From: Prevotella sp.
GTDB lineage: Bacteria; Bacteroidota; Bacteroidia; Bacteroidales; Bacteroidaceae
Length of the DNA stretch: 33,117 bases
Assembly (NCBI GenBank): GCA_017475265.1
Contig: JAFVFY010000004.1
Coordinates: forward strand, 1 to 33,117
Direction of reading: 5' to 3'
The position numbers were made by a program, and so were the translations under genes. Below, one piece after another: positions 1-33,117 of the stretch (positions are counted from its first letter, which is position 1; the number at the start of each line of letters is the position of its first letter). The notes below the pieces were generated by a model. The model was not told the DNA's origin and did not search any database. It worked only from the letters and a program-made list of their open reading frames with translations.

Positions 1-2
1 AA

Positions 3-71
3 ATCTACGAGATGCTTGGATATAAGAAGATGCCCTTCTGGAGAAAAGTAAAAGTTTGTAGTACCCAATGA
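3..71 (+). CDS. 3' end of a gene, possibly GNAT acetyltransferase
   Basis: An open frame enters from the left edge and ends in TGA at 69-71. The visible tail reads IYEMLGYKKMPFWRKVKVC followed by STQ. The pattern YEkLGYKk...P resembles the C-terminal strand of GNAT N-acetyltransferases, where it helps close the acetyl-CoA fold. Only 22 residues are visible, so the family is a guess. It converges on the truncated radical SAM gene at 82-801. Confidence 0.35.
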   Translation: MYEMLGYKKMPFWRKVKVCSTQ

Positions 72-81
72 GGGAAACAGG

Positions 82-801
82 TCAGCCGAAGCGACGGTGA
101 AAGCAAGAAGAACTGAGAGGTAGGGGCAAAGTTGGGTTAATATATAAGTAGTCTATCAACTCCCAGACAAAAGATTTTGAGAATGGGTCACCACCAGTCA
201 GGCAGACTTTTATTAAGCCTTGGTCATAAAGTTCATCGATAATACGTTTGTAGTCATCAAGTGTCAATTCTTTTCTATCTCCACGTGTGCTGATTTCTTC
301 ATCGTTTCGTGTTGCGCCCACGTTATAGCAATGAATGCATTTCTCACTACAGCGATAAGTCAGTTCAAACATCACGCTTGTTATACCACCCACCTTTTCT
401 GTATAAAGTTGTTCGGCATTGGATATGGCGTATGGCAGCTTTTCTTGTGTAGTACGTTCTACTGTTTGCTGTTGCTGACAGTTGTATTCACTTACGCGTC
501 TGCGATAGTCGGCAATTATTTCGTCTGTTGGCAGCACAGAAGAAACAATGCCCATCTGCTCCAACTGTTCAAAGAACGGAGCTATACTTTCCATCGCGAT
601 GTTCAGCTTAGAGGCAATGGCATCAAGTTTAATCATACCATTACGAGGTACTGAAAGTATTTCTCCAATCACCATTGCTGAATAGCTCTCAAAGAAATAG
701 CTCATGCCCGCAATCAAATTGTAATAGATTGCAGCCTGTGCTTTTTCATTATATCTCCCACACGTCCAGACTGGGCGATAGTACGTATTTAGTTGATTCA
801 T
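82..801 (-). pseudogene. Truncated radical SAM peptide-maturase-like protein
   Basis: The 239-residue product has an N-terminal region of about 140 residues containing a possible winged-helix segment (LDAIASKLNIAMESIAPFF). A radical SAM start follows: CSEKCIHC, the CxxxCxxC motif that holds the 4Fe-4S cluster, then the LTGGDPF glycine-rich segment. The frame becomes unrelated low-quality sequence (PLPLSSSCFHRR) and stops soon after, so most of the TIM barrel and any SPASM domain are missing. The gene is probably dead, cut by recombination near position 140. Its start ATG overlaps the stop of the 798-1271 gene by 4 nt (ATGA), so it was the third gene of that operon. Radical SAM proteins of this type usually modify ribosomal peptides; that role here is inference. 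Confidence 0.65.
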
Positions 802-1271
802 CTGCGGTTTCCACCAATTTTTTCAAGATTGTCCATAGCATCCATCGTTTCGTTCATGCCCTTTATGAAGTTCTCTATGTAGATAATCTTTAGTTTTTCC
901 TCTTCGGCATTGGTGGGTGCATGGTATTCTTTGTCGTACTCATCTTCAGCCATTTGTTCAAACATTTCTTTTACTTTATCATCCATACCATCAACTAAAT
1001 CGGCTAAGTCAAGCATATTTGAGAATTCTTCGTTGCTCGCCCCTGCCATGCCAAACATCGTGCCTTTTTTGTAGCCCGCATTTGCCATTTCTTGTTCTTT
1101 TGGTGTCATTGATGATTCCTTGACCTCAGATTCTGACATAGATTCTTTTTCCTCTTCTGTTTGTATAGAGGTCTCTGTGTTTTGGTTACTCGTGTTTTCA
1201 TCCTCATCAGACGAAACAAAACCAATGGCGAACAATGCTAACACTGCAATTGTCAAGATACTTTTTTCCAT
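798..1271 (-). CDS. Small exported acidic protein, cassette copy 1
   Basis: 157 residues. An N-terminal hydrophobic signal (LTIAVLALFAIGFVSS) is followed by a very acidic Glu/Ser/Asp-rich linker and a C-terminal domain with AGYKKG, YHAPTNAEEEKL and IYIENFIKGM. The same pieces (AGYEKG, YGAPTSSEEKEL, IYLEAYEEG) occur in the same order in the 8976-9407 protein, so the two define a small family whose conserved parts are the signal and the C-terminal domain. There is no lipobox cysteine, so it is probably cleaved and periplasmic, or anchored by an uncleaved signal. It lies 3 nt after the VanZ-like gene and overlaps the radical SAM start. Function unknown. Confidence 0.75.
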   Translation of the reverse strand: MEKSILTIAVLALFAIGFVSSDEDENTSNQNTETSIQTEEEKESMSESEVKESSMTPKEQEMANAGYKKGTMFGMAGASNEEFSNMLDLADLVDGMDDKVKEMFEQMAEDEYDKEYHAPTNAEEEKLKIIYIENFIKGMNETMDAMDNLEKIGGNRR

Positions 1272-1274
1272 AGA

Positions 1275-1742
1275 CTAAATGGATTTGTTGGAATTAAGTG
1301 AATATAAATAGTTTAGATAATAGATTATTGGCGGTATTGAATAATACAACAGGTCGAGAATGTCGAATGTTCCTCTTACCAAGCCCAATCCTTGCAACAC
1401 CTCGCTGCTAATGGTTACCACTGGCACAATTGCAAGGAAAACATATTTCTTCCATCCTTGGTCCTCATGCCAGATGGCATCTATAATGAAAAGGTAAGCT
1501 GCACAATAAAGACCGTCGGGCAAACTGAACTTAATGAAACTGGGAAGTTGCCAGTCAAGAACGGCAAGGCGAAGCGTGTCGATAAAAGCAGCAAGCCCCA
1601 ATGCCTTGCACCACACATAGATGTATAGTGTCTTGCTTCTGAAAAGAAGATAAATCAAACAGCCTATAGCAAGGAAAAGGAAGCCCAGGCAAGTCTTTAC
1701 TGTGCTGCTCTTCAGGATTGTTTTCTTGTCATCTCTTTCCAT
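1275..1742 (-). CDS. VanZ-like membrane protein, cassette copy 1
   Basis: 155 residues with about four predicted membrane segments (LGFLFLAIGCLIYLLF, GLYCAAYLFIIDAIW, YVFLAIVPVVTISSE and a C-terminal IPPIIYYLNYLY). The SSEVLQ...LVRGTFDILDLLYY segment matches the E-x-x-Q ... R-x-F-D-x-x-D pattern of VanZ-like proteins. The product closely resembles the 8500-8979 protein, sharing IYLLFRSK, KFSLPDGLYCAAY and VTISSEVLQ. It is first gene of a three-gene operon and is preceded by a structured leader RNA. VanZ family members are membrane proteins of mostly unknown activity; nothing here ties this one to glycopeptide resistance. Confidence 0.75.
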   Translation of the reverse strand: MERDDKKTILKSSTVKTCLGFLFLAIGCLIYLLFRSKTLYIYVWCKALGLAAFIDTLRLAVLDWQLPSFIKFSLPDGLYCAAYLFIIDAIWHEDQGWKKYVFLAIVPVVTISSEVLQGLGLVRGTFDILDLLYYSIPPIIYYLNYLYSLNSNKSI

Positions 1743-1774
1743 AGACTATACGGTTATTAGTATCAGTAACAGAA

Positions 1775-2012
1775 GTGTGAGCCTCTCGTTATCCTACCGA
1801 AGGCTCTGGTAAAACCTGTACAAAGATATTGAAACAGCCCACACCCTTGGAGAATATACAAGATGTGAGCCAAAGATGGCCACAACCAGGATTATTCCTG
1901 CCAAGGAGGGAACGTGTTCACAATCATCTGTTGTACTTTGAAGTTTACCAGACTTTTCGGTACAGATGAAAGCTATACGCTTCCTACTATGTTCGCCGCA
2001 GTTTTCCTACGA
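1775..2012 (-). ncRNA. Structured leader RNA, cassette copy 1 (candidate)
   Basis: This gene-free stretch upstream of the VanZ-like gene folds, on the minus strand, into an ordered set of helices. They are: a hairpin with a 5-nt loop (1979-1983 with 1969-1973); directly after it a 7-bp stem CATCTGT/ACAGATG (1962-1968 with 1925-1931) enclosing small hairpins; a linker; an arm closed by CTTGG/CCAAG (1901-1905 with 1846-1850) containing CAGGA-TCCTG and GGCC-GGCT hairpins; and a 6-bp stem GAGCCT/AGGCTC (1801-1806 with 1779-1784). The same order is seen at 8190-8437 with different bases. There is no obvious terminator before the gene, so it may be a 5' leader rather than a separate RNA. The 5' end is inferred from the -7 box. 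Confidence 0.5.
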
Positions 2013-2017
2013 CGTTG

Positions 2018-2025
2018 CAAATATA
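2018..2025 (-). promoter_or_regulatory. Promoter -7 box for RNA/VanZ cassette 1
   Basis: TATATTTG on the minus strand matches the Bacteroidetes -7 consensus TAnnTTTG. It lies just before the structured leader. No well-spaced TTTG -33 box was found. Confidence 0.5.
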
Positions 2026-2074
2026 GGAAAAGTTTAGCAAACAGCGTTCATCGTGGGCTGCTTTTTCACATTTT

Positions 2075-2365
2075 TTATTTTAATGTTTCTGTTTGGACAG
2101 AGCCGCCTGTTGAGATGAATTTCAGCTTTGGACCATTGTAATCCTTGGGATAGACCACACAGATGTCTCCAGTACCTTCCCATATCTCCACTCCCCCTTC
2201 GAGTCCCTTCTGGGTGAGTGAGCCGTTATACCAAATCAACACTCCTCCATGTGAAAGACAGGAGGAGGGTTGACTACCTTTAAAGCTGGCTGTGCCATAA
2301 GTCCAATCTGCCATTGCAGTACACATCATACCGCAAAAAGCCAATAATAAAAGTTTTCGCTTCAT
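2075..2365 (-). CDS. Small secreted protein of unknown function
   Basis: 96 residues. A clear signal peptide (KRKLLLLAFCGMMCTAMA, cleavage likely after AMA) is followed by about 77 residues rich in Gly, Trp and Tyr (DWTYGTASFKG, GGVLIWYNGS, GGVEIWEGTG). The two similar halves with GGV(L/E)IW suggest a small beta-rich fold. It has its own promoter at 2404-2411, and no family was recognised. It lies between the kinase gene and cassette 1, all on the minus strand. The codon pattern and signal peptide make it credible despite its size. Confidence 0.65.
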   Translation of the reverse strand: MKRKLLLLAFCGMMCTAMADWTYGTASFKGSQPSSCLSHGGVLIWYNGSLTQKGLEGGVEIWEGTGDICVVYPKDYNGPKLKFISTGGSVQTETLK

Positions 2366-2403
2366 AAATTCTTATGTTTTGAGGTTAATACCATAATTGA
2401 AGG

Positions 2404-2411
2404 CAAAGGTA
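2404..2411 (-). promoter_or_regulatory. Promoter -7 box for small secreted protein
   Basis: Minus-strand TACCTTTG matches TAnnTTTG and lies about 40 nt before the ATG of the 2075-2365 gene. Confidence 0.55.
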
Positions 2412-2470
2412 CTAAACAAAGACGAAAAATGGAAGGAACGGGGTGACCATTTCTTCCATTTCACATTATT

Positions 2471-3730
2471 TCATTCTTCGATGTCGGTTTGTTGCTGTTG
2501 CCTCTCGCCGTTCTTCCGCATCTTGTTGAACACATAGCTTGTCAGTTGTTGGAAGATGGCTTCGGTTTCATTACGGATGACAGTTTCTGGGATGTCGGGG
2601 AAATCATTTACCAGTTGGTCGCCGATTGTCACTGAACGGTTGTGGAACTCCGTGGACTGTTTTGCCCAGAGCTTGCCAGTGATAGGCGAAGGAAATATGG
2701 AGTCGCAGAAAGTGAAGATGGTGGCCTTGTAGGCTGTGTCCATCTGTTTTTCCAGTTCTTTCTTCATCGTTGCCCGACTGTCTTTCGGTTGTGGCGGCAG
2801 AGCCTTTGGGGATTGAGAGTTGAGATTTGGGGATTGAGAATTGAGATTTCTTGCTGCGCAAGCGTCCTTCGGCCGAGCGGAGGATTGAGATTTAAGGCTT
2901 GTCGGCTGTTCGGGGGCTGATGGGGTGGGCGTGACGTGTGACTGCTGGTAGAAGAAGAAAGCGACACAGGCAGCAATGACAAGTGATGCTGCCATGATGA
3001 GAATGGCGTAGGTGTGTCGACGGACAAAGATGCTTTTTCTTATCTCTTCCACCGACGAAAAACGGTCTTCGGGATTGGCGGCAGTGCATCGGGCTATCAC
3101 CTTATTATATATATGGTGATTGGGCAACAGTTCAAGAATCTTGCCGATGGTGTAGATGTCGGCTTGAATTGATAATTGAGATTTGAGGTTTGAGATTTGT
3201 TCGGGGGCGGCAAAGGTAGCGGTGTGGCCTGTGGTGTCGGGGAAGGTGTCGGTGTAGCAGAAGCCGAGGTCGATGAGCTTCACCTGGTCGCCGATGCGGG
3301 TGAGCATGATGTTGTCGGGCTTCAGGTCGAGGTGGAGCACCTGATGGCTGTGTAGATAGCTCATGACATCGAGGAGTTGGCGGATGAATCTATCTGTGTG
3401 GCTGCGGTTCTTGAAATAGTTGGGATTGGTGGAGAGGCGTTGGGTGAGTGTCTCGCCGTCGATATACTCCATGAGTATGGTACTGCAGTCATTCTCAAAC
3501 GAGATGTAGCGTACCAGATTGGGATGCTCCAACCTGTAGCCCGTCTCGAACTCTTTGCGCAGTGCCTCGCGGTAGCGTATGTCGCCGGAAAACTCTGGCT
3601 TCAGCCGCTTTAGGAAGTGCAGCTTGCCGTAGAGTTTTACACGGAAAGCATCACAGGTGGCACCAGATGAAACTAACTGTTCAACCGATTCGTAGATTGA
3701 CTGGCTGTTTGTGAACTGTGACGTTTCCAC
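2471..3730 (-). CDS. Membrane Ser/Thr protein kinase (Hanks type)
   Basis: 419 residues. The N-terminal eukaryote-like kinase domain (about 1-235) shows the ATP-anchoring Lys (FLKRLK, K41), catalytic loop HLDLKPDN (D135, N140), the metal-binding Asp in DLG in place of DFG (D154), and APEQ (175-178). The glycine loop is poorly conserved. A single membrane helix (about 240-261) separates it from a roughly 160-residue C-terminal part, expected outside the membrane, with no recognised domain. Two low-complexity inserts, NLKSQLSI in the kinase lobe after APE and a longer SQS/NLNSQSP-rich linker after the helix, are translations of chromosomal word repeats (3165-3200, 2811-2900). It follows the 3756-4307 gene by 25 nt, so the two probably form an operon. 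Confidence 0.85.
   Translation of the reverse strand: METSQFTNSQSIYESVEQLVSSGATCDAFRVKLYGKLHFLKRLKPEFSGDIRYREALRKEFETGYRLEHPNLVRYISFENDCSTILMEYIDGETLTQRLSTNPNYFKNRSHTDRFIRQLLDVMSYLHSHQVLHLDLKPDNIMLTRIGDQVKLIDLGFCYTDTFPDTTGHTATFAAPEQISNLKSQLSIQADIYTIGKILELLPNHHIYNKVIARCTAANPEDRFSSVEEIRKSIFVRRHTYAILIMAASLVIAACVAFFFYQQSHVTPTPSAPEQPTSLKSQSSARPKDACAARNLNSQSPNLNSQSPKALPPQPKDSRATMKKELEKQMDTAYKATIFTFCDSIFPSPITGKLWAKQSTEFHNRSVTIGDQLVNDFPDIPETVIRNETEAIFQQLTSYVFNKMRKNGERQQQQTDIEE
2811..2900. repeat. Word-repeat array inside kinase gene
   Basis: Repeats of attgaga and gattgagattt, followed by a TTGCTGCGCAAG palindrome and another gattgag unit. They are translated in frame as the LNSQSPNLNSQSP linker of the kinase. 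Confidence 0.7.
3165..3200. repeat. Word-repeat array inside kinase domain
   Basis: Units of aattgag and tttgagattt inserted in frame just after the APEQ motif. Confidence 0.65.
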
Positions 3731-3734
3731 TTTG

Positions 3735-3755
3735 TTGATTGAAGATTGAAGATTG
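3735..3755. repeat. Word repeat between HTH and kinase genes
   Basis: Three near-identical attgaag units fill almost the entire gap between the two genes, immediately before the kinase start. Confidence 0.65.
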
Positions 3756-4307
3756 CTACTGTTTCCTGATGGACGAGAGACCCGACACCCGGCCAGCGGT
3801 AAACTGTCCTAACTGTTCGCCATTACGCCATACTTGGAGTACCAGTAGGGGGTGGTGGAGCACGAAGCTGAGGATTTCCACCATGTCGCCAACCTTCAGC
3901 TTACTGTTCACGCTTTCCGTCACGCGGTAGCGGTTGTTACCCAGATAACGGAACAGAACCCTGCGGTCGGGCAGATATTCTATCTCGACCTCCGCTTCGG
4001 GCGTAAGATCCGCCGAGCGTACTTCTCCGTCGGAGGCGTCAAAGTCGGAGTTCCCCTTGTCCTCAATCTCCTTGAGTTCGTCCCAGTGGGCATAGCCCAG
4101 ATAGCGGGCGATGACGTCAAGCGTGGTGACGTGAGGGTTGCGCTCATCGTCGGCAAAGCCTGTTAAGCGTTTAAGCGTAGTAGCACCAATACGCACTCCT
4201 GTCTTGCCCTCAATGTCGAGCGACAGCAGTTCGCAGTCAGAAGGCAAGCGCAAGTCGGCACCCGACTTGCGCTTTAGCATTTCTATGATATGAAAAGGTA
4301 GTCTCAT
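3756..4307 (-). CDS. Putative DNA-binding protein paired with kinase
   Basis: 183 residues. The N-terminal part (about 1-75) looks like a helix-turn-helix region: LKRKSGADLRLPS, then IGATTLKRLTGF and TTLDVIARYLGYAHWDEL. An acidic linker follows, then a beta-rich C-terminal half (VLFRYLGNNRYRVTES ... LKVGDMVEILSF). No catalytic motif is visible and the family is not recognised by name. Removing the guaA element would place its start only 4 nt after the guaA stop, so it was probably the next gene of a guaA-HTH-kinase operon. Its transcription may now depend on the promoter in the left end of the element. Confidence 0.6.
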   Translation of the reverse strand: MRLPFHIIEMLKRKSGADLRLPSDCELLSLDIEGKTGVRIGATTLKRLTGFADDERNPHVTTLDVIARYLGYAHWDELKEIEDKGNSDFDASDGEVRSADLTPEAEVEIEYLPDRRVLFRYLGNNRYRVTESVNSKLKVGDMVEILSFVLHHPLLVLQVWRNGEQLGQFTAGRVSGLSSIRKQ

Positions 4308-4310
4308 GGT

Positions 4311-4421
4311 CTATTCCCATTCGATTATGCGAAATGCAGCGCACATCGGCATTTCCAGAGATTTTGCCGTTCTCAGTGGTCGTTTTTGGGGGTCGTATTC
4401 TCTCATCTTGTTCATACTCAT
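4311..4421 (-). CDS. Possible 36-aa ORF ending in the att site
   Basis: ATG at 4419-4421, stop TAG at 4311-4313. The frame crosses attL and therefore ends in IIEWE like GuaA. It follows a -7 box (4437-4444) and ends 3 nt before the HTH gene start. It may be only a translated leader that couples to the downstream gene. There is no homology evidence. Confidence 0.25.
   Translation of the reverse strand: MSMNKMREYDPQKRPLRTAKSLEMPMCAAFRIIEWE
4312..4325 (-). other. attL core (direct repeat)
   Basis: 14 bp identical to the guaA 3' end at 11760-11773. In an excised chromosome the guaA frame would read ATC GAA TGG GAA TAG, so integration and excision both preserve the IEWE C-terminus. Confidence 0.85.
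4377..4389 (+). repeat. Candidate integrase arm site, left end
   Basis: TGGTCGTTTTTGG, identical to three tandem copies at the right end and in the same orientation. Confidence 0.6.
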
Positions 4422-4436
4422 TATCAATTACTTATG

Positions 4437-4444
4437 CAAAAATA
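4437..4444 (-). promoter_or_regulatory. Outward-facing -7 box in element left end
   Basis: Minus-strand TATTTTTG matches TAnnTTTG and points out of the element into the HTH-kinase genes. A clear -33 box is lacking. Confidence 0.4.
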
Positions 4445-4642
4445 GGCATTTTATTTTAAATTAAAAAGAAATCGGCCAGCAAAACAACATCATTTAACAG
4501 ACGGCCACCCCTACATATATTATAATAAGGTGAGTAACCTCATGTCGCTCTCTGTGAATTGCAACTCACCACATCAACAGTCTCAGTGGCGAAAATTCCT
4601 GAGGACCTATTTGGGAAAATGCTGAGGCCACCCCTCCATTTG
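4445..4642. other. Non-coding left end of element
   Basis: No gene seen. It holds a 7-bp inverted repeat GGTGAGT/ACTCACC (4529-4535 and 4564-4570), two copies of ggccacccct (about 4503 and 4627), and a second TCTCAGTGG (about 4580) echoing the one beside the arm site at 4371. It could include an origin, accessory integrase sites or the polymerase terminator; this cannot be resolved by eye. Confidence 0.4.
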
Positions 4643-5932
4643 TCACGCTCCTAACTCTACCTTCACCGAAGGGAACAGTCCGAAACGGTGGTACACTTGT
4701 TCAATGATGGTGGTCAACTCGGCAACAGTCACACACTCGTTAGCCTCAACATCAAAGACTACAAGCGCATCATGGAGATTAACCACTCTGTAGCCTCGAC
4801 TCCAACACTCTTTGAGTATCAGACGGAACAGCAGACTTTCGGCTTTCATCATCGTATGGGGCAGCTTATCGTCTGTGCTCACCTTCATGGCTCGTATCAC
4901 CTTCCATACATTAGGGTACTTTCGTATGAACGACTTGCAGAACTTACTAACGTAACTATCGGTGATGTGACTGTAGAACACTTGGGCGAACACTCGCTTC
5001 TTTACCTCGCTACGTTCCATGTCACCAAACTCGGACACGAAATCATCGTAGAACGTTCCTCGTTGGGTCTTGATGATGTACTCCAGCACGTCTAACGGCA
5101 CATCTATCTCGTTATGTTTCAGTATGTTGCTGACAACTTCCACATCATAATGATATTGGGCTTTAGCCTCTCTGATTATATTAGAAGGAATAGAATAATA
5201 TTTAACAAGATAATGATTTAATAATAAAGGATGAGAATTGGATATGTCAAGTTCATATTTGATATTGAAGAACTCACGCAGTGAGCGAGGCAACGAGGTT
5301 AGATGATGGTAGATGCGGCCTTGCTCGTCTATCTTGTATATCCTTATATCACTCTCTTTGAAATCATCAATACAACTTCGATGGTATTGATAACTGTGAG
5401 TTTGTTTGTCGGCAATGGTCTCGTCAATGTAAACAAGTGCATCGTCTTTCCTCGTCAGTCGTAAACAAGTCAATGACTCCATGTATTTACGTGTGAACGG
5501 TGTGACCTCTACTTGTTCAAACATCTTTCTCCTATCAGCCTCACCCCTCGCCCATTTGATAAACTTCACATTGTGACTGGTCATATAGCCAACGTTCCAT
5601 TTCATCAGTGTGATGGTCGTGGAATGTTTACCGACTGAATAAGTGCCAATGTTGATGATGCCCAGATATGACAAGTTCAGCAGCATATCGTTCCAATGGT
5701 CGTGAAAGATGTGGTCACGGTAAAACTGAGCGTTGAGGTGACAATGCCCCTCGTCACTCTGCTTGCAACGTGTGATGATAACGTGCAGCAAGTATTGATA
5801 CTTGTGCATGAGAATTGTCTTAGACGGTTTCCTCTTACCGTCACTGAAGGACAAGATATGTCGCTCACAAATGGTTTCAAGCGGTATGTCCTTCAAATAA
5901 GCAATGGTGATTTTCGGTGTATTCTTCTTCAT
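4643..5932 (-). CDS. TV-Pol-like family A-related polymerase
   Basis: 429 residues from the ATG at 5932, which sits just behind a strong promoter; a longer frame to 5980 would run through that promoter. Three motifs in the C-terminal half resemble the family A polymerase core. Motif A-like LDISNSHPLLL (D229) follows GRIYHHLTSLPRSLREFF. Motif B-like is R307..VKKRVFAQVFYS (about 307-321). Motif C-like is VVNLHDALVV (H387, D388). The N-terminal 200 residues have no recognised domain. This arrangement fits the transposon-virus polymerases (TV-Pol) described from bacterial mobile elements and Sputnik and predicted to be combined primase-polymerases. A replication role for the element is inferred. 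It is the largest cargo gene and the only predicted replication enzyme. Confidence 0.6.
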   Translation of the reverse strand: MKKNTPKITIAYLKDIPLETICERHILSFSDGKRKPSKTILMHKYQYLLHVIITRCKQSDEGHCHLNAQFYRDHIFHDHWNDMLLNLSYLGIINIGTYSVGKHSTTITLMKWNVGYMTSHNVKFIKWARGEADRRKMFEQVEVTPFTRKYMESLTCLRLTRKDDALVYIDETIADKQTHSYQYHRSCIDDFKESDIRIYKIDEQGRIYHHLTSLPRSLREFFNIKYELDISNSHPLLLNHYLVKYYSIPSNIIREAKAQYHYDVEVVSNILKHNEIDVPLDVLEYIIKTQRGTFYDDFVSEFGDMERSEVKKRVFAQVFYSHITDSYVSKFCKSFIRKYPNVWKVIRAMKVSTDDKLPHTMMKAESLLFRLILKECWSRGYRVVNLHDALVVFDVEANECVTVAELTTIIEQVYHRFGLFPSVKVELGA

Positions 5933-5949
5933 AATGTTATCCCTTTGAG

Positions 5950-5981
5950 CAAATATATCAAAAAAAGTTGTAAAAAGCAAA
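5950..5981 (-). promoter_or_regulatory. Promoter for TV-Pol-like gene
   Basis: Minus strand: -33 TTTG (5978-5981), 20 nt spacer, -7 TATATTTG (5950-5957). The 5' UTR would be only about 10 nt. Confidence 0.6.
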
Positions 5982-6046
5982 TCTTTTCACCATTATTATG
6001 ATATTTATTGAATAGAAGTAAACTCATTTCTACTTCATATAAATAT

Positions 6047-6301
6047 ATGGAAGATAACAAAAGTATCAAACAGCGACCTTCAAGGCAAGGAGCAAACAAC
6101 CCAATGTGGGGAAGAAAGCACAGTGATGAGGCTCGTAGAAAGCAGAGCGAGGCGGCAAAGAAAAGACATCAGCAGTACCAGCAGTGGAAGGACAGCCAAG
6201 CCCATATAACGATGGATGAATTTCTCGGTAGTCAGCCCATGAGGGAGTACATCAGTTCACTAATCAGAGAGCAAATAGACAAAATGATATGGAAGGAGTA
6301 A
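6047..6301 (+). CDS. Small NUMOD3-motif protein
   Basis: 84 residues, starting at MEDNKSIK. The segment NNPMWGRKHSDEARRKQSE (about 17-35) matches the NUMOD3 motif, a short DNA-binding module usually found in GIY-YIG or HNH homing endonucleases. No nuclease domain is present, so it may bind DNA on its own, for example as an accessory to replication or recombination. A basic, Gln-rich helix and a helical tail (MREYISSLIREQIDKM) follow. It is divergent from the polymerase gene and overlaps the next gene by 13 nt. Confidence 0.6.
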   Translation: MEDNKSIKQRPSRQGANNPMWGRKHSDEARRKQSEAAKKRHQQYQQWKDSQAHITMDEFLGSQPMREYISSLIREQIDKMIWKE

Positions 6302-6486
6302 GACAACAGTACATCGACATGGTGGGGCGGTTTAAGGAACAGTCCAAACGCAGCGTAACACGTATCAAGATGATATTGGCTTTCACAAGTTGGTACAGAC
6401 AAAAGCAAGATACACTCACCGAAGAAGAAAAAGAGTACCTACAGAGCAACATCTGTCAAATACGTGAAAGTGAGTACCACTTCTAA
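6289..6486 (+). CDS. Small helical protein of unknown function
   Basis: 65 residues, predicted mostly helical and charged (MEGVRQQYIDMVGRFKEQSKRS ... DTLTEEEKEYLQ as two blocks). The start lies inside the end of the NUMOD3 gene, so the pair is probably translationally coupled. A strong terminator follows at 6509-6536. No family recognised. Confidence 0.5.
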   Translation: MEGVRQQYIDMVGRFKEQSKRSVTRIKMILAFTSWYRQKQDTLTEEEKEYLQSNICQIRESEYHF

Positions 6487-6508
6487 AACAAACACGGTAA
6501 GTAAAGCC

Positions 6509-6536
6509 ACTTGTGCAGCCTCAATGTTGCACAAGT
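6509..6536 (+). terminator. Rho-independent terminator
   Basis: 9-bp stem ACTTGTGCA/TGCACAAGT with a 10-nt loop, followed by a T-rich stretch (cctttattta). It ends the NUMOD3 operon. Confidence 0.65.
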
Positions 6537-6600
6537 CCTTTATTTATGGGCGTTTCAGCACTTAACCAGTGCAAAAAACAACGGTTTTCCGTCTCTATCT

Positions 6601-6843
6601 TCACTCAACTTGTTCAGATTTGCGGATGCCTCTGCCACCACTCTTAGACAAAAGTACACCCTTGCGGATGATACACTTCTTGTTTTGGTAGGGGTGTTCA
6701 CTCGTTAAGCCGTAGTTACGTAGGCTCGCATAAGTAATGCCAAGTTCCTCGCTCGTGTAGAACTCGTACATGTTGGCAACTGAGCCGTAGTAGTGGTGTT
6801 CACCGTTTATCTCCAAGTGAATGACCGTTCTTTCTTTCTCCAT
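6601..6843 (-). CDS. Small conserved protein of unknown function
   Basis: 80 residues from the ATG at 6843; upstream codons in the same frame overlap the promoter and are not used. Sequence shows EHHYYGSVANMYEFYTSEELGITYASLRNYGL and ends in a basic tail. The layout (a YYGS strand, then a helix ending in a Leu-Arg-Asn-Tyr turn) resembles small proteins I associate with Bacteroidales mobile elements, possibly a DNA-binding fold. No catalytic residues seen. It is divergent from the WYL_2-like gene across an operator-like inverted repeat. Confidence 0.55.
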   Translation of the reverse strand: MEKERTVIHLEINGEHHYYGSVANMYEFYTSEELGITYASLRNYGLTSEHPYQNKKCIIRKGVLLSKSGGRGIRKSEQVE

Positions 6844-6860
6844 CTTACTCGAATTTTGTG

Positions 6861-6891
6861 CAAAGGTAGTCAAAATATTGCAAATACCAAA
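6861..6891 (-). promoter_or_regulatory. Promoter for 6601-6843 gene
   Basis: Minus strand: -33 TTTG (6888-6891), 19 nt, -7 TACCTTTG (6861-6868). Confidence 0.7.
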
Positions 6892-6894
6892 TAA

Positions 6895-6935
6895 ATGCAA
6901 CCTTTTTAACTGGGTTTAACGCTAAAAAGTTGCAT
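6895..6935. promoter_or_regulatory. Operator-like inverted repeat between divergent promoters
   Basis: Arms ATGCAACCTTTTTAAC (6895-6910) and GCTAAAAAGTTGCAT (6921-6935) are inverted copies with one indel, around a 10-nt spacer. They abut both -33 boxes, so one bound protein could control both promoters. Confidence 0.5.
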
Positions 6936-6960
6936 ATATTGAATAAATGTCGTACCTTTG
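6930..6960 (+). promoter_or_regulatory. Promoter for WYL_2-like gene
   Basis: -33 TTGC (6930-6933), 19 nt, -7 TACCTTTG (6953-6960). The start codon is at 6981. Confidence 0.7.
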
Positions 6961-6980
6961 TACCGTGATTAGTAAACAAC

Positions 6981-7337
6981 ATGTCAAACTTCAAAATTCA
7001 TACGACAATGATACAAGCATTAGCAATCAGCAGCAGCACAGTAGTAAGGGCAACCGTTATCGCCCAGCGTACCAACAGTGAGGAAATCGGCATCATCAAG
7101 GCCATGATGATTGCACAGTTGAAAGAAAAACTCGCCAACGGTGTGGCTCACTTCATCTTCATCAAGAAGAACGGAGAAGTTCGTGAGGCTTGGGGAACTA
7201 CCAACCCTTCATTGTCAGCCAAGCACATCAACGGCAACGGTGTATCAAGAGAGGTGTATAAGACAACAGCCTACTTCGACATCGAAAAAGGTGGGTGGCG
7301 GTCACTCAGATGGGAGAGCATCGTTAAGGTGTTTTGA
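6981..7337 (+). CDS. WYL_2 / DUF2693-like Sm-fold protein
   Basis: 118 residues. The C-terminal 75 residues carry the pattern of the DUF2693 (WYL_2, Sm-like SH3 barrel) family: LANGVAHFIFIKKNGEVREA, WGTTNPSL, then TAYFDIEKGGWRSLRW. Family members are frequent in Bacteroidetes mobile elements and are thought to be regulatory or nucleic-acid binding; the exact role is unknown. The N-terminal 40 residues (Ser/Thr-rich, then IKAMMIAQLKEKL) look helical. It lies upstream of the recombinase gene and may be an element regulator. Confidence 0.65.
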   Translation: MSNFKIHTTMIQALAISSSTVVRATVIAQRTNSEEIGIIKAMMIAQLKEKLANGVAHFIFIKKNGEVREAWGTTNPSLSAKHINGNGVSREVYKTTAYFDIEKGGWRSLRWESIVKVF

Positions 7338-7343
7338 GGTCAA

Positions 7344-7400
7344 GGAGGGGTAACACCCTCCACCTCCAATGTACTCAAAAAATGGGGTGTACTCAAAAAA
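7344..7400 (+). promoter_or_regulatory. Hairpin and direct repeats upstream of recombinase
   Basis: Hairpin GGAGGG/CCCTCC (7344-7349, 7356-7361) without a clear T-tract, then direct repeats of TGTACTCAAAAAA (7370-7382 and 7388-7400), 18 nt apart. They may be binding sites for the recombinase or a regulator, or a weak terminator. Confidence 0.35.
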
Positions 7401-7469
7401 CTCAAATATATCTCTCAACAAGTTCAAAAAGTAATACGAAACGTGTTCACAGATTTATCAAAGATTAAT

Positions 7470-8105
7470 ATGAAAACAGCAGTTATCTACTCTCGCACAA
7501 GTTCAAGCGGTTATCAGCAGAATCGCCAAGACACATCAAGACAAGTGGCAGACCTCAAAGCGTATGCCAAGTATGCACAGATGGAGGTGGTGAAGGTGTA
7601 CGAGGAACATGTCAGCGGTGCAAGCAAACAGAAGCCTACACTTGTTGAGGCTATCGACTACTGCAAGCGTGAACATGTTGACACATTACTCGTCAGTGAG
7701 TTGAGCCGTGTGGGTCGTAACGCTTTCGAGGTACTTGCAACGGTGAAGGAGTTGGTGGATAACAAGATTAACTTGTTCATGCAGAAGGAACAGTTGACCC
7801 TACTCGATGAGAAGGGTGAGCCGACACTCTTTGCACCGATTATGATTGCCACTCTCTCAACATGTGCCCAGTTGGAGCGTGACAGCATCAGTTTTCGCCT
7901 CAACAGCGGACGCAAGCAGTACGTGGAGAATGGCGGTCAGTTAGGACGTAAGAAGGGCAGCACCAAAACGAAGGAGCAAAAGGAAAAGCAGTACAAAGAA
8001 GTGCTCACCTACCTACGCAAAGACTACTCCATCCGTGTGACTGCAAAGCTATGCAATGTCAGCGTTGCAACCGTTCAACGGCTCAAAACAGAGTTTGAAC
8101 TATGA
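7470..8105 (+). CDS. Serine recombinase (resolvase/invertase family)
   Basis: 211 residues from the ATG at 7470. The N-terminal catalytic domain shows VIYSRTSSSGYQQ (likely nucleophile S11), the Arg-containing LLVSELSRVGRN segment and LERDSISFRLNSGRK at the start of the long arm helix. The C-terminal helix-turn-helix (about 170-210, YSIRVTAKLCNVSVATVQRL) would bind DNA. The size fits small resolvase/invertases, which cut and rejoin DNA through a 5' phosphoserine. The element already has a tyrosine integrase, so this enzyme may resolve multimers or invert a segment. No invertible segment was found nearby. Confidence 0.85.
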   Translation: MKTAVIYSRTSSSGYQQNRQDTSRQVADLKAYAKYAQMEVVKVYEEHVSGASKQKPTLVEAIDYCKREHVDTLLVSELSRVGRNAFEVLATVKELVDNKINLFMQKEQLTLLDEKGEPTLFAPIMIATLSTCAQLERDSISFRLNSGRKQYVENGGQLGRKKGSTKTKEQKEKQYKEVLTYLRKDYSIRVTAKLCNVSVATVQRLKTEFEL

Positions 8106-8176
8106 CTAATAGCAAACAAATTGCAAAATTTTGGTAAATAATTCAATAGACAGAGCGTTCTTCCAGAAAAATTGCG

Positions 8177-8184
8177 TAAATTTG
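8177..8184 (+). promoter_or_regulatory. Promoter -7 box for leader RNA 2
   Basis: TAAATTTG matches TAnnTTTG. It stands at the same position relative to the RNA fold as the box at 2018-2025 in copy 1. Confidence 0.55.
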
Positions 8185-8189
8185 TGGCG

Positions 8190-8437
8190 CAGTTCTGAAA
8201 AGGGCTGTGACATATTAAGAAAGCGCATTTCGCTTATTCTGACCCTGTGAACTTGGACACTTCACAAGTTGGCCGAAAGGCTAATGTAATATCAGAATAG
8301 TGGGAAGGACGCTCTTCTTGGTTTGTATTCGTATAGTACGCAATACATCCAAGTGGGGTTTGTTCATTCTCCTTATCTGTATTACAAGGGAGTCCAAGCC
8401 CTACAGGGAAGATAGGGGATGGAGGCTCCACTTTTTT
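8190..8437 (+). ncRNA. Structured leader RNA, cassette copy 2 (candidate)
   Basis: Helices in order: AAGCG/CGCTT with a 5-nt loop (8221-8225, 8231-8235); ATTCTGA/TCAGAAT (8236-8242, 8292-8298) enclosing AACTTG/CAAGTT (8250-8255, 8265-8270) and GCC-GAAA-GGC (8272-8281, a GNRA tetraloop); a long arm CTTGG/CCAAG (8317-8321, 8349-8353) continued by TGTATT/AATACA and CGTA/TACG; CTCCTT/AGGGAG (8369-8374, 8387-8392); and a TGGA-GGC-TCCA hairpin with T6. No convincing ORF lies inside. The order and loop sizes match copy 1 while many bases differ. The terminal hairpin suggests either a separate RNA or attenuation before the VanZ-like gene. It is not recognisable to me as 6S, RNase P or tmRNA. Confidence 0.6.
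8420..8437 (+). terminator. Terminator or attenuator after RNA 2
   Basis: Short stem TGGA/TCCA (8420-8430), then C and six T (8432-8437). The weak stem may be extended by pairing with upstream GGAG segments. Confidence 0.45.
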
Positions 8438-8499
8438 ATATGCCCTATTCAATAACAATTAACCGCACTCACTGAGCCGAAGGTGCTGAAGTTGTTTGG

Positions 8500-8979
8500 A
8501 TGACTCAGTCATGCCGACATCGTACAAACAAGTGGGTCGCTTCTGAGGTTATCTTGGGAGTCGTTTTCCTTGTATGTGGTTGTGCTATCTACTTACTATT
8601 CAGAAGCAAGAGCCTCAACATCTATCAATGGTGTTCTGCATTGGGGTTATCCAGCAAGATTGACTCGCTCCGCAACAGTGTTCAAGGTTGGAACATATCG
8701 GAGTTCGTTAAGTTCAGTCTCCCAGATGGTTTGTACTGTGCCGCCTATATTCTTATCATTGATGCCATTTGGCATTATGACAATGGCGTGACCAAATACA
8801 TCGTAATTTCACTTGTTCCTTTTGTGACCATCAGCAGTGAGGTGTTACAATACTTTGGATTAGTCAAGGGGACATTCGACATATACGACCTTATTTGCTA
8901 TACGACACCACCAATGATTTATCTTATTTACATTTATAATTCATTCAAGTCAAACAAATTAAAAATTAAAAGATTATGA
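8500..8979 (+). CDS. VanZ-like membrane protein, cassette copy 2
   Basis: 159 residues with membrane segments at about 15-32, 75-92, 97-115 and 128-145. The SSEVLQYFGLVKGTFDIYDL segment keeps the VanZ-like E..Q...K/R..FD..D pattern. It aligns along its whole length with the 1275-1742 protein; FRSK, KFSLPDGLYCAAY and the GTFDI region are nearly identical while the N-terminus differs. Its stop overlaps the next start (ATGA), the same tight packing as in copy 1. It is preceded by leader RNA 2. Membrane location is well supported; activity is unknown. Confidence 0.75.
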   Translation: MTQSCRHRTNKWVASEVILGVVFLVCGCAIYLLFRSKSLNIYQWCSALGLSSKIDSLRNSVQGWNISEFVKFSLPDGLYCAAYILIIDAIWHYDNGVTKYIVISLVPFVTISSEVLQYFGLVKGTFDIYDLICYTTPPMIYLIYIYNSFKSNKLKIKRL

Positions 8980-9407
8980 AAAAGTATTTTATGACAGTCG
9001 CAACAGTGGCACTCTTTGCCATCGGTTTTGCAGCATCAGATGAAGAAAACAACGAGTCTCAACAGACCGAGCAGCAGCAAACTGAACAAACTGAACAGAA
9101 ACAAGAAACAGAAGCCGAGCGTCAAGCACGTGAGCAAAAAGAAGAAGCAGAACGACAAGCACGTGAACAAGCCGAAAAAGAGAACAAGAAAAAGGAAATT
9201 TTGGAACAAGCCCAAAAAGCAGGATACGAAAAGGGTTTCACTGTAGGTCCATCAAGTTACATAACGGATGACCCAAAGATTTATGCGAAATCGTATTATA
9301 CAAGTCGTTATGGTGCTCCAACAAGCAGCGAAGAAAAAGAATTGTATGAAGCATTTGTATCTATATACTTAGAGGCATACGAAGAAGGTCATAAAGCGCA
9401 GCAATAG
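8976..9407 (+). CDS. Small exported charged protein, cassette copy 2
   Basis: 143 residues. Signal segment (FMTVATVALFAIGFAASDEE), then a long Gln/Glu/Lys-rich helix with repeats (TEQQQTEQTEQ, AERQAREQKEEAERQAREQ) likely to form a coiled coil. The C-terminal domain has AGYEKGFTVG, YGAPTSSEEKELYEAF and YLEAYEEGHKA. The signal and C-terminal domain match the 798-1271 protein, but the middle does not, so the linker evolves freely. It overlaps the VanZ-like gene by 4 nt. Probably periplasmic or membrane-tethered; function unknown. Confidence 0.75.
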   Translation: MKKYFMTVATVALFAIGFAASDEENNESQQTEQQQTEQTEQKQETEAERQAREQKEEAERQAREQAEKENKKKEILEQAQKAGYEKGFTVGPSSYITDDPKIYAKSYYTSRYGAPTSSEEKELYEAFVSIYLEAYEEGHKAQQ

Positions 9408-9412
9408 GTAAT

Positions 9413-9544
9413 ATGAGTATCAAGAAAAAAATCCTTATTGGAATTATTATTGCACTGATAGTGATAATTGCAATTGTAGTATTAAACCCAACTCTTACTG
9501 AGTCTTTTATGAAAGGATTTCACGAGGGAATGAATGGGAAATAA
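9413..9544 (+). CDS. 43-aa single-span membrane peptide
   Basis: ATG at 9413, only 5 nt after the preceding stop. A basic start (MSIKKK) leads into one strongly hydrophobic helix (ILIGIIIALIVIIAIVVL) and a short tail, FMKGFHEGMNGK. The tail resembles the FIKGMNETM and YEEGHKA ends of the cassette's exported proteins, so it may be a shortened relative. It occupies the third position of the operon, which in copy 1 holds the radical SAM gene. A perfect terminator begins 8 nt after its stop, which supports it as the true operon end. Confidence 0.6.
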   Translation: MSIKKKILIGIIIALIVIIAIVVLNPTLTESFMKGFHEGMNGK

Positions 9545-9551
9545 TCAAATG

Positions 9552-9585
9552 AAACTGAGGTGGCCAACATCGGCTACCTCAGTTT
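9552..9585. terminator. Bidirectional terminator
   Basis: 10-bp perfect stem AAACTGAGGT/ACCTCAGTTT with an inner GCC/GGC, then GTTTT on the plus side. It lies between convergent genes and overlaps the stop codon of the 9574-10017 gene. Confidence 0.8.
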
Positions 9586-10017
9586 GTTTTCGAGTTCGGC
9601 TATCTCCTTATCGTACTTCGCCTGCTCTGCCTCGTACTCCTTCTGACGTTGTGAGCGTTGGAGTTTGAGACGTTCAAGATGCCTACGGTTGTTATCCTCG
9701 ACAAGTTTAACACACTTGTCACAGTAGGCATCTAACAAGTTACTGAAAGCCTTGATTTTCTTCTCGTCAGTCCAGAGTTTCTTGTCAACACACTCCAACC
9801 CTTCAAGTATCTCTCGGTACTGTTTGTAATACTCCAAGGCTTTAAGACGTTCACCCTTTTTTCCCTCGTTTATCTCTCTCATGTAGCGTTGACAGCACTT
9901 GTATCGACCATCTACATTCTCGATACGGTCAAGGTGTTCAACTTGTTCTTTACTAAGACTCTTGCACATGGTCTTAATCATGTGGAGTTTGTCATCCTGA
10001 GTTAATTTTGTACTCAT
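9574..10017 (-). CDS. Coiled-coil protein of unknown function
   Basis: 147 residues, soluble, highly charged and helical. The last 45 residues (NNRRHLERLKLQRSQRQKE, then YDKEIAELENKL) are a likely coiled coil. Four cysteines (MCKS, YKCCQRY, YCDKC region) could bind metal or form disulfides, but no known motif is complete. It lies between the cassette and the integrase, downstream of a 19-bp inverted repeat that may be its operator. No family recognised. Confidence 0.55.
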   Translation of the reverse strand: MSTKLTQDDKLHMIKTMCKSLSKEQVEHLDRIENVDGRYKCCQRYMREINEGKKGERLKALEYYKQYREILEGLECVDKKLWTDEKKIKAFSNLLDAYCDKCVKLVEDNNRRHLERLKLQRSQRQKEYEAEQAKYDKEIAELENKLR

Positions 10018-10057
10018 AATTTTAAGTTTTTTAAGTAATCAATATGTCAAAAAACAC

Positions 10058-10076
10058 TGTAAACAACATGTTTACA
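10058..10076. promoter_or_regulatory. Operator-like inverted repeat
   Basis: TGTAAAC-AACAT-GTTTACA, perfect 7-bp arms, about 40 nt upstream of the 9574-10017 start. Typical size for a dimeric repressor site. Confidence 0.45.
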
Positions 10077-10141
10077 TGTGCAAGAATATAGAAAAAATAT
10101 TTAAGTTCCAAATTTTCAGAGCACAAATTAACAAGTAAAGC

Positions 10142-10163
10142 CCAAATTTCCGAAGAAACTTGG
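10142..10163 (-). terminator. Integrase terminator
   Basis: Minus strand: stem CCAAGTTTC/GAAATTTGG with a TTCG tetraloop, 40 nt after the integrase stop, followed by a T-rich region (gctttacttgtt). Confidence 0.6.
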
Positions 10164-10202
10164 ACTTGTTCTGTGTTTTGCTTGCACAAGTGAGGGTTGA
10201 GG

Positions 10203-11534
10203 CTACTTGAAGAACTGTCGCATCAGTTGGGCGTTTTCCTCTCTCGTCACCTTGATATACTTCATGAAGTTTGCCTCGGTTGTGTGGCCAGTCAACTTCA
10301 TTATACTAATGGTGGGTGCTCCTTTGAGATAGAGGTTGGTGGCGAAACTCCTACGTGCCGTATGACACTTAATTAACTGATACTTCTTATACTTGATACT
10401 CGTCACCTTGCCGCCTCGATTCTCCTTGATGATTACTTCATCGTTAATCTCGGCAAGGCGGCCTAACTCCTTCAAATGCTGATTGAAATGTGATTTGTCA
10501 CGCATCTTGGGGAACTTACCTTCATACTTGGCGTACAGTTCCTTGATGTAGCGGTGCATGGGTATCTTTACCTTCTCGGAGGTCTTTTCTGTTACAACGG
10601 TAATAGTTGGCTCTGTAGCCTCAACGTCAAACAGAGCCTTCTCCAAGTGGTTGAGGTCGCTCTGTCTGAGCCCAGTCCAACAGCCTATTATAAAGAGGTC
10701 TCTCGTTTCCTCGATTGTACTCTTTGCGTCAATAACACCCTTACTTTTCAGCATGGGAATATCCAAGGCGTACAGACGTGATATTTCATCCTCAGTCAAG
10801 TAGATGTTATCCACCTCAACCGACTTGCTACGATACGACTTGTAGGTTTCATCTTTTATCAGCCCTTGACGTGCCGCCTCGTTGAGCCATACTTTCAGCA
10901 GCGAGAAAGAGGCTGGTATTGTATTATATCGGTAGTTCTTACTCGTATATGCCCAGTCCATGAACATTTCTTGAAATTTGAGGTCAAACACGGAGAAATC
11001 ATCTTTCAGATGCTTCTCAGCAAAGAAATCCTCATACCTTTTTAACACCGTCTTATGGTGTACGATGGTACGGTCAGCAATATAACGGCCAGTATGAGCA
11101 TCCACCTTCTTGTGCATGTTCTCCACGTATGAACGGAAGAACTTTAGCGGTGTGATAGCTTTCTTTTCTTCTTCTTCCTTCTCAGCCTCAACCAAATCTT
11201 CTATGGCTAACTTCACACGGTCTTTCACAAACTTGGGCGTACCGAAATAGGACTTGTCTTTGGGGTTGAGGTATATGTCGGCCATATACTTGTTAATGGC
11301 AGCATCCAAAGCATCCAAGAACTTGTTTACCTTACGACTCTCTCTATTGATACGGTCAGAGAACTCAGTCGAGACAATGCAACGTTGCTTCTCAACATTC
11401 CACGTCTTAACGTAAACCTTCTGTGTGGTCGAAATAGTCCACTTACCATTGAAGTAACCAATGACAACCACCAAGGATTTATCATCCTTCTTCGACTTCA
11501 AATTGTAATTGTAGTTTATCTCCTTCTTTGCCAT
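10203..11534 (-). CDS. Tyrosine recombinase (integrase)
   Basis: 443 residues, the usual length for Bacteroidetes integrases with an Arm-binding N-terminal domain, a SAM-like core-binding domain (about 127-235) and a catalytic domain. Active-site residues are visible: R290 (WTGLRQSD), K317 (TEKTSEKVKI), H391 and R394 (HTARRSFAT), H417 (TGHT) and the nucleophile Y426 (FMKY). It lies about 225 bp inside the guaA attachment site and most likely catalyses integration at guaA through a 3' phosphotyrosine. Transcribed away from guaA from the promoter at 11553-11584; terminator at 10142-10163. Confidence 0.93.
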   Translation of the reverse strand: MAKKEINYNYNLKSKKDDKSLVVVIGYFNGKWTISTTQKVYVKTWNVEKQRCIVSTEFSDRINRESRKVNKFLDALDAAINKYMADIYLNPKDKSYFGTPKFVKDRVKLAIEDLVEAEKEEEEKKAITPLKFFRSYVENMHKKVDAHTGRYIADRTIVHHKTVLKRYEDFFAEKHLKDDFSVFDLKFQEMFMDWAYTSKNYRYNTIPASFSLLKVWLNEAARQGLIKDETYKSYRSKSVEVDNIYLTEDEISRLYALDIPMLKSKGVIDAKSTIEETRDLFIIGCWTGLRQSDLNHLEKALFDVEATEPTITVVTEKTSEKVKIPMHRYIKELYAKYEGKFPKMRDKSHFNQHLKELGRLAEINDEVIIKENRGGKVTSIKYKKYQLIKCHTARRSFATNLYLKGAPTISIMKLTGHTTEANFMKYIKVTREENAQLMRQFFK

Positions 11535-11552
11535 AACTCACTAATTTTGGTG

Positions 11553-11584
11553 CAAAGGTACGAAATAAAATTGACACCACCAAA
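11553..11584 (-). promoter_or_regulatory. Integrase promoter
   Basis: Minus strand: -33 TTTG (11581-11584), 20 nt, -7 TACCTTTG (11553-11560), about 19 nt before the start codon. It adjoins the arm-site repeats, so integrase binding could repress its own gene. Confidence 0.7.
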
Positions 11585-11590
11585 TTTCGG

Positions 11591-11638
11591 TGGTCGCTGG
11601 TGGTCGTTTTTGGTGGTCGTTTTTGGTGGTCGTTTTTG
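11591..11638 (+). repeat. Tandem 13-bp repeats, candidate integrase arm sites
   Basis: TGGTCGTTTTTGG at 11601-11613 and 11614-11626, 12 of 13 bases at 11627-11638, and a partial unit at 11591-11600. A single identical copy lies near the left end (4377-4389). Confidence 0.7.
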
Positions 11639-11758
11639 ACGGTTTTGTACAAAACAACCACTACTTTGAAAATCAAACGATTACTCAAAATAGTGGTCTA
11701 AATAACTGATTTATAATAAATTTATAATATTCTTCTCAGTATTCAAAAGGATTTCAAA

Positions 11759-13450
11759 TTATTCCCATTCGATAGTTGCTGGTGGCTTTGAGGAGATGTC
11801 GTAACAGACGCGGTTGACGCCGCGAACCTTGTTGATGATTTCGTTGGAGACGCGGGCCATGAAGTCGTAGGGAAGATGTGCCCAGTCGGCAGTCATGGCA
11901 TCGGTGCTGGTGACGGCACGGAGGGCTACGGGATGCTCGTAGGTGCGCTCATCGCCCATGACGCCGACGCTGCGGACAGTGGAGAGGAGGATGGCACCTG
12001 CCTGCCACACCTTATTATATAATGTCTCACCATCGGTATCGACATACTCTCGGAGGCCACGGATGTAGATGTCGTCGGCATCCTGCAGGATGCGAACCTT
12101 CTCGGGGGTGATGTCGCCGAGGATGCGGACGGCAAGGCCGGGGCCGGGGAAGGGATGGCGGGTGATGAGGTGTTCGGGCATGCCGAGCTGACGGCCCACA
12201 CGGCGCACCTCGTCCTTGAAGAGCCACTTCAGGGGTTCGCAGAGCTGTAGGTTCATCTCCTTGGGCAGTCCGCCGACGTTGTGGTGACTCTTGATGACCT
12301 TTCCCGTGATGTTGAGGCTTTCGATGCGGTCGGGGTAAATGGTGCCTTGGGCAAGCCAACGATATTTACTATTTGACGATTTACGATTTACGGTTTGGCT
12401 GCGCGTTTCTTCGCAAGCGGCAGAGCCGAGTCCGATTTGGCTACGCGTTTCTTCGCCAGTCGATTCACAGTTTACCAGTTTTTGTGCCTCGGCGTTAAAC
12501 ACCTCGATGAAGTCGCGGCCTATGATTTTTCGCTTCTGCTCAGGGTCGGTGATGCCAGCGAGGTCGGCGAAGAACTTTTCCGATGCATCCACGCCGATGA
12601 CGTTGAGGCCGAGACCACGGTAGTCGTCCATGACCTGACGGAACTCGTTCTTGCGCAGCATGCCGTGGTCTACGAAAATACAGGTGAGGCGGTCGCCGAT
12701 GGCGCGGTTGAGGAGCACGGCAGCCACGGAGGAGTCCACGCCGCCAGAGAGGCCGAGGATGACGCGGTCGTCGCCTAATTGTTCCTTCAGCTCCTTCACG
12801 GTGGTGTCGACGAACGAGGCGGCACTCCACTCCTGGCGCGAGCCGCAGATGTCGACCACGAAGTTCTTCAGAAGCTGCTTGCCCTGAGCGGTATGATAGA
12901 CCTCGGGGTGGAACTGGACGGCCCAGACAGATTTGCAATTTGACAATTTACAATTTACGATTTCCTCTCCGCTACTGAAGGCTGCGTACTTCACGTCCTT
13001 GGTGGAGGCGATACACTTGAAGCCGTTGGGGATGGCGGTGATGGTGTCGCCGTGGCTCATCCACACCTGAGAACCTTTCTCGAAACCACGGAAGAGGGGG
13101 TTGTCGAGGTCGATAGTCTCCAGATGTGCACGGCCATACTCGCGGCTGTCGGCCTTTTCCACACGACCGCCCAGGGTGTGGCTGATGAACTGCGCACCGT
13201 AGCAGATGCCCAGCACGGGCACTCGTCCCACGAACTGTGAGAGGTCTACCTGGAAAGCTTCGGGGTCGTGGACGCTATAGGGAGAACCGGAGAGGATGAC
13301 GCCGATGATGTCGCCGGATTGCAAATCCTGCTCAACGGTCGAAAACTTGTTGTAGGGCAGGATTTCGCAGAAGGTGTCCAGCTCTCGCACGCGGCGACCG
13401 ATGAGCTGGGTGGTCTGCGAACCGAAGTCGAGGATGATGATTTTCTGCAT
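11759..13450 (-). CDS. guaA: GMP synthase (glutamine-hydrolysing)
   Basis: 563 residues; the family is usually about 510-525. It converts XMP to GMP using ATP and glutamine. The N-terminal class I amidotransferase has GICYGAQ (nucleophile C83) and the His-Glu pair in QFHPEVYHT (H181, E183). The ATP pyrophosphatase domain has the P-loop [10 protein letters not shown] (about 233-241), and the conserved end reads PPATIEWE. The extra length comes from two inserts that translate chromosomal repeats: about 10 residues ([10 protein letters not shown], 165-174) just before the catalytic His strand, and about 37 residues (326-362, including two EETRSQ units) before LAQGTIYPD. The frame stays open across both. 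The guaA element is inserted at its 3' end. Confidence 0.95.
11760..11773 (-). other. attR core within guaA 3' end
   Basis: 14-bp direct repeat partner of 4312-4325. It encodes the Ile-Glu-Trp-Glu end of GuaA, a conserved target that stays functional after integration. Confidence 0.85.
12368..12470. repeat. Word-repeat and GGCTGCGC insert in guaA
   Basis: Units of gatttac, then two copies of a 21-nt block starting tttggct(g/a)cgcg (about 12394 and 12435). Translated in frame. Confidence 0.7.
12931..12963. repeat. Word-repeat insert in guaA amidotransferase domain
   Basis: Units of aatttac/aatttgac inserted in frame between conserved strands. Confidence 0.65.
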
Positions 13451-13456
13451 GTTTAA

Positions 13457-13647
13457 GCCCCCTAAGTTAGGGGGATGGGGGTCTGAACGCGAGCTCCCTA
13501 AGTTAGAGAGTTGGGGGTCTGAACGCCCTTCGTGTCTTTCCCATTAATTGTTAATAATTATATTACTGAGAGTCTGTTCAGACCCCTAAATCCCCTTACT
13601 AAGGGAACTTTGGCTTGTTCAGACCCCCTGCCCCCTAACTTAGGGGG
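13457..13647. repeat. Cluster of GC palindromes upstream of guaA
   Basis: CCCCCTAA-G-TTAGGGGG (13458-13474) and CCCCCTAA-C-TTAGGGGG (13631-13647), with two degenerate copies between them and recurring GGGGTCTGAAC in both orientations. It fills the gap between the nucleotidyltransferase gene and guaA and reaches the nucleotidyltransferase stop codon. No promoter box was found in it. Confidence 0.75.
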
Positions 13648-14446
13648 TTCGAATGAAGGTATCGGCTTGCTCCAGTGCACCGGGCTTACCGACATCCAGG
13701 ATGCGGAGGTCGTCTTTTCTACAGCCCACGATGCGGGAGCGGTGGCAGACGGAGAGGTAGAAGTCTATGATGGGGAAACGGTCGGGGAAGCGATTCATAA
13801 GCCTGAACAGGTTGGGAGAGAAGGAGTGGATGCCGCTGAAGGCGAAGGCGAACAATAATTGAGAATTGAGAATTAAGAATTGAGAATTGGGCTGCGCATG
13901 GACCTTTAGCTCGTCGTCGATGGTGATGTCGGCTTCACGGAGCCAGGGGAAGGGTGAGCGTACCTCTCTCGTCTCGATGTTCGTCCAGCCCATGAGGCGC
14001 ATGGCGTTGTCGAAGAGCAGGTAGCGCTTGGTCTTGCGGCGGCTGACCAGCAGCACGGCATCCTCTTCTGGCAGATGCTGGCGGCGCAGCCATTCGTAGT
14101 CCACATTATCGAGGATGTCCACGTTGTGTATGAGGATGGGCTCGTCAGGGTCGAAGAGGGGTGCGGCCTTCTTCAACCCGCCGCCGGTGTCAAGGAGCTG
14201 TTCGCGCTCATCGCTGATGGCAATGTCGAGGCCGAAGTTCTGGTGGGCGCGGAGGTACTGCTCTACCTGGTCGGCAAAGTGGTGGACGTTGATGACTAGG
14301 CGCTCGTAGCCTGCCGCCTGTAGACGGTCTATGACGTGTGCCAGCAAAGGTTTGCCGCCCACGGGTACCAGCGCCTTGGGCATTGTGTCGGTGAGAGGAC
14401 GCAAGCGAGTGCCAAGGCCCGCTGCGAGAATCATTGCCTGTCTCAT
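13640..14446 (-). CDS. Sugar-1-phosphate nucleotidyltransferase (MurU-like)
   Basis: 268 residues. The signature AGLGTRLRPLTDTMPKALVPV (positions 9-29, shown in part) is the nucleotide- and metal-binding loop of the NTP_transferase family. DTGGGLKKA and the NVDILDNVD metal site follow. The overall layout matches MurNAc-1-phosphate uridylyltransferase or mannose-1-phosphate guanylyltransferase-like enzymes, which activate sugars for wall or polysaccharide synthesis; the exact substrate is unclear. A word-repeat insert (PNSQFLILNSQLL, about 185-197) interrupts the domain in frame. It may be co-transcribed with guaA, 189 nt downstream. Confidence 0.8.
   Translation of the reverse strand: MRQAMILAAGLGTRLRPLTDTMPKALVPVGGKPLLAHVIDRLQAAGYERLVINVHHFADQVEQYLRAHQNFGLDIAISDEREQLLDTGGGLKKAAPLFDPDEPILIHNVDILDNVDYEWLRRQHLPEEDAVLLVSRRKTKRYLLFDNAMRLMGWTNIETREVRSPFPWLREADITIDDELKVHAQPNSQFLILNSQLLFAFAFSGIHSFSPNLFRLMNRFPDRFPIIDFYLSVCHRSRIVGCRKDDLRILDVGKPGALEQADTFIRTP
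13854..13897. repeat. Word-repeat insert in nucleotidyltransferase gene
   Basis: Five aattgag-type units followed by GGCTGCGC (13890-13897), the same companion motif seen at 12397 and 20405. Confidence 0.7.
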
Positions 14447-14456
14447 AGGCGTATTG

Positions 14457-14487
14457 GACTATTGGACAATTTACTATTTGACTATTG
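14457..14487. repeat. Word repeat in 5' leader of nucleotidyltransferase
   Basis: Units of actatttg/actattgg between the -7 box and the start codon. Confidence 0.6.
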
Positions 14488-14494
14488 CACGCTG

Positions 14495-14502
14495 CAAAGT
14501 TA
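14495..14502 (-). promoter_or_regulatory. Promoter -7 box for nucleotidyltransferase
   Basis: Minus-strand TAACTTTG matches TAnnTTTG. Confidence 0.5.
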
Positions 14503-14610
14503 CAATTATTATTCTGTACGGGCACAGGGACGACCGTTAAATATTCTTTATGGAAATAGGATAATTGGCATGTTTTTTGCTGTTAAAGGGTTAAGAAAGG
14601 AGATTTTGTT

Positions 14611-15291
14611 ATGGCATTTATAGATTATTACAAGATTCTGGGTGTTGACAAGTCGATAGCCCAGAAAGACGTGAAGAAAGCATACTTGAAGCGTGCCAAG
14701 CAGTTTCACCCCGACCTTCACCCCGACGACCCGAAGGCGAAGGCGAAGTTCCAGGCCCTGAACGAGGCCTACGACGTGATTGGCGATCCTGAGAAGCGTG
14801 CGAAGTACGATCAGTATGGTGAGCAGTGGAAGGAGGCCTCGGCCTTTGGCGGAGGTGGTAGTGCCGGTGGTGCCTCCGGCGGCTCGCCCTTCGAGGGCTT
14901 CGACTTCTCGTCGTTCAAGGGTGGTGGTTTCAGCTCGTTCTTCGAGAACCTCTTTGGCGGCGGTCGTGGTGGCGGCGGCTTTTCCTTCACGGGTGGCAGC
15001 GGTGGCTTCGGCGGTGGTGGCAGTCCCTTTGGCGGTCGCTCGTCGATGGATACCCAGGCCAGTGTAGACATCGACATGTATACCGCCCTCCTTGGCGGTG
15101 ACATTCTGGTGAGCACGGGCACGCAGAAACTGCGACTGAAGGTGAAGGCGGGCACACAGCCTGGCTCGAAGGTGCGGCTGCGTGGCAAAGGTCAGGGGGG
15201 CAGCGACCTGATTATCACCTATAATGTGAAGCTGCCCACCTCGCTTAGCCCTCGTCAGCAGGAGCTGCTCAGGCAGATGCAGGTTTCCTAA
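14611..15291 (+). CDS. J-domain co-chaperone (short DnaJ/CbpA-like)
   Basis: 226 residues. J domain (1-70) with the HPD tripeptide (H33-P34-D35) that stimulates DnaK ATPase. A very long Gly/Phe/Ser-rich region follows (about 78-150), then one C-terminal substrate-binding domain (VDIDMYTALLGGDILV ... GSKVRLRGKGQGG). There is no Cys-rich zinc finger, and only one of the usual two beta domains is present, so it is shorter than CbpA (about 300). It converges with the Ca-ATPase gene, overlapping its 3' end by 23 nt. Confidence 0.88.
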   Translation: MAFIDYYKILGVDKSIAQKDVKKAYLKRAKQFHPDLHPDDPKAKAKFQALNEAYDVIGDPEKRAKYDQYGEQWKEASAFGGGGSAGGASGGSPFEGFDFSSFKGGGFSSFFENLFGGGRGGGGFSFTGGSGGFGGGGSPFGGRSSMDTQASVDIDMYTALLGGDILVSTGTQKLRLKVKAGTQPGSKVRLRGKGQGGSDLIITYNVKLPTSLSPRQQELLRQMQVS

Positions 15292-18193
15292 GGATTTTTC
15301 GGATGACTTCGCCCACCCAGAGCACCAGCGAGGTGGAGGCGATGATGATGAGCCAGTGGACTGGGTGGAGGTGTGTGACGTTGAACATCTGTCCGCCCAG
15401 CTCCACGATGAGGATTTGTCCCACGAAGATGACAATGGCTATGCACATAAAGCCCCGGCACTCCGTAAGATGGGAGAAGGCCGAGCGGTCTGTCATGAAG
15501 GCCTTGGCGTTGAACATGTTCCAGAACTGCAGCATGACAAAGATGGTGAAGAAGAGGCTCAGCTCGTAGGGGCTTAAACCTCCCCCGACCCCTCCGAAGG
15601 AGGGGAGAAGTGTGCCGGATATGTCGTAGTGCTGCATGTAAAGCAGGAGGGCGAGCAGCAGGAGGGTGAAGAATCCTCCCACGCCGACGATGTTCCAGGC
15701 CATGGGGCGGGTGATGATGGGGTCGGTGTCACGTCGGGGCTCGTCGAGCATCACCTTCCGCGTTGGAGGCAACGATGCAAGGGCGATGGCTGCGAAGGTG
15801 TCCATGATAAGGTTTACCCAAAGCATCTGCGTCACCGTGAGTGGTGACTCCGTGCCTAGGAAGGCCCCGATGAGTACGATGAGACAGGCCACGACGTTGA
15901 TGGTCATCTGGAACATGACGAAACGCTGGATGTTCTTGTAGAGCGAGCGTCCCCACATCACGGCATTGGCGATGGTCGAGAAGGAGTTGTCCTGTATGGT
16001 CATGTCGCTGGACTCCTTGGCTACTGCCGTTCCGTCGCCCATAGAGAGCCCCACGTCGGCGGCATTGAGGGCGGGGGCGTCGTTGGTGACGTCGCCGGTA
16101 ACGGCCACCACCTGTCCCTGTGCCTTGAGCATACGCACGAGGCGCTCCTTGTCGTTGGGACGGGCTCGGGCGAGGATTTTCATTCCGGGAATGCGCTGTT
16201 GCAGCTCCTCGTCAGTCATGGCGGCAAATTCCACTCCAGTCATGATGTTGCTGTCGGTGTCAGTATCGGTCCAGAGACCAATTTGCCGGCCTATCTCTTT
16301 CGCTGTGCCAGGGGTGTCGCCAGTGACGATTTTCACTTGTATGCCTGCGCCGATGCAGTCGTTGATAGCGGCGGGGACTTCTTGGCGGACGGGGTCGGAG
16401 ATGGCGAAGATACCGACGAAGTGGAGGCCCAGACCCTTCAGACCCTCCCCCAACCCCTCTCTGTTTAGGGAGGGGAGAGGTGTGGTGTCGTCAAGCTCCA
16501 GATAGGCTAAGGCGAGGGTGCGCATGGCCTTTTGCTGATAGGAGAGGAGGGCTTCTTCAAGGGCCTTGCGCTCTTTTTCGTCGATGGATGAGAAGCCCAT
16601 TAGGATTTCAGGGGCACCTTTGACGTAGAGCATGCGTGTCTGTCGGGGATTGCAAATCCCCTCCAGCGTGTGGACCAGGATGTCCGACTGTACTACGGTG
16701 GCCATGTATTTGTTCTCCGTGGAGAAGGGAAGGCGGTCGATGATGGTTGCCCGCTCGCGAATCTTCTGATAGTCGATGCCTTGGGCATGGAGCCACAGCA
16801 GAAGGGCACCCTCGGTGGGGTTGCCGATAGCCTTCGGGTGGGCAGGGTCGGAGAGGTCGAGGTTGGCGGTGGTGTTCACGGCTATCATCTCGGCCAGAAG
16901 CTGTTCTGTATGTTGCGGCTGAGGTGCCACAAACGGGGAAATCCTGGCCTCTGCCACCTGCATCTGGTTCTGGGTGAGGGTGCCGGTCTTGTCCGTGCAG
17001 ATAACCGTGGCAGCTCCCATCGTCTCGCAGGAGTGCATGGTGCGCGGCAGGGTGTTCTGCTTCATCAGCTTGCGCATGGAGAAGGCCATGCTGAGGGTGA
17101 CGCTCATGGGCAAACCTTCGGGAACGGCCACGACGATGAGCGTGACGGCAATCATGAACGTGTTGAGCACGTAAGTGATGAAGTCGAGCCAGTCGAAGGC
17201 TATTAGCTGTTGGCCGTTGGCTATTGGCTGTTGGGCGTTGAAGAGGAAGTAGGAAATGACACGCCCTACGATGACGAGGGCTGCGATGACATAGCTGGCC
17301 GTTGTAATCCATCGTGCCAGGGTGTTGAGCTTCCGGCTCAACGGCGTGGGGTCGCCCTCCTCCACCTGGGCCGCCTGGAACACCTTCCCGCTCTCCGTGC
17401 GGTCGCCGACGGCAAAGACACGGGCGGTGCAGTAGCCCTCAATGATGGTGGTACCCTTCATAATGTGGTTGCTGGGGTAGGTGGCATCGCCGTCGAAGTC
17501 TTTCTCTATGGTAGTCTTCGTGGCCTGTGGCTCGCCGGTGAGCGACGACTCATTGACGAGCAGGTTCAGCGACTCCAGCAGTTCGCAGTCGGCGGGCACC
17601 TCCTCGCCGGTCTCCACGATGACGATGTCGCCCACGACGATGTCGCGCCGCGCCACCTGGCTCACGTTGTCGTTGCGGATGACCTTCACGGGCGTGTCGT
17701 CGTTCACCTTGTTGAGGCTCTGGAAAGTCTTCTCGTTGCTGCGTTCCAGGAAGTAGGCCACACCCGTGGCCAGCAGCAAGGCGACGATGATGCCGATAGG
17801 CTCGAAGAAAGTGGAGAAACTGGCACCAGCCCATTCAAACTCGTAGATGCTGATGCCTATGGAGAGGACGAAGGCCGTGATGAGAATCCTGAACAGCGGG
17901 TCCTTGAAGCCTCCGAAGAATCCCACCACTATAATAAATAATGTGGCGAGGAGCAAGATGGCGGGCATGACCCATATCACCTGTCCCAACCTGCCCGTGA
18001 GCAGTGCTGCCGCTACGACCGTTATCGCCACGAGGATTGCCAGGCTAAGGGGAATCCAGTGGGTGCAGGTCTTGCGCAGCCGGTCCCAGAGGGTTTCCTT
18101 CTCAGGCGGCGTGAGGATGTTCAGGCCGTATTTCTCCCGGCTTTCTAGCACTTGAGCGTCTGTCAAGCCGGTGTAGTGCTGATTATTGTTCAT
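15269..18193 (-). CDS. Ca2+-translocating P-type ATPase (PMCA type)
   Basis: 974 residues with about ten membrane helices. Visible: N-terminal cation-ATPase domain (GLTDAQVLESREKYG), actuator TGEPQAT, membrane PEGLPM, phosphorylation site DKTGTLT, TGDTPGT, and the hinge VTGDVTNDAPALNAADVG. The hinge is normally GDGxND, so Gly to Val is an unusual change. Likely exports Ca2+ from the cytoplasm. Three inserts translate repeats: NAQQPIANGQQLIA in a loop near M3-M4, LPSLNREGLGEGLKG in the cytoplasmic domain and LPSFGGVGGGLS between late helices. The gene begins 1 nt after the PAP2-like gene and is last in the rpoN operon. Confidence 0.88.
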   Translation of the reverse strand: MNNNQHYTGLTDAQVLESREKYGLNILTPPEKETLWDRLRKTCTHWIPLSLAILVAITVVAAALLTGRLGQVIWVMPAILLLATLFIIVVGFFGGFKDPLFRILITAFVLSIGISIYEFEWAGASFSTFFEPIGIIVALLLATGVAYFLERSNEKTFQSLNKVNDDTPVKVIRNDNVSQVARRDIVVGDIVIVETGEEVPADCELLESLNLLVNESSLTGEPQATKTTIEKDFDGDATYPSNHIMKGTTIIEGYCTARVFAVGDRTESGKVFQAAQVEEGDPTPLSRKLNTLARWITTASYVIAALVIVGRVISYFLFNAQQPIANGQQLIAFDWLDFITYVLNTFMIAVTLIVVAVPEGLPMSVTLSMAFSMRKLMKQNTLPRTMHSCETMGAATVICTDKTGTLTQNQMQVAEARISPFVAPQPQHTEQLLAEMIAVNTTANLDLSDPAHPKAIGNPTEGALLLWLHAQGIDYQKIRERATIIDRLPFSTENKYMATVVQSDILVHTLEGICNPRQTRMLYVKGAPEILMGFSSIDEKERKALEEALLSYQQKAMRTLALAYLELDDTTPLPSLNREGLGEGLKGLGLHFVGIFAISDPVRQEVPAAINDCIGAGIQVKIVTGDTPGTAKEIGRQIGLWTDTDTDSNIMTGVEFAAMTDEELQQRIPGMKILARARPNDKERLVRMLKAQGQVVAVTGDVTNDAPALNAADVGLSMGDGTAVAKESSDMTIQDNSFSTIANAVMWGRSLYKNIQRFVMFQMTINVVACLIVLIGAFLGTESPLTVTQMLWVNLIMDTFAAIALASLPPTRKVMLDEPRRDTDPIITRPMAWNIVGVGGFFTLLLLALLLYMQHYDISGTLLPSFGGVGGGLSPYELSLFFTIFVMLQFWNMFNAKAFMTDRSAFSHLTECRGFMCIAIVIFVGQILIVELGGQMFNVTHLHPVHWLIIIASTSLVLWVGEVIRKILRKPASA
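15578..15612. repeat. GC palindrome insert in Ca-ATPase gene
   Basis: CCCCTCC-GAA-GGAGGGG at 15589-15605 with flanking cctcccccga. Reverse complement of the family consensus seen in pdxK. Confidence 0.75.
16443..16490. repeat. GC palindrome insert in Ca-ATPase gene
   Basis: CCCCTCT ... GGGAGGGG with flanking cctcccccaa; same family as 15578-15612. Confidence 0.7.
17205..17235. repeat. Word-repeat insert in Ca-ATPase gene
   Basis: Four ttggc(t/c)(a/g)-type units (gctgttggccgttggctatt and onward), in frame. Confidence 0.6.
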
Positions 18194-18194
18194 T

Positions 18195-18833
18195 CTAGAA
18201 GATAATGATTCCTGCTACTGCACCGAAGAACCCGATGCCGAAGCCGGCCACGACCTGTGGCAGTGTATGCTGTCTTACCATCATGCTCCCCGATCCGAGG
18301 ATGCCGGCTAGCATCAGCGTGACGCAGAGCCACCACACGGGGTTGAAACCCAGTATCTCGGCGAAGGCCACGAGTGCACCGGCGATGCCACCGATGGCAG
18401 CGGTGTGTGTGGAGATGTTCCACCATAGATGAATAATGGTGCAGGCTATCTGGACAATCATCGTGGCGATGACGATAGAGAGGATGAAGTGGAACACGTT
18501 CATGGACTGCAGCACCCACACACAGGAGCCATAGCCGGCCAGACTGAACACGTAGGGCACCATGCGCAGACTTTTCTGTCCCAGCTCGCGTGCCGTCCAC
18601 CGCTCCAGACGGAATGCCAGGTGGGTGATGACGAAGAACAGGGGCAAGACGATGGTGAAAATGGCCACAACAGCCAGCACCGTGAGCTTGTAGGGCAGCG
18701 GCAGGAGGCTGAGATAGCTCAAGGTGAACAATGCGGTGAGCACCAGCACGCACACCAAGGGCAAGTAGAACGAGGTGAGCACCAGGCTGACGAGCCTCGC
18801 CGTGTAGATGATACTTTTCCTTCCTATTTTCAT
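18195..18833 (-). CDS. PAP2-like membrane phosphatase
   Basis: 212 residues, five or six membrane helices. The C-terminal half keeps the PAP2 motif spacing: NISTHTAAIGG (motif 2 His), then SGSMMVRQHTLPQVVAGFGIG, equivalent to R-x5-H-xxx-D/Q (motif 3, Gln replacing Asp). Motif 1 (KxxxxxxRP) is not evident, so activity may be altered. Such enzymes dephosphorylate lipid phosphates such as undecaprenyl pyrophosphate. It lies between rpoN (6 nt) and the Ca-ATPase (1 nt). Confidence 0.65.
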   Translation of the reverse strand: MKIGRKSIIYTARLVSLVLTSFYLPLVCVLVLTALFTLSYLSLLPLPYKLTVLAVVAIFTIVLPLFFVITHLAFRLERWTARELGQKSLRMVPYVFSLAGYGSCVWVLQSMNVFHFILSIVIATMIVQIACTIIHLWWNISTHTAAIGGIAGALVAFAEILGFNPVWWLCVTLMLAGILGSGSMMVRQHTLPQVVAGFGIGFFGAVAGIIIF

Positions 18834-18839
18834 GTCATT

Positions 18840-20420
18840 TCATTTCCTGAGCCTTGCTACGGGGAGTCCCAGCTGTTCGCGGTATTTCGCCACGGTGCGG
18901 CGCGCTATGGGGAATCCTTTTGCGGCCAGCATGGCGCTCAGTGCCTCGTCGCTCAGGGGTTTATGCTTGTCCTCGCCCTCTATCAGTTCTTTGAGGGCGG
19001 CTTTTATCTTGCGGGTGGACAGCTCCTCGCCACTATCGGTGACGTAGCCGTCGCTGAAGAAGAACTTCAGGGGGAACGTTCCCCAGCGGGTTTGAACATA
19101 CTTCGAGTTGCTCACGCGTGATATGGTGCTCAGGTCCAGTCCCGTGCGCTCTGCCACGTCCTTTAGAATCATGGGGCGCAGCAGACTCTCGTCGCCCTCT
19201 TCGAAGAAGCGGTGCTGGATGTTGATGATGGCCTTCATGGTGAGTGCCAGCGTGCGGCGGCGTGTCTGTATGGCATCGATGAAGTTTTGGGCGGCATCCA
19301 CCTTCTGTTTCGTGTAGAGCAGCGCCTCCTTCATCTGTCGCGAGAGTCCCTCGCGGTTGTTCTGGTATTCGTGCAGCAGGTCGGCAAACGACTGCGATAC
19401 CTGCAGACGGGGCACGTCGCCGCTGTTGAGTGCGAAGGTCACGGTGCCATCGTCCTGAGTGTCTACGATGAAGTCGGGGGTGATATGGTGCAGGGAGCGT
19501 CCCATGACCTCGCCCATCGATGCCCCTGGCTTGGGGTTCAGACGGCGCAGTTCGCGCAGCACCGCCTCCATGCTCACGTCGTCGAGGCCCATCGACTGCT
19601 GAATTTTGTCCCAGTGCTTCTTGGTGAAGTCATCGAAGTAGTCGGCGATGACGGTGCGCATGTGGGAGTTGAGGGGTGAGGGGCGGGAGGGGAGAGCGTC
19701 AATTTGCAGCAGCAGACACTCCTGCAGCGAGCGGGCACCGATGCCGGGTGGGTCTAGCTGTTGCAGTTTGTGGAGCAGAGCTTCCAGCTGTTCTGTGGTG
19801 AGGTCGATATTGTGGTAGATGGCCAGCTCTTCGCAGATGGTGTCGAGGGGAGTGCGCAGCAGTCCGTCGTCATCAAGCGAGCGGATGAGGTACTCCATGA
19901 CGTAGCGATCCTGTTCCGTCAGTTGAATCTCGCCCACCTGTTCCAAGAGGCTGTCATAGAACGACTGTGTGTCGCCCAGCTGCATCTCCCGCTCGTCAGG
20001 ATCGGCCACGTTCATGCCCCCCTGGTAGACGGGCAGCTCCTCGTCGTCACGGCCTATGCTTTCCAGGGCGGCGTCGAGGGCATCGCGTCGTTCCTCCTGC
20101 TCGCGCTGGCTGTCGTAGTCGTCATCGGAGTTCTCGACGGGTGAACCGTCGAGGGCGGTCGGATCGCCGTCGTAGAGGGGGAAGTCGTCCTCGTCGGACG
20201 ATGGTTCCAGGGCGGGATTATCGTGCATCTCCGTCTCCACGCGCTCTGCAAGCTGTTGAATGGGCAGCTCCACGAGCTGTGCCCGCAACAACTGTTGCTG
20301 GGAAATGCTCTGTTGCAGCCGTTGCTCCTGCCGCTGTTCCTGTATCTGGGTCTGTGACAATGTTATTTGCGATTTACGATTTACGGATTTTCGATTTACG
20401 ATTTGGCTGCGCCATCTCAA
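18840..20420 (-). CDS. rpoN: RNA polymerase sigma-54 factor
   Basis: 526 residues. Region I is Gln/Leu rich (LSQTQIQEQRQEQRLQQS), region II acidic (PSSDEDDFPLYDGD), followed by the core-binding domain (LTEQDRYVMEYLIRSLDDDG) and the RpoN box ARRTVAKYRE near the C-terminus, which reads -24 promoter elements. The annotated ATG lies inside a repeat array, giving an abnormal N-terminus (RSQIVNRKSVNRKSQ) before the conserved region I. A TTG at the conserved TLSQTQ could be the real start, or the repeat has been absorbed. It is in the middle of a five-gene operon. Confidence 0.92.
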   Translation of the reverse strand: MRWRSQIVNRKSVNRKSQITLSQTQIQEQRQEQRLQQSISQQQLLRAQLVELPIQQLAERVETEMHDNPALEPSSDEDDFPLYDGDPTALDGSPVENSDDDYDSQREQEERRDALDAALESIGRDDEELPVYQGGMNVADPDEREMQLGDTQSFYDSLLEQVGEIQLTEQDRYVMEYLIRSLDDDGLLRTPLDTICEELAIYHNIDLTTEQLEALLHKLQQLDPPGIGARSLQECLLLQIDALPSRPSPLNSHMRTVIADYFDDFTKKHWDKIQQSMGLDDVSMEAVLRELRRLNPKPGASMGEVMGRSLHHITPDFIVDTQDDGTVTFALNSGDVPRLQVSQSFADLLHEYQNNREGLSRQMKEALLYTKQKVDAAQNFIDAIQTRRRTLALTMKAIINIQHRFFEEGDESLLRPMILKDVAERTGLDLSTISRVSNSKYVQTRWGTFPLKFFFSDGYVTDSGEELSTRKIKAALKELIEGEDKHKPLSDEALSAMLAAKGFPIARRTVAKYREQLGLPVARLRK

Positions 20421-20471
20421 CTCTCAACTCTCAACTCTCAATTCTCAATTCTCAACTCTCAATTCTCAATT
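20367..20471. repeat. Large word-repeat array at rpoN start
   Basis: Two different words side by side: gatttac units (20370-20404) then GGCTGCGC (20405-20412), then at least eight aactctc/aattctc heptamers (about 20415-20470). It fills the gap between the upstream gene and rpoN. Confidence 0.8.
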
Positions 20472-21153
20472 AAAGAAAGTATTCCTTTAGTTCTTCGGCG
20501 TAGGTATGCAGCACGGTGGGCTCAAGATTGCCGAAACGTTGCCACATCTGCTGGCAGGGCAGCAGCAGGGGCGAGATGACCATGGTGTCGTGCCCCAGGT
20601 AGGGGTCGCAGGTCTGGTAGATGTCCATCACTTTCACCACCTCGTCGGCATTGAGGTGCAGCAGCTTTGCCAGTTCGCGCACCTCGGGTGTGGTGCTGAC
20701 CATGGTCGAAGGAGTGAGTTGGAAGTAAAGGTTCAGAATCATGGCGAGCATGGCGGGTGTGAGCCGTTGCTCCAGCGGTTTGTCTTTGTCGGGAGTCTCC
20801 TTGGAGGAGGGAACAATGGGCCGGAAGTCCTTCTCGAAGGTTTCCTGCACCTCCACCCCTTCATAGAACTGTCCGGCATCGCCGAAGCCCCTCATGCTGC
20901 GCAGCAGACGCACGGCTCGTGACAGTCGTTGCGGGTCTTTACTGTACGTGTGCCAGAGCCGTTCTATGCGTGGCGTCTCCAGCCGGGCCAGTTGCTGCAT
21001 ACGTGCCTGGAGGGCCTGCGGGGGAATGTGCAGTTCCAGACTCAGTTCTACCAGCTTGCGGTCATAGAGGGCTTTCACTCCTGTTGGCTTGCGCAGGTAG
21101 AGCTGCATGAGCAGCAGCCAGTAGTCATCGTGCCAAGTGCCGTTTCGTGCCAT
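20470..21153 (-). CDS. Conserved protein of unknown function in rpoN operon
   Basis: 227 residues, soluble and mostly helical (DDYWLLLMQLYLRKPTGVKA ... LTPAMLAMILNLYFQL). No catalytic motif or known domain recognised. It starts 6 nt after the sensor kinase and is followed by the repeat array and rpoN; this packing suggests co-expression. The family name is unknown to me. Confidence 0.6.
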   Translation of the reverse strand: MARNGTWHDDYWLLLMQLYLRKPTGVKALYDRKLVELSLELHIPPQALQARMQQLARLETPRIERLWHTYSKDPQRLSRAVRLLRSMRGFGDAGQFYEGVEVQETFEKDFRPIVPSSKETPDKDKPLEQRLTPAMLAMILNLYFQLTPSTMVSTTPEVRELAKLLHLNADEVVKVMDIYQTCDPYLGHDTMVISPLLLPCQQMWQRFGNLEPTVLHTYAEELKEYFL

Positions 21154-21159
21154 ACGTTT

Positions 21160-23319
21160 TTAGTTTGCCAGTGGTAATGTGAATACGAAGCGTGCCCCTG
21201 TCGTGTAGGTTGTGTCGAGGGCAACATCACCGCCCAGTCGGCGGGCAATGCTGCGTGCTACGGTCAGGCCGATACCCGTACCGTCGTAATAGTCGTCGAG
21301 CTGCACGAACTCCTCGAAGATATGCTCTGCCTCGGAGGCCGGCACGCCAATGCCGGTGTCCTCCACAACGAAGCAAACGAGTCCATGGCGGATGTCCACC
21401 TTCAACATCACCTTCTGGGGAGATGAGGAGTTGGGTAGTTGGGGAGATGCCGAGGCGTTGCCCACCGCTGCCTCAGCGGGCTTGGTGAACTTGATGGCAT
21501 TGTCGAGCAGCAGCACCAGTGCACGTGTGGCCTGTTCTTCGTTGGTCTTGAGCATGGCCATTTCGGCTTCGGGCACTATCTCCAGGTCGAAGGTCAGGTG
21601 CTTGGCATCGTTGATGTGCGACTCCTCGGCGGCCTGAGCTGCAATCTGTATGGCCAGCAGGTCGTCCTTTCGCTCTATCTGGCTCTGGCTGCTGGCGTCT
21701 GAGAGTTCAAGCATCTTGTTCACCAGGCTGGTGATGCGCTGTGTGTTCTCGTTGATTTGTCGGTTGATGTCGTTGCGTGTCTCGTCGTCGAGTTCCATGC
21801 CCGGCGTGGTGATGACCTGTGTGAAACCGCTGAGGATGTTGAGCGGCGTGCGAATCTCGTGTGAGATTTGCTGGATGAAGTTGGTCTTCATCATCGATGA
21901 CTCCTCTGCCCTTGCGTTGGCCTGCACCAGCTGGGTGTTGGCCCTGGTCAGCTGGGTGTTCATTTCCGAGAGCTTTGTGTTGCTCTCTTCGAGCTTGGCA
22001 TTGGTCACCTCCAGCTTGTCGTTGGCATCCTCCAGCTTGTCGTTGGCATCGGCCAGTCGCTGCTGGGCCTTGCGACGGTTAATGGTGTAGATGACGAAGA
22101 AGACGGTGAGCAGACCCATGGCTATCAGGGTGTATATCCACTTCATGCGGTCCATCTCTGCCTTCTGTTCAGCAATCTGCGCATCTTTCTGGTTCGTGTG
22201 GAAGAGTGTGGCCATCTCTGCTGTCTCACTTTTCTTCTGCCCGGTGATGGCCGAGTCAAGTATGGCCAGTATGCGCTCACCGGCCACGCGTGCCGAGTCG
22301 TTGCGCCCAGCCAGTTTGTTAGCCTCGTATTTGGGCAGCATGTGCTGTTGGATATTGTCGAGCGATGCTTCCATGCCCCAGTCGCTCAAAGTCTTGTCGA
22401 GGAAACGGTAGTTGTCGGCTGCTTCGTCGTATCGCATGGCCTCCAGCAAGTAGTCGTTGGCGGTGATGCGTCCGGCTGGGGTATCCGAGTAATTGGTCTT
22501 GAGGAACTTCTGGTATGCCTTGGCGGCATCCTCTGTCTTTCCCAGTCCTTGCAGTGCCACGGCGCGCATGATTTCTATGCGTCCCGTGTACTCGTCGAAG
22601 TATTCCGTTCGTGCATCAGGTTTTTGGGCGTATTTGTTAAGGAGCATTTCCGTGCGGTCTATCCAGTAGATGGACTCGGAGTATCGCCGCGTGTTGATGT
22701 AGGCCTCGCTGGTGTAGACAGTGCCGACGACTGCTTCCTGGAACCCGCGTCCCGTGCTGTCGGTGGTCCACCGGTTGATATAGTGCCCTCGGGCTGTAAG
22801 GAAACTCTCGTTGGCCTCATGGTCCTGTCCGAGGTTCAGCTGGCAGCAGCCGATGTTGTTGAGCAGGATGGCAAAGTCGATGTCCGAGCCTATGCCGCGC
22901 TTCTTCATCTGCTCCAGGGCCTTCATGGCCACGCGCAGCGAACCCTCGTAGTCGCCCTTGACGAGCAGCAGCTCGGACAGGCGCCGTGCCGACTTGTTAT
23001 AGCTCAGCTGGTCTTCGTCGGTCTTGACGGGGGCACTGAGAGCCTTGCGGTAGCACACTTCAGCCATGCGGTAGTTGCCCTCACGGTAGTACGACACGCC
23101 TCGCCAGCGGTTCGCGTTGAGAGGCGAGAGGTCGCCCGTCATCTCCAGACTGTCCACTAGTAAGCGCATTTCGGGGTATTTCTTCTGCAGTCCTACCTGG
23201 AATACCAAGCTGTCGGCCTTTGCTGCCTTCAGGTCCCAGATTTCCTTTCCGTCACCACAACCGACGAACTGTAGGGCACACAGCACGGCAAGACACAGGC
23301 ATAGGAATTTTATCTTCAT
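21160..23319 (-). CDS. TPR lipoprotein sensor histidine kinase
   Basis: 719 residues from the ATG at 23319, chosen because it places a lipoprotein signal (KIKFLCLCLAVLCALQFVGC, C21) at the N-terminus; an upstream ATG at 23361 would overlap the promoter. The outside part (about 30-390) has TPR-like helices (YYREGNYRMAEVCYRKAL, LLNNIGCCQLNLGQ). One membrane helix (WIYTLIAMGLLTVFFVIYTI) follows, then a heptad coiled coil made of near-repeats (LADANDKLEDANDKLE...). The HisKA box ISHEIRTPLN (H about 487) and HATPase motifs (LDNAIKF, VEDTGIGV, GTGIGL) complete it. No response regulator is adjacent. A short insert (ASASPQLPNSSSPQ) matches a word repeat at 21416-21450. Confidence 0.85.
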   Translation of the reverse strand: MKIKFLCLCLAVLCALQFVGCGDGKEIWDLKAAKADSLVFQVGLQKKYPEMRLLVDSLEMTGDLSPLNANRWRGVSYYREGNYRMAEVCYRKALSAPVKTDEDQLSYNKSARRLSELLLVKGDYEGSLRVAMKALEQMKKRGIGSDIDFAILLNNIGCCQLNLGQDHEANESFLTARGHYINRWTTDSTGRGFQEAVVGTVYTSEAYINTRRYSESIYWIDRTEMLLNKYAQKPDARTEYFDEYTGRIEIMRAVALQGLGKTEDAAKAYQKFLKTNYSDTPAGRITANDYLLEAMRYDEAADNYRFLDKTLSDWGMEASLDNIQQHMLPKYEANKLAGRNDSARVAGERILAILDSAITGQKKSETAEMATLFHTNQKDAQIAEQKAEMDRMKWIYTLIAMGLLTVFFVIYTINRRKAQQRLADANDKLEDANDKLEVTNAKLEESNTKLSEMNTQLTRANTQLVQANARAEESSMMKTNFIQQISHEIRTPLNILSGFTQVITTPGMELDDETRNDINRQINENTQRITSLVNKMLELSDASSQSQIERKDDLLAIQIAAQAAEESHINDAKHLTFDLEIVPEAEMAMLKTNEEQATRALVLLLDNAIKFTKPAEAAVGNASASPQLPNSSSPQKVMLKVDIRHGLVCFVVEDTGIGVPASEAEHIFEEFVQLDDYYDGTGIGLTVARSIARRLGGDVALDTTYTTGARFVFTLPLAN
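21416..21450. repeat. Word-repeat insert in sensor kinase gene
   Basis: ggggagatgagg, agttgggt, agttgggg, agatg units, in frame inside the ATPase domain. Confidence 0.5.
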
Positions 23320-23358
23320 AATTCCACAATAATTATATATATACTCGGAATGACGATG

Positions 23359-23390
23359 CAAAAGTAATGAAAATGGCGATACCCACCAAA
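23359..23390 (-). promoter_or_regulatory. Promoter of sensor kinase-rpoN operon
   Basis: Minus strand: -33 TTTG (23387-23390), 20 nt, -7 TACTTTTG (23359-23366). Confidence 0.6.
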
Positions 23391-23448
23391 TTTTCGGGCC
23401 ATTATTTTTCTACACGCCTTGTCAATGCGTTAATCTTCCCAAAATTAC

Positions 23449-23479
23449 TTTGCCAGTTTCGTTTTTTTTTGTACCTTTG
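23449..23479 (+). promoter_or_regulatory. gyrB promoter
   Basis: -33 TTTG (23449-23452), 19 nt, -7 TACCTTTG (23472-23479). Exact fit to the Bacteroidetes consensus. Confidence 0.75.
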
Positions 23480-23499
23480 CACCCACATTTTTTTTGGAT

Positions 23500-23560
23500 A
23501 TGGCAAAATAGCCAAATAGTAATGGTAAAATAGTAAATAGTCAAATAGTCAAATATTATT
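23500..23560. repeat. Word-repeat array in gyrB leader
   Basis: Units of aaatagtc/aaaatagt run right up to the GTG start codon. Confidence 0.7.
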
Positions 23561-25537
23561 GTGGAAGACGAATTGATACAGCAAGAGGCGGAGCAGAACT
23601 ACTCCGCGAGTAACATTCAGGTGCTCGAGGGCCTGGAGGCCGTGCGCAAGCGCCCAGCCATGTATATTGGCGACATTAGTGAGAAAGGACTTCACCACCT
23701 GGTGAACGAGACGGTGGATAACTCTATCGACGAGGCCATGGCCGGCTTCTGTACCCATATCGAGGTGACCATCAATGAGGACAACTCGATTACCGTGCAG
23801 GATAACGGTCGTGGTATTCCTGTCGACGAACACGAGAAGATGCACAAGAGTGCCCTGGAGGTGGTCATGACCGTGCTCCATGCCGGCGGTAAGTTCGACA
23901 AGGGCTCGTACAAGGTCTCCGGCGGTCTGCACGGCGTGGGTGTTTCGTGTGTGAACGCCCTGTCGACCCACATGCTGTCGCAAGTGTTCCGCAACGGACA
24001 TATCTACCAGCAGGAATACGAGAAGGGTAAGCCGCTCTACGACGTGAAGATTGTGGGCGACACCGACAAGACAGGCACGCGCCAGCAGTTCTGGCCCGAT
24101 GGCACCATCTTCACCACCACTGAATACAAATACGACATCATTGCCAAGCGTATGCGCGAGCTGGCCTATCTGAACGCCGGCATCACCATCACGCTCACCG
24201 ACCTGCGCCCCGATGAGGAAGGCAACCTGCGCCAGCCCGAGGTGTTCCACGCCAAGGACGGCCTGAAGGAGTTCGTGCGCTACGTGGACCGTCACCGCAC
24301 CCACCTCTTCGACGACGTCATCTACCTCAAGACCGAGAAGCAGGGCACACCCATCGAGGTGGCCGTGATGTACAACACGGACTACTCGGAGAACATCCAC
24401 TCCTACGTGAACAACATCAACACCATCGAGGGCGGTACGCATCTGGCCGGCTTCCGCGCCGCGCTGACGCGCACGCTGAAGGCCTACGCCGATGCCGACC
24501 CGCAAATCTCGAAGCAGATAGAGAAGGCGAAGATTGAGATTGCCGGCGAGGACTTCCGCGAGGGTCTCACCGCCGTCATCTCTATCAAGGTGGCCGAGCC
24601 GCAGTTTGAGGGCCAGACCAAGACGAAGCTGGGCAATAGCGAAGTGGCTGGAGCCGTGAGTCAGGCCGTGGGCGAGGCTCTCTCCAACTACCTGGAGGAG
24701 CACCCCAAGGAGGCCCGCCTCATCTGCGACAAGGTGGTGCTCGCCGCCACGGCACGTATCGCAGCCCGCAAGGCCCGCGAGAGCGTGCAGCGCAAGAACC
24801 CCATGACCGGCGGCGGACTTCCCGGCAAGCTGGCCGACTGCTCGAACAAAGACCCGAAGAACAGCGAGATATTCCTCGTCGAGGGCGACTCCGCAGGCGG
24901 AAGCGCCAAGCAGGGCCGCGACCGTCACTTCCAGGCCATCCTGCCCCTTCGCGGAAAGATTCTGAACGTGGAGAAGGTGCAGTGGCACCGCGTCTTCGAG
25001 GCTGAGTCGGTAATGAACATCATCCAGTCCATCGGCGTGCGCTTCGGCGTAGACGGAGAGGGCGACCGCGAGGCCAACGTGGACAAGCTACGCTATGACA
25101 AGATTATCATCATGACCGATGCCGATGTCGATGGCTCCCACATCGACACGCTTATCATGACGCTCTTCTACCGATTCATGCCGAAGGTGATTCAGGAGGG
25201 ACATCTCTACATCGCCACCCCCCCATTATATAAATGTACGTATAAGAAGGTTTCGGAGTACTGCTACACCGACCAGCAGCGCCAGATGTTCATCGACAAG
25301 TATGCCGCCGGCGACGAGCGCACCGTGCACACGCAGCGCTACAAAGGTCTGGGAGAGATGAACCCCGAGCAGCTCTGGGAGACGACGATGAACCCCGAGA
25401 ACCGCCTGCTGAAGCAGGTAACGATTGAGAACGCCGCCGAGGCCGACGAGATCTTCTCCATGCTCATGGGCGACGACGTGGAACCGCGCCGTGAGTTCAT
25501 CGAAAAGAACGCCACCTACGCGAATATTGACGCGTAA
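23561..25537 (+). CDS. gyrB: DNA gyrase subunit B
   Basis: 658 residues, typical length. GHKL ATPase domain: VRKRPAMYIGD, NETVDNSIDEA, DNGRGIPV and GLHGVGVSCVNALS. Toprim domain: EIFLVEGDSAGGSAKQGRDR, PLRGKILNVEK and the metal-binding DADVDGSHI. C-terminal KGLGEMNPEQLWETTM. With GyrA it introduces negative supercoils. The start is GTG immediately after a repeat array; no ATG lies close by in frame before the conserved ATPase domain. Confidence 0.97.
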   Translation: MEDELIQQEAEQNYSASNIQVLEGLEAVRKRPAMYIGDISEKGLHHLVNETVDNSIDEAMAGFCTHIEVTINEDNSITVQDNGRGIPVDEHEKMHKSALEVVMTVLHAGGKFDKGSYKVSGGLHGVGVSCVNALSTHMLSQVFRNGHIYQQEYEKGKPLYDVKIVGDTDKTGTRQQFWPDGTIFTTTEYKYDIIAKRMRELAYLNAGITITLTDLRPDEEGNLRQPEVFHAKDGLKEFVRYVDRHRTHLFDDVIYLKTEKQGTPIEVAVMYNTDYSENIHSYVNNINTIEGGTHLAGFRAALTRTLKAYADADPQISKQIEKAKIEIAGEDFREGLTAVISIKVAEPQFEGQTKTKLGNSEVAGAVSQAVGEALSNYLEEHPKEARLICDKVVLAATARIAARKARESVQRKNPMTGGGLPGKLADCSNKDPKNSEIFLVEGDSAGGSAKQGRDRHFQAILPLRGKILNVEKVQWHRVFEAESVMNIIQSIGVRFGVDGEGDREANVDKLRYDKIIIMTDADVDGSHIDTLIMTLFYRFMPKVIQEGHLYIATPPLYKCTYKKVSEYCYTDQQRQMFIDKYAAGDERTVHTQRYKGLGEMNPEQLWETTMNPENRLLKQVTIENAAEADEIFSMLMGDDVEPRREFIEKNATYANIDA

Positions 25538-25544
25538 GGATTAC

Positions 25545-25720
25545 AAAGAAAACAACGAATTACACGAATTACACGAATTGTACGAATTATAAGCGTGCAA
25601 TTCGTGTAATTAATTCGTGCAATTCGTGTAATTAATTCGTGCAATTCGTGTAATTCGTTGTTATTAGCTATTTTGTTGTCATTAGCTATTTCGTTGTTAT
25701 TAGCTATTGTATAAGGTCTA
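25545..25720. repeat. Word-repeat arrays between gyrB and pdxK-like gene
   Basis: Left half: acacgaatt units and their inverse aattcgtgt (about 25555-25662), able to form a long hairpin that could end both convergent genes. Right half: three copies of attagcta(t/c)tt-g-ttgtt (about 25660-25710), running into the 3' end of the kinase gene. Confidence 0.8.
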
Positions 25721-26591
25721 GGCATCTCTCAATGAAGATGCCGCACATGCGGTCTTTCACGTCGCGGTTGCGCATAATCATCGCGCTGACCACGTCCATG
25801 GCCTTCCGCGTGCTTTGCTTCAGCGGTTCGCCTTTCATCAGGTGGGCGATGAGCACGGCGGAGAAGATGTCGCCCGTGCCGTGGAAGAGACCGGGAATCA
25901 TCTGATATTCCAGGAAGAAATGAGTGTCAGCCCCACGTCCTCCATACTCCCCTCCCTCGGAGGGGTCGGGGGATAGGGGATAGTTCCCCCCTCCTTCGGA
26001 GGGGCCGGGGGAGGTTCCGCACACCTGATGTTTCCCCTCAATGATACAGCTGGTGATGACAGCCGAGCGTGCTCCGATGTCCGTCAGGCGGTCGAGCAAC
26101 TGGCAGGCTTCCTCATGGCTCATGCCCTTGGGCTTGTACTGCACGCCGGCAAGATAGCACGCCTCGGTGTAGTTGGGGATGGTGAGGTGCGCCACGGAGA
26201 CCATCTGGCGCATCAGCTCCACCTGTCGCTGGCCGATGCCGTTGTAGAGACTGCCGTTGTCGCCCATCACGGGGTCTACGAAGATGGTGCAGCCCGTCTG
26301 CGCCTGTTCGCGGCAGAAACGCGCCACCAGCTTCGCCTGTTCCTCGCTGAACATCAGTCCCGTGCAGATGGCGTCGAAGTGGAAGCCCAGGTGCTGCCAG
26401 ATGGGCAGTGTGCGCCGCATGTACTCGGTAGTGTCGAGTTGGGTGAACTCCCCGTAGTTCAGTGTGTTAGACACCAGCGCCGTAGGCAGACAGAACGCCG
26501 GGATGCCCAGATAGGACAGGATAGGCAGCATAGCCGCCATGCCCACCTTGCCGTAGCCGGCAATGTCGTTGATCAATAGGATTTGCTTCAT
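25704..26591 (-). CDS. Pyridoxal/pyridoxamine kinase-like protein
   Basis: 295 residues from the ATG at 26591 (MKQILLINDIAGYGKVG), which overlaps the upstream stop as ATGA. Ribokinase-superfamily motifs of the PdxK/PdxY group: NDIAGYGKVG, VDPVMGDNGSLYNG and the anion hole with catalytic Asp, HGTGDIFSAVL. Likely phosphorylates B6 vitamers. Two GC palindromes (25944-26020) add about 30 residues (SPGPSEGGGNYPLSPDPSEGG and more) to a surface loop. The family is otherwise about 270-285 residues. Confidence 0.82.
   Translation of the reverse strand: MKQILLINDIAGYGKVGMAAMLPILSYLGIPAFCLPTALVSNTLNYGEFTQLDTTEYMRRTLPIWQHLGFHFDAICTGLMFSEEQAKLVARFCREQAQTGCTIFVDPVMGDNGSLYNGIGQRQVELMRQMVSVAHLTIPNYTEACYLAGVQYKPKGMSHEEACQLLDRLTDIGARSAVITSCIIEGKHQVCGTSPGPSEGGGNYPLSPDPSEGGEYGGRGADTHFFLEYQMIPGLFHGTGDIFSAVLIAHLMKGEPLKQSTRKAMDVVSAMIMRNRDVKDRMCGIFIERCLDLIQ
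25944..26020. repeat. Two GC palindromes inside pdxK-like gene
   Basis: CCCCTCCCTCGGAGGGG (25949-25965) and CCCCTCCTTCGGAGGGG (25988-26004), each followed by a G-rich tail (tcgggggat / ccgggggagg). Confidence 0.8.
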
Positions 26592-27523
26592 ACGCACTTC
26601 AGGTTCTTCTCCAGCTGCGCAGTGCTGCTGGCACCTACGAGCACGGAGGTCACACCACGTTGCTCCAAAATCCAGCGCAGGGCGTGCTCGGCGAGCGTTT
26701 CACCCCGGTCGTGGGCCTGCTGGTTGTAAAGGCGAATACGGCCGAGCAGCTCGTCGGTGAGCATCTCCTTCTTCAGGAACTTGCCCTTCGCCATGCGTGA
26801 GTCTTCGGGGATGCCGTTCAGGTATCGGTCGGTGAGCAGTCCCTGTGCCAAGGGCGAGAACGAGATGAAGCCCACGCCATTGTCGGCACAGAAGTCCATG
26901 ATGCCCTCCTCCTGCGGTTCGCGGTCGAGCATATTCAGCCGTCCCTGATAGATGAGCAGGGGTACGTCGCGCTCCTTCAGATATTTGTAGGCCGTGCGGG
27001 TGGCCTCCAGCGGCCAGCGCGAGATGCCCACATAGAGTGCCTTGCCCTGGCGCACCACGTCTACGAGTGCCTGCAGCGTCTCCTCCAGTGGGGTCTCTGG
27101 GTCGTAGCGATGGCTGTAGAACAGGTCCACGTAGTCCAGATGCATGCGCTTCAAGCTCTGGTCGAGGCTTGCCATGAGATACTTGCGGCTGCCCCAGTTG
27201 CCGTAGGGGCCGGGCCACATGTCGTAGCCCGCCTTCGTGGCGATGAAGAGTTCGTCGCGGTAGGGACGGAACGAGTCATCCATGAGCCGGCCCATGGTCT
27301 CCTCCGCCGACCCGTAGACCGGCCCGTAGTTATTGGCCAGGTCAAAATGGGTGATGCCGTGGTCGAAGGCATAATGGGTAATCTCGCGGCTGCGCTCATA
27401 ACTGTCCACGCTGCCGAAGTTATGCCAGAACCCCAGGCTCACACTTGGCAGGAGCACACCGCTGCGCCCGCACCTATTGTACTTCATTCCGCTGTCATAG
27501 CGGTCATCTGCTGCTTTATACAT
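26588..27523 (-). CDS. Aldo/keto reductase, YghZ-like
   Basis: 311 residues. The start at 27523 gives MYKAADDRYDSG before KYNRCGRSG, the same arrangement as E. coli YghZ (L-glyceraldehyde 3-phosphate reductase). Tetrad candidates: Asp and Tyr in HFDLANNYG, Lys in IATKAGYD, His in FYSHRYD; KAGYDMWPGPYG is typical of this subgroup. NADPH-dependent reduction of a small aldehyde is likely. It ends at NLKCV, about 30 residues shorter than YghZ, and its stop overlaps the kinase start by 4 nt. Confidence 0.85.
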   Translation of the reverse strand: MYKAADDRYDSGMKYNRCGRSGVLLPSVSLGFWHNFGSVDSYERSREITHYAFDHGITHFDLANNYGPVYGSAEETMGRLMDDSFRPYRDELFIATKAGYDMWPGPYGNWGSRKYLMASLDQSLKRMHLDYVDLFYSHRYDPETPLEETLQALVDVVRQGKALYVGISRWPLEATRTAYKYLKERDVPLLIYQGRLNMLDREPQEEGIMDFCADNGVGFISFSPLAQGLLTDRYLNGIPEDSRMAKGKFLKKEMLTDELLGRIRLYNQQAHDRGETLAEHALRWILEQRGVTSVLVGASSTAQLEKNLKCV

Positions 27524-27547
27524 AGTTTGTATAGTTTATATCGCGTG

Positions 27548-27555
27548 CAAAGGTA
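27548..27555 (-). promoter_or_regulatory. Promoter -7 box for aldo/keto reductase operon
   Basis: Minus-strand TACCTTTG, 25 nt before the start codon. Confidence 0.6.
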
Positions 27556-27607
27556 CATCAAAATAATTGAAAAGCGGCACGCAAATACTTAAAAAAGCAG
27601 AAAAACG

Positions 27608-27638
27608 TTGGTCGTTTGAGAAAGATTCTATACTTTTG
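27608..27638 (+). promoter_or_regulatory. Promoter for DUF4254-GT9 operon
   Basis: TTG (27608-27610), 20 nt, -7 TACTTTTG (27631-27638). Confidence 0.55.
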
Positions 27639-27649
27639 CAATTAATTCA

Positions 27650-27766
27650 TCGTTAATCGTAATATCGAATTATCGTAATTTCGAAATATCGTCATACCGA
27701 AATATCGTAATATCGATATCTCTCAACAAATCGTAAATCGAAAATTAGTAAATCGAAAATATATAG
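27650..27766. repeat. Word-repeat array in DUF4254 leader
   Basis: Two words: atatcgta-type units (about 27655-27720), then aaatcg(t/a)aa units (27728-27762). They fill almost the whole 5' leader up to the ATG. Confidence 0.8.
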
Positions 27767-28372
27767 ATGACTACATTCACAGAGCTTGCCAACCACATCT
27801 TCAATCAGGCTATCAGCGACTATCACCTCACCGACAATGTGGACACGCCCATGCGCAATCCCTACGAGCGTGACAGCATAGAGTACAGCCTCTACATGAA
27901 GTGCTGGATAGACACCGTGCAGTGGCACTACGAGGACATCATCCGCGACCCGCACATCGACCCTACCGAGGCCCTGGCCCTGAAGCGCCGCATAGACCGC
28001 TCTAACCAGGACCGCACCGACCTGGTGGAGGATATAGACAGCTATTTCCGTCAGCAGTATAGCGAAGTGACGCCCCTGCCCGATGCCCGGCTGAACACCG
28101 AGAGTCCTGCCTGGGCCGTAGACCGTCTGTCCATCCTCGCCCTGAAGATCTACCACATGCGTGAGCAGGTTTCACGTGCCGATGCTACCGAGGAGCACAA
28201 GGCCCGCTGTCAGGCGAAGCTCGACGTCCTCCTGGAGCAGCAGAAAGACCTCTCCACCGCCATCGACCAGCTCCTCGACGACTACCAGGCCGGCCGTAAG
28301 GTGATGAAGGTCTACCGCCAGATGAAGATGTACAACGACCCCTCTACCAACCCCGTCCTTTACCGTAAGTGA
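27767..28372 (+). CDS. DUF4254 protein
   Basis: 201 residues, helical and soluble. Conserved-looking NPYERDSIEYSLYMKCWIDT and WHYEDIIRD, a central RIDRSNQDRTDLVEDIDSYF, and SPAWAVDRLSILALKIYHM. These match my memory of DUF4254 (PF14063), found in Bacteroidetes next to GT9 glycosyltransferases, as here. A role in lipopolysaccharide or capsule sugar transfer is inferred only from the neighbour. Confidence 0.75.
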   Translation: MTTFTELANHIFNQAISDYHLTDNVDTPMRNPYERDSIEYSLYMKCWIDTVQWHYEDIIRDPHIDPTEALALKRRIDRSNQDRTDLVEDIDSYFRQQYSEVTPLPDARLNTESPAWAVDRLSILALKIYHMREQVSRADATEEHKARCQAKLDVLLEQQKDLSTAIDQLLDDYQAGRKVMKVYRQMKMYNDPSTNPVLYRK

Positions 28373-28490
28373 CGTCCCTTTCACTTCCCCTTCACTCCCC
28401 TTTCACTCCCCCTTCACTTCTCCTTCACTCCCCCCAAAAGTATCGTCCTTTAACTCCCCTTTAACTCCTCCTAACTCCCTTTAACTCCCC
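28373..28490. repeat. Pyrimidine-rich word repeats before GT9 gene
   Basis: About six ttcactcccc units (28379-28432), then four ttaactcccc/tcc units (28449-28490) ending exactly at the TTG start. Confidence 0.8.
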
Positions 28491-29549
28491 TTGAAGCACC
28501 AGCATATCCTCGTCATCCGCTTCTCGTCGCTCGGCGACGTCGCCATGACCGTTCCCGTGGTCTATGCCGTGGCCTGCCGTTATCCCGACGTGCGCATCAC
28601 TGTGCTCAGTCGCAGCTATGCGCGCCCGCTGTTCGAGGACCTGGCGCCCAACGTGAACTTCATGGTGGCCGACATCAAGGGCGAGTACCGCGGTCTGCGC
28701 GGCCTCAACGCCCTCTACCGCCGTCTCGTTGCGAAGCAGTTCACCCACGTGGCCGACCTCCACTCCGTGCTTCGCTCCGGCTACCTCCGTCTGCGCTTCA
28801 ACCTGGGGCGCTTCAAGGTGAATCATTTGGAGAAACACCGTAAGTGCCGCCGTCGTCTGGTGGCGCAGAAAGGCAAGGTGCTCCGGCAGCTTCCCACGTC
28901 GTTTGAGAACTATTTCGAGGTGTTCCGCCGTCTGGGCTTCCCAGTGGAGCAGTCCGACTTCAAGAGCATCTTCCCCCCTGAGGGCGGTAACCTCAACCTC
29001 CTGCCCAAGGCCGTAGGCCCCAAGCGTTCCTGGGAGCAATGGATAGGCATCGCGCCCTTCGCCGCCCATGAGGGTAAAATCTACCCTAAGGACAAGATGC
29101 TGGAGGTGATTCGCCTCCTCGCCGACCGCTACCCCAAGGCACGATTCTTCCTCTTCGGACGTGGCAAGGAGGAGGAAGAGGTCTTTATGCAATGGGAGAA
29201 GCAGATGCCTCAATGCCTCAACGTGGGACAGCATGTGGAGACCCTCCACCAGGAGCTTATCCTGATGAGCTATCTCAACGTGATGATTTCCATGGACTCT
29301 GCCAACATGCACCTCGCCTCGCTCACCGCCACGCCCGTCGTCTCCGTCTGGGGAGCCACCGACCCCCTCGCCGGATTCATGGGCTGGAATCAGAGCCGCG
29401 ATAACGCCGTCAGCCTCGACCTCGACTGCCGCCCGTGCAGCATCTACGGGCAGAAGCCCTGCCGCTACGGTGACTACCGCTGTCTGACAGGCATCAAGCC
29501 CGAGACCATAGCAGAGCGCGCAGTAGCAGTCATCAATCGCAATTCGTGA
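28491..29549 (+). CDS. Glycosyltransferase family 9 (heptosyltransferase-like)
   Basis: 352 residues, starting with TTG at 28491; the first residues (KHQHILVIRFSSLGDVAMTVPVVYA) match the conserved GT9 N-terminus, so no upstream ATG is needed. GT-B fold: acceptor half with HLHSVLRSGYLR-like DLHSVLRSGYLR; donor half with IAPFAAHEGKIYP, FLFGRGKEEEE, ISMDSANMHLASLTATPVVSVWG and the ADP-heptose binding D-S-x-x-M-H region. Likely transfers a sugar to the LPS core. Co-transcribed with the DUF4254 gene. Confidence 0.88.
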   Translation: MKHQHILVIRFSSLGDVAMTVPVVYAVACRYPDVRITVLSRSYARPLFEDLAPNVNFMVADIKGEYRGLRGLNALYRRLVAKQFTHVADLHSVLRSGYLRLRFNLGRFKVNHLEKHRKCRRRLVAQKGKVLRQLPTSFENYFEVFRRLGFPVEQSDFKSIFPPEGGNLNLLPKAVGPKRSWEQWIGIAPFAAHEGKIYPKDKMLEVIRLLADRYPKARFFLFGRGKEEEEVFMQWEKQMPQCLNVGQHVETLHQELILMSYLNVMISMDSANMHLASLTATPVVSVWGATDPLAGFMGWNQSRDNAVSLDLDCRPCSIYGQKPCRYGDYRCLTGIKPETIAERAVAVINRNS

Positions 29550-29564
29550 TAACGGAATCCCCAA

Positions 29565-29602
29565 ATAAAATCGAAAATCGAAAATTTGTAAATCGTAAAT
29601 AT
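29565..29602. repeat. Word repeat in rubredoxin leader
   Basis: aaatcgaa and aaatcgtaa units, 30 nt before the start. Confidence 0.65.
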
Positions 29603-29630
29603 TATTAACCCCTTAAAACTAAAAACGACT

Positions 29631-29789
29631 ATGAAGACTTACGTATGTGATGTTTGCGGCTACGTCTACGACCCCGCCGCTGGTGACCCCGACAATGGTA
29701 TCGCCCCTGGAACAGCTTTTGAAGACCTCCCCGAGGACTGGGTATGCCCCATCTGTGGTGTAGGAAAGGACGAGTTCTCCGAGAACTGA
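29631..29789 (+). CDS. Rubredoxin
   Basis: 52 residues, the standard size. Two CxxCG knuckles, CDVCGY (C6, C9) and CPICGVG (C39, C42), bind one iron. [14 protein letters not shown] and [10 protein letters not shown] are typical. It carries electrons in the cytoplasm, usually for oxygen or peroxide defence in anaerobes. It has no partner oxidoreductase in the window. Confidence 0.95.
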
Positions 29790-29813
29790 TAGCCTGAAGT
29801 TATAGAATAATAT

Positions 29814-30068
29814 ATGACGACATTCGCACTCAACAATCTTTGGACGTACCTGCAGGGTTTGTCGCTCTCGCAGAAAGACCGTAATTGGCTGGCTGGCAAG
29901 CTAATAGAACCTACTTCTGATGATGCCAAGACTGCTAAGCAGAAGGCATACGTGAAGGAAACGCTGACACGCGCACTTAAAGAAGTAGAGGCTGCCAAGC
30001 GTGAAGGACGCAAGTTGCAGACATTGGATGAATTCATCAAGGAACTGAGAACGGAGGAAGCTCAATGA
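29814..30068 (+). CDS. Antitoxin-like protein of a type II TA pair
   Basis: 84 residues: a short N-terminal segment with LSLSQKDRNWLAGKLIE, typical of small Bacteroidetes antitoxins, then a charged helical region (TLTRALKEVEAAKREGR, FIKELRTEE) likely to wrap the toxin. Its stop overlaps the toxin start by 4 nt (ATGA). DNA-binding motif unclear. Confidence 0.7.
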   Translation: MTTFALNNLWTYLQGLSLSQKDRNWLAGKLIEPTSDDAKTAKQKAYVKETLTRALKEVEAAKREGRKLQTLDEFIKELRTEEAQ

Positions 30069-30403
30069 AAGTAGAAATTTCTCTTCATGATGAGTTCAAG
30101 CGCCAGTTTAGACGATTGAGCAAGAAATATCGCTCGCTGACAGATGACTTGGAAACATTTCAGAAGGAACTGAAGAAAAATCCTTTCCAGGGCGACTGCC
30201 TCGGTGGTGGTGTGCGCAAGATTCGAATGGCCATCGGGTCGAAGGGCAAGGGAAAGAGCGGAGGCGCCCGCGTCTTGACGCTGACCGTGCTGGTGACCGA
30301 TGATGCCGACGTAACGTTGCTCACCATCTACGACAAGGACGAAATCAGTAACGTTTCGGATGAGTACATCAAGTGGCTCATTAGTGAGGTGAGGGAGTGG
30401 TAG
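30065..30403 (+). CDS. RelE/ParE-superfamily toxin
   Basis: 112 residues. Layout fits the fold: N-terminal helices (FKRQFRRLSKKYRSLTDDL), then strands VRKIRMAIGSKGKGKSGGARVL and DVTLLTIYDKDEISN, then a C-terminal helix. RelE members cleave ribosome-bound mRNA while ParE members poison gyrase; the sequence alone does not decide which. It is the second gene of a coupled pair with the antitoxin-like protein. Confidence 0.78.
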   Translation: MKVEISLHDEFKRQFRRLSKKYRSLTDDLETFQKELKKNPFQGDCLGGGVRKIRMAIGSKGKGKSGGARVLTLTVLVTDDADVTLLTIYDKDEISNVSDEYIKWLISEVREW

Positions 30404-30534
30404 TTTCAACCGCAATGCGGTCTTTCATTTGTTTTTGTAAGACAGCTTTGCTGTTCCGCGCAAACGCTTTTTCAATCTGCGGTTTCCTGCCCCTACACCG
30501 GAGGAGGACGGCGACAGGAGGACGAACATGAATA

Positions 30535-30566
30535 AAGCCCGGAAGGTCGACTGACCTTCCGGGCTT
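30535..30566. terminator. Bidirectional terminator after TA pair
   Basis: Perfect 14-bp arms AAGCCCGGAAGGTC/GACCTTCCGGGCTT with a GACT loop; T-rich on the plus side (tcattatttta) and usable for the convergent minus-strand genes. Confidence 0.85.
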
Positions 30567-30606
30567 CATTATTTTAAAGATGTAGGGCAAAGGCCCTGAG
30601 TGGGGA

Positions 30607-30762
30607 TTAATCCTCGTCGTCCCAACCAGAACTGCTTTCACGAGAATAAGAAGCTTTGCTGCTCTGCTCTGAGTAAGTTTTTGGGAGGCTCTCAGCCAGC
30701 ATCTTAATAGTTTTAATCTTGACCTCCATCATTATAGGCCTAATATATACTTTCTTTTCCAT
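30607..30762 (-). CDS. 51-aa WDDED-tail small peptide
   Basis: ATG at 30762, stop at 30607-30609. Begins MEKKVYIRPIMMEVKIKT, continues with MLAESLP, a Ser-rich middle (SEQSSKASYS), then RESSSGWDDED. This shape (KxYIxP...MLA...SR..WDD-D) resembles a family of small Prevotella peptides of unknown role. It starts 24 nt after the stop of the large secreted protein, so it is probably in the same transcript, and ends just before the bidirectional terminator. It has no hydrophobic signal. It could be a peptide precursor, but no modifying enzyme lies next to it. Confidence 0.6.
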   Translation of the reverse strand: MEKKVYIRPIMMEVKIKTIKMLAESLPKTYSEQSSKASYSRESSSGWDDED

Positions 30763-30786
30763 AATCGTATTATTTTTTATGTTTTG

Positions 30787-32457
30787 TTACTTAATGACTA
30801 ATTTGCGACCGTCCTTGACGTAGATGCCCTTGGTCATGGGAGCGTTGATGCGGTGGCCGTTCAGGTCGTACCACACATTGTCAGCGTTCTGCTGATTGTC
30901 CTTAATCGTTGCAATGCCTGTGTTATCATCACCGGGCAAGCCGAGGAATGTGCGTGCTCCAGTAGGCAGTGCCAGCCAAGCCTTGTGGCCAGGCGAAGTG
31001 AATGCAGCACCATCGTCTGCACCCCAATACCAGCCGAAGGTGGTATCGTCGTTGCCGTAAGTCAGTTTATAGTATGTTGCACCGCCAGTAGTGGTTTTCT
31101 CTACATCGCTACCTTTAAGCAGGTTTTCGTTATAATTTCCTGTAGTTGACGAAGGAGTCAACGTCAAAGTGACAGATGCAGGTTTTGCGGAGTTGTAAAG
31201 CATAACGGCAGTACCTACAGGTACGGTGTTATTTGAATCATCGCTACCATCGGCAATCAGTTGGTAGGTAGGATTGATGCTATTCACTGCTGTAATGATG
31301 TAGGCAACAGTATTTTCGGGCAGGGTAACTTTACATACACCATTATAGTATGTACCATATCCTGTAGGTGCTAATGTCACATTTACAGTAGTAGTAGTAG
31401 CATCTTGCTGATGAACATAAAAATAATTTTCGTACCATTCATAACCACCATCGCGATTAGGACGGAAATAGATGGTATATAAACCGGTCGTCTCAATTGG
31501 ATAATCATTATCCATGCCATTGGGATACCACGAACCCCATTCACTCTTGCTAGGAGATTTAACCTTAATTAAATCACCTGCAAGCAACGCTACATTAGTG
31601 ATGATATAATCCTCTACTTCTGCTTCCAGATTTCTAATAAGTTTGTAATTCTGATCGCATACCCAATCATTATTATCATTAACCACGTAGTATACATCAG
31701 TGATAGTGAAAGTTTTCTCTATCTTGCCAGCATAATCACCTTTACCTGTGATGGTCACGGTGTAGGTGCCGCTATAAAGGCAGCCGTCACTATAGGTTAC
31801 ATCATAGTCAGTTGTGCTGCTCAACGTAGTATTGTTGAGTTCCACCACAGGGACGGGGTTGATAACGTTGCCCGTCCATTCATACGAAGCATCAACGCCA
31901 GTAACGGTGGCACCGCTGATGTCGGTACCTATGGTGAAATTAGCAGTGTAGTAGGTTATACTTTCTCCGCCAGCTTCATATTTACCGTCAATCGGGCCAA
32001 ACCAAACTTTCAATGAATGTGAACCAAGAGACAAACTGCTGATATCAATAGCTGTAGAAGTGAATTCGCCACCTCCCGATTGGAATCTCATATTATTGTT
32101 GTATTCACCAAAACCGTAATCTTTATAGGCAATATTAATATCATTTTCAGCACCATTGTCAATTTGATAATGCATCCAATCTCCAGCACCACTTTTCCAG
32201 TCATTACTGTTGTCGCCAATTTGAATCTGTCCTCCGATGGTCAGCACATCCGTACTAATAAAGGAACCTAAATTTGCTCCACCAAATACACCACCTCCAG
32301 CCCATGATTCTGTTCCGTGTGCCTGATACCAAGTACCGTTAAAATTAATGTAGCTGTTGCCAATCCACTGAGCTTCAGCAAACGCTGTAGTGCTTGTAAG
32401 CACTGTAAAGAGGCACACAAAGAGCCTCGACATTAAGTAAAATGTTTTCTTCCTCAT
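30787..32457 (-). CDS. Large secreted protein with Ig-like module
   Basis: 556 residues. Signal peptide (RLFVCLFTVLTSTTAFA), a Gly/Asn-rich N-terminal beta region with an AWxx-like carbohydrate-binding look (about 30-175), a bacterial Ig-like module (ATVTGVDASYEWTGNVI ... YAGKIEKTFTI, about 182-252), a further beta module (VYYVVNDNNDWVCDQ ... YFYVHQ, about 255-350), a Thr-rich linker, and the C-terminal tail WYDLNGHRINAPMTKGIYV...GRKLVIK. That tail is common at the end of exported Prevotella proteins and may be a sorting signal, possibly of type IX secretion. No catalytic residues seen. Followed by the 51-aa peptide. Confidence 0.75.
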   Translation of the reverse strand: MRKKTFYLMSRLFVCLFTVLTSTTAFAEAQWIGNSYINFNGTWYQAHGTESWAGGGVFGGANLGSFISTDVLTIGGQIQIGDNSNDWKSGAGDWMHYQIDNGAENDINIAYKDYGFGEYNNNMRFQSGGGEFTSTAIDISSLSLGSHSLKVWFGPIDGKYEAGGESITYYTANFTIGTDISGATVTGVDASYEWTGNVINPVPVVELNNTTLSSTTDYDVTYSDGCLYSGTYTVTITGKGDYAGKIEKTFTITDVYYVVNDNNDWVCDQNYKLIRNLEAEVEDYIITNVALLAGDLIKVKSPSKSEWGSWYPNGMDNDYPIETTGLYTIYFRPNRDGGYEWYENYFYVHQQDATTTTVNVTLAPTGYGTYYNGVCKVTLPENTVAYIITAVNSINPTYQLIADGSDDSNNTVPVGTAVMLYNSAKPASVTLTLTPSSTTGNYNENLLKGSDVEKTTTGGATYYKLTYGNDDTTFGWYWGADDGAAFTSPGHKAWLALPTGARTFLGLPGDDNTGIATIKDNQQNADNVWYDLNGHRINAPMTKGIYVKDGRKLVIK

Positions 32458-32623
32458 TTTTTTAACTATTAATTATTAATTAGTTGAATATTTATTTTTT
32501 GTTTTTGGTAGTCCTTCTTCGCGTCTTTTCGGCGTTCCGTTGGCTGGTAGAGATTCACGCTAGCTCGCTTGCTGGCGTATTGAGAATTACAGGCGCGTAT
32601 GCGCCCGCCAAATAAAATCGGTG

Positions 32624-32631
32624 CAAAGTTA
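32624..32631 (-). promoter_or_regulatory. Promoter -7 box for secreted protein
   Basis: Minus-strand TAACTTTG. The leader to the ATG is about 160 nt and contains the hairpin GGCGC-GTAT-GCGCC (about 32592-32605). Confidence 0.55.
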
Positions 32632-32723
32632 GGCACAAAGTAACTATGGAGACATGTCGTTTGCCTCACTTTTATTGTTTTTTGCCCAATTTCTTGCCTT
32701 ATGTCAAGTGGGGATGGGGGCAC

Positions 32724-33037
32724 TCCAACCCATAGTTAGGTGGCACTTAACCCAAGGTCAAAAGATTTTATATGAGATATTTACTCAAGTTTCGGAAGTA
32801 GGGCGTTCAATATGATGTTCCCACAATTTGTAAGTTTTCCGATTATGTAGGGGCAGGCCCATTCCCGAACTGCGTTCGCCTACTCGCCTTTCCGACCTAC
32901 GGCTATTGAGTGATGACGCTTTCAGCGTCAGTTGGACTTCTTTGCGGATAATCATTTTTTGATTTTATTTTTTTATAATGATCATCCGCAATCAGGTGAC
33001 TAAGACGAGTCTGTTGCTCAGCAAAGTACCGTGAGCT
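32724..33037. other. Gene-free region with hairpins
   Basis: No credible gene. Holds a perfect hairpin TGACGCT-TTC-AGCGTCA (32914-32930) and a 15-bp inverted repeat with one mismatch, TTGCGGATAATCATT (32942-32956) and AATGATCATCCGCAA (32977-32991), around an AT-rich spacer. The latter could be a terminator or a small inverted-repeat element. Confidence 0.5.
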
Positions 33038-33117
33038 AGCTGAGCTAAGTGCGTGGGCTAGATGAGGTAAGTGCGCTGGTTAGATGAGGTAAGTGCGCTA
33101 GTTAGCTCAGCTAAGTG
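33038..33117. repeat. 22-bp tandem repeat at window edge
   Basis: Three and a half units of agatgaggtaagtgcgctggtt-type sequence (starts 33038, 33060, 33082, 33104); the array continues past the window. Confidence 0.8.

What the first reader, a model, noticed from the sequence alone, without database searches (positions are those of the whole stretch)
8190..8437. New candidate structured RNA family with compensatory changes between two copies
Copy 1 (2012-1775, minus) and copy 2 (8190-8437, plus) show the same series: TAnnTTTG box, GAAAA-containing 5' part, AAGC(G) hairpin with a 5-nt loop, immediately adjacent 7-bp stem (CATCTGT/ACAGATG versus ATTCTGA/TCAGAAT) enclosing two small hairpins, linker, then an arm closed by identical CTTGG/CCAAG. 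The stem bases differ but pairing is kept, which is the signature of selected RNA structure. It is not recognisable to me as 6S RNA, RNase P RNA or tmRNA. Association with a membrane protein recalls OLE RNA in principle only.
Basis: seen in the sequence. Interest (0 to 1): 0.85.

Follow-up and report, generated by a model that had tools for sequence, protein, structure and literature searches.

The report
Widespread Bacteroidota kissing-loop leader RNA
The two copies in this window belong to a large family of intricately folded RNAs, absent from the standard RNA catalogue, found in many copies across related gut bacteria and usually sitting just in front of a gene, where they probably act as a switch for that gene.

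Summary
Both copies fold far better than shuffles (z -4.8 and -4.5). Homologues from hundreds of genomes give one consensus. Two local hairpins kiss through their loops: 7 bp, 204/214 and 483/502 cells paired, 6 of 7 pairs with double changes. In two long-range helices, B1 and G, a copy's own strands pair better than strands swapped between copies in 63/63 and 61/63 copies. An upstream strand and a later strand next to a U-run compete for one middle strand.

Covariance models find it in 152/299 sampled genomes of the window's genus, 92/247 of the order and 20 outside the order, often in several copies. No Rfam 15 family matches it.

Inside the order a same-strand gene starts about 50-60 nt after it (56/62, 28/29); outside it, 9/18. 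The genes are diverse. Best reading: a cis-acting attenuator or riboswitch-like leader with unknown signal. Switching is inferred: nested folding does not reproduce it, no expression data were available, and earlier literature could be checked only partly.

The parts
8177..8184 (+). TAnnTTTG -7 promoter box of copy 2 (TAAATTTG)
   Evidence: box at the RNA 5' end in 45/63 representatives against 0.8 expected by shuffling. That this is the Bacteroidota -7 element is recalled knowledge
8152..8164 (+). upstream element U2 of copy 2, complementary to the linker 8303-8315
   Evidence: upstream-linker complementarity z=5.3 over 63 representatives
8185..8444 (+). copy 2 of the RNA (class with GUGAA[CUUGGACAC]UUCAC)
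   Evidence: covariance model R1 match, 182.9 bits, E 3.7e-41; this sequence was in the R1 seed
8189..8208 (+). P1 hairpin (8189-8195 with 8202-8208)
   Evidence: top-ranked helix in an all-against-all column scan; 5/5 pairs with double changes in A6
8221..8235 (+). P2 hairpin AAGCG/CGCUU
   Evidence: 92% of cells paired
   Evidence: own-versus-swapped z=8.0, 54/63; only 53-66% of cells paired in the column counts
8243..8248 (+). B1 5' strand, long-range pair with 8403-8408
   Evidence: z=22.8, 63/63 representatives; second set z=18.2, 32/32
8247..8265 (+). A1 hairpin; its loop 8252-8258 kisses 8392-8398
   Evidence: kissing cells paired 204/214 (A6) and 483/502 (A5), 6 of 7 pairs with double changes in each
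8285..8291 (+). G 5' strand, long-range pair with 8380-8386
   Evidence: placed by eye; family z=20.9, 61/63, second set z=18.0, 32/32. For this copy the script's own window picked only a 3-bp match, because the insert 8271-8281 shifts it
8303..8315 (+). linker, complementary to the upstream element
8317..8353 (+). C arm closed by CTTGG/CCAAG (8317-8321 with 8349-8353)
8351..8360 (+). D 5' strand, pairs with D 3' strand 8424-8433
   Evidence: z=9.1, 45/63; 91% of cells paired
8371..8378 (+). E 5' strand, pairs with 8410-8417
   Evidence: z=8.9, but that window largely captures D
8388..8401 (+). F hairpin with kissing loop 8392-8398
   Evidence: 94-96% of cells paired, 4 of 4 pairs with double changes
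8403..8408 (+). B1 3' strand
8424..8438 (+). D 3' strand and U-run (intrinsic-terminator-like)
   Evidence: U-run in 45 of 50 core-set copies
8465..8486 (+). W hairpin, loop GAGCC complementary to GGCTC of D 3'
   Evidence: W-D3' z=4.0 (42/63) and, second set, 3.4 (20/32)
8500..8979 (+). downstream gene, 159-aa VanZ-like membrane protein (name from recalled resemblance, no Pfam match)
2018..2025 (-). TAnnTTTG box of copy 1 (TATATTTG)
2044..2060 (-). upstream element of copy 1 (CAGCCCAC...), complementary to D 5' strand 1836-1847
   Evidence: upstream-D5' z=6.8, 46/63
1762..2017 (-). copy 1 of the RNA
   Evidence: R1 match, 214.8 bits, E 7.0e-49; R1 seed sequence. Helices: P1 2007-2013/1995-2001, P2 1970-1982, A 1962-1969/1924-1931, B1 1956-1962/1795-1801, A1 1941-1955, kiss 1945-1951/1806-1812, G 1931-1936/1818-1823, C 1901-1907/1844-1850, D 1836-1847/1773-1783, F 1801-1817. 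No U-run follows D, and no W element was found
1275..1742 (-). downstream gene of copy 1, 155-aa VanZ-like protein
   Evidence: 63% identical to 8500-8979
2471..4307 (-). upstream genes of copy 1: 183-aa protein (3756-4307) and Ser/Thr kinase (2471-3730)
   Evidence: relatives of both found within 3.5 kb of 20/46 and 19/46 RNA loci; Pkinase by Pfam

Best explanation
A new family of structured RNA that acts as a cis-regulatory 5' leader. Shown by comparison: the element starts at a TAnnTTTG box and folds around two hairpins whose loops kiss (A1 and F). Two long-range helices (B1, G) join these hairpins into a four-way junction. Inside the junction an upstream strand pairs with a middle strand; a later strand next to a U-run can pair with that same middle strand. 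In the order, a gene on the same strand usually begins some 35-60 nt further on. Inferred: the folded junction holds the middle strand and lets RNA polymerase read on into the gene, while loss of the junction frees it for the terminator. A signal (small molecule, protein or RNA) that stabilises or breaks the junction sets the outcome. In the long form of the Prevotella group an extra upstream strand and a hairpin before the start codon (W) add further alternative partners. The signal is unknown.
For: Structure: own-versus-swapped tests B1 z=22.8, G 20.9, A 8.0, D 9.1 over 63 representatives found with R1, whose structure held neither B1 nor G; controls 1.0 and -0.4. In 32 further copies from places not used to build R2: B1 18.2, G 18.0, antiterminator-like hairpin LD 4.2, D 5.1, W-D3' 3.4, controls 0.2 and -0.1; R2, which found them, does model B1, G and LD. 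Kissing loops vary together across many 7-mers, 204/214 and 483/502 cells paired. Position: same-strand ORF start -10..+200 nt after the RNA in 56/62 (median 48 nt; 61 of the 62 from the order) against 8/57 in the mirror direction; 28/29 (median 61) against 2/24 for the core form inside the order. Start signals: 45/63 against 0.8 expected; a second box further upstream in 28/62 against 2.3. U-run in 45/50. VanZ-like genes follow several different RNA subtypes.
Against: Nested folding gives the terminator almost zero probability: in 34 long-form copies with or without the upstream strand (medians near 0), and in 50 core copies, where only 2 exceed 0.5 and none does when the long-range pairs are forbidden. 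Switching is therefore not shown, although pseudoknots, kissing and kinetics lie outside that model. Copy 1 has no U-run. LD and D beat the median swap in only 14/32 and 19/32. Outside the order only 9/18 loci have a same-strand ORF within 200 nt and 11/18 have a divergent ORF before the RNA; the nine without one have a gene of a shared family starting 228-713 nt downstream instead, which fits a free-standing RNA at least as well. Downstream genes share no single pathway. No expression data were available.
Confidence: 0.55

Rival explanations
1. A free-standing noncoding RNA with its own promoter and terminator that acts in trans, by pairing through its exposed loops or by binding a protein; its place in front of genes is secondary.
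For: Promoter box at one end and U-run at the other. A compact kissing-loop fold suits a stable RNA (inference). Outside the order 9/18 loci lack a same-strand ORF within 200 nt. Nested folding favours one stable fold, not two.
Against: 56/62 and 28/29 copies lie just upstream of a same-strand gene, far above the mirror counts of 8/57 and 2/24. Complementarity to W, between the RNA and the start codon, is conserved. Many divergent copies per genome would be unusual for a trans-acting RNA (inference).
Confidence: 0.27
2. An RNA tied to a mobile or variable gene cassette: each copy marks or helps insertion of cargo next to it, possibly as a guide that pairs with DNA just upstream of its own promoter.
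For: In the long form two RNA segments flanking the C arm are complementary to DNA upstream of the promoter and covary with it (z=6.8 and 5.3). Cargo is highly variable, while a 183-aa/kinase pair recurs upstream. Copy 2 lies next to a serine recombinase, and a related one lies within 3.5 kb of four other class 1 copies (L033, L036, L088, L098).
Against: The upstream complementarity is absent in the core form (z=0.2). Apart from those four class 1 loci no recombinase cluster was noticed among the neighbours (clusters shared by three or more loci only). A second TAnnTTTG box upstream suggests the element is also transcribed. No blastn match to copy 1 in plasmids or to copy 2 in phages.
Confidence: 0.1
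3. A protein-coding or decayed coding region that mimics RNA structure.
For: 8 of 97 copies have an ATG frame spanning at least 80% of the RNA; seven belong to one subtype (L097 twice, L099, L102, L103, L107, L078), six of them starting 33-34 nt before the model start.
Against: The other 89 copies have no such frame. Within the open-frame subtype, differences fall evenly on codon positions (for example 35/32/38, 14/16/17, 14/19/15), so there is no coding signal. Double changes at nearly all paired columns do not fit codon constraint.
Confidence: 0.02

Closest known systems
Riboswitches and other transcription attenuators (functional kind; purine and cobalamin riboswitches have kissing loops - recalled)
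   Same: 5' leader position, promoter at one end, U-run terminator at the other, alternative pairing of one strand, kissing hairpin loops
   Different: no Rfam riboswitch model matches; downstream genes share no pathway; ligand unknown; long-range B1/G junction with very high sequence turnover
DUF805 RNA (RF03081, Rfam cis-reg)
   Same: short leader RNA; lies about 35-45 nt after this RNA in three genomes; a DUF805 protein follows one copy
   Different: a different, 68-nt model that does not match this RNA; of ten loci fetched for DUF805 matches (L146-L155) none gave an R1 match, although L149 carries the core by eye, so R1 misses distant copies
OLE RNA
   Same: noncoding RNA next to a membrane-protein gene in some copies
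   Different: about 200-260 nt rather than about 610 (recalled), no cmscan match, membrane protein not constant
6S RNA, including 6S-flavo (RF01685)
   Same: long imperfect hairpin as minimum-energy fold, discrete size
   Different: no cmscan match; many copies per genome; gene-leader position
GUCCY-hairpin motif (Weinberg 2010, PMC2864571; only its table row was seen)
   Same: candidate motif in Bacteroidetes; the F hairpin here often carries GUCCA in its loop
   Different: no Rfam accession in that table; its consensus is in an additional file that I could not see, so any relation is untested
Rfp18 sRNA of Flavobacterium psychrophilum (PMC9723704, passages seen)
   Same: structured RNA conserved within another Bacteroidota genus

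Membership tests
Any Rfam 15 family | covariance-model match to the RNA itself | tested here: not met
   whole window at gathering, RNA region to E 5, 20 loci to E 0.5, 12 loci at gathering, 20 loci to E 0.5 (some are places already): no match on the RNA
Riboswitch or attenuator (functional kind) | leader position just upstream of a same-strand gene | tested here: met
   56/62 and 28/29 inside the order; but 9/18 outside the order
Riboswitch or attenuator (functional kind) | mutually exclusive antiterminator and terminator pairings | tested here: inconclusive
   both pairings exceed swaps (LD z=6.2, D z=8.1 over 41 representatives; 4.2 and 5.1 over 32 new places) but nested folding puts the terminator near zero
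Riboswitch or attenuator (functional kind) | a specific ligand, protein or leader-peptide signal | not testable with these tools
   needs binding or reporter assays
DUF805 RNA (RF03081) | match to the 68-nt Rfam model | tested here: not met
   model matches only neighbouring stretches, not this RNA
OLE RNA | Rfam OLE model match and about 610 nt length (length recalled) | tested here: not met
   no match; element about 200-260 nt
6S RNA / 6S-flavo | Rfam model match | tested here: not met
   no match
IS110-type bridge RNA | adjacent IS110 recombinase | not tested
   neighbours were clustered and a sample scanned with Pfam without one appearing, but not all neighbours were scanned
IS110-type bridge RNA | RNA loops complementary to element-end DNA | tested here: inconclusive
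   upstream complementarity present in the long form, absent in the core form

The most novel reading that the evidence does not exclude
A phylum-wide orphan switch class: an abundant structured leader RNA of Bacteroidota, present in many divergent copies per genome, which controls exported and accessory proteins by a kissing-loop-locked four-way junction that senses a signal not yet known, with a Prevotella-group elaboration that adds upstream and start-codon-proximal partners.
Probability: 0.4. Interest if true: 0.9.

Novelty: new variant of a known kind. Interest (0 to 1): 0.78.

Why it matters
Bacteroidota are major gut and rumen bacteria (general knowledge), and few of their regulatory RNAs are understood. 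An RNA with this much covariation, found in about half of the sampled genomes of one genus and in many other genera, yet absent from Rfam, is a large gap in annotation. If it is a switch, the signal and the many genes behind it become directly testable, and it offers a native expression control for gut bacteria. If it is a free-standing RNA, its kissing-loop core is a new target for structure work.

Tried and rejected
Dropped ideas. (1) A trans kissing interaction between this RNA and the DUF805 hairpin (loop GUCCAGA in L139): most DUF805 loops seen read AGACCAGA or AGAUCAGA, not complementary, so dropped. (2) The upstream element as a universal guide or antiterminator: real in the long form but absent in the core form, and it does not lower predicted terminator formation, which is near zero anyway. 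(3) VanZ as a dedicated partner: no R1 match in 26 of 26 other loci; L005 and L007, given in the same call, matched. R1 can miss distant copies, so this is not proof of absence. (4) Protein-coding reading: open frames in 8 of 97 copies, but no codon-position signal. (5) Sm-like fold of the 183-aa neighbour: Foldseek matches to Lsm proteins have E 0.05-0.19 and no match of any kind reaches 0.001, so not claimed. (6) Defence-system reading of eight window proteins: PADLOC gave kinase-domain similarity for the kinase, weak viperin-like matches for the radical SAM protein and one marginal match for 8976-9407.

Rows dropped before counts: searches used 97 of 109 rows after I removed 12 antisense, fragment or very weak rows, reduced to 63 representatives; searches then counted the 62 with at least 400 nt downstream (57 of them also with 400 nt upstream, for the mirror). 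One search used the first 50 of 55 matches (the last five are antisense or truncated), 41 representatives, 32 of them from places not used to build R2. In one search I had put one locus outside the order (L186) into the order group; one search corrects this from 29/30 and 8/17 to 28/29 and 9/18. In one search, 34 of 63 representatives passed the score cut-off for the upstream helix and only these were folded. The column counts include the antisense and fragment rows (three in A6, nine in A5). R1 and R2 seed sequences match their models by construction. A5 and A6 are fitted to R1, which held part of stem A, P1, P2, A1, D and F but not B1, G or the kissing pairs; the structures counted were read off one member each.

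Literature: eight searches of the held library. Weinberg 2017 (10.1093/nar/gkx699) is not held. PMC8040213, PMC2864571 and PMC9723704 were seen as passages only. A prior description outside Rfam therefore cannot be excluded.

Full report
WHAT WAS CHECKED. The window lies in a genome of the same genus as Prevotella sp. MAGs. This is inferred: two of the genus-set genomes hold contigs of the same length as named Prevotella or Prevotellaceae records (G178:C62 and L035, both 59064; G258:C63 and L036, both 24300). They fold better than dinucleotide shuffles (z -4.47 and -4.82). No Rfam family matches them and ARAGORN finds no tRNA or tmRNA in the window.

HOMOLOGUES. A protein search with the downstream gene gave 43/200 genus genomes with a relative and five named loci. 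Aligned upstream regions showed the RNA in front of most of the closest relatives. A covariance model, R1, was built from ten sequences. It then found matches in 152/299 genus genomes at E<=0.01, 135/251 family genomes (21/30 genera) at E<=1e-4, 51/295 order genomes (36/184 genera) and 2/296 in a phylum sample, one of them the own genome. The own genome has 13 matches at E<=1, seven below 0.001. A second model, R2, came from 13 shorter core members. It raised this to 92/247 order genomes (72/174 genera), with up to the scoring limit of 11 per genome, and 22/247 in the phylum sample, 20 of them outside the order. E-values are rough because calibration is shortened, and the genome searches use strict filters, so copy numbers are lower bounds.

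STRUCTURE. A scan of all column pairs on ten sequences ranked P1 and the long-range helix B1 first by number of pair types. The consensus, 5' to 3', is: P1 (long form), P2, stem A, B1 5', hairpin A1, G 5', A 3', linker, C arm (long form) or hairpin LD (core form), D 5', E 5', G 3', hairpin F, B1 3', E 3', D 3', U-run. The loops of A1 and F pair over 7 bp and change together through many versions (UCUGGAC/GUCCAGA, CUUGGAC/GUCCAAG, UCUCGAC/GUCGAGA, CUUCGAC/GUCGAAG, CUGGUAA/UUACCAG and more). On A6, 51 pairs are 82.1% paired with 291 double-change cells against 107 +- 9 shuffled, and slid versions are 38-45% paired. On A5, 49 pairs are 77.7% paired, 431 against 171 +- 11, slid versions 37-53%. 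Helices differ: kissing 204/214 and 483/502 cells, F 94-96%, D 91%, P2 92%, but B1 64-78%, G 46-65% and A 53-66%, which sit in regions of uneven length that the alignments handle badly.

ALIGNMENT-FREE TEST. To get round that, I compared, for each helix, a copy's own two strands with strands swapped between copies. For 63 representatives: B1 z=22.8 (63/63 above the median swap), G 20.9 (61/63), A 8.0 (54/63), E 8.9 and D 9.1 (45/63 each; the E window largely captures D), upstream-D5' 6.8 (46/63), upstream-linker 5.3 (41/63), W-D3' 4.0 (42/63; 1 of 5000 permutations as high); controls 1.0 and -0.4. R1, which found these copies, held neither B1 nor G. In 32 core copies from new places: B1 18.2 and G 18.0 (32/32 each), A 4.5 (25/32), LD 4.2 (14/32), D 5.1 (19/32), W-D3' 3.4 (20/32; 3/5000); upstream-D5' 0.2 and control -0.1. 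R2, which found these, models B1, G and LD, so this set is a weaker test for them. LD and D are also conserved in sequence, which is why swaps often pair too. The upstream element is a feature of the long form only.

POSITION. TAnnTTTG lies at the RNA start in 45/63 (0.8 expected), and a second box lies 45-125 nt upstream in 28/62 (2.3 expected). A same-strand ORF starts -10 to +200 nt after the RNA in 56/62, median 48 nt, against 8/57 in the mirror direction. For the core form it is 28/29 inside the order (median 61; mirror 2/24) and 9/18 outside it (mirror 11/18). Ten of the outside loci, including all nine without a near ORF, share a CarboxypepD_reg-like gene 228-713 nt downstream (Pfam run on one member). 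Downstream genes are diverse: VanZ-like, Tubulin_2 with GYF, subtilase, WG repeats, AAA ATPase, BspA repeats, OmpA/MORN, radical SAM with SPASM, FRG, PvuRts1I-like, zinc ribbon, DUF805 and others; many have no Pfam match (a sample). First downstream genes look exported in 26/37 core loci against 31/85 other neighbours (Fisher p 7.5e-4), and in 17/36 against 69/231 long-form loci (p 0.054), by a crude hydrophobicity rule. A 183-aa protein and a kinase lie within 3.5 kb in 20/46 and 19/46 long-form loci.

CODING CHECK. 8 of 97 copies have an ATG frame spanning at least 80% of the RNA, seven of them in one subtype. Differences between those members fall evenly on the three codon positions, so there is no sign that the frame is under protein selection.

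MECHANISM. The core form is the clearest guide. The middle strand (D 5'/E 5') can pair with the preceding strand inside the B1/G junction (LD) or with D 3'/E 3' next to the U-run. That is the logic of an attenuator, with the junction in the place of an aptamer. This step is inferred. Nested thermodynamic folding keeps LD and B1 (median probabilities 0.95 and 0.91) and puts the terminator above 0.5 in only 2 of 50 core copies, and LD persists when the long-range pairs are forbidden. In the long form the terminator is near zero with and without the upstream strand; in two of 34 copies it even rises with it. So the computation shows alternative pairings that are both conserved, not a switch.

KNOWN OR NEW. 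No Rfam 15 model matches the RNA in the window or in 52 further loci scanned, some of them one place fetched twice. DUF805 RNA lies just after it in three genomes, probably as another leader element. Earlier motif surveys could be read only in part; an unnamed or supplementary description cannot be excluded. I file it as a new family of a known broad kind, a structured leader RNA, with an architecture that I could not match to a known class.

Noticed in passing
window 82-801 (-): A 239-aa radical SAM protein ends early compared with 518-536-aa relatives beside other copies (L082, L084), so the window copy looks truncated.
   Followed up: no
window 7473-8105 (+): A serine recombinase gene lies directly upstream of RNA copy 2; serine recombinases also lie near class 1 copies in L033, L036, L088 and L098.
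   Followed up: partly
window 3756-4307 (-): 183-aa protein without Pfam match; predicted as a helical N-terminal part plus a beta-rich C-terminal part (pLDDT 87.8) with only weak, non-significant Sm-like and galectin matches.
   Followed up: partly
L139 1737-1802, G647:C270 5470-5538, L164 704-773: DUF805 RNA (RF03081) follows this RNA by about 35-45 nt in three genomes.
   Followed up: partly
L092 5084-5269 and L094 2537-2782: Partial or divergent class 1-like copies sit directly in front of the 183-aa/kinase operon, which is itself followed by another copy of the RNA.
   Followed up: no
L110 9309-9544: In this copy the upstream element is joined directly to the RNA, as if the internal promoter had been deleted.
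   Followed up: no
L097 6060-6316 and 10447-10703, L099, L102, L103, L107, L078: One subtype of the RNA is open in one reading frame almost throughout, mostly from an ATG 33-34 nt before the model start; no codon-position signal.
   Followed up: yes
e.g. G164:C17, G032:C56, G286:C2, G256:C72: Several copies lie within a few hundred bases of contig ends, as expected if they or their flanks are repeated in the genome.
   Followed up: no
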